Source of the DNA: Gordonia sp. (in: high G+C Gram-positive bacteria)
GTDB lineage: Bacteria > Actinomycetota > Actinomycetes > Mycobacteriales > Mycobacteriaceae
Length of the DNA: 63,944 nucleotides
Reading direction: 5' to 3'
NCBI RefSeq assembly: GCF_020438995.1
Contig: NZ_JAGQTN010000002.1
Location: 1 to 63,944, forward strand
The position numbers and the translations under genes were made by a program. Shown here in pieces: positions 1 to 63,944 of this stretch (within the stretch, counting starts at the first letter, position 1; each line of letters begins with the position of its first letter). Below the pieces are notes generated by a model, which searched no databases, was not told the origin of the DNA, and worked only from the letters and a program-made list of their open reading frames with translations.

Positions 1-145
1 GGCGACCGCAGCGCCCGAAAAGCCCACAGAGCCCGAGGCGACCGCCGAATCGGAGGCGACCGCAGCGCCCGAAAAGCCCACAGAGCCCGAGGCGACCGCC
101 GAATCGGAGGCGACCGCAGCGCCCGAAGCGACGGCAGAGTCCGAA
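1..145 (+). repeat. 54-bp in-frame tandem repeat
   Basis: A 54-bp unit (18 codons) starts at 1, 55 and 109; the first two units are identical and the third diverges after about 20 bp. It encodes an Ala/Thr/Glu/Pro-rich peptide and continues past the left edge. Confidence 0.85.
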
Positions 146-1780
146 AAGACGGCAGAGTCCGAAACCGAGCCCGACGCCACCACCGAACCCGCAACCTCCA
201 CCGAGCCCGAGAACACGGCACCCGCCGAAATCGTCACGCGACCGGCAGACGTGGCTGAGTCCGACAGCACACAGTCCGACAGCCCAGAAACCGACAGCCC
301 AGAAACCGACAGCACCGACACTGGCGCGGACGGACCGGGAGTAGCCACGGTCGCGGCAGGAGCGGTTATCGCGGGAGCCGTGGCCACCGCGGCGATCACC
401 GGAGACGACGAAGCCAAAGCAGAAGAAGCCAAAGCGGAAGAAGCCAAAGCGGAAGGACCGGAAGCAGAAGAACCGGAAGCAGAAGAGTCGGGCGCAAAAG
501 AGTCCGAACCAGAGGCCACCGAACCAGAGGCCGCTGGCACCGACGATCCGAGCACAGACGATACCGCCGCCGAGGAAGCCGACTCCCCCACCGCCGAGCC
601 CGACACCACCACAGACGTGTCGAGCAAGGACGAAACCCCCGAGCTCGCAACTACCGAACTCGAACCCGGCAAGCTTGAAACTGCCGAAATCGAACCCGGC
701 AAGCTCGAAACTGCCGAAATCGAAACTGCCGAGATAGCAACTCCGGAAATCGCGACCACGGAAATCGCGACCACGGAAATCGCGACCACGGAAATCGCAC
801 CGGACGCGACCACCGAGGTCGTCGCCGAGGCCGGGAAAGCCGATGACGCCGACGCGACCACCGAAGTGGAGCCCCCGGACCAGGCGACGAAGAAGTTCGC
901 AGCCGCCGCGGTGCCGGACATCGCCAAGCCCGGCACCAAGCCCGCCGAGGAACCGGTAACCCTCGAGCTCGACAAGCCGAAGCAGACCCCGGCACCCCAG
1001 GTCTCAATACCCCCAACCCCGAAACCCCCAACCCCGAAACCCCCTGTCTCGAAACCCCGGCCGGCCGCGGGTCCGGACGTCGCCGCGTCCGAGGCGCCGA
1101 CGGTCAAGACCCCGAAGATGCCCGGGGTCAAGGCCCCTGTGGAGAAACTGCCCCGCCCGGCGGCGGCACGCCCAGTGGCGGCACCGGTCAAACCCGCTGC
1201 GGCCGTCACGGGAACAGGGGCAGTCGCAGGGGCTGGAACGGCCGCGGGCGCTGGGGCGGCCGCAGCGGCAAAGACCGACGGCTGGTCGACGACACCCCGT
1301 ACGCCTACGACGGTCGGTGCCACGGCCTCGGCCGGTGGCGGCAAGAAGAAGTGGTGGCTGGTAGGCGCACTCGTAGCGGTGGCGGCCATCATCGCCCTGG
1401 TGATGTTGGTGACGTCGATGCGGAGCGCCAACAAATCGACGGCCGATGTCGATCGGGCCGCCCAGACCGCCGAAACATACGGCCGGGCGCTGTACAAGGG
1501 TGACCTGAGCACGTTGCGGGAGATCACCTGCGATCCCAAACGCCAGGAGTTCACCCAGTGGGACGGCAAAGAGGACCAGTACCGGGCGATCTACGAGCAG
1601 CAGAAGGAAGCCGATCAGCTGATCCGGATCAACCGGGTCACCGCGGCGATGATCAACGAGGACGGCACCGCCAACGTGCAGGTGGAGGCCGTCAACACCA
1701 GCAGGCCCTCCGAGCAGCACGATGTGATCATCGTGCTGCGCAAGGTCGAGGGCGAGTGGAAGGTGTGTAACGCCGAGTAG
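2..1780 (+). CDS. Rv0361-like repeat-rich membrane protein, partial (5' end outside window)
   Basis: The frame is open to the left edge, so the gene begins upstream; an internal GTG at 251 is not needed as a start. The cytoplasmic part is very long, of low complexity and rich in Ala, Glu, Pro and Thr. A single hydrophobic segment follows basic residues (KKKWW...) near 1342-1410. An extracellular domain of about 110 residues near 1440-1780 resembles the DUF4878/lumazine-binding-like fold of Mtb Rv0361. The next genes, fba and then DedA, match the Rv0361-Rv0364 order, although mgtE (Rv0362) is absent. The acidic N-terminal part is built from short tandem repeats and is probably disordered. The exact role is unknown. 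It converges with fba over a strong hairpin terminator. Confidence 0.8.
   Translation, partial: ATAAPEKPTEPEATAESEATAAPEKPTEPEATAESEATAAPEATAESEKTAESETEPDATTEPATSTEPENTAPAEIVTRPADVAESDSTQSDSPETDSPETDSTDTGADGPGVATVAAGAVIAGAVATAAITGDDEAKAEEAKAEEAKAEGPEAEEPEAEESGAKESEPEATEPEAAGTDDPSTDDTAAEEADSPTAEPDTTTDVSSKDETPELATTELEPGKLETAEIEPGKLETAEIETAEIATPEIATTEIATTEIATTEIAPDATTEVVAEAGKADDADATTEVEPPDQATKKFAAAAVPDIAKPGTKPAEEPVTLELDKPKQTPAPQVSIPPTPKPPTPKPPVSKPRPAAGPDVAASEAPTVKTPKMPGVKAPVEKLPRPAAARPVAAPVKPAAAVTGTGAVAGAGTAAGAGAAAAAKTDGWSTTPRTPTTVGATASAGGGKKKWWLVGALVAVAAIIALVMLVTSMRSANKSTADVDRAAQTAETYGRALYKGDLSTLREITCDPKRQEFTQWDGKEDQYRAIYEQQKEADQLIRINRVTAAMINEDGTANVQVEAVNTSRPSEQHDVIIVLRKVEGEWKVCNAE
656..801 (+). 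repeat. Short in-frame tandem repeats (33-bp and 15-bp units)
   Basis: Two and a half copies of a 33-bp unit encoding (E)PGKLETAEIE are followed by about four copies of a 15-bp unit encoding EIATT. All units are multiples of three, so copy-number change keeps the frame of the partial membrane-protein gene. Confidence 0.75.
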
Positions 1781-1796
1781 CAGCAGCGAAACGGCA

Positions 1797-1832
1797 AGCG
1801 GCCCGGACAGGAGTATTCCTGTCCGGGCCGCT
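1797..1832. terminator. Bidirectional hairpin between convergent genes
   Basis: There is a perfect 16-bp inverted repeat (1797-1812 and 1817-1832) with a 4-nt loop. The stem extends further (AACGGC with GCCGTT) past a one-base bulge. It lies between two convergent stop codons only 67 bp apart. There is no strong T-tract, which is common for actinobacterial terminators. Confidence 0.8.
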
Positions 1833-1847
1833 GCCGTTCACCAACGG

Positions 1848-2882
1848 TCAGGCGCTGATCGACTTGCCGACCGACTTGAGGTCGGTGCACGCCTCGACGA
1901 CCCGCTCACTCATCGAGGTCTCGGCCAGCTTGGACCAGCTGCGCGGGTCGTACACCTTCTTGTTGCCCACGTCGCCGTCGACCTTCAGCACACCGTCGTA
2001 GTTGCTGAACATGTGGCCGGCGACGGGCCGGGTGTAGGCGTACTGGGTGTCGGTATCGACATTCATCTTGACGACGCCGTAGCTGAGGGATTCCTCGATC
2101 TCGCTCTTGAGCGAGCCCGATCCGCCGTGGAAGACGAAGTCGAACGGCTTGGAACCTTCGGCGAGACCGAGCTTCTTGGTGGCAACCTCCTGGCCGGTGT
2201 TGAGCACGTCGGGACGCAGTTTGACGTTGCCGGGCTTGTACACGCCGTGCACGTTGCCGAAGGTGGCGGCCAGCAGGTAGCGGCCCTTCTCGCCGACGCC
2301 GAGCGCATCGACGGTCTTCTCGAAGTCCTCGGGGGTGGTGAACAGTTTGTCGTCGATGGCGGCCTCGACACCATCCTCCTCGCCACCGACGACGCCGATC
2401 TCGATCTCCAGGATGATCTTGGCGGCGGCCGACAGGCTCAGCAGTTCCTGGGCGATGAGCAGGTTCTCGTCGATCGGTACCGCGCTGCCGTCCCACATGT
2501 GCGACTGGAACAGCGGGTTCTTACCGGCGTCGACACGTTCCTGGGAGATCGCCAGCAGCGGCCGGACGTAGGTGTCGAGCTTGTCCTTGGGGCAGTGGTC
2601 GGTGTGCAGGCCGATGGTGACGCCGTACTTGGCGGCGACGACGTGCGCGAACTCGGCCAGGGCCACCGCGCCGGTCACCATGTCCTTGACGCCGAGGCCG
2701 GAACCGAACTCGGCGCCACCGGTGGAGAACTGGATGATGCCGTCGCTGCCGGCGTCGGCGAAGCCCTTGATGGCGGCGTTGATCGTGGACGAGGAGGTGC
2801 AGTTGATCGCGGGGAACGCGTAGCCTCCCTCCTTGGCCTTGGTGAGCATCTCGGCGTATTGCTCGGGAGTGGCGATGGGCAT
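1848..2882 (-). CDS. fba: Class II fructose-bisphosphate aldolase
   Basis: It cleaves fructose-1,6-bisphosphate to DHAP and glyceraldehyde-3-phosphate (or the reverse), with zinc, in the cytosol. The 344-residue product begins MPIATPEQYAEML. It shows the class II signatures: LHTDHCPKD for zinc and catalysis, FGNVHGVYKPGNVKLRP, FVFHGGSGS, and MNVDTDTQYAYTRP near the C-terminus. I chose the ATG at 2882 over an in-frame upstream ATG at 2897 because GGAGG lies 8 bases before it. It is the equivalent of Mtb Rv0363c and is transcribed alone, divergently from the DedA gene across about 235 bp. Confidence 0.95.
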   Translation of the reverse strand: MPIATPEQYAEMLTKAKEGGYAFPAINCTSSSTINAAIKGFADAGSDGIIQFSTGGAEFGSGLGVKDMVTGAVALAEFAHVVAAKYGVTIGLHTDHCPKDKLDTYVRPLLAISQERVDAGKNPLFQSHMWDGSAVPIDENLLIAQELLSLSAAAKIILEIEIGVVGGEEDGVEAAIDDKLFTTPEDFEKTVDALGVGEKGRYLLAATFGNVHGVYKPGNVKLRPDVLNTGQEVATKKLGLAEGSKPFDFVFHGGSGSLKSEIEESLSYGVVKMNVDTDTQYAYTRPVAGHMFSNYDGVLKVDGDVGNKKVYDPRSWSKLAETSMSERVVEACTDLKSVGKSISA

Positions 2883-3117
2883 TTTTCTGTCCTCCAACCG
2901 TGTAGGTGGTTCAGGTTTCCCGCGGACGGCGCAGGCGTGCGACGATCATCGCTCTGCTTGGGGCGCCGGGGACCGGCCTGTCGAGTGGGTTCACTACCCA
3001 CTCAGTATGGCAAGCGGTGCGCGTTCGTGTGCGTGCACGCCTGCACACCGGGGTGTCCGTTTGATCCGCGTCTCACCCTGAGCGACTTCTCAGGCACTAC
3101 CGGTAGGCTCGAGCCCC
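2883..3117. other. Divergent intergenic region fba / dedA
   Basis: This 235-bp stretch must contain both promoters. I see no convincing palindrome or consensus promoter in it. A long open frame on the plus strand through fba and this region (2013-3854) is an antisense shadow of fba and of the downstream gene. Confidence 0.4.
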
Positions 3118-3834
3118 GTGATCGACACCGTTCTCGCCCAGACCACCACCACGGTTGCCCTGCCCGGCATCCTCGACCCGATCAATGTGCTCAGCTGGTT
3201 CGGCGCATGGGCCTTCTGGGGTCTGCTGCTGGTCGTCCTGATCGAGTCGGGTGTGCTGTTCCCGGTGCTGCCGGGCGACTCGCTGCTGTTCGTGGCCGGT
3301 ATGGTCGTCGCCGCCGGCGGCAAGGACGACATCGACAAGTTCGCCTCGCTGTGGCAGTTGCTGCTGTTCATCCCGATCGCCGCGATCATCGGCGGCCAGA
3401 TCGGCTACTGGATCGGCCGGTACGTCGGGACGGAGATGTTCAAACCCGACGCCCGCTTCCTCAAGGAGCGCTACATCACCGAGGCGCACGAGTTCTTCGA
3501 GAAGTACGGCCCGATCACCATCTTCCTGGGACGTTTCGTGCCGATCGTGCGCACGCTCGCCCCGATCGTCGCCGGTGCCGCCAAGATGAAGTTCGCCGTC
3601 TTCACCTTCTACAACGTGCTCGGCGCCATCGTGTGGGGTGCGGGGATCACACTGCTCGGCTACTGGCTGGGCCGGTTCGAGATCGTCCAGAAACTCATCG
3701 AGCCGATCTTCATTCTCATCGTCGTGCTGTCGGTGGCGCCGATGGCGATCGAGTGGTACCGCCGCAAGCGTGCCGCCAAGAACAACCCGGAGACCGCGGC
3801 ACAGGACGCCCCGGCCGCCGAGGACACCGTCTGA
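3118..3834 (+). CDS. DedA family membrane protein (Rv0364-like)
   Basis: This is an inner-membrane protein of the DedA/SNARE-associated (VTT) family, whose members are linked to undecaprenyl-phosphate or phospholipid flipping and envelope homeostasis. The 238-residue product shows the family hallmarks: ESGVLFPVLPGDSLLF in the first re-entrant half and FLGRFVPIVRTLAPIVAG in the second. Several membrane segments follow, then a basic and acidic hydrophilic C-terminal tail. The start is the GTG at 3118; no clear ribosome site precedes it, so a leaderless or weak start is possible. Its position beside fba matches Mtb Rv0363c-Rv0364. The exact substrate cannot be read from the sequence. Confidence 0.9.
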   Translation: MIDTVLAQTTTTVALPGILDPINVLSWFGAWAFWGLLLVVLIESGVLFPVLPGDSLLFVAGMVVAAGGKDDIDKFASLWQLLLFIPIAAIIGGQIGYWIGRYVGTEMFKPDARFLKERYITEAHEFFEKYGPITIFLGRFVPIVRTLAPIVAGAAKMKFAVFTFYNVLGAIVWGAGITLLGYWLGRFEIVQKLIEPIFILIVVLSVAPMAIEWYRRKRAAKNNPETAAQDAPAAEDTV

Positions 3835-3841
3835 GCGTCGG

Positions 3842-4498
3842 CTACCAGGCCTGATTCAGGTCCGCGTGCTGCCGGATCCACGCGTGCATCGCGATCCCGG
3901 CGGCCACCCCGGCGTTGATGCTGCGCGTCGACCCGAACTGGGCGATCGACACCGTCAGGTCCGCGTGCCGCTGCGCGATGTCGCTCACGCCGGGTCCCTC
4001 CTGACCGAACAGCAGCACGCACTCGCGCGGCAGGTCCGCGGTCTCCAGCGGTACCGATCCGGGCGTGTTGTCGACGGCCACCACTGCCAGCCCCTGCTCC
4101 CCCGCCCACACCATCAGCTCGTCGACGGTCTCGTGGTGCATCAGATGCTGGTAGCGGTCGGTGACCATCGCCCCGCGCCTGTTCCAGCGCCGCCGCCCGA
4201 CGATGTGCACCGCGGCGGCCGCGAAGGCGTTCGCGGTGCGCACCACGGTCCCGATGTTGGCGTCGTGCGCGAAATTCTCGATGGCCACGTGAAACGGATG
4301 CCGCCGGGCGTCGATATCGGCGACGATCGCCTCCCGCGTCCAGTACCGGTACGCGTCGACGACATTGCGGGTGTCACCGGCCGTGAGCAGCTCAGGATCA
4401 TAGCGCGCCCCCTCCGGCCACGCCCCCTCCCACGGCCCGACCCCGACAGGCTCCCCCGCCTGCCACTCAGTCGGCCCGCCCACAGATTCCCCCGTCAC
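3842..4498 (-). CDS. SPOUT/TrmH family RNA methyltransferase (Rv0380c-like)
   Basis: This is an S-adenosylmethionine-dependent 2'-O-ribose RNA methyltransferase of the SpoU/TrmH class; which rRNA or tRNA it modifies is not evident. The three SPOUT motifs are present: NIGTVVRTANAF, LLFGQEGPGVS and SINAGVAAGIAMHAW. I place the start at the GTG at 4498 (MTGESVGGPTEW...), giving 218 residues. A longer frame from a TTG at 4546 would run into the dispersed intergenic repeat and is unlikely. It sits downstream of pyrE on the same strand, matching Mtb Rv0380c-Rv0382c, and ends 7 bp from the convergent DedA gene. Confidence 0.88.
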   Translation of the reverse strand: MTGESVGGPTEWQAGEPVGVGPWEGAWPEGARYDPELLTAGDTRNVVDAYRYWTREAIVADIDARRHPFHVAIENFAHDANIGTVVRTANAFAAAAVHIVGRRRWNRRGAMVTDRYQHLMHHETVDELMVWAGEQGLAVVAVDNTPGSVPLETADLPRECVLLFGQEGPGVSDIAQRHADLTVSIAQFGSTRSINAGVAAGIAMHAWIRQHADLNQAW

Positions 4499-4510
4499 AA
4501 GCAACCAAAC

Positions 4511-4632
4511 ATCTAGACCCCCAAGACCGAAACAACCAAGAAGCAACCAAACATCTTGATCCCTGAGGCCGAAACAACGAAGAAGCGAGGGTCACGAAGG
4601 GTCCGGTGACGATCCACGCCTGACGCGCCCAC
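4511..4632 (+). repeat. Dispersed intergenic repeat, copy A
   Basis: A full copy starts at about 4553 (ATCTTGATCCCTGAGGCCGA...) and contains GAGGGTCACGAAGGGTCCGG and then CCTGACGCG. It is preceded 42 bp upstream by a degenerate half copy at 4511. It lies between pyrE and the SPOUT gene. The same element occurs near 11.7, 35.4 and 49.9 kb. Confidence 0.85.
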
Positions 4633-4657
4633 CCCCGACGGCCCCAACGGACCCGGA

Positions 4658-5203
4658 TCAGCCAAGACCGAGGTCACTGAGCCCGAGCAGCGACCGGTAC
4701 GGCACACCGAGCTCCCCGATCACCGCGTCGGCGCCGGTGGCCCGGTCGACGACGGTCGCCACGCCCACCACTATCGCCCCCACCTCGCGGGCCGCACGCA
4801 CCGCTTCGGACGGCGACGCACCGGTGGTGGAGGTGTCCTCGACGATCAGTACCCGGCGGCCGTCGATGTCGGGGCCTTCGATGCGCCGCTGCATGCCGTG
4901 CGCCTTCGCGGCCTTACGCACGACGAACGCGTCGATGGGGCGGCCGTCCGCGTGCATGATCGACGTCGCGACCGGGTCTGCGCCCAGGGTCAGGCCACCG
5001 ACGGCGTCGTAGTCCCAGTCATCGGTGAGCTGCCGCATAAGCGACCCGATCAGCGGTGACGCCTCGTGGTGCAGAGTCGCCCGGCGCAGATCGACGTAAT
5101 AGTCGGCTTCCTTGCCGGACGACAGGGTCACCCGGCCGTGGACGACGGCCAGTTCGGTGACGAGCCGGGCCAGCCGTTCACGTTTGGCTGCATCGAGACT
5201 CAT
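4658..5203 (-). CDS. pyrE: Orotate phosphoribosyltransferase
   Basis: It transfers orotate to PRPP to form OMP in de novo pyrimidine synthesis. The 181-residue product has the type I PRTase signature VLIVEDTSTTGASPSEAVRAA (PRPP loop). It also has DYYVDLRRATL near the N-terminus and KAAKAHGMQRRIEG in the flexible catalytic loop. The start is the ATG at 5203. It follows an Rv0383c-like gene with an 8-bp gap, so the two are probably co-transcribed, as in Mtb Rv0382c-Rv0383c. Confidence 0.95.
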   Translation of the reverse strand: MSLDAAKRERLARLVTELAVVHGRVTLSSGKEADYYVDLRRATLHHEASPLIGSLMRQLTDDWDYDAVGGLTLGADPVATSIMHADGRPIDAFVVRKAAKAHGMQRRIEGPDIDGRRVLIVEDTSTTGASPSEAVRAAREVGAIVVGVATVVDRATGADAVIGELGVPYRSLLGLSDLGLG

Positions 5204-5211
5204 CGCGGGAG

Positions 5212-6366
5212 CTACTCACTTTCCTGGCGGCGCCGACCGGGCCGGTTGATGGGGATGGGCCGGGCGGGGACGGGTGGGGCCACCGCGTCATCGACAGGAT
5301 CGACACCGACTGTGTCCCTAGCGCCGGTGTCCCTACCGCTTGTGTCCCTACCGCCTGTGTCACCGGCCCGAATCGGCTGTGGCCGTGGTCCCGACCGCGC
5401 ACCGGTCGACGTCACGGGCACGGCGATTGGTGCGGATGTGTTGGACGCCAGTCCCGGCCGGACGGGTGGCGGGCGACGATGTGCCTGCTGCCCGGCAACT
5501 GGTATGCCTGGGCTGGTGGTCGGGCGCCCGGGATGCCGGTCGCCTCCCCGGCCCGCATCGTGACGACCCGCCTCGTGCCTACCGGCTCCGTGCCTGCCTT
5601 CAGCGGGTGCGGCGACGGCGGATCTGGACGACTCGGACCTGGATGCCTCTGCCCGGGCCCGCCGCTCACTGTCGCGTAGCATCTCTGTCTTCTTGTCGGC
5701 CAGTTCGGGCCGGGACGGGCCATGCGGATCGCGCGGGTCGGGCGTGTCCTGTGGGCCCTGCAGCGGCGGCAGCACCCGTAGCAGGTCAGCAAATCGCCGC
5801 ACCACCTCCAGCGCTGTGTCGAGTTCCTCGCCGTCGTCGGTGAGCGGCAGCGAACCGAGCGCCCAGTGGCCCTCGTTCCACAGCACCTCGACGTAGGTGG
5901 GGGCGGTGTTGGCCAGTACCACCATGCGCCGGTCGCAGACTCTGCGGGCCACGTCGAGGTTGTTGGAGAACATCACGCGCTGCCCCATCGCGCCGAGCAA
6001 CTCCACGTCATCTTCAGCGGGGGCCAGCACGTCCTCGTGTCGCAGGTCGACGACCACGCGGGACGGGAACGACCTACGCACCGCGATGACGGTGGCCGTC
6101 TCCTGAAGGTCGAACACCACCGCTTCGGCGCCGTCGTACTCGCCGTAGGCCACAGCGGCCACCTCGACGTGCTCGGGGACGTTCATCCCGGCCCTGACGA
6201 ACACCTTGCGGAGTTTGCTGTCGGACTCGCGGAACTTGAATCCGTGCTGCTCACCCCAGGCGGCACGCTGATGATGGGACACGACCGATCGCCGCCGGTC
6301 GAGGTACAGCAGAACCGCCGCACCTGCCAGCGCCAGAACGCCGAGCACTAGATAGATGATGGTCAT
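5212..6366 (-). CDS. Rv0383c-like secreted or membrane-anchored protein
   Basis: The product has an N-terminal hydrophobic segment (MTIIYLVLGVLALAGAAVLLYL) followed by LDRRRS, so it is anchored by one helix. A globular part of about 200 residues is followed by a long basic, repetitive tail with runs such as GRHGAGRHEAGRHDAGR and RDTSGRDTGARDT. It takes the Rv0383c position between pyrE and clpB and is probably in one operon with pyrE. I prefer the ATG at 6366; ATG 6378 and 6456 are in frame but add a poor N-terminus. The function is unknown. Confidence 0.75.
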   Translation of the reverse strand: MTIIYLVLGVLALAGAAVLLYLDRRRSVVSHHQRAAWGEQHGFKFRESDSKLRKVFVRAGMNVPEHVEVAAVAYGEYDGAEAVVFDLQETATVIAVRRSFPSRVVVDLRHEDVLAPAEDDVELLGAMGQRVMFSNNLDVARRVCDRRMVVLANTAPTYVEVLWNEGHWALGSLPLTDDGEELDTALEVVRRFADLLRVLPPLQGPQDTPDPRDPHGPSRPELADKKTEMLRDSERRARAEASRSESSRSAVAAPAEGRHGAGRHEAGRHDAGRGGDRHPGRPTTSPGIPVAGQQAHRRPPPVRPGLASNTSAPIAVPVTSTGARSGPRPQPIRAGDTGGRDTSGRDTGARDTVGVDPVDDAVAPPVPARPIPINRPGRRRQESE

Positions 6367-6517
6367 CGGGCCCCACATTACTATCGGGCGCCCGCGGACG
6401 TACCGATTGCCACCACCGCCCGACCCAAACCCCACCGATAGCCCCCGGCGCGACAATAGTTGCGATGCTTGCCGCCATCGGTGGGGTTTAGGTCAATGCC
6501 GGTGAGAAGATGGCCGC

Positions 6518-7801
6518 GTGAGCCCCGAAGTTCCCTGCCCAGACCCGCTGACCGACCCAGACCGGCTGACAGACCCAGACCGGCTGACAGACCCAGACCG
6601 GCTGACAGACACCGAGCGGCTGATCTGCGACGACATCGACACCGGCCTGATCGAAGGGCTCACGTGCGCACTGGTGCAGGCGCCGAGCGAGAATCCGGGT
6701 GGCTCGGAGGCTGCGGCCACCGGAGTGCTCATCGAGGCCGCGACCGGCCTGGGCCTGATCGCCGAGACCGACGAGGTGGCGCCGGGTCGGCCCAACGTGA
6801 CCGTCACCTGGCTGCCACCCGCCGCCACCGGACCCGGCCTGATGTTCCTCGGCCATTCCGATGTGGTGCCGGCCGGCCCGAATTGGACGGGCGACCCGTA
6901 CCGGGTGCGGCGCGCCGTCGACGACGCCGGCCGCACCCTGCTCGTCGGCCGCGGCACCACCGATATGAAGGGCGGCCTGGCCGCGGTGCTCGCCGCGATG
7001 GACGTGCTGCGCCGCCACGACGTACCCCTGACCGGCCCGGTCCGGCTGGTATGCACCGTCGATGAGGAGGAACACGGCCTCGGCGTCCGCCGATTCGTCA
7101 CTCGTCCCCCCGACCACACGTTCCTCGGCTGTGTGGTGGCCGAACCCACCGACCTGACCATCGTGCGCGGCTGCCGCGGGGCGTCGTACATCGACATCGA
7201 GGTCACCGGCCGCGCCGCGCACAGCGGCAGACCCGCCGACGGCCGCAGCGCGATCAACGCCGCGGCCCGGATCATCGGGTTGCTTTCCGACGACCAGGAT
7301 CGACTGGCCGCCGACCCCGACGACCTGCTCGGCTTCGGCACCTGGAATGTGGGCACTGTCCACGGCGGACAGGGCATCTCAGTGGTCGCACCGATGTGTT
7401 CGCTCGGCGTCGACCGCAGGCTCATGCCGGGCGAGTCCGCGGAGCAGATCGCCGAGGAGGTACGCCGGCGCATCACAGAGACCGGCATCGACTGCGACGG
7501 CATCGACGTCGCAGTCACAGTCACGATGGAGATGCCCGGCTTCGTCACAGATGCGAACCATCCCCTGATCGACACGGCTCGTTCGGCGATCACCGCGCAG
7601 GACCGGGCGCCCAGCGTGGGCGGCTGGACGGCCGCCTGCGATGGCGGTTTCATCTCCCGAGACCTCGGCATCCCGGCCGTCGTCCTCGGCCCCGGCAACA
7701 TCAACACCCAGGCCCATCAGCCCGACGAATCGGTGGTCGTCGACGACCTGCTCATCGCCGCCAGGGTGTACACCCTCATGGCCCTGCGCATGCTGGGCTG
7801 A
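6518..7801 (+). CDS. M20 family metallopeptidase (ArgE/DapE/ACY1-like)
   Basis: This is a zinc-dependent amidohydrolase or peptidase. The co-catalytic zinc motifs are intact and in order: GHSDVVP, GRGTTDMKGG, VDEEEHG with the general-base Glu, AEPTD, and a C-terminal HQPDESV. The substrate could be an N-acyl amino acid or a dipeptide; nothing nearby decides. The start is the GTG at 6518. The first 35 residues are made of a repeated LTDPDR peptide from an 18-bp tandem repeat, which is not part of the family fold. It is divergent from the Rv0383c-like gene and ends 8 bp from the convergent helicase. Confidence 0.88.
   Translation: MSPEVPCPDPLTDPDRLTDPDRLTDPDRLTDTERLICDDIDTGLIEGLTCALVQAPSENPGGSEAAATGVLIEAATGLGLIAETDEVAPGRPNVTVTWLPPAATGPGLMFLGHSDVVPAGPNWTGDPYRVRRAVDDAGRTLLVGRGTTDMKGGLAAVLAAMDVLRRHDVPLTGPVRLVCTVDEEEHGLGVRRFVTRPPDHTFLGCVVAEPTDLTIVRGCRGASYIDIEVTGRAAHSGRPADGRSAINAAARIIGLLSDDQDRLAADPDDLLGFGTWNVGTVHGGQGISVVAPMCSLGVDRRLMPGESAEQIAEEVRRRITETGIDCDGIDVAVTVTMEMPGFVTDANHPLIDTARSAITAQDRAPSVGGWTAACDGGFISRDLGIPAVVLGPGNINTQAHQPDESVVVDDLLIAARVYTLMALRMLG
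6548..6619 (+). repeat. 18-bp tandem repeat in peptidase 5' end
   Basis: Four copies of an 18-bp unit (CTGACAGACCCAGACCGG and variants) start at 6548, 6566, 6584 and 6602. They encode LTDPDR repeats at the N-terminus of the M20 peptidase, so the N-terminal length can vary without a frameshift. Confidence 0.9.
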
Positions 7802-7808
7802 CGCGGGC

Positions 7809-10800
7809 TCAGCCGATCATCGCGCGGATGTCGTCGGCGCTGATCGTGGTGCCGAACAGTTCGCCGTCGTCCACCACCGCGTCGAACAGGGCGCGTTTGC
7901 GGTCCTGCAGCGCCACCACCCGTTCCTCGATGGTGCCCGCCGACACCAGCCGGTACACGTTGACGGGGCGCGTCTGGCCGATCCGGTGGGCGCGGTCGAC
8001 GGCCTGCGCCTCGGCGGCCGGGTTCCACCACGGATCGCATACGAAGCAGTAGTCGGCCTCGGTGAGGTTGAGCCCGAATCCGCCGGCCTTGAGGCTGATC
8101 AGGAACACCTTGGTCTCCCCCGAAGTGAACCGCCGCACGGCGTCGGCACGTTCGGCGGCATTCATCGACCCGTCGAGGTAGCTGTAGGCGATACCCACCT
8201 TGTCCAGGTGCGCGGTGAGGATATGCAGGAAGCGGGTGAACTGACTGAACACGAGCGCGTTGTGGCCTTCGGCGACCAGTTCGGGCAACTGTTCGGTGAG
8301 ATAGTCGACCTTCGATGAGGAGACCCCGTGGTGCGATTCGTCGACGAGCGCGGCGTGCAGGCTGAGCTGACGCAGCAGGCTGAGCGAACGGAACACCTGA
8401 AAGCGGTTCTTCTCCCAGTCACCGAGCAGCCCGAGCACTTTCTGCCGTTCGCGGGCCAGCCGGGTGTCGTAGATCTTGCGGTGCCGCGACGAGAGATCGA
8501 GCACCAGCGCCTGTTCCTGCTTGGGCGGCAGATCAATGGCGACCTGATCCTTTGTGCGCCGCAACATGACCGGCTTGATCCGCCGGCGCAGCACCCCCAG
8601 TCGCTCGGGCGTCGAATGCGATTCGATGGGTTTGCGGAAGTAGTCGGTGAACGCCACCGGCGACGGGAACAGTCCGGGCGCGGTAACACTCAGCAGCGAC
8701 CACAATTCCATCAGATTGTTCTCCATCGGGGTGCCGGTGATGGCGAGTTTGAATCCCGAATCGAGCCGCCGCGCGCACTGATGAGTTTTCCCGGTGTGAT
8801 TCTTGATGAACTGCGCCTCGTCGAAAATCACTCCGCTCCAGGAGTATTCGTTGATCTCGTCGAACAGTAGGCGCAGTAGTGTGTATGAGGTGACCACCAC
8901 ATTGGTACCGGTCGCCTGCTGATCGAAGCTCTTCCCGGTCTTTGCCCGGGTGGCCGTCACGGTGGCCACTTCCAATTCAGGTGCGAACTTTCGGCATTCG
9001 GCGGCCCAGTTGGCGACGACGGAGGTCGGTGCGATCACCAGGAAACTCGTGTGCGGATCCTCGGCCACCGCGCGGCTGATGAGCGCGAGCGCCTGCACAG
9101 TCTTGCCCAGGCCCATGTCGTCGGCCAGGATACCGCCGAGTTCGTTGTCCCACAGGAAGTTCAGCCAGTCATATCCCGACCGCTGATAGTCGCGCAGGTC
9201 GGCACGCAGTTCGTTCGGCGGATCGAGCCGATGGGGCGGAACGGCCGATGCCAGCGCCGACATCCGCTCCTGCCAGCGCGCCAGTTGTTCGTCGACCACC
9301 CCGAGTGCGAGCAGTTCCTCCCAGAAGGTCGCGTTGAGCGTTCCGGAGTGCACCTTGCCCGATTCGATCTCGCCGAGTGCCCGCGCCTCGGCCAGCAGGT
9401 CGGCCAGCTTGCGCAGTTCCGGGGTGTCGAGGGAGAAATACACACCGTCGGCGAGCAACATATGCGTTGCACCGGAGACAATTTCGCGGATGACATCGGC
9501 AACGGGCACCGCCGTGGTCCCCACCGTGACGGTGATCCCGAGACTGAACCAGTCGTTGCCGAATTCGCCGTCCTCCGAGGAGAATTCAATGCTGGGAGCA
9601 GCACCGGCGGGCCGGTAGTCCATGTCGAGCCGGTTGTCGACGATCACATCGGGATGTTCGTCGAGTTCGGGAAGCGCCTCCACCACGAGAACAGCCGTCT
9701 CGACACCGGAAAGTTCCATCGGTACAAGGAGACTCACGATGCTCGACGCCGCGATGAGCGCCTCGGCCGATTGACCGCTGAGCAGCAGGTCCAGCTCGTC
9801 CAGCACAGCGACCGAGGATTCACGATACAACCGGCGCTGCCAGTATTCCCTCGCATGCACCGCCCACGCCCGGCACATCCAGGCCGTCGCCGACAACTCC
9901 GGCCGCAACGACTCCCACAGCGCGGCCTCGGCCGCCTTGTCGCGATAGGCGACGGTCACCGCCTCCGCCGGATCGAAGACGTGCCGCGTGTCGTTTACCT
10001 GGTATCCGATGCTCCACGACAGCCGCGCACCACCACCGGTTCCCGGCGACAGCGTCAGCACCGCGAACGGACCCTCGATGCGGGGTGGGGCGAACAGTTG
10101 CTCGTCGTGCACGTGCACACTGCGCGCCCGCGACAGCCGCGGCAGCACCTCGGCCGAAAATTCAGGCAGATCGTCGGCCGGGATGAGCACGTCCTCCCCC
10201 GTGCGGGCGGCGTCGAGCTCAGCCGTACTGGGCACCGGGTCGAAGGCCGCGAGGAGCAGCGTGCCGTCGCGAACGGTCCACAGCCCATGCGTCTTACGTG
10301 CCGGACCGAGCAGTCCGCGCACCTCCCCGGCAGGCAGCGGGTCGGCGTCACCGATCTCGAACACCGTGGTCAGCTGCGCCCCCGTCGCGTGCGCCCGCAG
10401 CGTGTAGCTGAGCCGGGTGGTGGTCACCCGCACGGACGTGGCACGCAGCGCGGGATCGGCGATCAGTGTCACCCCAGCCCGCTGCGCCGCCTCCAGCAAC
10501 GTCCAGAACGTGACAGGTGCCTGGGACAGACCGACCCGCTCGGCGCCATAGGAGTACGAGTTGCCGGTGAGCGCTCTGTGCAATGCGGTGACGGCGATCT
10601 CCTGGGCGGGTGGAAAGTCCCAGCCCCGCGAATCAAGCACGTTCGCCCACGAGGCTCCCGTCTTGATCCACTTGCCACGTTTGCCCATGGTCATCGGATA
10701 CAGCATCAGCATCGGGTCCGAGCTGCCGGCCAACTGCGCGAAGTAGCCGTTCGGTGTTTCCACGCCGAAGCACAGCGCGAGCGGACGAACCTGCGACGAT

Positions 10801-11180
10801 GTGTCCGCGACCCCGGGTTCGGTCTCCGCCAGCACTCCCGAGAACATCGTCCGCCAGGACACCGTGGGCGGGGGGCGCGTCGCGCCGCCGCGGGCCGCCA
10901 CCAGTAGCAACGCCACCCCGTGTTTGCAGAACATCCCCACCGGGCACGTACACCTGGCGTTCGCGATCGTGCGGGACGACGGGACACCGTTGAACGTCAC
11001 GGTGACCTGGTAGATCTCCCGCCCCGAACCCCGGCACGTGCCGGTCAGTTCGCCGCGCTGGTTCCAGCCGTACTCCAGGACCATGCCGGTGTTGGAGTAT
11101 CGGGTGCCCTTGTTCATGGCACCACCGCCGAACCGCCGCAGCAGTTCGGCAGGCGCGATACGCAGCAGGTCCCCGGTCAC
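7809..11180 (-). CDS. SWIM zinc-finger SNF2-family helicase (HelZ-like)
   Basis: This is a superfamily 2 ATPase that translocates on duplex DNA or remodels DNA-protein complexes. In the 1123 residues, a SWIM zinc finger lies near residues 60-95 (CTCPVGMFCKHG). The SNF2 ATPase core starts near residue 685 (LADDMGLGKTVQ, then DEAQFIKNH, then ITGTPMENN). The helicase C-terminal domain has GGFGLNLTEADYC and AHRIGQTRPVNVYRLV. The start is the GTG at 11180; an in-frame ATG 21 codons later is an alternative. It resembles the bacterial SWIM-SNF2 proteins of actinobacteria (Mtb Rv2101 type). It is convergent with the peptidase. No phage-defence partner genes are visible next to it. Confidence 0.9.
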   Translation of the reverse strand: MTGDLLRIAPAELLRRFGGGAMNKGTRYSNTGMVLEYGWNQRGELTGTCRGSGREIYQVTVTFNGVPSSRTIANARCTCPVGMFCKHGVALLLVAARGGATRPPPTVSWRTMFSGVLAETEPGVADTSSQVRPLALCFGVETPNGYFAQLAGSSDPMLMLYPMTMGKRGKWIKTGASWANVLDSRGWDFPPAQEIAVTALHRALTGNSYSYGAERVGLSQAPVTFWTLLEAAQRAGVTLIADPALRATSVRVTTTRLSYTLRAHATGAQLTTVFEIGDADPLPAGEVRGLLGPARKTHGLWTVRDGTLLLAAFDPVPSTAELDAARTGEDVLIPADDLPEFSAEVLPRLSRARSVHVHDEQLFAPPRIEGPFAVLTLSPGTGGGARLSWSIGYQVNDTRHVFDPAEAVTVAYRDKAAEAALWESLRPELSATAWMCRAWAVHAREYWQRRLYRESSVAVLDELDLLLSGQSAEALIAASSIVSLLVPMELSGVETAVLVVEALPELDEHPDVIVDNRLDMDYRPAGAAPSIEFSSEDGEFGNDWFSLGITVTVGTTAVPVADVIREIVSGATHMLLADGVYFSLDTPELRKLADLLAEARALGEIESGKVHSGTLNATFWEELLALGVVDEQLARWQERMSALASAVPPHRLDPPNELRADLRDYQRSGYDWLNFLWDNELGGILADDMGLGKTVQALALISRAVAEDPHTSFLVIAPTSVVANWAAECRKFAPELEVATVTATRAKTGKSFDQQATGTNVVVTSYTLLRLLFDEINEYSWSGVIFDEAQFIKNHTGKTHQCARRLDSGFKLAITGTPMENNLMELWSLLSVTAPGLFPSPVAFTDYFRKPIESHSTPERLGVLRRRIKPVMLRRTKDQVAIDLPPKQEQALVLDLSSRHRKIYDTRLARERQKVLGLLGDWEKNRFQVFRSLSLLRQLSLHAALVDESHHGVSSSKVDYLTEQLPELVAEGHNALVFSQFTRFLHILTAHLDKVGIAYSYLDGSMNAAERADAVRRFTSGETKVFLISLKAGGFGLNLTEADYCFVCDPWWNPAAEAQAVDRAHRIGQTRPVNVYRLVSAGTIEERVVALQDRKRALFDAVVDDGELFGTTISADDIRAMIG

Positions 11181-11218
11181 CCGGCCAGACTACGTGCCCA
11201 CTACGACATCAGTGACGG

Positions 11219-11608
11219 TCAGGCGGGGCTCGCAAGACTGATCGACAGGCCGATCGTGCCACCCTTGCCACGTCGCAGGGTGCTGCCGAGCACGGTGATC
11301 CGCCCGGCGACCCCGTACTTCGCGATGATAAGTCCGCGCGCCCGTTCGGTGCCGGCGGCGTCGAGAATCTCGGCCCGTCCGGACACAGGTTCGCCCGTGA
11401 GGACCTTGCCCCGGGCGTCGCACGCCTGCACGATCACCTCGGGATTGCGCCGGATTCGCTTGACCTTCCACGACTCGGTGCGCGTCCACATCACCAATCG
11501 ATCCCCGTCGAGCGCCGCCCACAGCGGCGTCGACACGGGTGTCCCGTCCTTCCGAAACGTCGTCAGCGCAACATACTTCGCGGTCCCGGCCTCACCGAAT
11601 CCAGACAT
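11219..11608 (-). CDS. PPOX-class, probable F420-dependent flavin/deazaflavin-binding protein
   Basis: This small split-barrel protein of 129 residues begins MSGFGEAGTAKYVALTTFRKDG. The LTTFRKDGTPVSTPLW signature and the C-terminal RRGKGGTIGLSI match the PPOX family whose Mtb member is Rv2061, often predicted to use coenzyme F420. The substrate is unknown. It lies 38 bp upstream of the helicase gene on the same strand, with dispersed repeat copy B in front of it. Confidence 0.85.
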   Translation of the reverse strand: MSGFGEAGTAKYVALTTFRKDGTPVSTPLWAALDGDRLVMWTRTESWKVKRIRRNPEVIVQACDARGKVLTGEPVSGRAEILDAAGTERARGLIIAKYGVAGRITVLGSTLRRGKGGTIGLSISLASPA

Positions 11609-11654
11609 CCCCCCACCCTACGCGCCCAAGACCGACCTACTTCCCAGCAATCCG

Positions 11655-11780
11655 CCACCTTGACCCCTGAGACCGAAGCGACGAACGAACCAATCACCTC
11701 CTTGATCCCTGAGGCCGAAGCGACGAAGGAGCGAGGGTCACGAAGGGTCCGGCGACCATTCGACACCTGACGCGACCACC
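11655..11780 (+). repeat. Dispersed intergenic repeat, copy B
   Basis: A full copy starts at about 11699 (CCTTGATCCCTGAGGCCGAA...) with GAGGGTCACGAAGGGTCCGG and CCTGACGCGACCACC. A degenerate half copy lies 42 bp upstream at 11657. It sits between clpB and the PPOX gene. Confidence 0.88.
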
Positions 11781-11855
11781 CCGGAGGCGACGGCAGTGCC
11801 CGCAGGAATTACCTCGCGGGCACCGCCGGCTATCAGCAGTCCGTAGATCGGCCGG

Positions 11856-14408
11856 TTACCCCAGGACCAGCCCCTCCCCGTCGGCGGACACATTGACGGG
11901 CACCACATCCCCGTCGCGCACCGTCCCGGCCAGCAACAACTTGGCGAGTTGGTCGCCGATCGCCTGCTGCACCAACCGACGCAGCGGCCGGGCGCCATAC
12001 AGCGGGTCGAATCCGCGGTCGGCCAGCCACTTCTTGGCGTTCGCCGACACCTCCAGCCGCAGCCTGCGCTGGGCCAGACGCTTGCCGAGCTGCCCGAGTT
12101 GGATGTCGACGATGGACACCAGCTCTTCGGCGCTCAGTGCGTCGAAGATGACGACGTCGTCGAGGCGGTTGACAAATTCGGGTTTGAACGCCGAACGCAC
12201 CGCGGCCATCACGAAGTCCTTGTCGCCACCCGACCCGAGGTTGGACGTCAGGATGAGGATGGTGTTGCGGAAGTCGACGGTGCGGCCCTGCCCGTCGGTG
12301 AGCCGGCCTTCGTCGAGCACCTGCAGCAGCACGTCGAACACGTCCGGGTGCGCCTTCTCCACCTCGTCGAACAGGACGACGGTATAGGGGCGACGACGGA
12401 CGGCCTCGGTGAGCTGACCACCCGACTCGTACCCGACATACCCCGGAGGTGCACCGACGAGCCGTGCAACGCTGTGCTTTTCGCCGTACTCACTCATGTC
12501 GATACGCACCATGGCACGCTCGTCGTCGAACAGGAACTCCGCCAGCGCCTTCGCCAGTTCGGTCTTGCCGACACCGGTGGGCCCGAGGAACAGGAACGAC
12601 CCGAGCGGCCGGTTCGGGTCGGCCACACCGGCACGGGCCCGGCGGACGGCATCGGATACCGCGGTGACAGCATCCTTCTGCCCGATGACCCGTTGTCCCA
12701 GTTCATCTTCCATGCGGAGCAGCTTGGCGCTCTCACCTTCGAGCATGCGACCGGCGGGCACACCGGTCCACGACGAGACGACCTCGGCGACGTCGTCAGG
12801 GCCGACCTCCTCCTGCAGCATCACGTCCTGCCCCGGTGCGGCACCGGTCTTCTCGACGGCGGCGTCGAGTTGCTTCTCCAGGCCGGGGATCTTGCCGTAC
12901 CGCAGTTCGGCGGCCTTACCCAGGTCACCGTCGCGTTCGGCCCGATCAGCCTGTCCACGAAGACGATCGAGCTCCTCACGCAGATCACGCACCGAGTCGA
13001 TGGCGGTCTTCTCACCCTGCCAGCGGGCTGACAGCTCGTTCAGCTTCTCCTTCTGGTCGGCCAGTTCTTGCCGCAGCTTTTCCAGCCGTTCCTTGGATGC
13101 CGCATCGGTTTCCTTTTGCAGCGCAAGCTCTTCGACCTCCAGGCGGCGGACGATCCGCTCCACCTCGTCGATTTCGACGGGGCGCGAGTCGATTTCCATC
13201 CGCAGCCGGGAGGCGGCCTCGTCGACGAGGTCGATGGCCTTGTCGGGCAGGAACCGCGAGGTGATGTACCGGTCGGAAAGTGTTGCGGCGGCAACCAATG
13301 CGGAGTCGGTGATGCGCACGCCGTGGTGCACCTCGTACTTCTCCTTGAGGCCGCGCAGGATACCGATGGCGTCCTCGACGGACGGCTCACCGACGTACAC
13401 CTGCTGGAAGCGCCGTTCGAGGGCGGCGTCCTTCTCGATGTACTTGCGGTATTCCTCGAGCGTCGTCGCACCGACGAGGCGCAGTTCCCCGCGCGCGAGC
13501 ATCGGCTTGATCATGTTGCCCGCGTCCATCGCCGAATCGCCGGTGGCACCGGCGCCGACGATGGTGTGCAGCTCATCGATGAACGTGATGACCTGTCCGG
13601 CGGAGCCTTTGATCTCGTCGAGGACCGCCTTGAGGCGTTCCTCGAATTCACCACGGTACTTGGCACCGGCGACCATCGAACCGAGGTCGAGGGAGATGAC
13701 GGTCTTGCCGCGCAACGACTCCGGCACGTCGCCGGCAACAATGCGCTGGGCGAGCCCTTCGACGATGGCGGTCTTGCCGACTCCGGGCTCGCCGATGAGC
13801 ACGGGGTTGTTCTTGGTACGCCGACTCAACACCTGCACGACGCGGCGGATCTCGGAGTCTCGGCCGATGACCGGGTCGAGCTTGCCTTCGCGGGCGGCGG
13901 CGGTGAGATCGGTGGAGTACTTCTCCAGCGCCTGATACGTCGATTCGGGGTCTGCGGAGGTCACCCGTGCCGTACCCCGTACGGACACGAACGCCTCGCG
14001 CAGCGCCTGCGGGGTCGCACCCTGGTTGTGCAGGAGTTTCGCGACGTCGGAGTCCCCGGTCGCCAGGCCGACGACGAGGTGTTCGGTGGAGACGTACTCG
14101 TCGTTGAGTTCGCCGGCGAGCTGTTGCGCGGCGCTGACAGCCGCGATCGACTCGCGGGAAAGTTGTGGGGTCGCGCTGGCACTGGCGACGGTGGGCGCGC
14201 GGTCGACGATCGCCTGGGCCAGTGTCCGAACCGTCGACGGGTCCACTCCGACAGCCTTGAGCAGCGGCGCGGCGATACCGTCGGACTGATCGAGCAGTGC
14301 CACCAGGATGTGAGCGGGACGCACGTCCGAGTTGCCGGCAGCGGTCGCGGCCTGCACGGCGGCGCTCAGCGCCTGCTGCGTCTTGGTCGTGGGGGTGAAG
14401 CTGTCCAC
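11856..14408 (-). CDS. clpB: ATP-dependent disaggregase ClpB
   Basis: This is a hexameric AAA+ chaperone that extracts polypeptides from aggregates together with DnaK. The 850-residue product has an N-terminal Clp_N repeat domain ([14 protein letters not shown]...) and a first AAA+ domain with Walker [10 protein letters not shown] coiled-coil middle domain lies near residues 400-520 ([17 protein letters not shown]). The second AAA+ domain has GPTGVGKT and [13 protein letters not shown]. The start is the GTG at 14408, matching the Mtb protein N-terminus. The upstream region carries two HspR-type inverted repeats and an SigH-like promoter, so heat or proteotoxic stress control is likely. Confidence 0.97.
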
Positions 14409-14425
14409 TTCGCTTCTGCCTTTCT

Positions 14426-14446
14426 CTTTAGTCCAACAGACTCAAG
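14426..14446. promoter_or_regulatory. HAIR motif 1 (HspR operator), clpB
   Basis: CTTTAGT, then 7 bases, then ACTCAAG: one mismatch from the consensus CTTGAGT-N7-ACTCAAG bound by HspR. It lies 17 bp upstream of the clpB start codon, downstream of the predicted transcription start, so binding would block elongation or initiation. Confidence 0.75.
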
Positions 14447-14466
14447 TATGAGCCTACAGAGTCGAC

Positions 14467-14492
14467 AACACCAACAGACTTGAGCGTATTCC
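14467..14492 (-). promoter_or_regulatory. SigH/SigE-like promoter of clpB
   Basis: On the minus strand, GGAATA (14492-14487) is followed after 17 bases by GTTGTC. This fits the SigH consensus GGAAYA-N16/17-GTT. It overlaps HAIR motif 2. Confidence 0.6.
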
Positions 14493-14499
14493 ACTCAAC
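14479..14499. promoter_or_regulatory. HAIR motif 2 (HspR operator), clpB
   Basis: CTTGAGC, then 7 bases, then ACTCAAC: two terminal mismatches from the HspR consensus. It overlaps the -35 of the SigH-like promoter, so HspR could exclude the polymerase. Confidence 0.75.
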
Positions 14500-14518
14500 T
14501 CATGATTCGGCACTTAAC

Positions 14519-14607
14519 CTTCAACGAACCGTCTGCTCATTGAAGTTTGACCTATAAACTTCAATGATCCGCCTGACGATTCACAGAAAGGTCACAACCT
14601 TCAACGA
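14519..14607 (+). promoter_or_regulatory. Operator array upstream of fic
   Basis: CTTCAA(C/T)GA occurs at 14519, 14559 and 14599, exactly 40 bp apart. An inverted copy at 14537 forms a perfect 12-bp inverted repeat with the middle one (14537-14548 and 14556-14567, 7-bp spacer). The last copy touches the fic start codon. The arrangement suggests a cooperative, probably autoregulated, operator. Confidence 0.65.
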
Positions 14608-15905
14608 TGGCCGAACTCATCCACCGGCACTGGCAACCCGCTGACCAGTCAGGCCTGGTCGCGGCAGACCGTCGTGGTGGCCGATACTCGGCGTACGTCC
14701 CCGACATGCTGTGCGGACGCCCACTGGCCCTCGATGGCGCCCTCGGAGCATCAGCTGCCGCCGCCGAACGGGCAATCCGGGGCCTCTCCGTGCTCCCCGG
14801 CTCACGTGGCCTGGCGGCGATCTCCCGGCTCCTCACCCGTTCGGAGGCCATCTCCAGTTCGATGATCGAAGGCATCGCACCGTCGCCGCAGCAGGTGGCG
14901 CTCGCCGAACTGGGCCTGACCGAGAAGGTCCGGGGTCTCAGCGACAAGGCGAAACTGGTCGCAAACAACATCGCCGTCCTGCGCACAGCGTCCGGTGAAC
15001 TCGTGAGCTCACCAACCATCACGATCACCGACATCGAGGCGCTGCACGATGGTCTGCTGCCGGACGACCGGCATCGAGGAATCCGCACGGTCCAGAACTG
15101 GATCGGAGGTTCGAATTGGAATCCACTGAGCGCGCAGTTTGTTCCGCCACCACCGGAGATGGTCCCCACCCTGGTCGATGATCTCGTCCGGTACATGAAC
15201 GGCGCCTCGCACGGGCCACTCATCCAGGCGGGCCTGGCTCACGCGCAGTTCGAGACGATCCACCCGTTCACCGATGGGAACGGACGAGTCGGCAGGGCCC
15301 TGATTCACACGGTCCTGGCGCGTGGCGGGCTATCGCCCGACGCCGTCCTGCCCGTCAGCCTCGTGCTGGCAACGCTGAGTGACCGATACGTCGAAGGCCT
15401 GAACAGCTACCGATACATTGGACCCGCAGACCGAGCCGAGGCGGGTAACGGACAAACGGCGTGGCTGACGTTTTTCGTCGAAGCGGCATCCATCACCATC
15501 GACCAGGCCGCACAGCTCGCGGCCGATGTCTCGGCACTGGAAACCGCATGGCATCACAAGGTCCACCAGAACAGAGCTGAGCGCGGACTGCGGACGACTC
15601 TGCGCGCCAACTCGGCAGCGCAACGCATGTTGTCGCTCCTCCCGGAAGCACCCGTGCTCACTGCACGCTCAGCCGAACGACTGATCGACGCCTCCTTCAA
15701 CACCGCCCGCAACGCACTCGAAGAACTCGCGGACGCAGGAGTACTCACTCGCAAGGTCATCGAACGCGGAACCACCGGCTACCTGGCCCACGACATCCTC
15801 GATCTCGTCGGCATCACCGAACGCCGTCTCGCGAGCACCCAGTTCGACACCCGCACCTCACCACCGTCCCGACCGGCTCCCGCGCGACCACCGACACGGG
15901 AATAG
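14607..15905 (+). CDS. Fic-domain AMP transferase with C-terminal winged helix
   Basis: Fic proteins transfer AMP or a related group to Ser, Thr or Tyr of target proteins. The catalytic motif HPFTDGNGRVGR starts at His219. An inhibitory helix motif SSMIEG (Ser84...Glu88-Gly89) lies N-terminal, which marks a class II, self-inhibited Fic protein. Residues from about 330 to 410 look like a winged-helix domain (ARNALEELADAGVLTRKVIE), suggesting that it binds its own operator array. The product is 432 residues; ATG 14607 is the first start. It is divergent from clpB across 198 bp. No separate antitoxin gene is seen. Confidence 0.92.
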   Translation: MAELIHRHWQPADQSGLVAADRRGGRYSAYVPDMLCGRPLALDGALGASAAAAERAIRGLSVLPGSRGLAAISRLLTRSEAISSSMIEGIAPSPQQVALAELGLTEKVRGLSDKAKLVANNIAVLRTASGELVSSPTITITDIEALHDGLLPDDRHRGIRTVQNWIGGSNWNPLSAQFVPPPPEMVPTLVDDLVRYMNGASHGPLIQAGLAHAQFETIHPFTDGNGRVGRALIHTVLARGGLSPDAVLPVSLVLATLSDRYVEGLNSYRYIGPADRAEAGNGQTAWLTFFVEAASITIDQAAQLAADVSALETAWHHKVHQNRAERGLRTTLRANSAAQRMLSLLPEAPVLTARSAERLIDASFNTARNALEELADAGVLTRKVIERGTTGYLAHDILDLVGITERRLASTQFDTRTSPPSRPAPARPPTRE

Positions 15906-16178
15906 GCAAGCCGCCATCAGAGTGTGTGGGCGCCATGGGCCTTTGTGCAGCGGGCGGGTCCCAGACCGCTGGTTCAGGTGGATCGGTCGATGGGGAACTG
16001 CCTGAGCGTCACAGGTAATCGTGCACAGTGATGGGTGGGGCTCGCGGCGTGACCGGCAGCCCCTGACTTGTCTGAATCAGGACTCAACAAGCGCTCGATC
16101 CTACGGACGACCAGAACTCCACCCAACCAAGGCCCGGACTACCCGGACTGGAGTTTTCGGCCCCGCGCACTGACGTGC
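15906..16178. other. Non-coding stretch after fic
   Basis: About 270 bp downstream of fic have no supported gene. I see no tRNA fold, and the open frames are short. It may mark the edge of a transferred segment, since the following HEPN gene has less GC-biased codons. Confidence 0.4.
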
Positions 16179-16184
16179 TATAGT
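16179..16184 (+). promoter_or_regulatory. Candidate -10 element of the small RNA
   Basis: TATAGT lies immediately before the hairpin-rich segment. The -35 region is weak (TTTTCGG at about 16154-16160). Transcription would begin near 16190. Confidence 0.5.
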
Positions 16185-16189
16185 GGCTG

Positions 16190-16270
16190 AGTCCGAGTGA
16201 ACGGACATAGAACTTAAACAAGGGTAGTAACCCTCAAGGGGCGCGGCTTCGGTCGCGCCCCTTCTTTTTT
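16190..16270 (+). ncRNA. Putative structured small RNA or attenuator leader upstream of HEPN gene
   Basis: The segment folds as three consecutive hairpins. The first is GTCCG/CGGAC (16191-16206), the second AGGGT/ACCCT (16221-16234), and the third a 10-bp GC-rich stem (16236-16245 with 16254-16263) followed by CTTTTTT. It is preceded by a TATAGT box and ends 22 bp before the HEPN start codon. It could be an independent RNA of about 80 nt, an attenuator, or an RNA partner of the HEPN protein. Confidence 0.5.
16236..16270 (+). terminator. Intrinsic terminator
   Basis: A perfect 10-bp stem AAGGGGCGCG/CGCGCCCCTT with an 8-nt loop is followed directly by C and six T. It is the only canonical T-tract terminator I find in the window. 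Confidence 0.85.
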
Positions 16271-16292
16271 CCACGACTCAGGGGGATAGTCG

Positions 16293-17933
16293 TTGAGCAG
16301 CCCAGGTACTGATCCTGCTTCAGCGTACAGTCGGCACGTCAATGCCAGATTCCGGGACTTCACCAACCCGAGAACTCCCTGGTCACGACGGTTGTGGGAT
16401 GTGGGTACATTCCTGACACTTGAAGAACTTCATGAAGTCGGACAATGGCTTGACCGGCAGGTACTCAGCCCCTCTGCCGTTAACTGGTTGCAACGTAGCC
16501 TAGAGGCGCGGCTTGGCCAGGACGCGGCGTTCGGCTCCAAAGAGCTCCGACAGCAGCTGACCCAGTGTCTCCGGTCAGACCTCACCGTCCGGTCTGATGG
16601 TCGGCGCCGCCTACGTCATGTCATCGACGTCGCGCGGCCCGGATATCTCGACCGGTGGGCAGCGCAGGTCGCCCTTGACGAGCCTCCCGGTGCTGAACGT
16701 GCGGCTCGCGCAACTGCGGCCCATCTCCTCGATTCCGGCCACAGTCTCGTGGGCCTACGACGCTGGTTGGGCGAGCACTCACAGTGCTCCGCCGTCGACT
16801 TGCTCGTACAAGCTGCCGAACTCGCGGACAAAGGTCCCCGCATGTTCAGTATCTGGGTACGAGTGAACGATCTTCCAGAAATCGTCCGCTTGGCAGATCC
16901 CCTGCCCCACTTCACACGTCACGCTAGTCTACCGGGTCCGATCGCCGACAAGTTGAGAAGTCTCGATTCCATACCGGCGCTCGGCGCATTCAACTACACC
17001 GTGGAGGCCCGCGATGCTGAGCGCGCCGTCGAGTTGGTTTCCGAGGTTATCGAGCGGATGCGTGCCCGAGCGCGGTTTGCTCATTCGAACCGTCACATCG
17101 TGTTTAGTAGCGAGGTGTATGTCGAGACAGAAGATCGCTTCATTGAGCTACGCGTTCCCGACCGCAATGCCGCAATCATGTCTCTGGTGACCGAAGGGCA
17201 GTTGCTCGATGTCATCCCCGCGAAAACCTATGCGGCAGAACGGCATGCCATCGATGACGCGCTGGAACTGGCGGCACCACTCAACTCAGGAGGGCTGGCT
17301 CCCGCGATCTCAGGTGCGTGGGCAGCGCTGGAGGCGTTGTTGACCGACTCTCAGGACAGCGACAAGAAGGAGGGCAAAGTCGGCGCTGCCACTCACGCGG
17401 CCCGGTTGGTCGCATGTTCGTGGCCAAGAGCTGAACTGACCGCCCTGTCGTACCGAATCGACCCAGAAAGGGGAACCGGCCGCGAGTTGTCCGCGCGTCT
17501 TGATGTCGCGGAGACGAATCGGGATAGATCCCAGATCATCGCCGACCAGTTGCGTAACACTGGACAGATCCCACTGCTCCGAACTTGGCGACTACCCAGC
17601 GACGCGGCCGCCGTAACCCGAATGAACCGACTTCTCGCGAATCCCACAGGAATGCTCACCCAGGTCAGCGACTACGTGGAGGGATCACTGCGTCGTATGT
17701 ACCGGTGTCGCAACGTCATCGTCCACGGAGGATCAACTCGGGGAGACGTCTTGGACTCGACGCTTCGAGTGGTTGCTCCGCTGGTCGGGGCGACGCTCGA
17801 CCGCATCACACATGCTCATATCGTTCTCGGCATCGAACCGCTCGAACTGGCCACCAGAGCGGATGCGGCCGTAGCTTTGGCGTCAGATCACTCCATGGGT
17901 CCTCACATAGTCGATCTGCTTGGGAGGCGATGA
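16293..17933 (+). CDS. HEPN-domain protein, possible RNase/abortive-infection effector
   Basis: The product is 546 residues with no obvious family over most of its length. Near the C-terminus the sequence RRMYRCRNVIVHGG contains Arg473-Asn-x3-His478, the Rx4H motif of HEPN ribonucleases, with the usual polar residue after Arg. A preceding helical segment (YVEGSLRRMY) fits the HEPN helix. The layout, a long N-terminal region and a C-terminal HEPN, resembles ApeA-type anti-phage proteins, but homology cannot be shown here. The start is a TTG at 16293, supported by AGGGGG seven bases upstream. Its codons look less GC-biased than those of neighbours, suggesting transfer. A three-hairpin RNA with a terminator lies directly upstream. 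Confidence 0.75.
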   Translation: MSSPGTDPASAYSRHVNARFRDFTNPRTPWSRRLWDVGTFLTLEELHEVGQWLDRQVLSPSAVNWLQRSLEARLGQDAAFGSKELRQQLTQCLRSDLTVRSDGRRRLRHVIDVARPGYLDRWAAQVALDEPPGAERAARATAAHLLDSGHSLVGLRRWLGEHSQCSAVDLLVQAAELADKGPRMFSIWVRVNDLPEIVRLADPLPHFTRHASLPGPIADKLRSLDSIPALGAFNYTVEARDAERAVELVSEVIERMRARARFAHSNRHIVFSSEVYVETEDRFIELRVPDRNAAIMSLVTEGQLLDVIPAKTYAAERHAIDDALELAAPLNSGGLAPAISGAWAALEALLTDSQDSDKKEGKVGAATHAARLVACSWPRAELTALSYRIDPERGTGRELSARLDVAETNRDRSQIIADQLRNTGQIPLLRTWRLPSDAAAVTRMNRLLANPTGMLTQVSDYVEGSLRRMYRCRNVIVHGGSTRGDVLDSTLRVVAPLVGATLDRITHAHIVLGIEPLELATRADAAVALASDHSMGPHIVDLLGRR

Positions 17934-17995
17934 CGCCGATATCCGGGCGGCTGATCAGCCGCCCCACCCAGCAACGTAGCCGGCATCATTGACGG

Positions 17996-18360
17996 GTGAC
18001 GACAGTCGCCAAAGATCCCGACGGCCTGCAAATGCGGGTTGCCCTGAGCTGACGTCCCGTCCTGGGTGTCCGGCGATCGACTCATCGGCACCGCTACTCA
18101 TCACGGCCGGAACCCTCCGGGACGAAGCCGATTTCGTGTTCTACGCCGACGGTGGAACCTTCGGTCAGGTCCCCGACCTGTGCCTGCCCCTGATCGATGC
18201 GACCGGATGGAGAATGATGCGTTTCCCGACGTCGGTGGCCACCGAGACCGCGTTCTTCGACGGCGAACTGTACCGCTACGCCGTCAATGGAAGTACCGCA
18301 CTGCCAGACAGGGCCATGCCACCTGGGTTAGACTGTCTAGCAATAGATTTCGGACGGACT
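17996..18360 (+). pseudogene. TerD-domain remnant
   Basis: This copy aligns with the start of the intact TerD-VWA gene at 33914. It begins with the same GTGACGAC and keeps [39 protein letters not shown] and, in another frame, RQWKYRTARQG. About 50 codons between VFY and ADGGTFGQ are deleted, there is an early stop at about 18050, and a frameshift follows. The VWA half is missing. It is a decayed duplicate. Confidence 0.75.
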
Positions 18361-18419
18361 GCCGGGCTACATTCAGTGCGCAGGTCCCGAGCCCCACTGC
18401 CCCAGGACCTGCAAACCTA

Positions 18420-19178
18420 CTACAACTCCTTCTCCGCGAACGCCACCATCGCGTCGCGGACGAACGCCGCGAACTCCCGGCCGTCGACCGAGTAGGTCTT
18501 GCCGAACCGCGGGTCGTCGACGTACATCTGGCCCAGACCCGTGAACGCCTCGGCCGACGGGGCCGTGCCGCCCCAACTCGCCCGAATCCATTCGTACTGC
18601 CGCCGGGCCAGCGCCTGCACCTCACTACCGTGGACATCGAGCCCGCGCGCCGAAGCATCGGCGAAACCCTTGATCAGCGAGGATGATTCGTCCTCGAAAG
18701 CCTTCCGGCCGGCGCCGTCGAGCGACCGCCACCAGGTGTCGGAAGCGGTATAGGCCTCCTCGCCCCACCGATCCACAACCTCGTCCTTGTACTGCGTGTG
18801 GTCGAATCCGTTGAACATCGTGTCAGCCACGAGCTGTTCCCCTTTCTCCAGTGCTTTGATGGTTGACCGCACCGATTCAACGACAGCCGCGAGCCGGGCA
18901 CGCTCGGATTCGAGCTTCTCGACATGAGCACGCAACGCCTCGACGGCGTCGACACCCGCGTCGAGTACGTCCCCGATCTCGCGGAGCCCAACTCCCAACT
19001 CCCGCAACACAAGAATGCGTTGCAGGCGCACCAGTGCATCCTCGTCGTAGAGCCGCACCCCACCGGCGCCGGTTCCCGTCGGAAGCAGTATCCCGACCTG
19101 CTCGTAGTGACGCAGCGTCCGGCTCGTCACGCCCGACGACCGCACGACCTCCTGGATCGTCCACTGCTCGCCGGTCAT
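18420..19178 (-). CDS. MerR-family regulator with TipAS ligand-binding domain
   Basis: The N-terminal winged helix is MerR type (WTIQEVVRSSGVTSRTLRHYEQVGILLP...GGVRLYDEDALVRLQRI). A coiled coil (residues about 85-115) and a C-terminal TipAS domain follow (about 120-250: YKDEVVDRWGEEAYTASDTWW). TipA-type proteins sense thiopeptide or other antibiotics and activate their own gene or a resistance gene. I chose the ATG at 19178, with AAGGGCGG upstream, over ATG 19196. It is divergent from the CynX-type transporter, which may be its target. Confidence 0.92.
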   Translation of the reverse strand: MTGEQWTIQEVVRSSGVTSRTLRHYEQVGILLPTGTGAGGVRLYDEDALVRLQRILVLRELGVGLREIGDVLDAGVDAVEALRAHVEKLESERARLAAVVESVRSTIKALEKGEQLVADTMFNGFDHTQYKDEVVDRWGEEAYTASDTWWRSLDGAGRKAFEDESSSLIKGFADASARGLDVHGSEVQALARRQYEWIRASWGGTAPSAEAFTGLGQMYVDDPRFGKTYSVDGREFAAFVRDAMVAFAEKEL

Positions 19179-19231
19179 GTCGCCGCCCTTCATCAAGTGT
19201 CATCTCTTCGGTACCTCACTCACCCTGCCGG

Positions 19232-19246
19232 TTGACGCCGCGTCAA
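19232..19246. promoter_or_regulatory. Palindrome between tipA-like gene and transporter
   Basis: TTGACGC-C-GCGTCAA is a perfect 7+1+7 palindrome in the 117-bp divergent region. It also reads as a -35 TTGACG on either strand. It is a candidate MerR/TipA operator. Confidence 0.55.
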
Positions 19247-19295
19247 GCGCAAGCTTGACCATCTGACCACCCGTGGGTATGAGAGGCTCGCAGGT

Positions 19296-20489
19296 ATGCC
19301 GCCGGAGCGTGTTCACGAGTCACCGTCGAGACCGTCGACGGTGTGGATCGTCGTCACGGCCGTCGGCGTCATGCTGGTCGCGGCGAATCTACGGCCCGCG
19401 GTCGTGTCCGTGGCACCGCTGGTCTCCGACATCCGGCATTCGACCGGATTCAGCAGCGGAACCGCCGGCCTGCTGACGACGCTGCCGATCCTGTTCTTCG
19501 GACTCGTCGCCCCGTTCGCGCCGTGGCTCGCGGCCCGATTCGGGTTCGAACGCGCCGTCTTCGGATCGATGGTCGTGCTGATCGCCGGCATCATGCTGCG
19601 CGCGATCCCCGGAACGCCCTGGCTGTTCGCCGGTTCCGCGGTAGTCGGTGCGGCCATCGGTGTATGCAATGTGATTCTGCCCGGTCTCATCAAACGCGAC
19701 TTCTCCCACAGCGCCGGCATGATGACCGGGCTGTATTCGATGACGATGACCGGCGGAGCCGCGGTGGCGGCGGCGTTCACCGTCCCCATCGACGACCGGT
19801 TCGGCGGCGACTGGCGAAAGGCGTTGGCGTCGTGGGTGATTCTGGCGATGGTCGCCGTCGTCGTATGGATACCTCAGCTGCGGCAAACGCATTCGGGTTC
19901 ATACATCCGCCCCGCCCCGCTGTGGGGAAACAAGATCGCCTGGGCCATCACCATTTTCATGGGATCGCAGTCGTTCGTCTTCTACACCTTCGTGGCATGG
20001 ATCCCGACATACCTCACCGATCGTGGCTACGACCGGACCGAGGCCGGCACCGTCCTCGCCGCCGGTCAGTTCGCCGCGATCGTCGGTTCGCTGGTGATAC
20101 CGATCGTCGCCGGCCGATTCGCCGATCAGCGCTGGGCCGGGATCGTCACCGTCTGCAGCAGCGCGGCCGGACTGCTCGGACTGCTCTGCACCGACGTATG
20201 GGCGGCGTTCTGGTGCATGCTCGTGCTGTTCGGCCCCGGCTCGGCGCTCGGCCTGGCCCTGCTGTTCATGGTGCGCCGCAGCAGGTCTGCGGAACAGACC
20301 AACCAGGTGTCGGGGATGGCGCAATGTCTCGGCTATGTACTCGCGGCGGCCGGACCGTTCGGGCTCGGCGTCGTCCACGATGTCACCGGGTCGTGGGCGG
20401 CGGCATTCTCGGTGATCGCGGTGGCCCTGTGCACCCAGACCTGGGGCGGATGGGTGGCCGGACGAAACGTCCATATGACGGCCGAGTGA
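19296..20489 (+). CDS. MFS transporter, CynX/NimT family
   Basis: This is an inner-membrane major-facilitator protein of 397 residues with about 12 hydrophobic segments. The signature AANLRPAVVSVAPLVSDIR near the N-terminus is characteristic of the CynX (cyanate) / NimT (2-nitroimidazole) branch. The substrate is unknown, and no cyanase gene is adjacent. The divergent TipA-type regulator suggests an induced efflux role. It converges with the metallo-beta-lactamase gene with only 12 bp between stops. Confidence 0.9.
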   Translation: MPPERVHESPSRPSTVWIVVTAVGVMLVAANLRPAVVSVAPLVSDIRHSTGFSSGTAGLLTTLPILFFGLVAPFAPWLAARFGFERAVFGSMVVLIAGIMLRAIPGTPWLFAGSAVVGAAIGVCNVILPGLIKRDFSHSAGMMTGLYSMTMTGGAAVAAAFTVPIDDRFGGDWRKALASWVILAMVAVVVWIPQLRQTHSGSYIRPAPLWGNKIAWAITIFMGSQSFVFYTFVAWIPTYLTDRGYDRTEAGTVLAAGQFAAIVGSLVIPIVAGRFADQRWAGIVTVCSSAAGLLGLLCTDVWAAFWCMLVLFGPGSALGLALLFMVRRSRSAEQTNQVSGMAQCLGYVLAAAGPFGLGVVHDVTGSWAAAFSVIAVALCTQTWGGWVAGRNVHMTAE

Positions 20490-20501
20490 GCACCGCGCAC
20501 C

Positions 20502-21383
20502 TCAGCGAACCCGGACGTACCGCCCCGGCTCGGCGAGTTCCACCTGCTGCACACCGACCAGACGTTCCACATGAAGTTGTGCGGTACGTAGCTCGACGGC
20601 ACTCACGTACGGGGCGTCGACGTGGGGGCGGTACACCAGCCGGTAGTCGGCAATCTCGCCGATGGTGTGTGGCTCGGTCAGGAACTCCAGCAGCCGTTCC
20701 TCGCGCCGGAAGATGATCTCGCGGTAGGCGCGCAGCCGCTTGCGGAACTCATCAGCGCCTTCCACGACGCCCTTCTGGTGGAAGGTGCCGTACCAGCGCG
20801 CATCGATCGCCCCGGCCCGGTCGATCGAGGCGAGAAAGTCATCGACGCTGGAATGCAGGTCGCCGTACAGCGGCCCGAACGACGTCAGATCGATGTCGGC
20901 GACATAGAAGAAGCCGTCGGGTTCGATGAGCACACCGCTGTGTCCCGGCGTGTGCCCGGGTAGGTGGACGAGCGTTGCGGTGCGATCCCCCAGGTCGAGT
21001 ACCTCGCCGTCGTCGACGCCCTGCACCCCGTGATGACGGCTCGGCAGCCCGAACTGCTCATCGATGATCCGTGCCACCTCCGGACGGTCGGCCGGGTCGA
21101 GGCCGTACGAATCGAGCAGAACCTCCAGCGACGCAACAGCTTCGACATCCCGGTGATGCGTGTAGACCGGCGCGGAAAAGTACCGCAGCCCGGCGATGTG
21201 GTCCTCGTGCGCATGACTGATCACCACCGCATCGGCCCGCACCGACCCGTCGACACCTAGTGCCGGATCGATCAACAGTTGCTGCGCCGACCCGGCCACC
21301 AGCACCGAATTGCCATACGGGAACGCCCCACGCTCCTGCCCTTCGAGAACCGTCACCGCACCGAACACCCGATCCGAAACCAT
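20502..21383 (-). CDS. Metallo-beta-lactamase fold hydrolase
   Basis: The 293-residue product has the zinc motif SHAHEDHIAGL (HxHxDH), then LPGHTPGHSGVL, and a downstream DIDL Asp. The C-terminal third is helical. This places it with glyoxalase II-like or lactonase-like hydrolases, with substrate unknown. I chose the ATG at 21383 (MVSDRVFGAV...); the frame stays open 136 codons further upstream, but that part is antisense to the neighbouring gene. An 8-bp inverted repeat (21388-21406) lies immediately upstream. Confidence 0.87.
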   Translation of the reverse strand: MVSDRVFGAVTVLEGQERGAFPYGNSVLVAGSAQQLLIDPALGVDGSVRADAVVISHAHEDHIAGLRYFSAPVYTHHRDVEAVASLEVLLDSYGLDPADRPEVARIIDEQFGLPSRHHGVQGVDDGEVLDLGDRTATLVHLPGHTPGHSGVLIEPDGFFYVADIDLTSFGPLYGDLHSSVDDFLASIDRAGAIDARWYGTFHQKGVVEGADEFRKRLRAYREIIFRREERLLEFLTEPHTIGEIADYRLVYRPHVDAPYVSAVELRTAQLHVERLVGVQQVELAEPGRYVRVR

Positions 21384-21387
21384 GCCT

Positions 21388-21406
21388 TCGGGTCTATCAG
21401 ACCCGA
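21388..21406. promoter_or_regulatory. Inverted repeat at start of metallo-beta-lactamase gene
   Basis: TCGGGTCT-ATC-AGACCCGA has perfect 8-bp arms. It lies 4 bp before the hydrolase start codon and 46 bp before the divergent gene. It could be an operator or an mRNA hairpin masking the start. Confidence 0.5.
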
Positions 21407-21452
21407 GAGCATCATTGAGGAGAATGTCCGAGGCCGCAGCTACATTGCGACT

Positions 21453-22058
21453 GTGAAGGACAACAACGTCTATAAGGCCGGTCCCGCCGCGGACCCCGAC
21501 GACATCGACTTGAACGTCGGTCGAGAGGCGCTCACTCTCATGCATCTCGAACAACCACCGGGGTGCCTCACACCCGCGCAGATCGCGTTCGCCCTCGGCA
21601 ACGATCCCGACTACATCGACGCGCTGATCGCGCACGACGACGACCAGTCGTCGGTGTGGAGCGAATCGGCGCTCCACGTACGCAACGTCGGCGGCGACCC
21701 GGACGAGGTCGAGGTGCATCTGATCGAGGCCCGTGCCTGGGGGTCGACCGCCCAGACCAAACGGGGCGCGCTGGCCTGGCTCGAAAGCCACCCCGCCGCA
21801 CCCCCCGTCGACTTCCTGCTCGATGACGAACTTCTCGCCGTTCGGCGTGCCGGTGACTCGAAAGTCCGCGCATGGCGTGAATGTTCAGGTCCCGAGTGCA
21901 CCGAAGAATCTCGGGAATGTCCGGCGCACGGAACCAGGGTGGTCGAGTTGGAAGACGCGTACGACCGATCCGTCGAGACTCTCCGCGCCCGCTTTCTGGT
22001 GTTGTCACGAGCCAACGACAAAGTACCTGAGGCCGTACCCGGCTCGACGGCTCGCTGA
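21453..22058 (+). CDS. Hypothetical protein, 201 aa
   Basis: The start is the GTG at 21453 (MKDNNVYKAGPAADPDDIDL...); the frame is open further upstream but overlaps the divergent hydrolase. The product is acidic and soluble, with no signal or membrane segment. Four cysteines cluster in CSGPECTEESRECPAHG (near residue 150), which could bind a metal. I do not recognise the family. It is divergent from the hydrolase and shares its promoter region. Confidence 0.65.
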   Translation: MKDNNVYKAGPAADPDDIDLNVGREALTLMHLEQPPGCLTPAQIAFALGNDPDYIDALIAHDDDQSSVWSESALHVRNVGGDPDEVEVHLIEARAWGSTAQTKRGALAWLESHPAAPPVDFLLDDELLAVRRAGDSKVRAWRECSGPECTEESRECPAHGTRVVELEDAYDRSVETLRARFLVLSRANDKVPEAVPGSTAR

Positions 22059-22194
22059 TCTGCCGACCACCCCTGCGCAGTGACCGCGCAACGCACACAC
22101 ATTGCCGACAACTCTGGATTCCGGAACCGGAAGCAAGCCTTCATCGATGTCAGAGCCGTCACGATTGAGTCAGCACATGTCGCCTCAGAGTGAC
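22059..22194. other. Intergenic, nothing recognised
   Basis: 136 bp between two convergent genes; no hairpin or motif that I can support. Confidence 0.3.
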
Positions 22195-22674
22195 TTATCC
22201 GCATTTCCTGTCGGGGTCGATGGCGTGGACGACCTTGCGGCCGATTCCGGCGAGCACGCGGATCTCGTCGGCGTCGAGGGTGTCGATGAGCAGGCGCCGC
22301 ACCTCGCGGACGTGGGCGGGGGCGGTCAGCTGGACCTTCGCGTAGCCGGCGTCGGTCAGGGTGGCGTTGGTGCGTCGTCCGCCGCCGGGGACCTGGCGCC
22401 GGGTCAGGTAGCCGGCGTTTTCCAGCCTTTTGGCGGTGTGCGAGAGACGTGACAGCGACGACGACGCGAACCGCGCGATCTCGGTCATCTGCATCGTCCG
22501 GTCCGGTTGTTCGGACAGCACCGAGAGCACCATGTATTCGAACATACTCAGCCCGGAATCTCGTTCGAGTTGCGCGTCGAGGGCGGTGGGCAACTGGACC
22601 ATCAACGCAGCGACGGCGAGCCACGCGCCGCGCTCCTCGGGGGTGAGCCACGGGGTGTCGTCTTCTGCGGTCAT
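22195..22674 (-). CDS. MarR-family transcriptional regulator
   Basis: The 159-residue product has the MarR winged helix: MFEYMVLSVLSEQPDRTMQMTEIARFASSS, then LSRLSHTAKRLENAGYLTRRQVPGGGRRTNATLTDAGYA with the wing. It probably represses the divergent doxX/nmrA operon and itself; the shared 79-bp region holds overlapping inverted repeats. The ligand is unknown but, given the target genes, may be a quinone or another electrophile. Confidence 0.93.
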   Translation of the reverse strand: MTAEDDTPWLTPEERGAWLAVAALMVQLPTALDAQLERDSGLSMFEYMVLSVLSEQPDRTMQMTEIARFASSSLSRLSHTAKRLENAGYLTRRQVPGGGRRTNATLTDAGYAKVQLTAPAHVREVRRLLIDTLDADEIRVLAGIGRKVVHAIDPDRKCG

Positions 22675-22689
22675 ACCGACATCCTAACG

Positions 22690-22743
22690 CTACTTGACGC
22701 TTCAACAAGATCTGCTAGAGTTTCATCTTGAACATTCAAGTAG
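22690..22743. promoter_or_regulatory. MarR operator and doxX promoter
   Basis: An outer 8-bp inverted repeat (CTACTTGA at 22690 and TCAAGTAG at 22736) encloses a compact palindrome CTTGAA-CA-TTCAAG (22727-22740) and a second TTGA-CGCT-TCAA (22694-22705). TTGACG (22694) and TAGAGT (22716) could be -35 and -10 with 16-bp spacing, so a bound MarR dimer would cover the promoter. Confidence 0.65.
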
Positions 22744-22753
22744 GGAGCTCGAT

Positions 22754-23125
22754 ATGAACATTCTTCTGTGGATCATCGCCGGCGTGCTCGCCGCGGTCTT
22801 CGTCGCGTCCGGCCTGATGAAGGCGACCCAGCCGAAGGAGAAGCTCGCCGCGAGTCTGCCATGGGTGAACGACTTTTCGCTCGGCACCATCCGCTTCATC
22901 GGGATCGCCGAGATCCTCGGCGCCATCGGCCTGATCCTGCCCGGCGCCACCGGCATCGCCGCGGTCCTCACCCCGATCGCCGCCGTCTGCCTAGCCGTAA
23001 CCATGGTGCTTGCCGCGGTGGTCCACGGCCGTCGTGGCGAAACGCAGGCGATCGTCGTGAACGTCGTACTGCTGGCGCTCGCGCTGTTCGTCGCCGTCAT
23101 GCGGTTCGGCCCCAACGCATTCTGA
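22754..23125 (+). CDS. DoxX-family membrane protein
   Basis: A small inner-membrane protein of 123 residues with four hydrophobic helices, starting MNILLWIIAGVLAAVFVASGLMK. The FVASGLMKATQPKEKL loop after helix 1 is typical of DoxX-like proteins, some of which act in thiol or oxidative stress. ATG 22754 has AGGGAG seven bases upstream. It is the first gene of a two-gene unit with the NmrA-like reductase, under probable MarR control. Confidence 0.85.
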   Translation: MNILLWIIAGVLAAVFVASGLMKATQPKEKLAASLPWVNDFSLGTIRFIGIAEILGAIGLILPGATGIAAVLTPIAAVCLAVTMVLAAVVHGRRGETQAIVVNVVLLALALFVAVMRFGPNAF

Positions 23126-23195
23126 GCCCAACACATTCTGGGCCCGCCACACCCCATCCATCCGCGCCGCCCGAGCGGCACAGTAAGGAGCAATC

Positions 23196-24053
23196 ATGAC
23201 CATCGCCGTTTTCGGAGCCACCGGACAACTCGGCCGTCTCACCATCGACGCACTGCTGGCCCGCGGTGTGGCCGCCGACCGGATCCGCGCCCTCGGACGC
23301 AACCCCGAACGCCTCGCCGAACTCGCCGACGCGGGCGTGGCCACCTTCACCATCGACCTCGACGACGCATCGACGCTGGCCGCGCCACTGCAGGGCGCCG
23401 ACGAGGTGTTCCTCATCTCGGGCAGCGAAGTGGGCAAACGGCTTCCGCAACACCGGGCCGCCATCGATGCCGCCGTCGCCGCCGGGGTTCGCCGCATCAC
23501 CTACACGTCGGCCCCGCGGGCGGACGTCAGCACCCTGGTCCTGGCGCCCGAACACAAGGCGACCGAGGAATACCTCGCCGCATCGGGCCTGACCACCACC
23601 ATCCTGCGTGACGGCTGGTACACCGAGAACTACCAGCCCGACTTCGGTGTCGCGCAGGCCACCGGCGTCATCGCCAACAGCGTCGGCGCCACCGCCCGTA
23701 TCGCGAGCGCCCCGCGCACCGACTTCGCCGAGGCCGCCGCCATCGTCCTCACCACCGACGGCCACGACGGCAAGGTGTACGAGGTCAGCGGAGACACAGC
23801 CTGGACGTGGCCGGAGTTCGCCGAGGCCGCATCGCAGGTGCTGGGCAAGCCGATCGAATACAAGGCGATCACCGTCGACGAGGAGCGGGTCGCGCTGGCT
23901 GCCGCCGGGTTGCCCGCACCGGTGGTCGATCTCGTCGTGGGCCTGAACGAGGGCACCCGAGACGATCAGCTCTCCCTGACCACCGGCGACCTGTCCCGGA
24001 TTCTCGGCCGGCCCACCACCCCGATCGTCGACACCATGCGGTCCTGGGCATAG
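23196..24053 (+). CDS. NmrA/QOR2-like NAD(P)H-binding oxidoreductase
   Basis: An atypical short-chain dehydrogenase of 285 residues with an N-terminal Rossmann motif GATGQLGRLTIDALL. LISGSEVGKRLPQH and ITYTSAPRAD follow; this is the pattern of the quinone oxidoreductase 2 (QorB) group, which reduces small quinones or acts as a redox sensor. ATG 23196 has AAGGAG upstream. It follows doxX by 70 bp in the same direction, which supports a MarR-controlled electrophile response. Confidence 0.88.
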   Translation: MTIAVFGATGQLGRLTIDALLARGVAADRIRALGRNPERLAELADAGVATFTIDLDDASTLAAPLQGADEVFLISGSEVGKRLPQHRAAIDAAVAAGVRRITYTSAPRADVSTLVLAPEHKATEEYLAASGLTTTILRDGWYTENYQPDFGVAQATGVIANSVGATARIASAPRTDFAEAAAIVLTTDGHDGKVYEVSGDTAWTWPEFAEAASQVLGKPIEYKAITVDEERVALAAAGLPAPVVDLVVGLNEGTRDDQLSLTTGDLSRILGRPTTPIVDTMRSWA

Positions 24054-24159
24054 GCGTACCCGGGTGTAGCCCAGCCCGTCACCCGGCGCGGGCACGACGG
24101 CCGAACACTGCGCCGGGCGCGATGACGACCCCTGTGTAGTGTGCTTGCCAGGAGGTGCC

Positions 24160-25445
24160 ATGTCGTTACCAGCACGGGACCCCGAAATAGCGTCGGCACC
24201 AAGCAATCTCGCCGACAAGAATCCGACCGGAGACCACCCCGACGACGTGGCTGTCCCGCGCGCAGATGTCAGTGCCGGGCGGGCCCTCGCGATTGTCGCG
24301 GTGCTGTGTTTCGGTGGCCTGGTCGCGGCGGTGATGCAGACACTGATCATCCCGATCCAGCCGGAACTGCCCACCACCCTCGGCACGACCATCGAGAACG
24401 CGTCGTGGGTCATCACCGCCACGCTGCTCGGTGGTGCCGCCCCGAGCATCTGACGTCGATGGCGGTGGCGACGATGGGTGTCGGTGCCGGCATCGGCCTG
24501 CCGCTGGCCGCATGGATCAGCGAGTCCGCCGATTGGCATGTGTTGTTCTGGATGTCGGGGGGACTCGGTGTGATCGTCCTGGCGCTCACGCTGGTGGTGG
24601 TCCCGCACATCGACGACGCCGTCGGCGGACGGCTCGATCTGATCGGCGCGCTCGGATTGTCGGCAGGTCTCATCGCTGTGCTGACCGCGATCACCAAAGG
24701 CAACCACTGGGGCTGGTCGGCACCGATCACCTTGGCATTGCTCGCCGGCGGGCTGGTCGTCCTACTGGTGTGGTGCTGGTACGAACTGCGCCACGACGAC
24801 CCGCTCGTCGACCTGCGCACCACCGCCCGTCCGGCGGTTCTGTGCACCAACATCTCCTCGATCGCCGTCGGATTCGGGATGATGGCGCAGTCCGTCGCCA
24901 TCCCGCTGCTGCTGGAATCACCGACCGCTACCGGCGCGGGGCTGGGCCAGACCGTACTGCAGGCCGGTCTGTGGATGGCGCCGTTCGGCGGCATGATGCT
25001 GTTGATGTCGCCGGTGTCGGGGACGCTGATCCGGCGGATCGGCGGCCGGTCCGCCTTCCTGATCGGCGCCGCGCTGCTCGGCGCCGGATATGTTCTGGCC
25101 CTGTTCCTGATGGACACACCGCTGCAGATCATGGCCGCCACCGTCGTCTGCGCGGCGGGCGTCGGCGTCGCCTACTCGGCGATGCCCACACTCATCATGG
25201 ACAACGTGCCCGCCGCCGAATCCGGTGCGGCCGTCGGCCTCAACGGCCTGATGCGGTCGATCGGAACGACATCGGCGTCGGCGGTGATGGCCATGGTGCT
25301 GACCGGTTCCACGGTCACCGTCGCCGGCCACCACTACCCCGACCAGTCGGCGTTCCGCTGGTGCTTCGTGATCGGTGCCGGCGCCTCGTTCCTGGGATTC
25401 GGAATCGCACTGCTGATCCCCCGGAACAGCGACGGGACCTTGTGA
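24160..25445 (+). pseudogene. EmrB/QacA-type MFS transporter, broken by internal deletion and frameshift
   Basis: The first frame starts at ATG 24160 with a strong AGGAGG. It encodes the N-terminal tail and the first membrane helices up to ASWVITATLLGGAA, then stops at 24451. A different frame continues from about 24443 with LTSMAVATMGVGAGIGLPLAAW and the remaining helices through to 25445. About 100 residues expected between these points, including the loop with motif A, are absent. A deletion with a frame change is more likely than a sequencing error. Confidence 0.8.
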
Positions 25446-25499
25446 CCTGCGCCACTGTGATCGTCCCCACTTTCGATTCGCTATCACAAACTTGCAGGT

Positions 25500-28304
25500 A
25501 TGCACCGGCCGAATGTGAACGGTGACTACACTGTTCGCGTGCCCGCGCCGCAGAGTTCCCGCCGGTCGGCGACGATCGCGGAACTCACCGACGCGCTCAC
25601 CGCAGCCCTCAACGGCGTCCCCCGCGCGCACCGGACGCTGGTGATCACCGCAGGGCCCGGCACCGGAAAATCCCATATCCTGCGCGAGCTGCTCGACGCC
25701 CTGCCCACTCAATCCGCGCTACGACTCGGCGGGGCAGTCTGCACGGTGCGCCGCGCGGAGGCCGACGACCTGTCCTGGCGCAGGCCCTACGCCGTCGCCG
25801 CGGCCCTGCTCGGCCGTGACATGTACGCCCCCGTCCCCGACGATCTCGCTGACGACCTTTACACGTGCGTCGACGACATGTGTGCCCTGGGGCCCGTCGT
25901 GCTGGCCGTCGACGACGCCCACCACGCCGATGCCGCCAGCCTCGAACTCTTCACCAGGCTCACCGGCGCCGCCCGCGATCTGCCGCTCGTGCTGATCCTG
26001 ACCCGTCGGCAGCTACCTGCCCGCGAACAGCTGACCCGCCTGTTGTCCCTGCCGGATGTCCGCGAATGGTACGTGCCGCCGATGTCGAAGGCGGAACTGA
26101 TCAGCCTGGCTGCCGGGACCCTGCATGCCACTCCCGGTGCCGGTGTCGGGGCGGTCCTCGAGCGTTCGGGCGGCAATCCCATGCACGCACTCTCGCTGCT
26201 GCGGTCATTGCGCCAAACCGGCGGCCTACATGTGATCGACGGTGTCGCCACGGTCGATCCGGACGGCGTCGCGGGCGTCCACGCCGGTATCAAGGAAGCG
26301 ATCGGATCTCATCTGGCGCTACTGGATCCCGCGGCCCGCGAACTGACCCAGAAGCTCGCCGTATGGGGCGGTCCGGCCACGCTCGCCGAGATCGCCGCCC
26401 TCGACGGTTCGTCCCCGGTCGGCCTCGTCGGTGCCGCCCAGACCAGCATCGACGCCGGTGTGGTGGGCACCGGTCCCGGCGACACGCTGCACTTCACCCA
26501 CGATCTGTACGCCGACGTCACGTACGAACGGCTCGCGCCGGCACTGCGCACCGTCCTGCATCAGGCCGTTGCCGATCACCCGGGCGCCGGGCGCAGAACG
26601 CAGGTCGTGGCGCATCACACGGTCGCCGCCGGCACCGACGCCGACCGCAGTGCGGCGGCAGTCGCGGCCGCCCAGCGCGAACTCGGCCATGTCCCGGCGA
26701 TGACCGTCGAGTTGCTCGACACCCTGCCCGCCGACGTGACGGCCTCGAAGAACCTGCGGGCGATGCATCTGAACCTCGCCACGGCCCTCACCCGCACCGG
26801 ACAATTCACCCGCGCGGCACAGGTCGCCGAAGAGGGCCTGGCCCACGCCACCACCGTCGAGGAGATCACCGACCTGCACCAGGTGCTGCTGTTCGCCGTC
26901 ATCACCAAAGGTGACACGGTGCGCGCCCGCGAGCTGATCGACCAGACCCTGGCGCTACCCCTCGACGAGGAGACCATCACCGAACTCACCGACCTGCGCC
27001 GGTACGTCGGCATCATGGAAGGTGCCGAACCTGTTCCGCGCCAACCGTTTTTCGACGTGGCCCACGCGCACTCCCGGCCGTTGTCCGGGGTGGTGGCCGA
27101 GTCGCTGCGTCGCATGATGCTCGGCGACCTGCACGAGTCGCTGCGCTTGATCCTGATCGCATCCCGCCGGGATGCCGACGAGGGCGCCCGCGGCGAGCAC
27201 AGTGCCTCCGACGCCGACATCTGGGTGCCGCTGATCGAGCAGTATGCCCACGGCGCGGGACCGGCCGCCGACCTGCTGCGATCGGTGGCCGGGCTGCGCG
27301 TCAACCGGGGCACCGACTGGATGATCGCCTACCACGAATTCATCCAGGGCGGAATCGAATTGGACCTGGGGCGGGTGACCGACGCCGCCGCCTCGTTCGA
27401 CGCCGGACTCGAACGGGTGGCCACCGCCGACATGGGCTGGACATCGCTGGCCGTCGGCGGACGCATCCACGCCGCGATCCTCACCGGCGAGTTCGCCGAT
27501 GCCGCCACCCGGATCGAGGAGTGGAACGCCCGCGGACTCCCCGACCAGCTCGGCATCCCGATGATCGACGCCACCGCCGTCCAGTTGCTCGAAGCGACCC
27601 GCAAACTGCGGCCGGCGGCCACCGCGGCGATGAAGGTGTGGGACCGCGCGCACACGCATGGCGCCTACATGTGGATGCCCGAATTCGGCCTCGAATGCGC
27701 CCGCATCGGGCTGCGCGCCGGCGACGAGGCACTGCTGCACCGCCTGGTCGACGACCTTGATTCGCAGCCTTACCCGCAATCAGATTGGGCTGCAAGCGAT
27801 GTCGATCTCATAAACGCCATCGCGGCCACGGCGCTCTCGGGCGCCGACCCGATGACGGTTGTCGCTGCCGCGCGCAGCACCGCCGAAGCCCATGACGCGG
27901 TGGGCTTTCAGGTCGGCCGGGTCCGGGCGCTCGAGGAGGCCGCCTGCGCCGCGGCGGCGGCCGGCGACAAGGCCCTCGCCCGCGGCATCGCCCACGAGAC
28001 ACTGGTTCTGACCCAGGGGATGGGTGCGGTAACAATCTCCGAACGCCTGTGTTCGCGGCTGCGCCCACACGGCCTGCGATTGACCCCCAGCGCCACCCGG
28101 GAGCGGCCACAGACAGGCTGGGATGCCCTGACGCGGACCGAACGGGCCATTGCCGAATTGGTCGGCGACGGGTGTAATGGACCGGAAATAGCCGAACGCC
28201 TGCATATTTCGACACGCACCGTGCAAACGCACGTGTCGCACGCACTCACCAAGCTCGGTCTGCGCACGCGCGTCGAACTGGCCGCTTTCGTCGCAGGACG
28301 ATAG
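25500..28304 (+). CDS. Large LuxR-family ATP-binding regulator (LAL/MalT-like)
   Basis: A STAND-type signalling ATPase of 934 residues with a C-terminal LuxR DNA-binding domain. Walker A is GPGTGKS near residue 55 and Walker B VVLAVDDAHHAD near 133. A helical TPR-like middle follows. The final 65 residues are LTRTERAIAELVGDGCNGPEIAERLHISTRTVQTHVSHALTKLGLRTR, split here only for length. ATG 25500 is used; a GTG at 25539, seven bases after TACACT, could be a leaderless start. The downstream gene is a beta-propeller protein, a possible target. Confidence 0.9.
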   Translation: MHRPNVNGDYTVRVPAPQSSRRSATIAELTDALTAALNGVPRAHRTLVITAGPGTGKSHILRELLDALPTQSALRLGGAVCTVRRAEADDLSWRRPYAVAAALLGRDMYAPVPDDLADDLYTCVDDMCALGPVVLAVDDAHHADAASLELFTRLTGAARDLPLVLILTRRQLPAREQLTRLLSLPDVREWYVPPMSKAELISLAAGTLHATPGAGVGAVLERSGGNPMHALSLLRSLRQTGGLHVIDGVATVDPDGVAGVHAGIKEAIGSHLALLDPAARELTQKLAVWGGPATLAEIAALDGSSPVGLVGAAQTSIDAGVVGTGPGDTLHFTHDLYADVTYERLAPALRTVLHQAVADHPGAGRRTQVVAHHTVAAGTDADRSAAAVAAAQRELGHVPAMTVELLDTLPADVTASKNLRAMHLNLATALTRTGQFTRAAQVAEEGLAHATTVEEITDLHQVLLFAVITKGDTVRARELIDQTLALPLDEETITELTDLRRYVGIMEGAEPVPRQPFFDVAHAHSRPLSGVVAESLRRMMLGDLHESLRLILIASRRDADEGARGEHSASDADIWVPLIEQYAHGAGPAADLLRSVAGLRVNRGTDWMIAYHEFIQGGIELDLGRVTDAAASFDAGLERVATADMGWTSLAVGGRIHAAILTGEFADAATRIEEWNARGLPDQLGIPMIDATAVQLLEATRKLRPAATAAMKVWDRAHTHGAYMWMPEFGLECARIGLRAGDEALLHRLVDDLDSQPYPQSDWAASDVDLINAIAATALSGADPMTVVAAARSTAEAHDAVGFQVGRVRALEEAACAAAAAGDKALARGIAHETLVLTQGMGAVTISERLCSRLRPHGLRLTPSATRERPQTGWDALTRTERAIAELVGDGCNGPEIAERLHISTRTVQTHVSHALTKLGLRTRVELAAFVAGR

Positions 28305-28331
28305 CGATCCGCGCGCCTTTGGCGCTCGAAT

Positions 28332-28349
28332 ATCCGTCATGTGACGGAT
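28332..28349. promoter_or_regulatory. Perfect palindrome after luxR-type gene
   Basis: ATCCGTCA-TG-TGACGGAT, with perfect 8-bp arms, lies 28 bp past the LuxR-type stop and about 165 bp before the propeller gene. It could be the binding site of the adjacent regulator or a short terminator hairpin. Confidence 0.5.
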
Positions 28350-28513
28350 TTCTGTGCGTCCGTTGGCTGGCACAGTTGTGTGAGTCGTCGCACCGCGGGA
28401 GGCTACCCCGGGTGTCCCGCGGCGCGACGACCACCTGACGTTCCAGTGACCCAACCGTCCTGAGCCCGCCAACTCTTCTGAGCCCCCACGCTTCTGAGCC
28501 CTGAGGACACCGC

Positions 28514-29398
28514 ATGAGAGTCTCGATGACGGACCCTATCGGCGCATTCGCCGGACGGCCGCACGGAAAGCCGCGGTTCAGCAGCGTCGGGAAGGTCCTC
28601 TATCTGGTCACCACCACTCCGGACGGCAACAGCGCACTCCATCAGCACAAACATCCGCTCGGGGTATCCGCGGCCGTGACGACAGACCTGCTCGGCAGGC
28701 CGATCGGCGACGCCGTCGCCGACCCGGCAGCCGGTCCCCGCATATACGTCACCACCGAGTACGACGGCAGCACCATCGTCAACGCGGTCGACCCCTCGGG
28801 CCGGAACAAGACCGTCACCATCGACGGAACTGCCTTGGGCGCAATACAACTGGCCGTACTGGAAGGACAGGGCGAGGACGGCTATCTGTATCAGAACGTC
28901 GCAACCGGTAGCGGCGGCCGCACACTGGTGATCATCGACCGGGCAACCCACGCGGTGGGCAGAACGATCTCCACCAACGCACCCGCCGGGCCCGCGATCT
29001 TCCGCGACGGCAACGTCTACCTGCTTAGTTCGGGCGGCGATCCCGCGACCGACGGCACCAGCCTGGTGTGGTTCAACCCGCATTCCTTCGTGGCCGGGGG
29101 CACCATGAGTTTCACCGACCTTCAGTTCGGCGTACCCCAGATATCCTCCGGCAGTGGTACTCCCACATTGGTGACCCGTGCCGACGGCACGTACTACCTC
29201 ACCCTGCTGCGCTATGACCCCGGCACCGACCGGTACACCACCAACGTCGTGCGCTACGGCGATCATCTGCTCGACGTCCGTTCCATTCCCGGCAAACACA
29301 CCGGCCCGCCGCAACGGCTATCCGACGGCACGATCATCCAGGTCGTCCACGCCGACGGAATCACCCGTTACGTAATCCTCGACGGAAACCGGATCTGA
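28514..29398 (+). CDS. Beta-propeller-like protein, paralogue of the C-terminal half of the 30.6-kb gene
   Basis: A 294-residue product of repeated beta-strand units (GxxYLYQNVATGSGGRT, GNVYLLSSGGDP, GTYYLTLLRYDPGTDRYTT). Its C-terminus, DGTIIQVVHADGITRYVILDGNRI, closely parallels the end of the secreted protein encoded at 30619-33858. Unlike that protein it has no visible signal peptide, Ser-rich region or VCBS-like part. ATG 28514 has TGAGGAC upstream. It may be a truncated duplicate kept as a gene, or a cytoplasmic partner. Confidence 0.65.
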   Translation: MRVSMTDPIGAFAGRPHGKPRFSSVGKVLYLVTTTPDGNSALHQHKHPLGVSAAVTTDLLGRPIGDAVADPAAGPRIYVTTEYDGSTIVNAVDPSGRNKTVTIDGTALGAIQLAVLEGQGEDGYLYQNVATGSGGRTLVIIDRATHAVGRTISTNAPAGPAIFRDGNVYLLSSGGDPATDGTSLVWFNPHSFVAGGTMSFTDLQFGVPQISSGSGTPTLVTRADGTYYLTLLRYDPGTDRYTTNVVRYGDHLLDVRSIPGKHTGPPQRLSDGTIIQVVHADGITRYVILDGNRI

Positions 29399-29443
29399 CC
29401 TCGATCCAGAACTCCGGTGCCCGGCCGACGAACTTCCACGAAT

Positions 29444-30367
29444 CTATAGCCAGTTGCGGTAAGTGACCCAGGCCGGGCCGGCGTCGGGAGCGTCCTCGCG
29501 GGAGACCGCGGCCTGGATGAGGCCGTACGGGCGGTCGTCGGCGTGGAACACCTCCTTGTTGTTCTCGACGTCGTCGAACGCGGAGAAGTCGTAGACGAAG
29601 TGGTGTTTGTTGGGTGCCGACATCCGCACCTCCGCGACCAGCGGAAACTCCTCCAGGATCGCCTCGCCGATGCGGTGCAGCGTCTGCTGCAGGGCGAGTG
29701 AGTGGACGGTCGCGAACTTGGCGATCGCGATGTCGCGGATCCGGGCGAACAGACCGTCGAAGCCGAGTTCACCTGGATCGGTACCCACCAGCCGCCACTG
29801 CATCACCAGCGACGTCGCCATCACGCGGTCGTCGGTCTCCTCCAGGATCGTGTACGGATCGACGAAGAAGCCCTTGAACTCGCTGCCCGTGGATTTGAGG
29901 AGCACGAAGTCCTTCACACCCGAGACGACCCAGGTGTGCTCCTTGTTGTGGGTGACGGCCACGGTGCGCACCTCTGCCGACGCCTTCACGAACGTATGCG
30001 GATGTTCCTCGCCGTCGACGATCGCCCGCTCCCACGCGAACTCCTCCACCTCGATCAGCGCCTCGTCGACCGGTTCGATGTCGTCGACGTAGTGCGTGGC
30101 CAGCGCCAGCGCGTACTCCTCGGGCGAACTGATGCCGACCTTCTTGGCGTAGGCGTACGCGGTCTGTTTCTGCGTGTCGGTCGGCAGCACCTTGCTCTGA
30201 TCACCGGTCAGATAGGCGTCGGTGAAATCACCACGCAGACAAGATGATACGTTCAGATCCCGGATCTCGTGGCGAGCGGTGTCGCGGACGATCCGGACCA
30301 CCCGATTCTCGGCCTTGCCGTACTGGTTTCCGGACAGGACGATCTTTCCGGACAGGCTTTCGGACAT
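29444..30367 (-). CDS. Urate oxidase (cofactor-free uricase)
   Basis: It oxidises urate to 5-hydroxyisourate in purine catabolism. The 307 residues show the family pattern: GNQYGKAENRVVRI with the catalytic Lys, LPTDTQKQTAYAYAKK with the Thr, and SAPNKHHFVYDFSAF with the conserved His. GVKDFVLLKSTGSEFKGF is also typical. ATG 30367 is preceded by GAGAGG. No other purine-degradation gene is adjacent, and it sits alone between two beta-propeller paralogues, which is an unusual location. Confidence 0.95.
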   Translation of the reverse strand: MSESLSGKIVLSGNQYGKAENRVVRIVRDTARHEIRDLNVSSCLRGDFTDAYLTGDQSKVLPTDTQKQTAYAYAKKVGISSPEEYALALATHYVDDIEPVDEALIEVEEFAWERAIVDGEEHPHTFVKASAEVRTVAVTHNKEHTWVVSGVKDFVLLKSTGSEFKGFFVDPYTILEETDDRVMATSLVMQWRLVGTDPGELGFDGLFARIRDIAIAKFATVHSLALQQTLHRIGEAILEEFPLVAEVRMSAPNKHHFVYDFSAFDDVENNKEVFHADDRPYGLIQAAVSREDAPDAGPAWVTYRNWL

Positions 30368-30618
30368 CGGTCACGACCTCTCTGTGGTGTCCCCAAGTTC
30401 GGTATCCATATCAGACCGCACCCGTTAAACGGATGTGTCCTGGTCGTTAGCGGGATGGAACAACACCGAACCTGTTTGGCGCTGCGATCTCCGTCATGAC
30501 ACAGACGACCGCGACGGCGCGGAGGCGGACAGTGAACGTGCAGCCTTACCCAATGCGCCAGATCTCCGAACGCGCCAGGTCCCCAGATACGAAGGCCCCG
30601 ATCAGAAGGTCCCCAGCC
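30368..30618. other. Intergenic, uricase / surface protein
   Basis: About 250 bp. It holds a small palindrome CCGTT-A-AACGG (30422-30432), a possible operator, and an open frame from 30496 that joins the downstream gene but lacks its own signal sequence. Confidence 0.4.
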
Positions 30619-33600
30619 ATGAGAACCTACAGCCACCGAACCCGACTGATCGCAGCAGCGGCGGGCGTGAGCATCGTCCTGCTCGGCGGCAACGGCACCG
30701 CCCGGGCCGACTCCGACGGCTCCGGCGAGTCGACGGGCGCCACGTCCACCAGCACGTCGGTGACGGATTCCGGCGAATCCGCCTCGTCCGGCGCACCGTC
30801 GTCCGGCGAATCCGCCACGTCCGGCGCACCATCGTCCGGCGAATCCGCCACGTCCGGCGCACCATCGTCCGGCGAATCCGCATCCGCTGAATCCGGTTCC
30901 GGCAGTGACGGTTCCGGTACAGGCGATTCGGGAGGCACCGGCTCGGGTGGCAGCGAGCCCGCCTCCGGGGGCTCGGAATCCGGGGATTCGGGGACTGCGG
31001 GCGGCGAATCAGATGACACCGACCCCGGCTCCACGAACCCCGGCTCCACCGACGCCACCGGGCAGACCGTCGACGGTGCCATTTCCGGCGAGAGTGAACA
31101 AGAACAAGGTTCTGACGCAGGCGATTCCGGCGACGCGGACACCAGAGGCACCAACACCGGAGGCACCGACACCCCGCTGACGCCCGCCACAAAGCCGGAA
31201 GCACCGCAGAATCCGGCTGCGCCGTCCGTCGGCGCCGTTGACGGACCTTCGACACCGCTGTGGCAGCCACCGGTGACCGGCGGCGCCGCCGATGAACCGG
31301 TCGATTCCGGATCCACCACATCACGGGATGCAAAGTCTTCGCCCGATGGTGCCCAGTTGACCGATGATGCCCAGTTGACCGATGACGCACTGCTATCCGA
31401 CAACCCAGGCCCCGGTGGCCCCGGTGCAGAGGGCGCCGACAACGGGAAGATCACTGCGATCACCCCACCGTTGGCAACGGTGTCATCTTTACCCGTTGCA
31501 CCGCAATCATTTTCGTCGCCATCAAGCATGCCGATGGCACCGGTCTCACCATCACTGAGTAGCGCCCCGCTCAGTTCCGCACTCGGTCTCCTGACATTGT
31601 TCGGCCTTCCGCTGCTCAGTGGCGGCAACTCCCCGGCACCCAGCAATCCGATCGCCTGGACGCTGCTGTGGATCATCCGGCGGCATCAGGAGCACTGGCA
31701 CAACCAGGCGCCGGTCGCCGCACCCGTCGTCACCACCTCCGATCCCGAAACAGGCGTGGTCACAGGCAATCTCAACGCCACCGACCACGAGGGCGATCCG
31801 ATCAGCTACCAGGTCACCACAGGCCCGACCGCGGGCGGCGTCGTCGTCAACGCCGACGGCACCTTCGTCTACACCCCCGGCCAGGGACTCCTCGACAACG
31901 GTGGGACGGACACATTCACCGTCACCGTCTCCGATGCGACCGGGCCACATCACCATCATTTCGCCATTCCGTTCTGGCTCGGGCAGACCGGGCACACCAC
32001 GACCACCACCGTCTCGGTGGTCGTCGATGCCGTCCACACCAACGACGCCCCGACGCTCACGGTCAATCCGCCCACCACGGTCAACCCGATCACCGGAATC
32101 GCCACCGGCACCATCTCCGCCACCGACCCCGACAACGATCCGCTCACCTACACCGTCAACGGAAATACCAGCACTGCAAACACTTTCACCACCGACAGGG
32201 GCACCTTCACCCTCAACGGCGACGGCACGTACACCTTCACCCCCACTGCGGCGGCCCGGTGGAACGCGTCGTTCGCCGGCGAGGACCCGGCCACACATGC
32301 CGAAACGCTCAGCATCACCGTCGACGATGGCAACGGCGGCACCGACACCCAGACCGTCACCATCGGTATCGCCCCGATCGCCGTCCCCGGCGAACCCGTC
32401 GGACAGGCGGCCACCTCCACCAACGGCCGCACTTACTTCACCACCCGTGATTTGGCAACGGGCACAACATATGTCACCTACATCGATCCGGTGACCCGGG
32501 CCACCACCACGAACGTCGTCGCCGGCAGCCCGCTCGGCGGGATTCAGTTGGGCCCCAACGGAGTCGCCTACCAGACCAGCACCGACAACGCGGGCCGGAC
32601 CTACATCACCAGCTTCGGCGGGCCACTCACCGAGGTCATGCCGTACTACTACTATCGCGCCGGCCACACCCCGGTGGGGAACCTGCGGTTCGACTCGACC
32701 GGCAATGCCTACCAAGTAATGTCCGCCGCCAACGACACCGCCGTCTACGTGATCGGCGCCGACGGCATCGGCAGGCTCCACTCCATCACCAACGAAAAGC
32801 CGGTCGGTCCCGTCGTGATCGGACCGAACGGAAAGATCTACCTCACCACCGAACGGGTGGTGGCCGGCAACATGAAGACCCGAGTGTCGATCCTCGACCC
32901 GGCCGCCGGTGTGGTCAAGGCCGTCAACGCAGCGGGGGTTCCGGTAGGGACGGTGTATGTCGGCCCCGACGGGTCGGTGTACCAGGTCGGCTACATAGCG
33001 AACACCGACGAGACGACGCTGTACCGCTACTCGGCCACGCTGACCTCGCCGGATGACCTCGATGCCGACGGAAGCCCTTACGGTGGAGCCTATTTCGATG
33101 ATGATGGCACCGTCTATATCCTCACCAGGCTGGACAACGGCAACACGCAGATCAACAGATTCAATTACGACTGGGGCTATGTCGGCTACTTCGACGTCGA
33201 AGGCACGCCGTCAGGCGATGTGGTCTTTCTTCCCGGAACCAACCAGGGGTACTTCGTCACCAGGACCGACGGCGCCACCCCCGGCACCTACGTGACCCAC
33301 ATCCACTCGGTCAATTTCGACGCGTTTCCGCCCAGCAGCACCGTCGTCATCCCGGGCGAACCTATCGGCGGCCCCGTCCTGGCGGCCGACGGCAATCTGT
33401 ATCAGGTGATCACCGGGACGAACACCATTGTCCGCCGGCTCAACGGTTCCGATGTCTATCAGGTCGGCGGAACCGCCACCAGCCAGGTCGTCGGTGACGA
33501 CACATACCTGTGGGTGACGACAACCGAGGGCGACGAGTCCACGGGGAAGACCTATATCCGCCGGATCAACATCGCGCTCGGTCCCCAGGGTTCCTACACC

Positions 33601-33858
33601 GTCGACGGAATCCCGGTGGGCACGCCGGTCATCGGCGCGGACGGCACCAAGTACCAGACCGTGGTGCGATACGACACCGATGCCGGCATCTACCGGACCA
33701 CGGTCATCGCCTACAACGGGAATCTCTTCATCTACCACTTCACCTTCGACGGCCGGCCCACCACCGGCGTCCACATCGCTCCCGACGGCACCGTCACGCA
33801 GACCGTCGAGACCGGCGGCATCACTCGCGAGGTCGTCTTCAGCGGCGTCCGGCTGTGA
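30619..33858 (+). CDS. Secreted repeat protein with VCBS-like and beta-propeller regions
   Basis: ATG 30619 starts a clear signal peptide (MRTYSHRTRLIAAAAGVSIVLLGG...ARA); a frame from 30496 would bury it, so I reject that start. After cleavage there are about 280 residues rich in Ser, Gly, Glu and Pro with 33-bp repeats. A hydrophobic stretch (LGLLTLFGLPLLSGG) is followed by WTLLWIIRRHQ. Two VCBS/cadherin-like modules follow (NQAPVAAPVVTT..., NDAPTLTVNPP...), then about 450 residues of propeller strands (GPNGVAYQTSTD, GPDGSVYQVGYI). It is probably cell-surface. The role is unknown; the layout resembles mycobacterial VCBS-domain proteins. Confidence 0.8.
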   Translation: MRTYSHRTRLIAAAAGVSIVLLGGNGTARADSDGSGESTGATSTSTSVTDSGESASSGAPSSGESATSGAPSSGESATSGAPSSGESASAESGSGSDGSGTGDSGGTGSGGSEPASGGSESGDSGTAGGESDDTDPGSTNPGSTDATGQTVDGAISGESEQEQGSDAGDSGDADTRGTNTGGTDTPLTPATKPEAPQNPAAPSVGAVDGPSTPLWQPPVTGGAADEPVDSGSTTSRDAKSSPDGAQLTDDAQLTDDALLSDNPGPGGPGAEGADNGKITAITPPLATVSSLPVAPQSFSSPSSMPMAPVSPSLSSAPLSSALGLLTLFGLPLLSGGNSPAPSNPIAWTLLWIIRRHQEHWHNQAPVAAPVVTTSDPETGVVTGNLNATDHEGDPISYQVTTGPTAGGVVVNADGTFVYTPGQGLLDNGGTDTFTVTVSDATGPHHHHFAIPFWLGQTGHTTTTTVSVVVDAVHTNDAPTLTVNPPTTVNPITGIATGTISATDPDNDPLTYTVNGNTSTANTFTTDRGTFTLNGDGTYTFTPTAAARWNASFAGEDPATHAETLSITVDDGNGGTDTQTVTIGIAPIAVPGEPVGQAATSTNGRTYFTTRDLATGTTYVTYIDPVTRATTTNVVAGSPLGGIQLGPNGVAYQTSTDNAGRTYITSFGGPLTEVMPYYYYRAGHTPVGNLRFDSTGNAYQVMSAANDTAVYVIGADGIGRLHSITNEKPVGPVVIGPNGKIYLTTERVVAGNMKTRVSILDPAAGVVKAVNAAGVPVGTVYVGPDGSVYQVGYIANTDETTLYRYSATLTSPDDLDADGSPYGGAYFDDDGTVYILTRLDNGNTQINRFNYDWGYVGYFDVEGTPSGDVVFLPGTNQGYFVTRTDGATPGTYVTHIHSVNFDAFPPSSTVVIPGEPIGGPVLAADGNLYQVITGTNTIVRRLNGSDVYQVGGTATSQVVGDDTYLWVTTTEGDESTGKTYIRRINIALGPQGSYTVDGIPVGTPVIGADGTKYQTVVRYDTDAGIYRTTVIAYNGNLFIYHFTFDGRPTTGVHIAPDGTVTQTVETGGITREVVFSGVRL
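30769..30881 (+). repeat. 33-bp minisatellite in surface protein gene
   Basis: Units start at 30769, 30802 and 30835, with a partial one at 30868. Each encodes SGESA(S/T)SGAPS. Units two and three are identical, suggesting recent copy-number change without frame loss. Confidence 0.9.
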
Positions 33859-33913
33859 CAAGTCCGTCATTCGTACGTACCCGGCGTGGCCCGTACCTGG
33901 CAAGATGTGAGCG

Positions 33914-35329
33914 GTGACGACCCTCAGCAAAGGCGCCAACATCAGCCTCGACGTCCTGCAGGTCCGCGCGGCGCTGGGCTGGCGGCCCGGACCGGGCTGT
34001 CCCGACGTCGACGCGTCGGCACTCCTGCTCACTGCGGCAGGCTCGGTCCGTGACGATGCCGACTTCGTGTTCTACAACCAACCGCACCACGCCTCCGGTG
34101 CGGTGCGGCATGTCGGCAAGTCCGGGGCGGTCCAATCGGGATGCTTCGATGTGATCGACATCGACCTCGCCCGCATCGAACCGGCGATCGATCGGATCGT
34201 GCTCGCCGCATCGGCCGACGGCGGCACCTTCGGGCAGGTCCCGGACCTGTGCCTGACGCTCGTCGACGCCACCGGCCGGGAGGTCGCGCGCTTCCCGATG
34301 ACCGCCACCACCGAAACCGCATTCGTCGGCGGCGAGCTCTACCGGCGTGGGGGGCAGTGGAAGTTCCGGGCCGTCGGGCAGGGCTACGATTCCGGACTGG
34401 ACGGACTGGCAACGGATTTCGGCATCAGCATCGACGACGAACCGGCCCCCGCGGCTGCGCCGATTCCACCCCGGCAGGCTGTTCCGGCTACGCATCAGCC
34501 GGCTGTGGCCGTTCCACCCCCACCGGCCGCCGCGAACCAGGCACCGTCGCAGATCAACTTCTCCAAAGGCGAGGAACGGCTGCCCGTCGACATGCGTAAG
34601 CGGCTCAGCCTGCGCAAAGAGCAGATCGCGGTCTCCCTACGCAAAGCCGGCGCCACCGAACCGATCGTGGCCCGGGTGATCCTGGTCCTGGACGCGTCCG
34701 GGTCGATGGCCGGTCTGTACTCCGGTGGCACCGTCGCCACCTGCGTCGAACGCGTCGCCGCGGTGTCCGCTGTCCTCGACGACGACGCCACCATGCAGGC
34801 GTGGACCTTCGCCACCAATCCCGCCCGGCTACCCGACGTCCAGCTCGGCGATCTGCCGCAATGGATTCCGCTGCACGTGCGGCTCGGCACCATGTTCGGC
34901 GGCTTCCGGAAGAAGAAGCGCCAGAAGGAAATGGCCGCCGGACAGATCGACATGTCGAAGGTGGGTTTCGGCAACGAGGAACAGAAGGTGATCGGCGAGA
35001 TCCGGGATTACGTGGCGTGCAACCCGATTCCGCATCCCACCCTCGTCCTGTTCTTCTCCGACGGCGGTGTGTACCGCAACGACGAGATCGAACGACAGTT
35101 GCGAGATGCCGTCGAACAACCCGTCTTCTGGCAGTTCATCGGACTCGGCAACGCCAACTACGGTGTGCTGCAACGGTTCGACGAAATGGCCGGCCGCCGC
35201 GTCGACAACGTCGGATTCTTCGCCGTCGACGATATCGACCGCATCAGCGATCAGGAACTGTACGACCGGGTGCTGCAAGAGTTCCCGTCCTGGATCAAGG
35301 CCGCCCGCGCCGCCGGCATCCTGCGCTGA
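33914..35329 (+). CDS. TerD-domain / von Willebrand A-domain fusion protein
   Basis: The 471-residue product has an N-terminal TerD domain (about 1-178: [41 protein letters not shown]). A Pro/Ala linker leads to a VWA domain (about 250-465) with the MIDAS motif DASGSM at Asp260 and [11 protein letters not shown]. It belongs to the TerF-like group of the Ter stress system, linked to tellurite, phage and DNA-damage responses. The start is the GTG at 33914; CAAGAT ends 8 bases before it, so the mRNA may be leaderless. No terA-E operon is nearby. A decayed copy lies at 17996 and another TerD fusion at 53108. Confidence 0.9.
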
Positions 35330-35373
35330 TCGGGACGTCGCTGAATCACGACGTCACAAAGCCGCGACCACCC

Positions 35374-35544
35374 ATCTTGATCCCTGAGGCCAAAGCGGCA
35401 AAAGAGCAAGGGACCACCATCTTGATCCCTGAGGCCAAAGCGACAAAAGAGCAAGGGACCACCATCTTGATCCCTGAGGCCGAAGCGACGAAGTCGCGAG
35501 GGTCGCGAAGGGTCCGGTGACCTTCCGCGCCTGACGCGACCACC
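35374..35544 (+). repeat. Dispersed intergenic repeat, copy C (three tandem heads)
   Basis: ATCTTGATCCCTGAGGCC begins at 35374, 35419 and 35464, exactly 45 bp apart; only the last unit continues into the ...GGGTCCGG and CCTGACGCGACCACC tail. It fills the gap between the convergent TerD-VWA and TetR genes. Confidence 0.9.
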
Positions 35545-35583
35545 TCACGGCAATGCCGCAAGCGCGGCCTCGACGTCGGCCGA

Positions 35584-36213
35584 CTACTCGCCGACGGACG
35601 CCGGGACCGGGTTGTCGACCGGCGGCACCCGCAGGTCCACCTGAGAGCCGACCGCGGCGTCGAGCACGTGCATGCACATGTCGTGGCAGGTCTCCAGGGA
35701 GATCCGTTCATCGACCAGCGCGGCGAGCGCGGCCTCGCGGACGAAGGTGATCCAGCCGGCGAATCCGACCTCGGCCGGCGCCCGAACCGGCCCGTGCACA
35801 CCGGCGGCGTCGAGAAATCCGGCACACAGGGCTTCCATGTTCTCGTTGACCGGACCACGCACCGCGGGATCGGCCGAGATCGAACTGCGGTTGGAGATCA
35901 GCACCAGTGGCAGACACGTCCGGAAAAAGTCGATGTAGGCGACCAGCGCGGCCTCCACCCGATCACGCACCGTCGGCGCCTCCGCGGTGACCACCACCTG
36001 CCGCAGCTGCACGTGCACCCGCTGCCAGATGGCCCCGAAGTACTCGGCCCTGGTGGGAAAGTAGTGGTACAGCAGGCGCCGCGACACCCCCGCCGCCAAT
36101 GCGATGTCTTCCATCGAGGTCTCCTCGAACGGCCGTTCGCTGAACACCCGCTCCCCGACGTCGAGCAACTCCGCTCGACGTTCCTCGGGAGTCAGGCGTT
36201 GTCGAGGCGGCAT
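35584..36213 (-). CDS. TetR-family regulator
   Basis: The N-terminal helix-turn-helix is LLDVGERVFSERPFEETSMEDIALAAGVSRRLLYHYFPTRAEYFGAIW; the remaining 150 residues form a ligand-binding part with no recognised relative. It is 209 residues and starts at ATG 36213. It lies 65 bp after the last Mce-associated gene on the same strand, so it may be read through from the mce operon, but it is not obviously KstR. Confidence 0.9.
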   Translation of the reverse strand: MPPRQRLTPEERRAELLDVGERVFSERPFEETSMEDIALAAGVSRRLLYHYFPTRAEYFGAIWQRVHVQLRQVVVTAEAPTVRDRVEAALVAYIDFFRTCLPLVLISNRSSISADPAVRGPVNENMEALCAGFLDAAGVHGPVRAPAEVGFAGWITFVREAALAALVDERISLETCHDMCMHVLDAAVGSQVDLRVPPVDNPVPASVGE

Positions 36214-36278
36214 CCGGTCATCGTAGTAGGGTCGGCACCCACGTGCGAATGCCGCCTACGGCCGCGCGCTAATACCGC

Positions 36279-36986
36279 CTACGGCGTGGGTACCGGAACC
36301 TCCCCCGACGGTGTCGTCGGTGTGGCCGACGGGGTCGGTGCCGGAGCACTATTGGAAGCGGGATCGCGGCCCAGTCCTGGAATCGGCTTCGCACCGGACG
36401 GCACCGAGGTGGTCACCTCCACCTTGCCGCGGAATGAGTCGTCGGTGATGACGTCGATCGAGTTGATCAGCCACCGGCCGTCGTCCTTGGTCATCGAGTA
36501 GGTGAGGCGGCTCGGATTGATCTGGACCAGCTCGTTGCCACCCCGGGTCACCGACTGGTTGATGAACAGCAGCACGGTGGCGGTGTCGCGGGTGCTCGTG
36601 ACCACGCCCGCATCCTGGATGATCACCTCCGAGATGATCTTCTGCTTGCCCACCTCGGCCACCAGGTTGGTGTCGGAGATGATCTTGTCGTACTGCGCCT
36701 TCGCGTCGCCGGTCACCACCTTTCTGGACCGTTCGACATGTGCGGCAACGTTTTTCGGCGTGTATCCGAACATCGTCGTCACGTAGTCACGGGCAGACGA
36801 CAGCGCCGAGTCACGGGCCTGCTCGTCGGCACGGGCACCGAGGTAACGCACGCCGAGCACGATGGCCGAGGCGGCCGAGGCCACCAGCAGCACGGCCAGT
36901 ACGGCCGCCGTCAGCCGTCCCCGACGGCTGACGATGCCGAGCTTCTCAGGCAGTGTCGTCTCTGTCTGGGCATTTCCCGCCGGCAC
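36279..36986 (-). CDS. Mce-associated membrane protein (Rv3492c-like)
   Basis: One N-terminal membrane helix (LTAAVLAVLLVASAASAIVLGVRYL) precedes an extracytoplasmic alpha-beta domain (ARDYVTTMFGYTPKNVAAHVERSRKVVTGDAK) typical of Mas proteins encoded at the ends of mce operons. They are thought to stabilise the Mce importer. A Pro/Ser/Ala tail ends the protein. I prefer the GTG at 36986, which overlaps the upstream stop (TAGTG) and is preceded by GGTGA; a GTG at 36998 is also in frame. Confidence 0.88.
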   Translation of the reverse strand: MPAGNAQTETTLPEKLGIVSRRGRLTAAVLAVLLVASAASAIVLGVRYLGARADEQARDSALSSARDYVTTMFGYTPKNVAAHVERSRKVVTGDAKAQYDKIISDTNLVAEVGKQKIISEVIIQDAGVVTSTRDTATVLLFINQSVTRGGNELVQINPSRLTYSMTKDDGRWLINSIDVITDDSFRGKVEVTTSVPSGAKPIPGLGRDPASNSAPAPTPSATPTTPSGEVPVPTP

Positions 36987-37894
36987 TAGGTCACCCACTC
37001 GAAGTTCGTCATCTTGAGTTGGCCGTTGATCCGGGTCATGTCGACGCGCCAGCGGAACGTCTGATACTCCGGCGCGGCCTTGCCGTCGAGGGAACGCTGT
37101 TCCCAGCCGTACACCATGATCACCGAACCCTCGTCGGCGGTCGCGTTGGTGACCGCCGACGACAGCACAGTCGTCTTGGTCTCCACATTGGTGGACTTGA
37201 CCAGACTTGTAACCTGCTCGATCGAATCGGAGATCTGCGTCCTGGCGCGGCCACTGGTCTGCTGCTCCAGCGTCTTGAGCGCGTTGTCGGTGGTCTTCGG
37301 GCTGAAGCTGGTCAAGTTGACGATGACCTGCGAGGCGAAGTCCGAATACTCGGCCCGCAACCGGTCCTTCGTGTCGTGCCTGGCGATGCCGACGGCGGCC
37401 AGCACGGCCACGACGGTACAGGCGACGATCACCACGACGCTTACCGCGAGGACGATCGCCCGCAGCGGCACGACCGACCTGCCGCGATAGGCGACGGCCG
37501 AGTCCTTGGATGTGTCTGCCGATCTGGTCCGGGGCAGCCGACGGTCACGGTACCCGCGCGAGCGCTCAAGCTCGGATGGGTCCGGTCCCTTCTCCTGGTC
37601 CCCTGTATCGGCCTCACCTGTATCGGCTTCCGCGGCGTCCGCTTCCGCGGCATCTGCCTCTGCTTCCGCGGTGTCCTCTGTGGTTTCGGCTGCCGTATCC
37701 GAGTCCGGCGTCGACGGCTGTTTCTTGGTGCCCCGGCGCAGCGGTGCACTGCGCACGGGACGCACCGGCGTGGCCGCCGACGGCGTCCCGGATTCCGCAG
37801 AAGTCCCGGACTCCGACGAAGTCACGGATTCCGTAGAATTCGCGGACTCCGAAGAGGTCACGGATTCACTGTCCGGCTGATCAGGCTCTGCCAT
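36986..37894 (-). CDS. Mce-associated membrane protein (Rv3493c-like) with acidic N-terminal region
   Basis: The first 130 residues are low-complexity Ser/Glu/Ala/Asp repeats (AEAEADAAEADAAEADTGEA). A membrane helix follows (AIVLAVSVVVIVACTVVAVLAAVG), then a Mas domain (RAEYSDFASQVIVNLTSFSPKTTDNALKTL). ATG 37894 overlaps the end of mce4F by 37 bp. With the next gene it forms the Rv3492c-Rv3493c pair of the mce4 operon. Confidence 0.88.
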   Translation of the reverse strand: MAEPDQPDSESVTSSESANSTESVTSSESGTSAESGTPSAATPVRPVRSAPLRRGTKKQPSTPDSDTAAETTEDTAEAEADAAEADAAEADTGEADTGDQEKGPDPSELERSRGYRDRRLPRTRSADTSKDSAVAYRGRSVVPLRAIVLAVSVVVIVACTVVAVLAAVGIARHDTKDRLRAEYSDFASQVIVNLTSFSPKTTDNALKTLEQQTSGRARTQISDSIEQVTSLVKSTNVETKTTVLSSAVTNATADEGSVIMVYGWEQRSLDGKAAPEYQTFRWRVDMTRINGQLKMTNFEWVT

Positions 37895-39378
37895 GTAGTG
37901 GCGCTTCCTCCTGGCTTCTGCTGACCGGTACCCGCGTTGTACGTTTTACCGTCCGGTCCGATGAAATCCCCCGACACCGGATCGTAGGTGGTGCTGTACA
38001 CGGACGGCTCATCGGTCGCGTTCGACGGTGTTCCCGGAACGACCTCGCCACGGACGGACGCCGGTCCGATCTTGACGTCGCTGGTGCGGAACGCGTCGTT
38101 GGTGCCGGGATCGGGTTTGTACCCGGTCCGGCATTCGGCCGGGGTGGGGGCACGCCGGCCGGGGAACTCGACGCAAGGATAGTTGCGTGCGCCGCGGACC
38201 GCGATGTTGGAGTTCTGCGGCACCCGGCACAGCATGCCCGACGGCAGTTCACGGGCGTTCTGCTCCGACGGCCACCGCCACTCGTCCTTCGGCAGATAGC
38301 CGATACTGCACGGTGCGCGGTCGTTGATGCCGAGCGCGAACGTCACGTTGGCGCCGTACCGCACCGACCCGGTGTTCAGCGCGGTGATCAGTGACCCGAT
38401 CAGCCGCGGATAGATGGTCACGATCTGCCGCATGTTGGGCAGATACACCGCCTGAGTGCGGGCGATCACGCCGAGGTTGGACACCAGCAGCGGATAAGAC
38501 TGGTCGAGCGAGGCGAACAGCTGCCGGCTCTGCTCCGCGACGCCTGGCCCGCGGCGCAGGATGTCGGTGATCTCCGGCCGGTTGGCGCGCAACTGGTCGG
38601 TGACCTTGGTGACGTTGCGGGTCCACGCGCGGATCTGACCGGTCGTACGGGACTGGGTCGCCAGCAGCGGACCCGTCTGGTCGATGAGGTCGACGAACGG
38701 TTGCGAGTTCTTGTCGGCCTCGTCGACGAACAGCGCCATCGAATCGAGGAGACGTTGCAGCTGTTCGCCGGTGCCGTTGAATGCGGTGAACGCCTCGTCG
38801 ACCAGCGTCCGCAGGCCGCTGCTGCCGATGTTGTCGAGCAGCGCCTCGGCCTGATCGAGCATCGTCGCGATCTCCATCGGCACGTTGTCGCTGCTCACCA
38901 CGGACCCGTCGCGCAGAACCGCACCCGACTTGGTATCGGTGTCCTGCTCGTCCCGGTCTCCGTCCCTGCCGTCCCCGTCCCTGCCGTCCCCGTCCCTGTC
39001 GTCGAGGTTGTCGCGGTTGCCGGACAGGTCGCGGACCGGCGCGAACTCGACGTACTGCTCACCGATCGCCGACACGCTGCGCACCGCCGCGGGCATCGAC
39101 GCCGGGATCTTGGTGCCGCTGTCGATGACCAGGGTCGCCGCGACACCGTCACCGGTCAGCCGGACCGACGTCACCTTGCCGACGTTGACGCCGCGGAAGG
39201 AGACATTGGCGTTCTGGTACAGCCCGCCCGTGCTGGGGAGGTTGAGGGTGACCTTGTAGCTGCCGATCCCGAACATCGACGGGATACGGATGTAGTAGAC
39301 CGCCATCGAGATCACCGCGATCACGGTGATGACACCGAAGATGATCAACTGGGTGCGGACGAATCGCGTGATCCTCAT
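37858..39378 (-). CDS. mce4F: Mce-family protein Mce4F
   Basis: A subunit of the hexameric Mce4 cholesterol-import channel spanning the envelope. It has an N-terminal membrane anchor (LIIFGVITVIAVISMAVYYI), an MCE domain (SYKVTLNLPSTGGLYQNANVSFRGVNVGKV), a long helical region and a C-terminal tail. An Asp-rich insert with repeated RDGDG sits just after the MCE core strand YVEFAP (residues about 118-142). It is 506 residues. The start overlaps the mce4E stop by one base (TGATG), indicating coupled translation. Confidence 0.92.
   Translation of the reverse strand: MRITRFVRTQLIIFGVITVIAVISMAVYYIRIPSMFGIGSYKVTLNLPSTGGLYQNANVSFRGVNVGKVTSVRLTGDGVAATLVIDSGTKIPASMPAAVRSVSAIGEQYVEFAPVRDLSGNRDNLDDRDGDGRDGDGRDGDRDEQDTDTKSGAVLRDGSVVSSDNVPMEIATMLDQAEALLDNIGSSGLRTLVDEAFTAFNGTGEQLQRLLDSMALFVDEADKNSQPFVDLIDQTGPLLATQSRTTGQIRAWTRNVTKVTDQLRANRPEITDILRRGPGVAEQSRQLFASLDQSYPLLVSNLGVIARTQAVYLPNMRQIVTIYPRLIGSLITALNTGSVRYGANVTFALGINDRAPCSIGYLPKDEWRWPSEQNARELPSGMLCRVPQNSNIAVRGARNYPCVEFPGRRAPTPAECRTGYKPDPGTNDAFRTSDVKIGPASVRGEVVPGTPSNATDEPSVYSTTYDPVSGDFIGPDGKTYNAGTGQQKPGGSATTWQSLISRTVNP
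38960..39006 (-). repeat. 12-bp tandem repeat in mce4F
   Basis: Short 12-15-bp direct repeats (GGGGACGGCAGGGAC on the coding strand) encode the GDGRD acidic stretch within the MCE domain region. Confidence 0.75.
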
Positions 39379-40709
39379 CAGCGCTCACCTCCCTGCGGCG
39401 TGGTCTTCTGCGTGGTGGTCTTCTGCGTGGTGGTCTTCTGTGCGGTCGTCTTCTGTGTGGTCGTCTTCTGGGACTCGCTCCTCTTGGATTCTCCGGTGCG
39501 GGAGTCGGGCACCTCACCGCCGTCCAGGGGCGCGGTGAACGGGTTGAGGCCGCGTTTGGCACCCGCGGCGGGCTTGCCGACGACTCCTTCGGGACCGGTG
39601 AACCGGGCCGTCACGAACATCGACCTGCTCAGTCGCGACGGGGTCAGGTCCAGCACGAGATCGGAGTTGACGTAGTCGCCCTTGATCATCTTGGGGATCG
39701 TCGGCTCGTAGAACGGGAACGTCAGCAGGATGTTCAGCGATTGGGTCAGCGCCGGACCGGTCTGTTGCAGCTGGTCGATGGCCGGCTCGAGGTTGGCCAC
39801 GATCGTCTCGATGTCGTCGCTGTTGGCCTTGAGCACCTTGTTGACCGTCTCCGACAGCGTCGACATCGCCCCGAGCGTATCGGTGAAGTTCTTGCGCTGA
39901 TCGGTGAGCAGCCGCAGGATCTCGGGACTGTCTTTCAGCGCCTGCCGCAGCGTGGGCTGCTGATCGTTGACCGCGGCAGCAAGCCTGTCGAGGCCTTCGG
40001 TGGCGGCGATGATGTTGTCGCGCTGTCCGTTCAGCTCGCCCACGAGGTCGTCGAGACGCGGGATTAGTTTGCTCAGCGTCTTACCGCGGTCGCCGAGCAT
40101 GTCGCTCATCTCGTGCACGATGTCGCCGAGCTGGCTCAGCCCGCCGCCGTTGAGCACCACCGACAGCGAACTGAGCACCTGCTCGGTCGTCGGATAGGTG
40201 CACAGCGCCACCTGCTGGGCGGCGTTGACGTCGGGAACCTGCGGCACCGACGGATCGGTGACGATGTTGGCCTGCTCGGGACACGCGGCAAGCGGGATCC
40301 GGTCGCCCGCCCTCAGATACCCGCCTTCGGGTTTGTCCGGCTGCACGATCGCCAGATGCGACGACCCGAGTGCGCTGGTCATCGCGACCATCACGTGCGA
40401 ACCCCGCGGGACCTTCACCCCGCGGTTGAGCCGGATCGTCAGCGCGGCGTTCCAGTCGTCGGCGACCTTCATCTCGCCGACGCTGCCGACGGTCGAGTCG
40501 TCCAGCAGCACCGGGGCGTTGTTGACCAGCCCCGCCGCCGACGGCACCAGGGCGCTGATGGTGTAGGCGCCGTCGTCAGTGCCCTGGGCACCCGGCACCG
40601 GCAGCGAGTTGACGCCGTCGAACGTGCAGCCGGCTGCGGTCACCGTCATGGCCAGCGCGGCAGCCGCAGCGGCGAGTTTCCTGCGCGCAGTCATGCTCCC
40701 GCGCGTCAT
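39378..40709 (-). CDS. mce4E: Mce-family lipoprotein Mce4E
   Basis: The E subunit of Mce complexes is a lipoprotein; here the signal ends in the lipobox VTAAGC (Cys28). The MCE domain follows (YTISALVPSAAGLVNNAPVLLDDSTVGSV), then the long helical domain. The C-terminus carries an unusual KTTxQ pentapeptide repeated five times (KTTTQ, KTTAQ). It is 443 residues; ATG 40709 overlaps the mce4D stop (ATGA). Confidence 0.93.
   Translation of the reverse strand: MTRGSMTARRKLAAAAAALAMTVTAAGCTFDGVNSLPVPGAQGTDDGAYTISALVPSAAGLVNNAPVLLDDSTVGSVGEMKVADDWNAALTIRLNRGVKVPRGSHVMVAMTSALGSSHLAIVQPDKPEGGYLRAGDRIPLAACPEQANIVTDPSVPQVPDVNAAQQVALCTYPTTEQVLSSLSVVLNGGGLSQLGDIVHEMSDMLGDRGKTLSKLIPRLDDLVGELNGQRDNIIAATEGLDRLAAAVNDQQPTLRQALKDSPEILRLLTDQRKNFTDTLGAMSTLSETVNKVLKANSDDIETIVANLEPAIDQLQQTGPALTQSLNILLTFPFYEPTIPKMIKGDYVNSDLVLDLTPSRLSRSMFVTARFTGPEGVVGKPAAGAKRGLNPFTAPLDGGEVPDSRTGESKRSESQKTTTQKTTAQKTTTQKTTTQKTTPQGGER
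39390..39469 (-). repeat. 15-bp tandem repeat at mce4E 3' end
   Basis: Five 15-bp units encode KTT(T/A/P)Q repeats just before the mce4E stop codon. The units keep the frame. Confidence 0.85.
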
Positions 40710-42001
40710 CCTGCAGCCCCGAACGGTACGAGCAGGCTTTCCAGCGGGCTGCCCCTGTTGTGTTTGCGTGTCTGCTCATCCATCCGGGCCACACCGGCCT
40801 GGGCCCGAGCCTTCACGTCGGCGTTCTGGTAGATGATCTGGCTCGGCTTGGCCGTGGCCGCCGACACCGGATTGGTCAGGAACGGCGGATAGTTCATCGA
40901 AATCGATGACACGACCGGCGCCAGCACGTCGACGCAGTGGTCGATGTCGGCCTTGGTGGTTCCGGGGCGGGCGGTCGAGTCCATGGTGCCGCACAGCAGC
41001 GTGATCAGGTTGGTGCCCATCCCGAGACCGAACACACCCGACAGCGATCCGGTCAGCGGGTTGTAGATGTTCTGGAAGTTGGCCAGCTGGTTGGGCGCCG
41101 AATGCAGCAGCCCGCGCAGTTGTTCGTCCTTGTCGGCGACGATCTTGGTGGCATCGGCGAGCTTGCCGACGGATTCGGTGAGTTCGGCGCCGTTGCGGTC
41201 GATGAACGACTTCACATCGGTCACCGCCGAACTCAGGCCCTCCAGCGCGTCGCCGAGCTCGGTGGCGTTGTCCGAGAGCACCTGGCTCACCGACGCGATC
41301 CGGCCGTTGAACTGCACCAGCTCCTCATGACTCTGCGACAGCGCCTCGGTGAGTTTCTGCAGGTTGCGCACGGTGCCGAACAGGTCACCGCGGTTCGCCG
41401 ACAGCGTGCCCATCAGGTCGGACATCTCGGTGACCGAGCGCCGGATGGCCTCGCCGTTGCCGTCCAGATTCCGGTTCAGCACGTCGACGGCCTCGGCGGC
41501 CGCGCCCCTGTCGACGATGTCGCTGCCCTTGCCATCGGTCTCCGGGCCGAGCGACTCGCTGAGTTTGCTCAGCTGCGCCTTGATGTCGTCCCACTCCATC
41601 GGGACGGCGGTGCGTTCCATCGGAATCGTCGCATTGTTCGCGAGCTTCTCGCCGCTGGAGAACACCGGCGTGAGCTGTACGAATCGGCCCGTCACCAGGC
41701 TCTGGGCGACGATCACCGCCTTCGCGTCGGCGGGGATGTCGACGTCCTTGTCGACGCGCAGCACGACCTTCACATCACCCTTACGCGGGGTGATCGAGTC
41801 GACGGTGCCGACGTTCACGCCCAGCACGCGCACCGGATCGCCCTTGTATAGGCTGGCCGCCACCGGGAAAAACGCGGTGTAGGTGTTGGTGGTGGCGGCT
41901 TTGAACCACCGGTAGCCGCCGAGCGCGATCACCGCGAGCGCGGCCAGCGCCACCGCGATCACCACCGTTTTGGTGGCGCCGCGTTTGTTGATGCTCACCA
42001 T
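40706..42001 (-). CDS. mce4D: Mce-family protein Mce4D
   Basis: A membrane helix (VVIAVALAALAVIALGGYRWF) is followed by the MCE domain (NTYTAFFPVAASLYKGDPVRVLGVNVGTV) and a helical, needle-forming domain. The product is 431 residues. ATG 42001 lies 5 bp after the mce4C stop. It is part of the continuous minus-strand mce4 unit. Confidence 0.93.
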   Translation of the reverse strand: MVSINKRGATKTVVIAVALAALAVIALGGYRWFKAATTNTYTAFFPVAASLYKGDPVRVLGVNVGTVDSITPRKGDVKVVLRVDKDVDIPADAKAVIVAQSLVTGRFVQLTPVFSSGEKLANNATIPMERTAVPMEWDDIKAQLSKLSESLGPETDGKGSDIVDRGAAAEAVDVLNRNLDGNGEAIRRSVTEMSDLMGTLSANRGDLFGTVRNLQKLTEALSQSHEELVQFNGRIASVSQVLSDNATELGDALEGLSSAVTDVKSFIDRNGAELTESVGKLADATKIVADKDEQLRGLLHSAPNQLANFQNIYNPLTGSLSGVFGLGMGTNLITLLCGTMDSTARPGTTKADIDHCVDVLAPVVSSISMNYPPFLTNPVSAATAKPSQIIYQNADVKARAQAGVARMDEQTRKHNRGSPLESLLVPFGAAG

Positions 42002-42005
42002 GCCC

Positions 42006-43304
42006 TCAGCCCCCCTGCCGTGCCGGGCTCAGCGTCGCCGCCGGCGGTTCGACCGTCTTGGTGTTCGTCGGCGGTGCCGGTTTCGGATAGGTGGGCGACG
42101 GCGCGGCCGGCCGCTTCGGGTCGGAGCCCGCAGGCGGTGCCAGCTCCCAGTTCGACGGCAGCGGCGGGAACTGCGTGTACTTGATGAAGCTCTCGAAGGC
42201 CTGCGGATACTTGCGCGCCAGCACCTTCATGAACGAGGACGTGTAGTCGCCGAACGTGGGGATTCCCACCAGCGAATCGAAGTTCGGTCCCGATGCGACG
42301 GCCTCGCCGAGCGAGTTGGCGAACGGTCCGAGCCGGTCGATCGTCTTCTTGAGGTCCTGCTCCTTGTCGGTGAGCACCGTCAGCACTCGCTGCAGCTTCT
42401 CCTGTACAGGCTTGAGCTGCTCGTTGTTGTCGGAGATGAATCCGCTGAGCTGCTTGGTGAGGTCGCGGACGCCGGTGATCAGCTTGGCGAGCGCGGCCCG
42501 GCGCGTCTGCACCTCACCGACGAGGCTGTTGGCGTCGATCAGCAGGGTGTTGATCTGCTCGCTGCGCTTGGCCACCACCGACGACACGCTGTCGGCCCTG
42601 CCGAGCAGGTGCCGCAGGGCGACGTCGCGATCGTTGACCGCCTTGGACAGCCGCGTCACCCCGTCGACCGCGCCCCGCACCTGCGACGGTGTTTCGGCGA
42701 ACGTGTCGGTGAGGGTGCGCAGAGCCTCGTTGAGCTGGTCGGTGTCGGTGTCCTTGAGCTTGTGCGCGGTCGTGTCGAGCGCATCCTGCAGCGAGTACGG
42801 TTCCGAGGTCTGTGCGGCCGGGATCTCGTCGCCCGGCCGCAGCAGTTCGCCGCCGTGCGGGATGAGCGTCAGGTTGCGCCGCCCGAGCACGGTCTCGGTC
42901 TTGATCGCCGCCTGCGACTGATTGCCGAGGACCACGTCGTCCTTCATCCGGAACGACACCTTGACCTTGGTTCCGTCGGGTGTTTTGGCCAGCTTGACGC
43001 CCTCGACCGCGCCGACCTGTACCCCCGACACCATCACCACGTCGCCGGTGCTCAGGCCGCCGGCGTCGTCGAAGTAGGCACTGTAGGTGCTGACGGGCGA
43101 CAGGTACGGCAGTTTGTCCATCTGCAGCGCAGAGACCACCACCAGCGTCACGACGACGATGCCGATCATGCCGACAGCGGCACGGCTGCGGCCGCCACGC
43201 TTGGTGGTGCGCGCGACGTCGGCCTCGTCGGACTCGGTGCGAGCTGCCGTGAACAGGCCCTCGCCCCGTGCCTGGTGTTCCCCGGATGTCTCGTGTTCGC
43301 TCAC
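42006..43304 (-). CDS. mce4C: Mce-family protein Mce4C
   Basis: A polar N-terminal tail is followed by a helix (AAVGMIGIVVVTLVVVSALQM) and the MCE domain (STYSAYFDDAGGLSTGDVVMVSGVQVGAV). Then come the helical part and a Pro-rich C-terminus (PAPPTNTKTVEPPAATL). GTG 43304 overlaps the mce4B stop (GTGA) and gives 432 residues; an upstream in-frame start at 43430 would overlap mce4B and is rejected. Confidence 0.92.
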   Translation of the reverse strand: MSEHETSGEHQARGEGLFTAARTESDEADVARTTKRGGRSRAAVGMIGIVVVTLVVVSALQMDKLPYLSPVSTYSAYFDDAGGLSTGDVVMVSGVQVGAVEGVKLAKTPDGTKVKVSFRMKDDVVLGNQSQAAIKTETVLGRRNLTLIPHGGELLRPGDEIPAAQTSEPYSLQDALDTTAHKLKDTDTDQLNEALRTLTDTFAETPSQVRGAVDGVTRLSKAVNDRDVALRHLLGRADSVSSVVAKRSEQINTLLIDANSLVGEVQTRRAALAKLITGVRDLTKQLSGFISDNNEQLKPVQEKLQRVLTVLTDKEQDLKKTIDRLGPFANSLGEAVASGPNFDSLVGIPTFGDYTSSFMKVLARKYPQAFESFIKYTQFPPLPSNWELAPPAGSDPKRPAAPSPTYPKPAPPTNTKTVEPPAATLSPARQGG

Positions 43305-44389
43305 TGCGGCGCGCACCTCCCCTGCGCCTGCGTCTTGTCGCCGGTCACATCGATCGCGGTGTAGAACACCTGCGTGTTGCCCGGGCCGCCGATGAGCAGC
43401 CGGATGCGGCAGAAATAGATCTGCAGCCACGCACCGTAGCTGCCCAGGTTGGCCAGCTTCTTGTAGTCCTCGGGCAGCCGCGACAGCAGGTTCCGCAGGA
43501 ACGGTTCGGCCTTGAGTACTTCCTCGGAGACCCGTCCGGTGTTGTGCACGACCTTCTGCAGGTCGGGCCGGGTGGTGCTGAGCAGGTCGGCCATCCCGTT
43601 GGTGAGCTGGGACGTCTGGGTAAGCGCAGTACCGATCACATCACGCTGCGACGCGAGTCCGGTCACCAATTGCTGCAGCAGGTCGACGCTGGAGTCAAAG
43701 CCCTTCTTGTCGTCCTCGACGGTGCCGATCATCGTGTTCAGGTTGTCGATCACGTCGCCGATCAGCTGATCGCGGTCGGCCAGCGAATCGGTGAACTGGG
43801 CGGTGCTCTTGAGCAGGTGGGTGAGCGCGGGTCCCTGACCCTGGAACACCTCGATCAGCGACGCGGTGAGCTGGTTGGCCTCGTCCGGGTTCAGACTGCG
43901 CAGCAACGGCTTGAACCCGCCGACGAGGTTGTCCAGATCGAGCGCGGGCTGCGTCTGCTCCACCGGAATCCGCGCGCCGTCGGCCAGGCGCGGCCCGGCC
44001 GCACCGGGTTCGCGGCGCAGTTCCAGGTAGCGGTCGCCGGTGAGGTTCTCGTACCGGATCAGTGCCTTCACCGACTTGGGGACGCTGTACTTGTCGGCGA
44101 CGGTGAACTTGAGGACGGCCTGATTGTCGCGGTTGAGCGACACATCCGACACCGTGCCCACCTCGACGCCGGCGATCTCCACCGACGAGCCGGACTTGAG
44201 CGCCGACGCGCTGGTGAACACGGCCGTGTACTCGCGTGTCGAGCCCGACCGGTACTTGCTGAACACCACCACCAGGGCGACGAACACCAGCACCATCACC
44301 ACGACGAACGATCCGAGTTTGATGATCGTGGCGCGGAAGGCACGGGCGCGCTTGGCACCGGGATCGTTCTTGCGGGTTGAGTCAGCCAC
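43301..44389 (-). CDS. mce4B: Mce-family protein Mce4B
   Basis: A basic tail and a membrane helix (LGSFVVVMVLVFVALVVVF) precede the MCE domain (REYTAVFTSASALKSGSSVEIAGVEVGTVSDV) and the helical domain. Two cysteines lie near the C-terminus (YFCRIR, GRCAPQ). It is 362 residues. GTG 44389 overlaps the mce4A end by 8 bp. Confidence 0.93.
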   Translation of the reverse strand: MADSTRKNDPGAKRARAFRATIIKLGSFVVVMVLVFVALVVVFSKYRSGSTREYTAVFTSASALKSGSSVEIAGVEVGTVSDVSLNRDNQAVLKFTVADKYSVPKSVKALIRYENLTGDRYLELRREPGAAGPRLADGARIPVEQTQPALDLDNLVGGFKPLLRSLNPDEANQLTASLIEVFQGQGPALTHLLKSTAQFTDSLADRDQLIGDVIDNLNTMIGTVEDDKKGFDSSVDLLQQLVTGLASQRDVIGTALTQTSQLTNGMADLLSTTRPDLQKVVHNTGRVSEEVLKAEPFLRNLLSRLPEDYKKLANLGSYGAWLQIYFCRIRLLIGGPGNTQVFYTAIDVTGDKTQAQGRCAPQ

Positions 44390-45566
44390 GTGGCGGCTCC
44401 CCGAACATGAGCTGGAACAACTTGGTCGAATCGGCCTTCGGTTTGGTGCGCGGTTGGTACGGGTAGTTGGCGTTGTCGGTGACGTAGAACTTCATGTGCT
44501 CGGTCGACGACGGATTGCTCAGACCGGTCTCACAGGTCGGCGGTCCGTCGCCGCGGACCTGCGGCAGGTCGTACGGGTACTGGTACGGGTCCTTGCCCGG
44601 CATGATGCTCGCGTCCAGTTTGAGGAACGGGAACTGCTTGTCGTCGCCCATGTACGGTCTGGCCAGCTCGCCGGCCGACGCCGCGGTGCTGATGAAGCAC
44701 TTGATGCCCGGCGACTGATAGCCCAGCAGTCGCGCCACCGGATTCAGGTCGTGCAGCGACCGGATCAGCGTGTCGACGCTCGGCGCGACGACGCCGTTGA
44801 CGGTATTGGCCATGCCGGTGGCATTGATGAGCAGTGCGTCGAGATTGGCCGAGTTGTCGACGAGGTTGTTGCCGATGACGGTGAAATTGTCGACCGTACG
44901 CATCAAGTCGTTGGTGACATCGGCGTACACGTTGGTGACGGCGGCCGCCTCGGTGAACATCCGGTTCAGTTCCGGAAGATGCTTGTTGGTCTTGCCGAGC
45001 AGCGAGGTGAGCTGTATCAGCGATTTGCCGACCTTGTCGCCGCGCCCCGACAGGGCGGTGTCGACGGCGCCGAGGGTGGCGTTGAGTTTGTCCGGCTGCA
45101 GGTCGGCGAGCACGGTGACCAGTTGCTGGTACACGGTGTTGAGCTCGACGACCACATGATCGGCGGCGATCACCTGACCGCGGCGCAGTGTGCCCTGGGG
45201 CCCTTCCTCGGGAACCGTCAGGTTGACCGCCTTCGCACCGAAGATGGTGTTGGATTTGATCTCGGCCGTCACGTTGGCCGGGATCGACGACATCTGGTCG
45301 GAGTCCATATCCAGCTTCAGGATCGCCTGACCGTCGCTCTCGCCGACCGACTTGACGCGCCCGACGGTCACCCCGCGCAGTTTCACCTTCGCGTCGGAGT
45401 TCATGACCAGTCCGGCCCGCGGCGAATGCAGGGTGACCTGCTCGGTGGACTTGAACGACCCCATGAACTGTCCGGCCGCACCGACGATGAGGGCGGTCAG
45501 CCCGCCGACCATGATCAGCGCCGCGGTCTTGCGAACGGCGTTGCTACGCACCTGCTTGTTACTCAC
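44382..45566 (-). CDS. mce4A: Mce-family protein Mce4A
   Basis: The first mce gene after the permease pair. A short tail and a membrane helix (AALIMVGGLTALIVGAAGQF) precede the MCE domain (QVTLHSPRAGLVMNSDAKVKLRGVTVGRV). The helical region ends with MKFYVTDNANYPYQPR. It is 394 residues with a GTG start at 45566, 7 bp after the yrbE4B stop. Confidence 0.93.
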   Translation of the reverse strand: MSNKQVRSNAVRKTAALIMVGGLTALIVGAAGQFMGSFKSTEQVTLHSPRAGLVMNSDAKVKLRGVTVGRVKSVGESDGQAILKLDMDSDQMSSIPANVTAEIKSNTIFGAKAVNLTVPEEGPQGTLRRGQVIAADHVVVELNTVYQQLVTVLADLQPDKLNATLGAVDTALSGRGDKVGKSLIQLTSLLGKTNKHLPELNRMFTEAAAVTNVYADVTNDLMRTVDNFTVIGNNLVDNSANLDALLINATGMANTVNGVVAPSVDTLIRSLHDLNPVARLLGYQSPGIKCFISTAASAGELARPYMGDDKQFPFLKLDASIMPGKDPYQYPYDLPQVRGDGPPTCETGLSNPSSTEHMKFYVTDNANYPYQPRTKPKADSTKLFQLMFGEPPRG

Positions 45567-45573
45567 CTTCGCA

Positions 45574-46434
45574 TCACCCGGCGAGGTTGAAATGGCCGTC
45601 GGAACCGTAGATCGCCAGCGACGTCAGCAGCGTGATCACCACGACCACCACCAGCGACGCACGCACCGCATTACCCACAGCCACACCCACACCGACCGGA
45701 CCGCCCGAGGCGTTGAAGCCGTAGTAGGTATGGATGAGCATCACGGCGACGGCCATCGCGATGGCCTGCACGAACGACCACAGGATGTCCGACGGGATCA
45801 GGAAGGTGTCGAAGTAGTGGTCGTACACGCCGGGCGACTGGCCGTACACGAAGACGGTGGCGAACCGGCTGGCCAGGAACGAGGCGAGGGAGGCCAGCGA
45901 GTACAGCGGGATGATCGCGACCAGACCGGCGACGATCCGCGTTGACACCAGGAACGGGATCGACGAGATCGCCATCACCTCGAGAGCGTCGATCTCCTCG
46001 CTGACCCGCATCGCGCCGAGCTGCGCGGTCGCACCCGCGCCGATCGTGGCGGCCAGGGCGATACCGGAGATCACCGGGACCGCGATGCGCACGTTGATGA
46101 ACGCGGAGAAGAAGCCGGTGAGCGCCTCGACACCGATGTTGGCCAGGGAACTATAGCCCTGCACGGCGATGGTGCCGCCGGTGAACAGGGTCAGGAACCC
46201 CACCACCACAACGGTGCCGCCGATCATGGCCAGCGCGCCGGTGCCCATCGAGATCTCGGCGATCAGCCGCAGAGTCTCCTTCTTGTACAGGCGCAGCGCC
46301 CGGGGGATGGAGATGATCGCGTCCCAGTAGAACAGCGCCTGGTCACCGATCTGGTTCCAGTCCTCGCCCGCGCGTTTGGCCGCGACGCGGGCCTCACGGA
46401 GCCGGGTGGTGTAGGGAAATTGTGCGTCTGCCAT
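45574..46434 (-). CDS. yrbE4B: Mce permease YrbE4B (MlaE-like)
   Basis: An integral membrane permease of the ABC-type Mce importer with about five helices. The conserved EIDALEVMAISSIPFLVSTRIVAGL loop, the coupling helix to the MceG ATPase, is clear. It is 286 residues; ATG 46434 follows the yrbE4A stop by 3 bp. The ATPase itself is not in this window, as expected since mceG is encoded elsewhere. Confidence 0.94.
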   Translation of the reverse strand: MADAQFPYTTRLREARVAAKRAGEDWNQIGDQALFYWDAIISIPRALRLYKKETLRLIAEISMGTGALAMIGGTVVVVGFLTLFTGGTIAVQGYSSLANIGVEALTGFFSAFINVRIAVPVISGIALAATIGAGATAQLGAMRVSEEIDALEVMAISSIPFLVSTRIVAGLVAIIPLYSLASLASFLASRFATVFVYGQSPGVYDHYFDTFLIPSDILWSFVQAIAMAVAVMLIHTYYGFNASGGPVGVGVAVGNAVRASLVVVVVITLLTSLAIYGSDGHFNLAG

Positions 46435-46437
46435 CGG

Positions 46438-47214
46438 TCAGCCGGCGGTTGCTTTCAGGCCCACCGCGGTGACCACGACGTTGACGACGAACAGCGCCAT
46501 GAACGAGTAGACGACGGTCTCGTTGACCGCGTCGCCGACACCCTTGGCGCCGCCTTTGACATGCAGGCCGCGGTAGCAGCCGACGAGCCCGGCGAACAGG
46601 CCGAACAGGGCGGCCTTGACCATCGAGATCATGAGTTCGCCGAAGCCGGTGAGCAGGGTCAGGTTGGCCAGGAAGGCACCCGGGTTCACATCTTGCAGGA
46701 ACACCGAGAACACGAAGCCGCCACCGATGCCGATGGTGCACACCAGGCTGTTGAGCAGCAGCGCCACGCCGGTCGAGGCGATGACACGCGGCACGACGAG
46801 TCGGTGGACCGGGTTGATACCGAGCACCTTCATGGCGTCGATCTCTTCGCGGATCGTGCGGGCGCCTAGGTCGGCGCAGATCGCGGTCGCGCCGGCACCG
46901 GCGACGATCAGCACGGTGACGATGGGACCGATCTGGGTGATGGTGCCCAGGGCCGCGCCGGCGCCCGACAGATCCTGGGCGCCTATCTCGCGCAGCAGGA
47001 TGTTCAGCGTGAAGCTGACCAGCACGGTGAACGGAATCGCCACCAGCAGGGTGGGGACCATCGACACGCGGGCGATCGCCCACGACTGTTCGATGGTCTC
47101 GCGCCACTGGAACGGACGACGGAACAGTTCACGGAACGAATCGACCCCCAGGGCGACGAAGTCACCCACCCCCGCGAGCGGTGTCGTTAGCTTCGCTACC
47201 GACAAAGTAGCCAC
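46438..47214 (-). CDS. yrbE4A: Mce permease YrbE4A (MlaE-like)
   Basis: The partner permease, 258 residues. The coupling loop EEIDAMKVLGINPVHRLVVPRVIA and the preceding helix (IVTVLIVAGAGATAICADLGA) are typical. GTG 47214 is supported by AAGGAG five bases upstream. It lies 73 bp after hsd4A on the same strand and is probably transcribed with it from the KstR-controlled promoter. Confidence 0.94.
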   Translation of the reverse strand: MATLSVAKLTTPLAGVGDFVALGVDSFRELFRRPFQWRETIEQSWAIARVSMVPTLLVAIPFTVLVSFTLNILLREIGAQDLSGAGAALGTITQIGPIVTVLIVAGAGATAICADLGARTIREEIDAMKVLGINPVHRLVVPRVIASTGVALLLNSLVCTIGIGGGFVFSVFLQDVNPGAFLANLTLLTGFGELMISMVKAALFGLFAGLVGCYRGLHVKGGAKGVGDAVNETVVYSFMALFVVNVVVTAVGLKATAG

Positions 47215-47287
47215 CTGTACTCCTTCACCCCACGAACATCAGAGGAAACCTATCACTTGTGACGTGATGTGGGTCACTCAGTCTGGG

Positions 47288-48193
47288 TCACTTGATCAGG
47301 TCGAGGGCTGAGAATATCCGGCCCGGGTCACGATCCGCAAAATGCTCACCGAGCGTCTTCGCCAGGTCGTCGGCATCCCAGGCGTCCCCGTCCGCCGCGA
47401 ATACCTCCTCGACGGTCGGTGGCGCCATCAGCATCACCTGTGGACCGTAGACCACGAAGACCTGTCCCGAGACCTTCTCGGCGTCGTCCGATGCGAGGAA
47501 ATTAACCAGCCGCACCACATGCTCGGGCGCCAGCGGGTCCACCGCGCCGTCGGGTGCCTCGCCGAAGACCTCGGCGGTCATCGGGGTTCGGGCGCGCGGG
47601 CAGATCGCGTTGGCGCGCACCCCGATGCGCCCTAGTCCGCGGGCCGCGGAGACGGTCAGTGCGGTGATGCCCGCCTTGGCGGCCCCGTAGTTGGCCTGCG
47701 CGGCCGGTCCGAGCAGCGCCGCCTCCGAGGCGGTGTTGATGATCGAGCCGTTGACCGGCTCGCCGGTCTGCTTGGACAGTGCGCGCCAGTGTGCGGCCGC
47801 GTTGCGGGTGAGCAGGAAGTGTCCGCGCAGGTGCACTGCTATGACCAGATCCCAGTCCTCGTCGGTGAGGTTGAACAGCATCTTGTCGCGGGTAATGCCG
47901 GCGTTGTTGACGACGATGTCGAGCGAGCCGAGATCGTCGACGGCGGTACGCACGATCTCGGTGGCCGTGGCCGAATCGGAGATGTCGCCGGCGACGGGTA
48001 CCGCACGGCCGCCCGCAGCCGTGACCACGTCGATCACGTCGCTGCGTTCCAGCGACGATCCGAGATCGTTGACGATGACCGTCGCGCCGCGCTCGGCCAG
48101 GCCGATTGCCTCGGCCCGGCCGAGGCCGCCACCGGCTCCGGTGACGACGGCGACGCGGCCGTCCAGTGACGTGCTTCCCAGCGATGTACTCAC
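47288..48193 (-). CDS. hsd4A: Short-chain dehydrogenase, Hsd4A-like (17-beta-hydroxysteroid / 3-hydroxyacyl-CoA dehydrogenase)
   Basis: An NAD(P)-dependent reductase of 301 residues. It has the Rossmann motif TGAGGGLGRAEAIGL, NNAGITRDKMLF, the catalytic Ser in NTASEAALLG, and Tyr-x3-Lys (YGAAK). It is the equivalent of Mtb Rv3502c, acting in cholesterol side-chain oxidation. GTG 48193 is chosen, since the longer frame upstream overlaps fdxD out of frame. A perfect KstR box lies 25 bp upstream. Confidence 0.92.
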   Translation of the reverse strand: MSTSLGSTSLDGRVAVVTGAGGGLGRAEAIGLAERGATVIVNDLGSSLERSDVIDVVTAAGGRAVPVAGDISDSATATEIVRTAVDDLGSLDIVVNNAGITRDKMLFNLTDEDWDLVIAVHLRGHFLLTRNAAAHWRALSKQTGEPVNGSIINTASEAALLGPAAQANYGAAKAGITALTVSAARGLGRIGVRANAICPRARTPMTAEVFGEAPDGAVDPLAPEHVVRLVNFLASDDAEKVSGQVFVVYGPQVMLMAPPTVEEVFAADGDAWDADDLAKTLGEHFADRDPGRIFSALDLIK

Positions 48194-48217
48194 CGCAACA
48201 CCCTCTCGCTCACAAAC

Positions 48218-48231
48218 TAGAACTTGTTCTA
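48218..48231. promoter_or_regulatory. KstR operator upstream of hsd4A
   Basis: TAGAACTTGTTCTA fits TnnAACnnGTTnnA fully and sits inside a 16-bp perfect palindrome (CTAGAACTTGTTCTAG, 48217-48232). It would repress hsd4A and the mce4 operon. Confidence 0.9.
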
Positions 48232-48278
48232 GCACAGTAGCGCAGTCGGGTGTTCGGGGTTTCATCGAATCAGCTCGG

Positions 48279-48470
48279 TCATTCCTCGATCGACAGGGCC
48301 GCCTTGGGGCATCCGGCGACCGCCTGCCGCACCGCCGATTCATGTTCGGCTGGCACGTCTTCGTGAAGAATCTGCAGGTAGTCATCGTCGTCGAGGTCGA
48401 AGATGTCGGGGGCCAGCCCCACACAGACGGCGTTGGACTCACATAGGTCGAAGTCGGCCTTGACTCGCAT
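48279..48470 (-). CDS. fdxD: 3Fe-4S-type ferredoxin FdxD-like
   Basis: A 63-residue ferredoxin, MRVKADFDLCESNAVCVGLAP...GCPKAAL, with a cluster motif C-x5-C...CP. The middle position that is Cys in 4Fe-4S proteins is Asn (CESNAVC), fitting the single-cluster actinobacterial type that feeds cytochromes P450 or similar enzymes. ATG 48470 has AGGAG upstream; longer in-frame starts run into the fadE26 promoter. It is the equivalent of Mtb Rv3503c and is divergent from fadE26. Confidence 0.93.
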   Translation of the reverse strand: MRVKADFDLCESNAVCVGLAPDIFDLDDDDYLQILHEDVPAEHESAVRQAVAGCPKAALSIEE

Positions 48471-48523
48471 TTCGAACTCCTTCCGCGGGTGCGGATCAGT
48501 TGACGGGCTGTACACATCCACGT

Positions 48524-48537
48524 TAGAACGTGTTTCA
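48524..48537. promoter_or_regulatory. KstR operator between fdxD and fadE26
   Basis: TAGAACGTGTTTCA fits TnnAACnnGTTnnA. It lies in the 91-bp divergent region and could control both genes. Confidence 0.88.
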
Positions 48538-48561
48538 GAACATGACGAGTGGGAGCCCCGA

Positions 48562-49776
48562 GTGCGCATCGCCTACACCGACGAACAGCAAGCCCTGCAG
48601 CGCGAGCTGCGGGCGTACTTCAGCGACCTGATGACCCCCGAACGCCGGGCCGCGCTCGTCGGGGGAACCGAAGCGGGGCGAGCGAAGCGACGGGGGATGG
48701 ACACCGGCGAGTACGGGGACGCGTACCGGGACGTCGTGTCGCGCATGGGTAAGGACGGTTGGCTGGCCCTGGGCTGGCCCACCGAATACGGCGGCCAGAA
48801 CCGGTCGATGATGGATCAGCTGATCTTCACCGACGAGGCCGCCATCGCGGGCGCACCGGTGCCGTTTCTGACCATCAACTCGGTGGCGCCGACGATCATG
48901 CACTACGGCACCGACGAGCAGAAGGCGTACTTTCTACCGAAGATCGCGGCAGGCGATCTGCATTTCTCCATCGGGTATTCCGAGCCGGGCGCCGGCACCG
49001 ATCTGGCGAATCTGCGCACCACCGCCGTCACCGACGGCGACGAGTACGTGATCAACGGCCAGAAGATGTGGACCAGCCTGGTCCCGTACGCCGACTACAT
49101 CTGGCTGGCCTGCCGCACCGACCAGTCCGGGCTCGCGGACGGCGCCAAGAAGCATCGCGGAATCTCTGTGCTCACCGTCCCGACGACGGCTCCCGGCTTC
49201 GACTACACCGTGGTGCACACGATGTCGGGGGTCGACACGTCAGCCACCTACTACTCCGACGTCCGGGTGCCGCGCAGTTCACTCGTCGGTGAGGAGGGCC
49301 GCGGCTGGGCGCTGGTCACCAATCAGCTCAACAACGAGCGGGTCGCCTTGTGCAGCGCCGCCCCGATCCAGATCGCACTCGGCGAGACGATCGCCTGGGC
49401 CCGCGAGTCCGGCTTGATCGAACAGCAATGGGTGCGCACCAACCTGGCCCGCGTGCACGCCAAGGTCGAGTTCCTCAAGCTCATCAACTGGAAGATCGCC
49501 TCGGCCGTCGGCTCGGGCAGCGCCCCGTCCCCCGCCGACGCCTCCGCCACCAAGGTATTCGGCACCGAATTCGCCACCGAGGCCTACCGCCTACTGATGG
49601 AGATCGTCGGCCCCGCCGCCACCCTGCGCCAGGGCAGCACCGGCGCCCACCTGGCCGGTCGCCTCGAACGCTTCCAGCGCACCTCACTGATTCTCACCTT
49701 CGGCGGTGGCACCAACGAGGTCCAGCGCGACATCATCGCCATGACCGCCCTCAAACTCCCCTACTCCCGCCGCTGA
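48562..49776 (+). CDS. fadE26: Acyl-CoA dehydrogenase FadE26-like (ChsE4 subunit)
   Basis: An FAD enzyme of sterol side-chain beta-oxidation that works as a heterotetramer with the adjacent fadE27 product. The 404 residues start MRIAYTDEQQALQREL, with the FAD/substrate motif FSIGYSEPGAGTDLANLRTTA and a C-terminal FGGGTNEVQRDIIA. GTG 48562 is used; the open frame upstream overlaps fdxD and the KstR box. It matches the Rv3504 position. Confidence 0.93.
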   Translation: MRIAYTDEQQALQRELRAYFSDLMTPERRAALVGGTEAGRAKRRGMDTGEYGDAYRDVVSRMGKDGWLALGWPTEYGGQNRSMMDQLIFTDEAAIAGAPVPFLTINSVAPTIMHYGTDEQKAYFLPKIAAGDLHFSIGYSEPGAGTDLANLRTTAVTDGDEYVINGQKMWTSLVPYADYIWLACRTDQSGLADGAKKHRGISVLTVPTTAPGFDYTVVHTMSGVDTSATYYSDVRVPRSSLVGEEGRGWALVTNQLNNERVALCSAAPIQIALGETIAWARESGLIEQQWVRTNLARVHAKVEFLKLINWKIASAVGSGSAPSPADASATKVFGTEFATEAYRLLMEIVGPAATLRQGSTGAHLAGRLERFQRTSLILTFGGGTNEVQRDIIAMTALKLPYSRR

Positions 49777-49803
49777 ACACGGACACCACCCCAACTCGAC
49801 CCC

Positions 49804-49980
49804 CATCTTGATCCCTGAGGCCGACCCACATCTCGCCCAACACCCGACCCCCATCTTGCCCAACACCCAACCCCCATCTTGCCCAACACCCAACCCCCAT
49901 CTTGCCCAAGACCCGACCCACATCTTGATCCCTGAGGCCGAAGCGACGAAGGAGCGAGGGTCACGAAGGGTCCGGCGACA
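49804..49980 (+). repeat. Dispersed intergenic repeat, copy D with nested 23-bp repeats
   Basis: A truncated copy at 49804 is followed by four 23-bp units (49827-49918, CCCATCTTGCCCAACACCCAACC type), then a full copy 49922-49980 ending in GGGTCCGGCGACA. It occupies the space between fadE26 and fadE27. Confidence 0.9.
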
Positions 49981-50024
49981 CAACAGCATTCCGCAACCAC
50001 AGCCATAACCCCACAGGACACCCA

Positions 50025-51095
50025 ATGGACTTCACCCCCGACGAATCAACCGCGGACCTGACCGCCCTCACCGCCGAAATCGCCTCGTCGATCAGCACCC
50101 CCGAACGTGTCGCCGAACTCGAAGCCGCCGCAGCACCTTTGGACGCCAATCTGTGGCAACAACTGGCGAAGGCCGGGCTGCTGGGCCTAGAACAATCCTG
50201 CGACGGCCTCACCGCAGTCGACAACATCGCCGTGGCAACCGAATTGGGCCGGCACCTGGCCCGGGTCCCGTTCGGCCCGCACGCCGTCGTCGCCGGTCCG
50301 GTGATCGACGCGTTCGGCCCCGACACTCTGCTACCGGGCATCGCCGACGGTTCCATCATCGTGAGCGTCGCGGCCGAGGACGATCTTGCATCCGGAACAC
50401 TCACCGCCACAACGGAACCAACATTCACCCTGTCCGGCACCAAGGTGAATGTCCCCTACGCGTCGGCCGCAACCCTGTTGCTGGTCACGGCAATCGGCCC
50501 CGACGGACCGGTCGCGGCGCTGGTCGGCACCGCCGATGACGGTGTCACCATCACCGACACCCCGGTCACCGGCCTGATCCCCACCGCACAGGTCACCTTC
50601 GACGGTGTGGTCGTGGAACCGGACCGCATCCTGCGACCCGGAGCTGTCGACGCGATCATCGCACGCACACGTCTGGCCGTGGCCGCTGAGCAGACCGGAG
50701 TCGTCGCCCAGGCGCTCCGCCTGACGGCCGAATATGCCTGTGAACGCCAACAATTCGACCGTCCGATCGGATCTTTCCAGGCCGTGTCGCAGCGCCTGGC
50801 CGACGGCTACATCGACGCGCAGGCGTTGGCCGTAACCACCCAGCAGGCGGCTTGGCTACTCGCACAAGATGATCCATCCGCCCCGACCGCGATCGCGACG
50901 GCCAAGTTCTGGGCCGCCGAGGCGGGGCACCGGATCGGACACAGTACCGTGCATATCCACGGCGGTGTCGGCCTGGACACCTCCCACCCGGTGCACCGAT
51001 ACTTCTTGCGCGCCAAGCAGAACGAGTTCACCGCCGGTTCCGCATCGGCAACGCTGCTCGACATCGGTGAATCACTTGCCGCCGAACCGGCATGA
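50025..51095 (+). CDS. fadE27: Acyl-CoA dehydrogenase FadE27-like (ChsE5 subunit)
   Basis: The second subunit of the heterotetrameric steroid acyl-CoA dehydrogenase, 356 residues. Typical segments are ATELGRHLARVPFGPH in the N-terminal helical domain and ACERQQFDRPIGSFQAVSQ in the C-terminal one. IGHSTVHIHGGVGLDTSHPVHRY is also present. ATG 50025 has AGGAC upstream. The stop overlaps fadD17 (ATGA). It matches Rv3505. Confidence 0.93.
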   Translation: MDFTPDESTADLTALTAEIASSISTPERVAELEAAAAPLDANLWQQLAKAGLLGLEQSCDGLTAVDNIAVATELGRHLARVPFGPHAVVAGPVIDAFGPDTLLPGIADGSIIVSVAAEDDLASGTLTATTEPTFTLSGTKVNVPYASAATLLLVTAIGPDGPVAALVGTADDGVTITDTPVTGLIPTAQVTFDGVVVEPDRILRPGAVDAIIARTRLAVAAEQTGVVAQALRLTAEYACERQQFDRPIGSFQAVSQRLADGYIDAQALAVTTQQAAWLLAQDDPSAPTAIATAKFWAAEAGHRIGHSTVHIHGGVGLDTSHPVHRYFLRAKQNEFTAGSASATLLDIGESLAAEPA

Positions 51096-52582
51096 CCGTC
51101 GCGGAATTACTACTGGCCCTCGCCGACGTCGACGACCGCGGTCTGTACTTCGAGGACGACTTCGTCTCCTGGCGTGACCATGTCACCCTGTCTCGACAAC
51201 GGGTCGATGTGCTTGGGCCGCTTCTCGATCCGAGCCGACCACCCCATGTGGGCGTGCTGCTGGAGAACGTCCCTGAGTTCAGCTATCTGTTCGGCGCGGC
51301 AGCCCTGGGCGGATTCGTGCTCGTCGGCCTCAATACCACCCGCCGGGGCCAGGCGCTCGCCGCCGACGTCGAACGTTCCGACTGCCAGGTGATACTGGTC
51401 TCCGACGCCACCGAACACCTGTACGCGGCGGACTCGGGTGTGCGCGTTATCAATATCGATCGTCCAGAGTGGGCGGAACTGCTCGCGGACGCCCCCTCTG
51501 ACGATTCGGCATCCGCAGCCGCCCCCGACGATCTGCTGATGTTGATCTTCACCTCCGGCACGACCGGCGATCCGAAGGCGGTGCGCTGCAATCAGCGCAA
51601 GTTCGCCGACCCGGGAATGATGCTTGCCGAACGCTTTTCGATCGGGCCCGAAGACGTCGCCTACATCGCGATGCCGATGTTCCATTCCAACGCACTCATC
51701 GCCGGCTGGTCCATCGCGGTGGCCGGTGGCGCGTCGATAGCGTTGCGCCGCAGATTCTCCGCCCGCGGATTCGCCGACGACGTGCACCGCTACGGCATCA
51801 CGTTCGCCAACTACGTCGGCACCCCGATGCGCTACATCCTGGCCACCGAGCCCCACCCCGACGACGCGTCGTCGCCACTGCGGATCATGTACGGCAACGA
51901 GGCCTCGGCTGCAGACCGCACCGCATTCGCCGAACGCTTCGGTTGCCGGGTCGTCGACGGTTTCGGCTCCACCGAAAGCGGAGTCGCGATCACCCGCACC
52001 CCCGACACCCCCGACGACGCCCTCGGCCCCCTCCGCGAACCTAACGCCATCGTCGACCCCGACACCGGTACGCCGGTCCCACCCGGCACCGTCGGCGAGA
52101 TCGTGAATGCCTCCGGCCCAGGCCTTTTCAGCGGCTACTACAACGACCCCGAAGCCACCGAAGACCGCCTGCGCGGCGGCATTTACCACACCGGCGACCT
52201 CGGCTGGGTCGACGACGCCGGCTACATCCACTTCGCCGGCCGCACCGGAGACTGGCTGCGCGTCGACGGCGAAAACCTCGGCACCCAACCCATCGAACAC
52301 ATCCTCCTGCGCCATCCCCGGATTCACCACGCCGCCGTCTTCGGCATCCCGGTAGAGATCGGCGACGAGATCGTCGCCGCCCTCGTCGCCGACGACCTCA
52401 CCGCCGAAGCCCTCACCGACTTCCTGGCCACCCAACCCGATCTCGGCCCCAAACAATGGCCCCACCGCGTCCTCCTCCTCGACACCCTCCCCCAAACCGC
52501 CACCTTCAAAACCGTCAAGACAACCCTGCGCCCCCAAGCCTCATCCCCCACCTGGACCCTCACCAACCACCACTACACCTAA
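51092..52582 (+). CDS. fadD17: Fatty-acyl/steroid-CoA ligase FadD17-like
   Basis: An ATP-dependent acyl-CoA synthetase of 496 residues. It has the P-loop LIFTSGTTGDPKAVRCNQ, DGFGSTESGVAITR, YHTGDLGWVDDAGYIHFAGR and LRVDGENLGTQPIE, completing the adenylate-forming signature. The C-terminal Lys region is TATFKTVKTTL. It is coupled to fadE27 by a 4-bp overlap. It matches Rv3506 and activates a side-chain carboxylate. Confidence 0.93.
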   Translation: MTVAELLLALADVDDRGLYFEDDFVSWRDHVTLSRQRVDVLGPLLDPSRPPHVGVLLENVPEFSYLFGAAALGGFVLVGLNTTRRGQALAADVERSDCQVILVSDATEHLYAADSGVRVINIDRPEWAELLADAPSDDSASAAAPDDLLMLIFTSGTTGDPKAVRCNQRKFADPGMMLAERFSIGPEDVAYIAMPMFHSNALIAGWSIAVAGGASIALRRRFSARGFADDVHRYGITFANYVGTPMRYILATEPHPDDASSPLRIMYGNEASAADRTAFAERFGCRVVDGFGSTESGVAITRTPDTPDDALGPLREPNAIVDPDTGTPVPPGTVGEIVNASGPGLFSGYYNDPEATEDRLRGGIYHTGDLGWVDDAGYIHFAGRTGDWLRVDGENLGTQPIEHILLRHPRIHHAAVFGIPVEIGDEIVAALVADDLTAEALTDFLATQPDLGPKQWPHRVLLLDTLPQTATFKTVKTTLRPQASSPTWTLTNHHYT

Positions 52583-52656
52583 CGTTCCCGCGCATTGGTT
52601 TCCTTGGCCGCTAAACGGATCTGCTTAGCGGTGAAGGAAGCGCCTGCGCGGGAACG
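52583..52656. repeat. Large imperfect inverted repeat after fadD17
   Basis: A perfect 12-bp outer stem (52583-52594 with 52645-52656) and an inner 15-bp stem (52600-52614 with 52625-52639, two mismatches) surround a 10-nt loop. It starts directly after the fadD17 stop. It could terminate transcription, although it has no T-tract. Confidence 0.75.
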
Positions 52657-52679
52657 CAGCGTTCTGGGACACTTATTCG

Positions 52680-52991
52680 ATGCAGGACGACTACGATCAG
52701 CGCTTAAGCGAGTGGGCTCGCACTTACAATGGATATGAGCGTCTCGCGGGAGGACCATCGGGACTCGCCACGCTCATTGAGCCTCTTGAGCGGGAATTTG
52801 AGCAGAGCCGCAGGATCCCGGAATGGGCAGGGGTGGAGCTTCTCCGGGGTTGGGCGTTCTGGCTGGTCCGGTCTCATCACCACAGCGGTTATGCTCCTTT
52901 GTCAGAAGAATATCCGCAGATACTCGCCATCGCCGAAACCATCAACCGCCATCCGGGTTGCCGGGACACAGATCGTGCGCCCAAGCGCTGA
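52680..52991 (+). CDS. Hypothetical protein, 103 aa
   Basis: ATG 52680 begins MQDDYDQRLSEWARTYNGYERLAGG. The product is soluble, rich in Trp, Arg and Glu, with SHHHSGYAPLSEEYPQILAI. No ribosome-binding site is clear. I do not recognise a family. It follows the big hairpin and precedes the exonuclease fusion in the same direction, within the accessory insertion. Confidence 0.5.
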   Translation: MQDDYDQRLSEWARTYNGYERLAGGPSGLATLIEPLEREFEQSRRIPEWAGVELLRGWAFWLVRSHHHSGYAPLSEEYPQILAIAETINRHPGCRDTDRAPKR

Positions 52992-53107
52992 CGTTCCCCG
53001 GAAACCGCCCCGACGATCGCCTGGGCTACCGCCTACCGAGTTCTCCCTCCATCCACCCGTTGTCGGACGGCTCTGGCACAATCCGTCGGAACGAAAGGAA
53101 ATGCGAG

Positions 53108-54877
53108 GTGACTGTCGAGTCGGGTTGGGCACTGGTGGATGTGGAGACGTCGGGGCTGCGGGCCCGCGAGCATCGGGTGCTGAGCGTCGCTGCGATCACG
53201 ATGGACTCCTCGGGCCGGGTCGAGGAGGAGTTCTCGACGTTGCTGAATCCGGGCTGCGATCCCGGTCCGGTGCATATCCACCGGTTGACCCGTGAACGGC
53301 TGCGCGGCGCACCGACGTTCGACACCATCGTCGAACCGCTCACGCAGCTGCTGGACGGGCGCACACTGGTCGCGCACAATGCGGCCTTCGATCACGGGTT
53401 CCTCGTCGAGGAGGCACGCAGGGCGGGTGCGAAACTTCCTACTGCGCAACGGTTGTGCACGGTCACCCTGGCCCGCAGACTCCAACTTGACGTTCCCGAT
53501 GTGAAACTCGGGACGCTGGCGCGCCATTGGGGGATCCGGCAGGACAACGCCCACGATGCTCTCGACGATGCCCGCACGCTGACGCACGTGTTCCGGCGCA
53601 GCGTCGACCTGGCCGACTCGCTCGGGCTCGGGTTGCCCATCGTCGCGTGCGGTGCATCGTCACGTGCCTACCCGGACAAGGTCACCCGGGTGCCCTGCCC
53701 GTGGCGGGAGGCAGGTAGGTACGACCCGGCGATCGGGCTCGTTCAGGGCACCAAGATCGTCATCACCGGCCCGACGAATGTGTCCCGCACCGAACTCGCC
53801 CACCGGCTCGCCGACGCCGGTATGGACGTGATGAGCGGTATCAGCCGGAAGACCGGGCTGCTGGTGGTCAATGCAGGTGCACCGCACAGCCGGAAACTGG
53901 AGCGGGCGGGCGAGTTCGGCACCCCGATCGTCGACGAGGCCACGGTGCTGCGGCTGGCCGCAGATCCCGTTGCGGGCGTACCCAAGTCCGCGCCGGCCGA
54001 GATCGAGGTCATCGACGTCATCTCCACACCGGCGAGGCCCCCGAAACCGGCCGGGCCGTGGGCCGGCCGGCGGACCCTCGTCCTCGGTGGGTCACATCTC
54101 GAAGCCACCGTGATGCGTTCGCGCATAGTCCAATTGGGCGGCGTTCCGGCCATCAACCTCACCTCACGGGTCACCCAGGTGCTGGTGTTGTCCGGCGGCG
54201 AGGGCGACCCGCGGATGACCAAGATCATCAACCGCAAGCTCACGCTGCTCGCGATGGCCGACGTCGACGCCGCACTCGGCCTGGCCGTCCCTAAGATCGA
54301 CACCGAAGTCGATACCGAACCGGATGCAGAGACGGAGGTCGCGCCCATGCCTGAACCGGTGACGATGACCCCCGGCATGGTCATCGACCTGCCGACGGGC
54401 CTGCACAGCGTCTCGGTCAACGTCGCATGGAGCGCCGCCGCCATCGCCGCGCCGGAGGTCGACGTCGTCGCATTCGAACTCGACACCACCGACCGGGTGC
54501 CCTCCGACGACGAGTTCGTATTCTTCAACCAGCCCGCCTCCCCCGACGGCTCGGTGTCGCTGAGCATCGACGGCGATCGTGAGCAAGGCATCACGGTGCA
54601 GCTCGGTTCCGTCCCCGAGGACATCGCACGCGTCAGCGTCGGCGCGGCGATCGAGCGGGCGACGTTCGGTGACCTCGGACCGCTGTCGGTGACGGTCGAC
54701 AGTGGCACCACCACCATCGCCACCGCGGTCCTCGACGCCGCCACCTCGGAACGGTCGATGATCGTCGCCGAGGTCTACCGCCGGCGCGATGTGTGGCGGC
54801 TGCGGATTCTCGGGCAGGGATACGACGACGATCTCGCCGCGTTCGCCGTCCGGCACGGTGTAGAAGTAGACGGCTGA
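53108..54877 (+). CDS. DEDDh exonuclease - BRCT - BRCT-like - TerD fusion protein
   Basis: The 589-residue product has three parts. Residues 1-170 are a DnaQ-type 3'-5' exonuclease with complete DEDDh residues: Asp11 and Glu13 (VDVETSG), Asp95 (AHNAAFDHGF), His149 and Asp154 (AHDALDDART). Residues about 211-287 are a BRCT domain (GTKIVITGPTNVSRTELAHRL), and 317-385 look like a second one (GRRTLVLGGSHLEATVMRSRI). Residues about 418-585 are a TerD domain with DDEFVFFNQPASPDGSV. GTG 53108 has AAAGGA upstream; the open frame further left is rejected. It may link Ter stress signalling to DNA processing. Confidence 0.9.
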   Translation: MTVESGWALVDVETSGLRAREHRVLSVAAITMDSSGRVEEEFSTLLNPGCDPGPVHIHRLTRERLRGAPTFDTIVEPLTQLLDGRTLVAHNAAFDHGFLVEEARRAGAKLPTAQRLCTVTLARRLQLDVPDVKLGTLARHWGIRQDNAHDALDDARTLTHVFRRSVDLADSLGLGLPIVACGASSRAYPDKVTRVPCPWREAGRYDPAIGLVQGTKIVITGPTNVSRTELAHRLADAGMDVMSGISRKTGLLVVNAGAPHSRKLERAGEFGTPIVDEATVLRLAADPVAGVPKSAPAEIEVIDVISTPARPPKPAGPWAGRRTLVLGGSHLEATVMRSRIVQLGGVPAINLTSRVTQVLVLSGGEGDPRMTKIINRKLTLLAMADVDAALGLAVPKIDTEVDTEPDAETEVAPMPEPVTMTPGMVIDLPTGLHSVSVNVAWSAAAIAAPEVDVVAFELDTTDRVPSDDEFVFFNQPASPDGSVSLSIDGDREQGITVQLGSVPEDIARVSVGAAIERATFGDLGPLSVTVDSGTTTIATAVLDAATSERSMIVAEVYRRRDVWRLRILGQGYDDDLAAFAVRHGVEVDG

Positions 54878-54927
54878 CGCCTGGGGTGGAAGTGGACGGC
54901 TGACGCGAGCACGGGCACGATAACCCG

Positions 54928-55293
54928 ATGACCTCTCCCACCGGCCCCCTGCTTCACCTGTGCACCGAGGCCGAATGGTCGCGGGCACAGACCCTCGGCC
55001 ACGTCGACGCCCCGTCCCTGACCGAGGTCGGCTTCATCCACCTGTCGGCGCCGTATCAGGTGCATCTGCCCGCCAACCGCCTGTTCGCGGCCCGCACCGA
55101 CCTGCTGGCGCTGCACGTGGATCCGGCGCTGGTGACGGCGGAGATCCGCTGGGAACCGGGTGTCCCGACCGACCCGGAGAGCATGCTGTTCCCGCATCTG
55201 TACGGCGAACTTCCGGTCGCCGCGATCGTCGCTGCCGAACCGTATCTTCCCGACAGCGAAGGAGCGTTCGCGCCGCTGTCCGACGCGGGCTGA
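54928..55293 (+). CDS. DUF952 family protein
   Basis: A 121-residue product, LLHLCTEAEWSRAQTLG...VGFIHLSAPYQV, with the GFIHLS and FPHLYGELPVAAI motifs of DUF952, a small soluble family of unknown function. ATG 54928. It follows the exonuclease fusion by 50 bp in the same direction. Confidence 0.88.
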   Translation: MTSPTGPLLHLCTEAEWSRAQTLGHVDAPSLTEVGFIHLSAPYQVHLPANRLFAARTDLLALHVDPALVTAEIRWEPGVPTDPESMLFPHLYGELPVAAIVAAEPYLPDSEGAFAPLSDAG

Positions 55294-55348
55294 GCGCCCC
55301 GGCCGGAAACGGACCCCACTGTACGGACCGCACACCGGCACTGGTATT

Positions 55349-55361
55349 CGTACTGGGTACG
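55349..55361. promoter_or_regulatory. Small palindrome upstream of tetR gene
   Basis: CGTAC-TGG-GTACG is a perfect 5+3+5 inverted repeat 28 bp before the TetR start; a candidate autoregulatory operator. Confidence 0.45.
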
Positions 55362-55389
55362 CTTATCTATCCGGCGACCGGCGAGGACC

Positions 55390-56160
55390 ATGGACACGAT
55401 CGATCTGTTGTGGCGCAAGGAGGCTCCGCAGCTCCGTCGCGGCAGGCCCCCGAAGTACACGACCGATCAGATCGTGAGCACCGCCATCACCGTCGCCGAC
55501 GAGAAGGGCGCCGAGTTCACCGTGCGGGATGTGGCGGCGGCGGTAGGGATTCCGGTCATGTCGCTGTACTCGTACGTCGACGGCCGCGAACAACTGATCG
55601 CGCTGATGGTCGATCAGGTATACCTCGACATGGCCTACACCGACATCACCTCGATCGGGCCGGGCGACGACTGGCAGACCATGTTGTCGGCGGTCGTCGC
55701 CGACAATCTTGCACTGTTCGCCGAGCATCCCTGGCTCACCGACCTGGCCGTCATACACGCGGTCGCGGGTCCGGGTGCGCTCGCCAAGTACGAGCGAGAG
55801 CTGACGGCCGTCGAATCGCTGCCGTTTTCCGACATCGCCAAGGACGCGGTCCTGACGCTGGCACTGGACTTCGCCCGGACCCGGTCCCACACGGCCGCGA
55901 CGACCGCCTACGAGCACGCCGCGCAGCTACCGGAGAAACTCGCCGAACTAGGTGCGGCCGAACGCTTTCCGATCGCAGCACGGATGGTGACGGCGCAGGC
56001 GGGCAAGGCTCCGGCCCACGAGTTCGGCTTCGACGTGATCCTCACCGGCATCGCGACGATGAACGCCGCGATCACCCACCACTACGGCCCGGCCGGTGAT
56101 AGCGGCAACCGCGGCCGGCTCACCATGCGCACACCGAAGTCGGGCCCCTTCGCCGGTTGA
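55390..56160 (+). CDS. TetR-family regulator
   Basis: A helix-turn-helix near residues 22-70 (RGRPPKYTTDQIVSTAITVADEKGAEFTVRDVAAAVGIPVMSLYSYVDG). The C-terminal ligand domain is of the TetR_C_11 style. The product is 256 residues. ATG 55390. The regulated gene is not obvious; the DUF952 gene and the ATPase are nearest. Confidence 0.9.
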   Translation: MDTIDLLWRKEAPQLRRGRPPKYTTDQIVSTAITVADEKGAEFTVRDVAAAVGIPVMSLYSYVDGREQLIALMVDQVYLDMAYTDITSIGPGDDWQTMLSAVVADNLALFAEHPWLTDLAVIHAVAGPGALAKYERELTAVESLPFSDIAKDAVLTLALDFARTRSHTAATTAYEHAAQLPEKLAELGAAERFPIAARMVTAQAGKAPAHEFGFDVILTGIATMNAAITHHYGPAGDSGNRGRLTMRTPKSGPFAG

Positions 56161-56188
56161 CGCATGAGGGGCGTCAGCGACGAATAAG

Positions 56189-56283
56189 GCCGCGACTTGA
56201 ACTGCGCCCCGCGTATCGGATATCGCGACAACCGATACGCACGACGAAATCGGTGACGCGGGAACGTCGATCTGCCTGCCCGG
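56189..56283. repeat. 95-bp direct repeat, copy 1 (right of tetR)
   Basis: About 93% identical by eye (7 differences) to 57733-57827. It contains the palindrome GCGTATCGG ... CCGATACGC. In this copy the outer palindrome bases are mutated. Confidence 0.9.
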
Positions 56284-56320
56284 TACGGTCGGCGAAGCCG
56301 CGCTCGGGGACTGCGTGGCC

Positions 56321-57589
56321 TCATGGCCCGAGCAGGGCGAGGGGAATGACGGCGATACCGTCAGGACGGCGGTGGGCCGCCGGGCCGGTGTTGATGATGA
56401 CTCGGTCGATGATCTGGTCTCCGTAGACATTCGACAGCCACATGAGGTGCTTCACGTCGTGGTCGGCGACGGTGTTGGTGAGCTTCACTTCTACCGCGAG
56501 CACCCGGCCTTCCGGGTCGGTGAGCATCAGGTCGATCTCGTGGTCACCGTTGCGGGTGCGCAGGTGAGTGACTTCGGCTTCGGCGCGCTGTGCAAGCACC
56601 CGGACGCTGAGTGTGACCAGCGATTCGAACAGTCTTCCGAGTACTGTGCCCTGTTGTGGACCCAGTGGTGTTCCGGCTCCATCCAGCAGCGACTGATGAG
56701 TGAGTCCCAGTAGCCGTGCGGCGAGCGCGGGGTCGGCAAGGTGATGTGTCGGCGTCTGGCTCAGCCGAGCGAATTCCTTACCGATCGGCGCCCACGCCGG
56801 TAGCGGGTCGAGCAGCCACAGCTGTTGTAGCGCGTCACGATATGCTGCCGTCGTTGCGCGGGCCGGTTTCTCAGCAATGCCCGCAGTAGATGCGTCGAGT
56901 ATTTCTGTGTAGCTTGCGGTTCCTGAACTGGCTGCCGCATAGGCTCGTAACCAATCGAGCAACACGGCTGGTTTACGTACGGAGAGTCCCAGCTCCGGGA
57001 TGTCGCGGTCTACGGCGTTGCGCACATAGCTGTCGAGCTCACCTCGCAAGAGACGCGGTGGCAGCCCGCGAAGTCCGGGAAAGCCGGACGCCATGATCTC
57101 TTCGACGTAATGCGACAACCGGATGTCGGTGTGACCTTCTACCTCGGCTGTTCCGGCCAGGAGCCCTTCGAGGCTCACAGATGGAATTGTGATGCCCCGC
57201 TCACTGAACGCGAGTGGCCGCATTCGCAGACGAGTGATCCGACCGGCGCCCGAGTGCGCGGTTGCGCCGTCCCGTGGGGTCGCGCTCCCGGTCAGCAGAA
57301 ACTGGCCCGGCGTACGGTCCTCGTCGACTGCCCGGCGTACGACGTCCCAGACATCGGCCACGTGTTGCCATTCGTCGATCAATAGGGGACGCGTGCGGAG
57401 CAGGATGGACTCCGGGTCCGCTCCGACGACCTCACGTACTGATCGCGAGTCGAGTCGCAGGACGCTCGCGGCCCGGGCCTGCGTAGTCGAGGTCTTACCC
57501 ACGGCCTTGGCGCCATCGATGGCAATCGCCGGCAGCGCCGATAGCATCAGGTCGAGTTCATCGTCGATCGCGCGCCGCTGATAGTCCAC
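56321..57589 (-). CDS. AAA_14/DUF4143 ATPase
   Basis: A 422-residue P-loop ATPase with Walker A GAKAVGKTS near residue 26 and Walker B LLIDEWQH. A DUF4143 C-terminal part follows, with a PD-(D/E)xK-like pattern HEIDLML...VLAVEVKL (Asp...Glu-x-Lys). This family is often carried as single-gene cassettes and its function is unknown. ATG 57589. It is bracketed by two 95-bp direct repeats and preceded by three 23-bp iterons. Confidence 0.92.
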   Translation of the reverse strand: MDYQRRAIDDELDLMLSALPAIAIDGAKAVGKTSTTQARAASVLRLDSRSVREVVGADPESILLRTRPLLIDEWQHVADVWDVVRRAVDEDRTPGQFLLTGSATPRDGATAHSGAGRITRLRMRPLAFSERGITIPSVSLEGLLAGTAEVEGHTDIRLSHYVEEIMASGFPGLRGLPPRLLRGELDSYVRNAVDRDIPELGLSVRKPAVLLDWLRAYAAASSGTASYTEILDASTAGIAEKPARATTAAYRDALQQLWLLDPLPAWAPIGKEFARLSQTPTHHLADPALAARLLGLTHQSLLDGAGTPLGPQQGTVLGRLFESLVTLSVRVLAQRAEAEVTHLRTRNGDHEIDLMLTDPEGRVLAVEVKLTNTVADHDVKHLMWLSNVYGDQIIDRVIINTGPAAHRRPDGIAVIPLALLGP

Positions 57590-57624
57590 GCTCGAATCTT
57601 ACATCTGGCAGAGACTCTATATTA

Positions 57625-57690
57625 CAGATAGCAGGATATGGATTGTGCATACAGCAGGATATGAACTTGCCAGATAGCAGGACAGGGTGG
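57625..57690 (+). promoter_or_regulatory. Three 23-bp iterons upstream of ATPase gene
   Basis: GCAGGATAT or GCAGGACAG occurs at 57631, 57654 and 57677, exactly 23 bp apart, each preceded by ATA or ACA. On the minus strand TAATAT (57624-57619) may be the ATPase -10, so the iterons would cover the -35 side. Confidence 0.6.
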
Positions 57691-57732
57691 ACCCGGTCAA
57701 GCAAACTGCCGTCGTCGTGTCCGCTACACCGA

Positions 57733-57827
57733 GCCGCGACTTGAACTGCGTCCCGCGTATCGGATATCGCGACAACCGATACGCGGGACGAAATCGGCGA
57801 CGCGGGAACGCCGTTCTGGCTGCCCGG
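57733..57827. repeat. 95-bp direct repeat, copy 2
   Basis: The partner of 56189-56283. Its core is a perfect 14-bp inverted repeat (GTCCCGCGTATCGG and CCGATACGCGGGAC) around a 12-nt loop. It abuts the end of the nitronate-monooxygenase-like gene. Confidence 0.9.
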
Positions 57828-57831
57828 CGAG

Positions 57832-58974
57832 TCAGCGGCTTTGGCGGGCGGCCACCGTGCGCGACATCCGGTCCACCGCGGCGTCGTAGCCGGACACCAG
57901 CCCGTCGATGAGTTCGGCGACCGGGGTGATGGCGTTGCAGCGGCCCACGATCTGCCCGGCGGGCATCGCGACGACCTCGGGGTCGTCGGCGGCGGAGATG
58001 CGGGCGTGTGCCTCGCCGACCAGCAGGTTCTGCAGCGGCATCGGCAGCGGCTCGGGCGCGCCGGGGGCATCCCAAGCGTCGGTCCAGCGGGTCTTGAGCA
58101 GGCGGGCCGGTTTGCCCGAGTAGATGCGGCGGCGCACGGTGTCCCGCGAGGACGCCTTGAGCAGCGCCTGCTGCACGGTCGACGGCCCGTCACCGGTGAC
58201 GCCGAGATTGTATTCGGCCGCGGTCAGCCAGTACGTACCCATCCAGACACCTTGTGCACCAAGGGCTATCGCGGCGGCGATCTGCCGGCCGTCGCCCACA
58301 CCACCGGCCGCGAGCACCGGCGCGTCGCCCACGGCGTCGACGATCTCCGGCCACAGCACCATCGACGCCACGTCGCCGGTGTGTCCACCGCCTTCATAAC
58401 CCTGCGCAATCACAATGTCGACGCCGGCGTCGATGTGGTGCAGGGCGTGCGCCGACGTCCCGGCCAGCGCCGCCACCTTCACGCCGTTCTCATGCGCGAC
58501 GGCGATCACGTCGTCGGGCGGCGAACCGAGCGCGTTGGCGATCAGCTTGATCTGCCCGTATTTGCGGGTGTGTTCCATCGCGACGTCGACGTGGGAGCGG
58601 GCCACCGAGTGCAGCCAGCCGAGCACCCCGGTGTGGGCTTCGACGTCGTCGGACAGCGGCGGCACACCGAGGTCGGCCAGGGTGCGGTCGACAAATGCCC
58701 GATGCTCCGGCGGGATCATCGAGTCGAGGTCCATCTTGCTGCCCTCGGTGGGGATCTTGGCGGGCATCACCACGTCGACGCCGAACGGTTTGCCGTCGGT
58801 GTTCTCGTGCATCCATTCCAGGACGGCGTCGAGTTCCTCGGCCTCGTTGAACCGGACGCAGCCTAGCACGCCCAGGCCACCGGCCCGGCTGATCGCCGCC
58901 GCGACATGCTGCGACGGGGTGAATCCGAAGATCGGGTAGTCGATGCCGAATTGTTCGGCGAGTTGTGTGCGCAT
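57832..58974 (-). CDS. Nitronate monooxygenase-like FMN protein
   Basis: A TIM-barrel flavoprotein of 380 residues: MRTQLAEQFGIDYPIFGFTPSQHVAAAISRAGG, split here for length. It has the FMN-binding AQGYEGGGHTGDVASM and VLAAGGVGDGRQIAAAIALGAQGVWMGT. The family includes 2-nitropropane dioxygenases and the IpdC-type enzymes of steroid ring degradation; given the KstR neighbourhood a steroid role is possible. ATG 58974 with AGAGGA upstream; a longer frame from 59124 overlaps the fadD19 end and is rejected. It follows fadD19 by 35 bp. Confidence 0.85.
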   Translation of the reverse strand: MRTQLAEQFGIDYPIFGFTPSQHVAAAISRAGGLGVLGCVRFNEAEELDAVLEWMHENTDGKPFGVDVVMPAKIPTEGSKMDLDSMIPPEHRAFVDRTLADLGVPPLSDDVEAHTGVLGWLHSVARSHVDVAMEHTRKYGQIKLIANALGSPPDDVIAVAHENGVKVAALAGTSAHALHHIDAGVDIVIAQGYEGGGHTGDVASMVLWPEIVDAVGDAPVLAAGGVGDGRQIAAAIALGAQGVWMGTYWLTAAEYNLGVTGDGPSTVQQALLKASSRDTVRRRIYSGKPARLLKTRWTDAWDAPGAPEPLPMPLQNLLVGEAHARISAADDPEVVAMPAGQIVGRCNAITPVAELIDGLVSGYDAAVDRMSRTVAARQSR

Positions 58975-59009
58975 TGTTCCTCTTGTCAGGTCTGGCGGGT
59001 GGTGAAAGC

Positions 59010-60626
59010 TCAGAGTGTCTCGTCGGCGTCGTGGGCGGCGGTGTGCTCGGCGCCCCAGCGATAGTCGGGTTTCCCGGCGGGTGAGCGCTTGATCTCGTCG
59101 ACGAACCAGACGGCGCGCGGGCACTTGTATCCGGCCAGTTCCTTGCGGACCACCTCGTTCAGGTCGGTCAGCGACGGCCGCGCGTTCCCCCGGGTGGCGA
59201 CGACGGCGACGACCCGCTGACCGAAACGGTCGTCGGGCACACCGACCACCACGGTGTCGAAGACATCCGGATGGGCCTTGAGCGCGGCCTCGACCTCTTC
59301 GGGGAACACCTTCTCGCCACCGGTGTTGATCGACACCGAGCCCCGGCCGAGCATGGTGATCGAGCCGTCGTCCTCGACCCGGGCGAAATCACCGGGAAGC
59401 GAATACCGAACGCCACCAAACTCTTTGAAGGTCTTCGCCGACTTCTCGGGATCGTTGTGATAGCGCAGCGGGATGTGTCCCGAACGCGCCAGCGTGCCGA
59501 TCTCGCCGCTGCCCGGTTCGATGACGGTGCCGTCCTCGCGCAGCACGTGCAGTTGTTTGTCGGCGGTGACCCGCGGCCCCCCGGAGGTGGGCGAACCCTT
59601 CGAGACGATGCCCAGTCCGCCGAATCCGGTCTCCGACGACCCGATGGCGTCGATGAGCAGTGCGTTCGGAATCCGGTCCAGGAACTCCTCTTTCACGTTC
59701 TGCGAGAACAGTGCCGCCGACGAGGCGACCGTCACCAGGCTCGACAGGTCGTAGTCGCGTTCGGCGAGGGCTTCCACCATCGGCCGCCCCATCGCGTCGC
59801 CGGTGATGAACACAACGTTCACCTTGTGCTTCTCGACGATCTCCCAGCTGCGGGCGGCGTCGAATTCGGGGTAGACGACGGCCTTCTGGCCGCCCATCAG
59901 CGACTGGAAGATCGCCCACTGGGAGCCGCCGTGGATGAACGGCGGGATGGGGAACCTGACGAGTTGCCCGCCTTCGGCGCCGACCCGCGCCAGGTGCCAT
60001 TCGTCGGTGACCGGTTCGCTGGTGTGCCAGTCGATGCCGCCGCCGAGCACGCGCCAGATGTCCTCCTGCCGCCACACCACGCCCTTGGGTTTGCCGGTGG
60101 TGCCGCCGGTGTAGAGCATGTACAGGTCGTCCTCGCTGCGCGGCTCGAAGTCGCGTTCGGTGGACGAGGAGGCGATCGCGTCCTCGAACCGGCTCTCGCC
60201 CGGATCGAGTTCACCGGCCTCGTCGGTGCCGTCCTCGATGACGATGCGGCGCTCGATCAACGGCGCGTTCTGCAACACGTTCCGCACCTTGTCCCGGTAC
60301 CGGCGTTCGTGGATCAGCACCTTCATCCCGGAGTCGGTGAAGATGTGCTCCAGCTCGCCTTCGACGTACCGGTAGTTGACGTTGACCATGACGGCCCGCG
60401 CCTTGAAGATCGCCACCATCGCCTCGACGGCCTCGACCGTGTTTCTGCTGTACAGACCCACCGCGTCACCCGGTTTGATCCCGAGGTCACGCAAGGTGTG
60501 GGCGAGCGCGTTGGCCCGGGCCTCGAGCTCGGCGTAGGTGTGGGACTCCCCCTCGGTCTCGAGGGCGACGCGCTCGGGGTTGAGGTCGACCGAGTGCTCG
60601 ATGAGGTCAGCGATGGTGAAGGCCAT
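59010..60626 (-). CDS. fadD19: Steroid/fatty acyl-CoA ligase FadD19-like
   Basis: An adenylate-forming enzyme of 538 residues. It has [48 protein letters not shown] and [17 protein letters not shown]. The C-terminal Lys is in [12 protein letters not shown]. The length and sequence fit FadD19, which activates the C26 sterol side-chain carboxylate. ATG 60626 is chosen; the frame extends upstream through the KstR-like box but only as antisense to echA19. It is divergent from echA19. Confidence 0.93.
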
Positions 60627-60637
60627 GGCTACAAAAC

Positions 60638-60651
60638 TAGAACGTGTTACT
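60638..60651. promoter_or_regulatory. KstR-like operator, fadD19/echA19
   Basis: TAGAACGTGTTACT matches TnnAACnnGTTnnA except for the final base. It sits 11 bp before the fadD19 start and 45 bp before echA19, in the 70-bp divergent region. Confidence 0.82.
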
Positions 60652-60696
60652 GTTTGGGGCAAGCGTGTACCACCGAACCCCAGAGGACGCCCTGCG

Positions 60697-61503
60697 ATGA
60701 CCGCTTCCGTCAGCACCGACGCCCCGCACTGCCTCGTCGAAAAGCGGGGCCACGTGCTCATCGTGACGCTCAATCGTCCGCAGGCCCGCAATGCGCTGTC
60801 GCTGGAGATGATGGCGACGATGCGCGAGGCGTGGGATCAGGTCGACGCCGATCCCGACATCCGGGTCGCGATCCTCACCGGCGCGGGTGGTTCGTTCTGC
60901 GCGGGCATGGACCTCAAGGCGATGCGCGACAACGCCCCCGGCGACACCGTCGACCAGGGCACCTGGAATCCCGCGAGCCTGCCCGCCCTGCTCAAGGGCC
61001 GCAGGCTCACCAAACCACTCATCGCCGCCGTCGAGGGCGCCGCGATCGCCGGCGGTACCGAGATCCTGCAGGGCACCGACATCCGGGTCGCCGGCGAGAG
61101 CGCCAGATTCGGTGTGGCCGAAGCACGTTGGGGCCTGTTCCCGCTCGGCGGCAGCGCCGTGCGACTGCCCCGGCAGATCCCGTACACCATCGCCGCCGAC
61201 CTGCTGCTCACCGGACGGCACATCACCGCCGCCGAGGCCAAGGAGTACGGCCTGATCGGCTACGTCGTCCCCGACGGCACCGCCCTCGATCGCGCACTGG
61301 AGATCGCCGACACCATCGCCGCCAACGGCCCCCTCGCCGTGCAGGCCATCCTCAAGACCATGCGCGACACCGAAGGCCTCCACGAGGAGGACGCGTTCAA
61401 GATCGAAGCCAAGCTCGGCATCGCGGTATTCAAGTCCAAGGACGCCCGGATCGGCCCGAAAGCGTTCGCGGAGAAGCAAACCCCCGTCTTCACCGGCGAG
61501 TGA
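60697..61503 (+). CDS. echA19: Enoyl-CoA hydratase EchA19-like
   Basis: A crotonase-fold hydratase of 268 residues. It has [20 protein letters not shown], the oxyanion-hole segment [12 protein letters not shown], and [18 protein letters not shown]. The latter lacks the usual first catalytic Glu in a GG-x-E-L motif but keeps GGTEI, and [11 protein letters not shown] follows. It hydrates enoyl-CoA side-chain intermediates of cholesterol. ATG 60697 with AGAGGA upstream. It matches Mtb Rv3516. Confidence 0.92.
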
Positions 61504-61517
61504 CCAGCGGCGGGGTA

Positions 61518-62318
61518 CTACATTCCCGCGGGCGGTGAGCCGAGTGCGAAGACCGCGCCGAACGGATCGGTGACCGTCGCGAGAGTGCCGTACGGCGTGT
61601 CCTCGCCGCCCATCAGGATCTTCCCGCCGAGTTCCTCCACACGGGTGACGGTGGCGCGGACATCGTCGACGGTGATGTACACCTGCCAGAACGAAGGAAC
61701 CTCGGGCGGAAAGAGCTTGACCGAGTCCATGATTCCCGAGTACGCATTGCCATCAGGGGTCATCAACTGCGAGTAGGCGTCCGGTCCGACGGCGTCGGGA
61801 TCGCCGCCGGTGCCCACCTCCTGGATCTGCGCGCCGGCGACGGCGCGATAGAAGTCCAGCGACGCCGCGTACGACTTGCTGTGGCATTCGAACCAGTACG
61901 GGGTGCCCTGCGTCCCCCATTCGGTGAATCCCGGGTGAGTGCCGGGCTGCCAGAATCCGATCGCAGCACCCGCACTGTCGATGGCGAACACCATCGTCCC
62001 GTCGTCACCGATTGCCATCGGCGGCACGATGATGCTGCCGCCGGACTTCGCGACGTCCTCGGCGGTGGCGGTGGCGTCCGTGGTGTACAGATAGACCGAC
62101 CACACGTTGGGCGGACCACCGCCCTCCATCACCGGACTGAGCCCGGCAACACGTCTGCCGTTCTTCACGAAGTTCTGATAGCCGCCGAACTCCACGTTGG
62201 GCGGTGCATCCACCTCCCAACCGAACAGTTCACTGTAGAACGCGGCCGCGCGGGCCGTATCCTCACTGATCAGATCGAACCAGATCGGCGCACCGACCGG
62301 CGCCGAGTACTCGGACAT
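61518..62318 (-). CDS. VOC (glyoxalase/bleomycin-resistance) double-domain protein
   Basis: Two VOC modules: PIWFDLISEDTARAAAFYSELFGW at the start and YWFECHSKSYAASLDFYRAVAG in the middle. Each has the beta-alpha-beta-beta-beta pattern, and the end is ATVTDPFGAVFALGSP. It is 266 residues. ATG 62318 has GAGGAG six bases upstream, better placed than ATG 62324. Similar Mtb proteins (Rv0577, Rv0911 type) are of uncertain substrate. It converges with echA19. Confidence 0.9.
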   Translation of the reverse strand: MSEYSAPVGAPIWFDLISEDTARAAAFYSELFGWEVDAPPNVEFGGYQNFVKNGRRVAGLSPVMEGGGPPNVWSVYLYTTDATATAEDVAKSGGSIIVPPMAIGDDGTMVFAIDSAGAAIGFWQPGTHPGFTEWGTQGTPYWFECHSKSYAASLDFYRAVAGAQIQEVGTGGDPDAVGPDAYSQLMTPDGNAYSGIMDSVKLFPPEVPSFWQVYITVDDVRATVTRVEELGGKILMGGEDTPYGTLATVTDPFGAVFALGSPPAGM

Positions 62319-62453
62319 GGCCATCTCCTCGTCATCAGACTTCCGATGGTTCGACAGTATGTGCTAATCGGCGTCCTGTCAGCACATCGGGGAGATCCGG
62401 CGCATCGGCCAGGCCGACTGTCGCGTTCCTGCGATGCCCCCGATACTGGTGGC

Positions 62454-62999
62454 ATGGACTTGTTCGACGTTCGCCGCCTGCTGGACCGCTGGGCCCCGCT
62501 GTTCCTGCTCATCTGCGGGGTCGCGCTGGCCTCACTCACCCTGGCCGAGTGGGGCGTGGGAGATGAAGGCGTACGGCCGGCCGTGACCGGTCTCGGCAAG
62601 GTAAGCGTTCCGGGCGCGTCGCCGGCCGACGTCGTATTCCTGGAGGAGCACACCCAGCGTCCGGCGGTGCCGCTGCTGTTCTGCGGCGCGCTGATCGTCC
62701 TCATAGCGGCCGCAATGTGGTTGCACGACATCGTCTTCTGGACCGGCTTGATCGTGCTCGGCATCATCTTCGCCATCGCCTCCGTGCGGACCGTCCAAGT
62801 CATCGCCGACCCCGCCCCGCGCATGTTCGACAGCCTCGTCACCACCGAACTCGAATCCGACATGCCCGCGATGTCGGCCGGGTGGGGCGCCTACGCCGCG
62901 CTCGCCGTATGCGTGGTGGCGCTGGTCGTCCTGCTCACCCTGATGACGCTGCGAATCCTCGACCGCCGGCGGCCGGATACACCTGTGCCGGAGGGGTGA
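62454..62999 (+). CDS. Small membrane protein of unknown function
   Basis: ATG 62454 (MDLFDVRRLLDRWAPLFLLICG) gives 181 residues with about four hydrophobic helices. A soluble segment lies between helices 1 and 2 (VGDEGVRPAVTGLGKVSVPG). GATACT lies 7 bases before the start, so a leaderless transcript is possible. I do not recognise the family. The stop codon is inside the loop of the following terminator. The gene converges with hsaF. Confidence 0.75.
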   Translation: MDLFDVRRLLDRWAPLFLLICGVALASLTLAEWGVGDEGVRPAVTGLGKVSVPGASPADVVFLEEHTQRPAVPLLFCGALIVLIAAAMWLHDIVFWTGLIVLGIIFAIASVRTVQVIADPAPRMFDSLVTTELESDMPAMSAGWGAYAALAVCVVALVVLLTLMTLRILDRRRPDTPVPEG

Positions 63000-63015
63000 T
63001 CCCTCCGGCACAGGT
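62981..63015. terminator. Bidirectional hairpin between membrane gene and hsaF
   Basis: A perfect 15-bp inverted repeat (62981-62995 and 63001-63015) with a 5-nt loop GTGAT holds the stop codon of the plus-strand gene. It lies between two convergent ends 30 bp apart. Confidence 0.82.
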
Positions 63016-63029
63016 TCGGCCCACGAACG

Positions 63030-63944
63030 TCAGACGCCGGCGTTGGCGTCCTGCTTCTTGCGCAGTTCCAGCGCGATGTCGATGAGCTGGTCCTCCTGGC
63101 CGCCGACGAGCTTGCGGGCACCGGCCTCCAGCAGGATCTCCGCGGCCGGGACGCCGTAGCGTTCGGCGTGATTCTCGGCGTGCTTGAGGAAGCTGGAGTA
63201 GCAGCCCGCGTAGCCCATCATCATGGCCGAACGATCCACCAGGCATTCGGACGGCATCGCCGGACGCACCACGTCCTGCGCGGCGTCGGCGATCTTCATG
63301 AAGTCGATACCGGTGGTGATGCCGAGCTTGTCGCACACCCCGACGAACGCCTCGGTGGGCGTGTTGCCCGCACCCGCACCGAACCGGCGGATGGACCCGT
63401 CGATCTGCTGGGCACCCGCGCGCACCGCGTTGACGGAGTTGGCGACGGCGATGTCGAGGTTCTCGTGGCCGTGGAAGCCGATCTGGGCGTCGTCGCCGAG
63501 TTCGGCGCGCAGCGCCTGCACGCGGTAAGTGACGTCCTCGAGCACCAGCGCACCGGCCGAGTCGACGACGTACACGCACTGGCAGCCGGCGTCGGCCATG
63601 ATGCGGCCCTGCTTGGCGATGACCTCCGGCGGCTGCGAATGGCTCATCATCAGGAACCCGACGGTCTCCAGGCCCAGCTCGCGGGCCAGCCCGAAGTGCT
63701 GGATCGAGACGTCGGCCTCGGTGCAGTGGGTGGCGATGCGGCAGATCTGTCCGCCGTTGTCCTGAGCGGCACGGATGTCGTCCTTGGTACCGAGACCCGG
63801 CAGCATCAGGAACGCGATCTTGGCGCGCTTGGCGGTTTCGGCCGCCGCCTTGATCAGTTGCTGCTCAGGGGTTTTGGAGAAGCCATAGTTGAACGAGGAG
63901 CCGCCGAGACCGTCGCCGTGGGTCACCTCGATGACCGGCACACC
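63030..63944 (-). CDS. hsaF: 4-hydroxy-2-oxovalerate aldolase HsaF (partial, N-terminus outside window)
   Basis: A DRE-TIM metallolyase that cleaves 4-hydroxy-2-oxoacids to pyruvate and an aldehyde in steroid ring degradation. The visible 304 residues run from [20 protein letters not shown] to [13 protein letters not shown], with [14 protein letters not shown] and [19 protein letters not shown]. The frame is open at the right edge, so about 40 residues with the RDG start motif lie beyond. It corresponds to Mtb Rv3534c. Confidence 0.93.

Follow-up and report, generated by a model that had tools for sequence, protein, structure and literature searches.

A small structured RNA kept beside ApeA-type HEPN nuclease genes, flipped or moved, in many bacteria

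Introduction

What does a small, terminator-ended RNA do when it lies directly upstream of a gene for a HEPN nuclease? The question is raised by a locus of Gordonia sp. found in the stretch of 63,944 nucleotides analysed here (contig NZ_JAGQTN010000002.1), hereafter the window. A sequence-only reading of this DNA had described a promoter box, three hairpins and a HEPN gene, and had proposed a transferred defence or toxin locus in which the RNA would act as attenuator, antitoxin RNA or trigger sensor. Computational analysis of the window and its relatives addressed the structure of the RNA, its conservation and covariation, its adjacency to apeA and its changes of place, together with the ApeA and HEPN identity of the protein.

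Results

Organization of the locus

The elements of the locus all lie on the forward strand of the window, as follows.

16176–16184, + strand: extended -10 promoter element of the RNA, TGC-TATAGT (TGCTATAGT), the TATAGT itself at 16179–16184 (sequence)
16189–16270, + strand: small structured RNA gene, about 80 nt (fold z -3.64, R1 match, covariation over 15 relatives)
16191–16206, + strand: hairpin H1, the least conserved (fold; alignment A2)
16212–16217, + strand: unpaired motif ACTTAA in the H1-H2 linker (alignment A2; type B RNAs)
16221–16234, + strand: hairpin H2 (fold; alignment A2)
16236–16270, + strand: terminator hairpin H3 (16236–16263) and six T (16265–16270) (terminator scan; alignment A2)
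16280–16285, + strand: ribosome-binding site AGGGGG (sequence)
16293–17933, + strand: ApeA-type HEPN nuclease, 546 aa, TTG start (Thr1ApeA homology)
17709–17726, + strand: HEPN active-site motif R473-N-V-I-V-H478 (alignment of 74 homologues)

The TATAGT box and the three hairpins, the last with its T tract, are borne out by sequence and fold, and the AGGGGG and the TTG at 16293, 22 nt past the T run of the terminator, are found as described. The 5' end of the RNA, 16189, is placed from the -10 box. Folding of positions 16179–16290 gives -46.2 kcal/mol, against a mean of -32.6 for shuffled sequences (z -3.64), a value equalled by none of 200 shuffles. The RNA is matched by model R1 with 64.9 bits (E 5.8e-16), a score from a model that includes the window sequence. 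A terminator scan of both strands of the whole window, by criteria of our own, marked five sites; H3 scores 39.0 and the runner-up 23.0, so that to call H3 the only canonical terminator of the window is fair. A TANNNT box occurs at the equivalent place in all 11 codirectional relatives, and is preceded by TGC in three of them (L015, L016, L023).

ApeA homology of the window protein

The protein is, by homology to solved ApeA structures, on which the HEPN assignment is based, a member of the ApeA family and a HEPN nuclease. In a PDB sequence search it matches Thr1ApeA (PDB 9hxl) nearly end to end (residues 12–535 of 9hxl, E 6.8e-84), which supports the ApeA kinship suggested earlier. A profile built from 64 homologues matches 9hxl at E 3.5e-189, and Ec2ApeA, in two stretches, at E 1.5e-9. 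The RNVIVH of the window protein aligns with RNIVLH in Thr1ApeA and RNLIVH in Ec2ApeA. None of the 74 aligned homologues departs from R473, N474 or H478, so the active-site motif read from the letters stands; RN-x3-H recurs in all complete reading frames but that of L089 (86 of 87). The product of one locus, L064, is identical over 531 aa to the solved Thr1ApeA, to which the name ApeA was given by its depositors.

Family libraries are silent on this branch. Searched with the window protein, Pfam, PADLOC and PHROGs offer no family at E <= 1, and NCBIfam gives a single irrelevant match, far below cut-off. A search with the 74 homologues lists 16 families at E <= 0.1, and the Pfam family HEPN_Apea (PF18739) is not one of them. 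Since Thr1ApeA itself sits in the branch, this is read as a gap of the Pfam model rather than as the failure of a defining feature.

The plasmid collection contains homologues in 19 records; others came from three viral contigs and from 10 of 394 genomes of the class. Genome contigs yielded 103 stretches in an alignment-based scan, of which 80 were retained. Scans of genome and viral contigs with the single sequence gave no confirmed relative, whereas alignment-based scans did find some; the phage collection held no match to the window protein. The closest homologues reside in an uncultured Arachnia (74% identity) and a Mycobacterium sp. (68%).

Some homologues deserve separate mention. Those of L008, L012 and L013 are labelled 'integrase' in public plasmid records, apparently by misannotation. 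Microbispora siamensis has two apeA genes, one (L022) with a codirectional RNA of type A, the other (L063) with a divergent RNA of type B. Two contigs classed as viral (L096, L097) also carry ApeA and an RNA of the Burkholderiales type. In Streptomyces loci, L010, L028 and L041 among them, a conserved TANNNT-type box lies on the coding strand about 13 nt before the apeA start, which suggests a leaderless apeA mRNA in these loci.

Transfer and neighbourhood

The codons of apeA had been said to be less GC-biased than those of the flanking genes, and are: the GC3 of apeA, 0.642, is the lowest among the 23 window genes measured (0.744–0.925 in the others). In the family sample the window protein finds matches in 2 of 201 genomes, one being the window's own and the other a match of 30% identity, and none in the 14 other genomes of the same genus. 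In a comparison with six same-genus genomes, DNA similarity running upward from clpB stops at window positions 14410–14501, and both apeA and a Fic gene are missing from the 12–18 kb stretches compared. Transfer of the apeA locus, suggested before on codon usage and layout, is supported by the low GC3 and by the lack of matches in the 14 same-genus genomes.

Between clpB and the RNA sits the Fic-domain gene (14607–15905, + strand; PADLOC SoFic, E 2.6e-68; Pfam Fic, E 4.2e-18), whose GC3, 0.744, is likewise low. This gene and apeA may form a small defence island beginning near 14410–14500. On the other side of apeA, positions 18420–19196 (- strand) encode a MerR/TipA-like regulator with a TipAS domain, adjoined by a gene (19296–20489) which by eye looks transporter-like. 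A MerR/TipA-like regulator near clpB was partially matched in one only (L181) of the six same-genus stretches compared.

RNAs beside apeA in relatives

An RNA adjacent to apeA was assigned at 90 of 95 loci, at 61 by covariance model, at 22 by clade alignment and at 7 by eye; 50 of the 61 RNAs assigned by model are training rows. No RNA was assigned at L014, L044 (where the contig end cuts the locus), L065, L069 and L095. Model R1, trained on 15 rows (12 codirectional and 3 inverted), recovers 15 of 15 and also matches the unseen L029 (E 1.3e-4), at the site of the R2 hit in that locus; its remaining hits over the 95 loci mostly fall on the reverse strand of H3. In the same 95 loci, which total 1.06 Mb, model R2 scores 46 hits at E <= 6e-5, no locus having more than one, and all of them lie immediately upstream of apeA on the opposite strand. 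These comprise 35 training rows, 8 near relatives found earlier by regular expression and kept out of training, and 3 new RNAs (L038, L059, L060). R2 gives 24 additional hits over the 95 loci at E 0.0018–0.83. In four held-out genomes (G249, G326, G350, G464), R1 or R2 hits adjoin apeA or fragments of it. The Thr1ApeA gene, L064, is itself adjoined by a type B RNA, on the minus strand at about 4821–4887, and is one of the training rows.

The association is also visible with a simple hairpin count. A terminator-like hairpin lies within 250 nt upstream of 62 of 93 genes akin to apeA; among the other ORFs of these loci, called mechanically, without annotation, 24 of 345 have one.

RNAs differ among groups of hosts. 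Most of the other actinobacterial relatives carry a divergent type B RNA, with a CTWRA-like stretch ahead of the terminator hairpin. The Burkholderiales-type RNA, present at 14 loci, is divergent, measures about 105 nt, and consists of three helices and a terminator. Divergent hairpin RNAs were recognized by eye at five Corallococcus-type loci, at L012 and at L004, where the start codon is uncertain. Five loci (L006, L009, L028, L030, L033) feature, past the divergent RNA, a second long GC-rich hairpin with A- and T-rich flanks, perhaps a bidirectional terminator.

Position and orientation of the RNA

The layout of the window, a codirectional upstream RNA in which H2, linker and H3 recur, is shared by 12 loci in all (the window, L015–L017, L019, L021–L026, L074); the distance from the RNA end to the apeA start codon is about 14–44 nt in the 11 codirectional loci measured. 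Inside the same clade the RNA is inverted in L005, L018 and L020. The commonest layout is upstream and divergent from apeA. At eight Actinoplanes- or Micromonospora-type loci the RNA lies downstream of apeA, convergent with it; it is preceded by a box resembling TATAGT, and its hairpin tip is the same. With filters off, R2 hits five of these eight sites weakly (E 0.003–0.24); other weak hits appear in the same eight loci, among them a hit in L058 (E 0.019) that lies upstream of apeA. In the protein tree, made by a quick method with SH-aLRT support only and a midpoint root, loci with the downstream form fall into a single group that lies inside the divergent ones, and those with the inverted form into a single group within the codirectional clade of the window.

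In the annotated plasmid loci the neighbouring genes and their orientation vary, hence the RNA is not the leader of one divergent neighbour. A leader could not stay functional through the changes of place seen on the tree and a trans-acting RNA could, which favours the latter. The changes of orientation, read from sequence comparison, are the strongest argument that the RNA exceeds a plain terminator, and point to a trans-acting RNA. Its retention beside an ApeA-type enzyme in many bacteria, though flipped or moved, suggests that the RNA controls the enzyme.

Covariation and conserved unpaired residues

Changes on both sides of a pair were observed at 11 of 21 pairs in alignment A2, 8 of 10 in A3 and 16 of 28 in A7. 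In each of the three the covariation score was equalled by none of 500 shuffles, and was above all slid versions. A second statistic, the number of pair types, fails against shuffles: 367 of 500 are as high in A2, and the result is weak in A7 (60 of 500 as high). Within A2, both-side changes involve 2 of 4 pairs of H1, 3 of 5 of H2 and 6 of 12 of H3, with 87.9%, 100% (15 relatives) and 99.4% of cells paired, respectively. Conservation and covariation of the hairpins beside homologous HEPN genes, named beforehand as the thing to look for, were both found.

Covariation of H3 taken by itself is weak proof of a functional RNA, because terminator stems covary for reasons of their own. All 5 pairs of helix 3, an inner helix of the Burkholderiales RNA that lies outside the terminator, show changes on both sides. 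A C.C mismatch is kept in 31 of 35 type B RNAs, and a single mismatch at the same tip position occurs in 7 of 8 downstream RNAs, folded individually. The ACTTAA linker in A2 includes an invariant T column and a neighbouring, nearly invariant C; the window is offset by one base there. A terminator does not account for the Burkholderiales helix 3 or for H2 in the clade of the window, nor for the mismatch that is conserved, the unpaired motif or the presence of promoter boxes. That the type A, type B, downstream and Burkholderiales RNAs share an origin is suggested by their position, the short motif and weak cross-hits.

Specificity of the models and RNAs away from apeA

R1 is weakly specific in GC-rich genomes: it matched 126 of 394 at E <= 0.01, in many through the terminator part only, and R1 scores below 40 bits were disregarded for this reason. 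At 40 bits or above, six places are found among the matches listed, four adjoining apeA and two without it. For R2 the matches at E <= 0.01 came from 13 of the 394 genomes; five places score at least 44 bits, four adjoining apeA or fragments and one without it. At nine weaker R2 places (L117–L125) tblastn found no ApeA in the flank examined. Strong RNA matches adjoining apeA or fragments thus number eight in the class sample, and those without ApeA in the flank examined are L116, L129 (H2 and H3 intact) and L130 (helices disrupted). In L130 the ApeA-less RNA match, at about 1650–1800, adjoins two copies of a CRISPR-like repeat.

Loci of the Pfam HEPN_Apea type provided a contrast set. The family matches 10 of 246 genomes of the class, and the set consists of these 10 actinobacterial loci with about 1.5 kb of flank on either side of the match. 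R1 and R2 have no match at E <= 1 in their 33,696 bases, and a terminator-like hairpin, weak, lies upstream in 1 of 10. A segment of Ec2ApeA found nothing in the plasmid collection.

No Rfam family reaches its gathering score in the window, and permissive searches of 16100–16320 and of five loci gave matches only far under threshold. The abiF RNA family, RF03085, is not listed at E <= 10 in 16100–16320, nor at E <= 1 in L112, L114, L115, L127 and L131.

Discussion

A candidate RNA antitoxin of ApeA

The closest tested precedent is RCd22. According to the passages of PMC12373285 that deal with it, this RNA lies upstream of abiF, is mostly terminated at about 100 nt, and neutralises the HEPN protein AbiF via direct binding, in cis and in trans. 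On this precedent we propose, with moderate confidence, that the RNA binds ApeA directly and restrains its HEPN RNase, as RCd22 does AbiF. Of the three roles suggested for the RNA by the sequence-only reading, antitoxin is thereby the best fit; attenuator is discarded as a common function, since in most loci the RNA is divergent or downstream.

Transcription of the RNA, its binding to the protein, the inhibitory sign, the trigger and the target are here inferred. A short, strongly terminated RNA would be transcribed from its own promoter next to apeA; it would bind the ApeA protein and keep the HEPN RNase inactive, or poised for a phage signal, until infection. ApeA, once freed or activated, would cut cellular RNA, stopping the phage along with the cell. 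In the window, the order is promoter, RNA, terminator, 22 nt, ribosome-binding site and apeA; the gap after the terminator leaves hardly any space for another promoter, so that apeA probably depends on occasional read-through, and the RNA would then outnumber the protein.

Deoxydinucleotides reportedly activate ApeA, to judge from the title of a 2026 preprint. Given such activation, an RNA inhibitor is not required to explain the switching of ApeA. A wider scheme, which we put forward tentatively and hold to be possible, is that the ApeA branch including Thr1ApeA would be a two-part defence, made of an RNA antitoxin able to change place about its gene and a HEPN nuclease also gated by a phage-derived small molecule; RNA control of HEPN toxins would then have arisen a second time, independently of AbiF.

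Other roles for the RNA

RNA partners activate other defence proteins, and the RNA might likewise be a required cofactor or sensor of ApeA, forming a ribonucleoprotein which detects a phage product or positions the target, ApeA being inactive without RNA. Adjacency, covariation, the conserved mismatch and the single-stranded motif fit this role as they fit restraint. The 10 canonical HEPN_Apea loci lack such an RNA by R1 and R2, and the fold seemingly needs none in general; RNA orphans without apeA exist too, though they are harmless under either view. We regard the cofactor role as unlikely.

The role of cis leader, attenuator or riboswitch, with the terminator governing read-through into apeA, suits the window and 11 relatives, where RNA and terminator are codirectional and upstream of apeA, and RCd22 partly acts so, according to the portion of PMC12373285 concerned. 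In most relatives, however, the RNA points away from apeA or sits downstream, so that the function common to all cannot be that of a 5'-leader attenuator, and we rate this role as quite improbable. In the codirectional layout of the window, termination may set the ratio of RNA to apeA.

Short exposed motifs before a terminator hairpin occur in trans-acting small RNAs, and CUUAA is such a motif ahead of the terminator hairpin here. The RNA could accordingly pair as an antisense regulator with the apeA mRNA or another mRNA. Pairing with apeA found no support in duplex energies, which do not clearly differ between cognate and non-cognate combinations (mean ranks of cognate duplexes 6.8 and 7.5 of 15 for type A, 25.8 and 22.8 of 43 for type B), and regulation by base pairing seems very doubtful.

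That the hairpins merely insulate a foreign gene, without functional RNA, is hardly credible: H3 is an ordinary strong terminator and such insulation would be unremarkable, but the conserved mismatch and flanking motif, the -10 boxes before the RNA, its retention after change of place, and structure beyond the terminator (H2; Burkholderiales helices 1–3) all speak against it.

Direct binding and restraint of ApeA by the RNA is thus the explanation that we prefer.

Relation to known systems

The locus is judged an RNA-associated variant of a known defence nuclease, the RNA pairing being the new part and ApeA the known one. Like the anti-phage ApeA systems of solved structure (Thr1ApeA, 9hxl; Ec2ApeA, 9hxb–9hxi), it encodes a single HEPN protein of the size range of about 520–600 residues with the R-N-x3-H motif, and the match to Thr1ApeA is full-length. 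Unlike the 10 HEPN_Apea loci, at which none was matched, the branch of the window has an adjoining structured RNA gene, and it is not matched by the Pfam HEPN_Apea family.

Type III toxin-antitoxin systems feature tandem RNA repeats upstream of the toxin gene, and a ToxN-type nuclease that the RNA neutralises through direct binding; for ApeA such neutralisation is proposed by analogy. The window resembles ToxIN in combining an RNase with an RNA of the same locus, and in having a terminator between RNA and gene. Its nuclease is HEPN and not of ToxN type, and its RNA, as read from sequence and alignment, consists of three unlike hairpins with no repeat unit.

AbiF/RCd22 shares with the window a HEPN protein, an adjacent short terminator-ended RNA and, in the description given in part of PMC12373285, the codirectional order promoter, RNA, terminator, gene. 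The proteins differ, that of the window being ApeA by sequence, AbiF being Abi_2. So do the RNAs, since that of the ApeA side matches neither RF03085 nor, at threshold, any other Rfam family in the stretches searched, and is mostly divergent or downstream in the ApeA branch.

The locus had been said to follow no named system. This does not hold for the protein, which belongs to the named ApeA family; it holds for the pairing, in that no report of an RNA partner of ApeA is found among the literature matches listed. The deoxydinucleotide preprint may contain one. The passages on ApeA consulted in PMC13405049, PMC3710099, PMC7699616 and PMC10952713 make no mention of an RNA partner.

Significance

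If the RNA does control the enzyme, this branch of ApeA may have been studied minus one part, and tests of toxicity, activation or structure done with the protein by itself would have to include the RNA as well. Cas13 has been proposed to descend from the AbiF family. The ApeA branch would be a second HEPN lineage joined with a small RNA, and would offer a comparison case for the origin of RNA-guided HEPN effectors such as Cas13.
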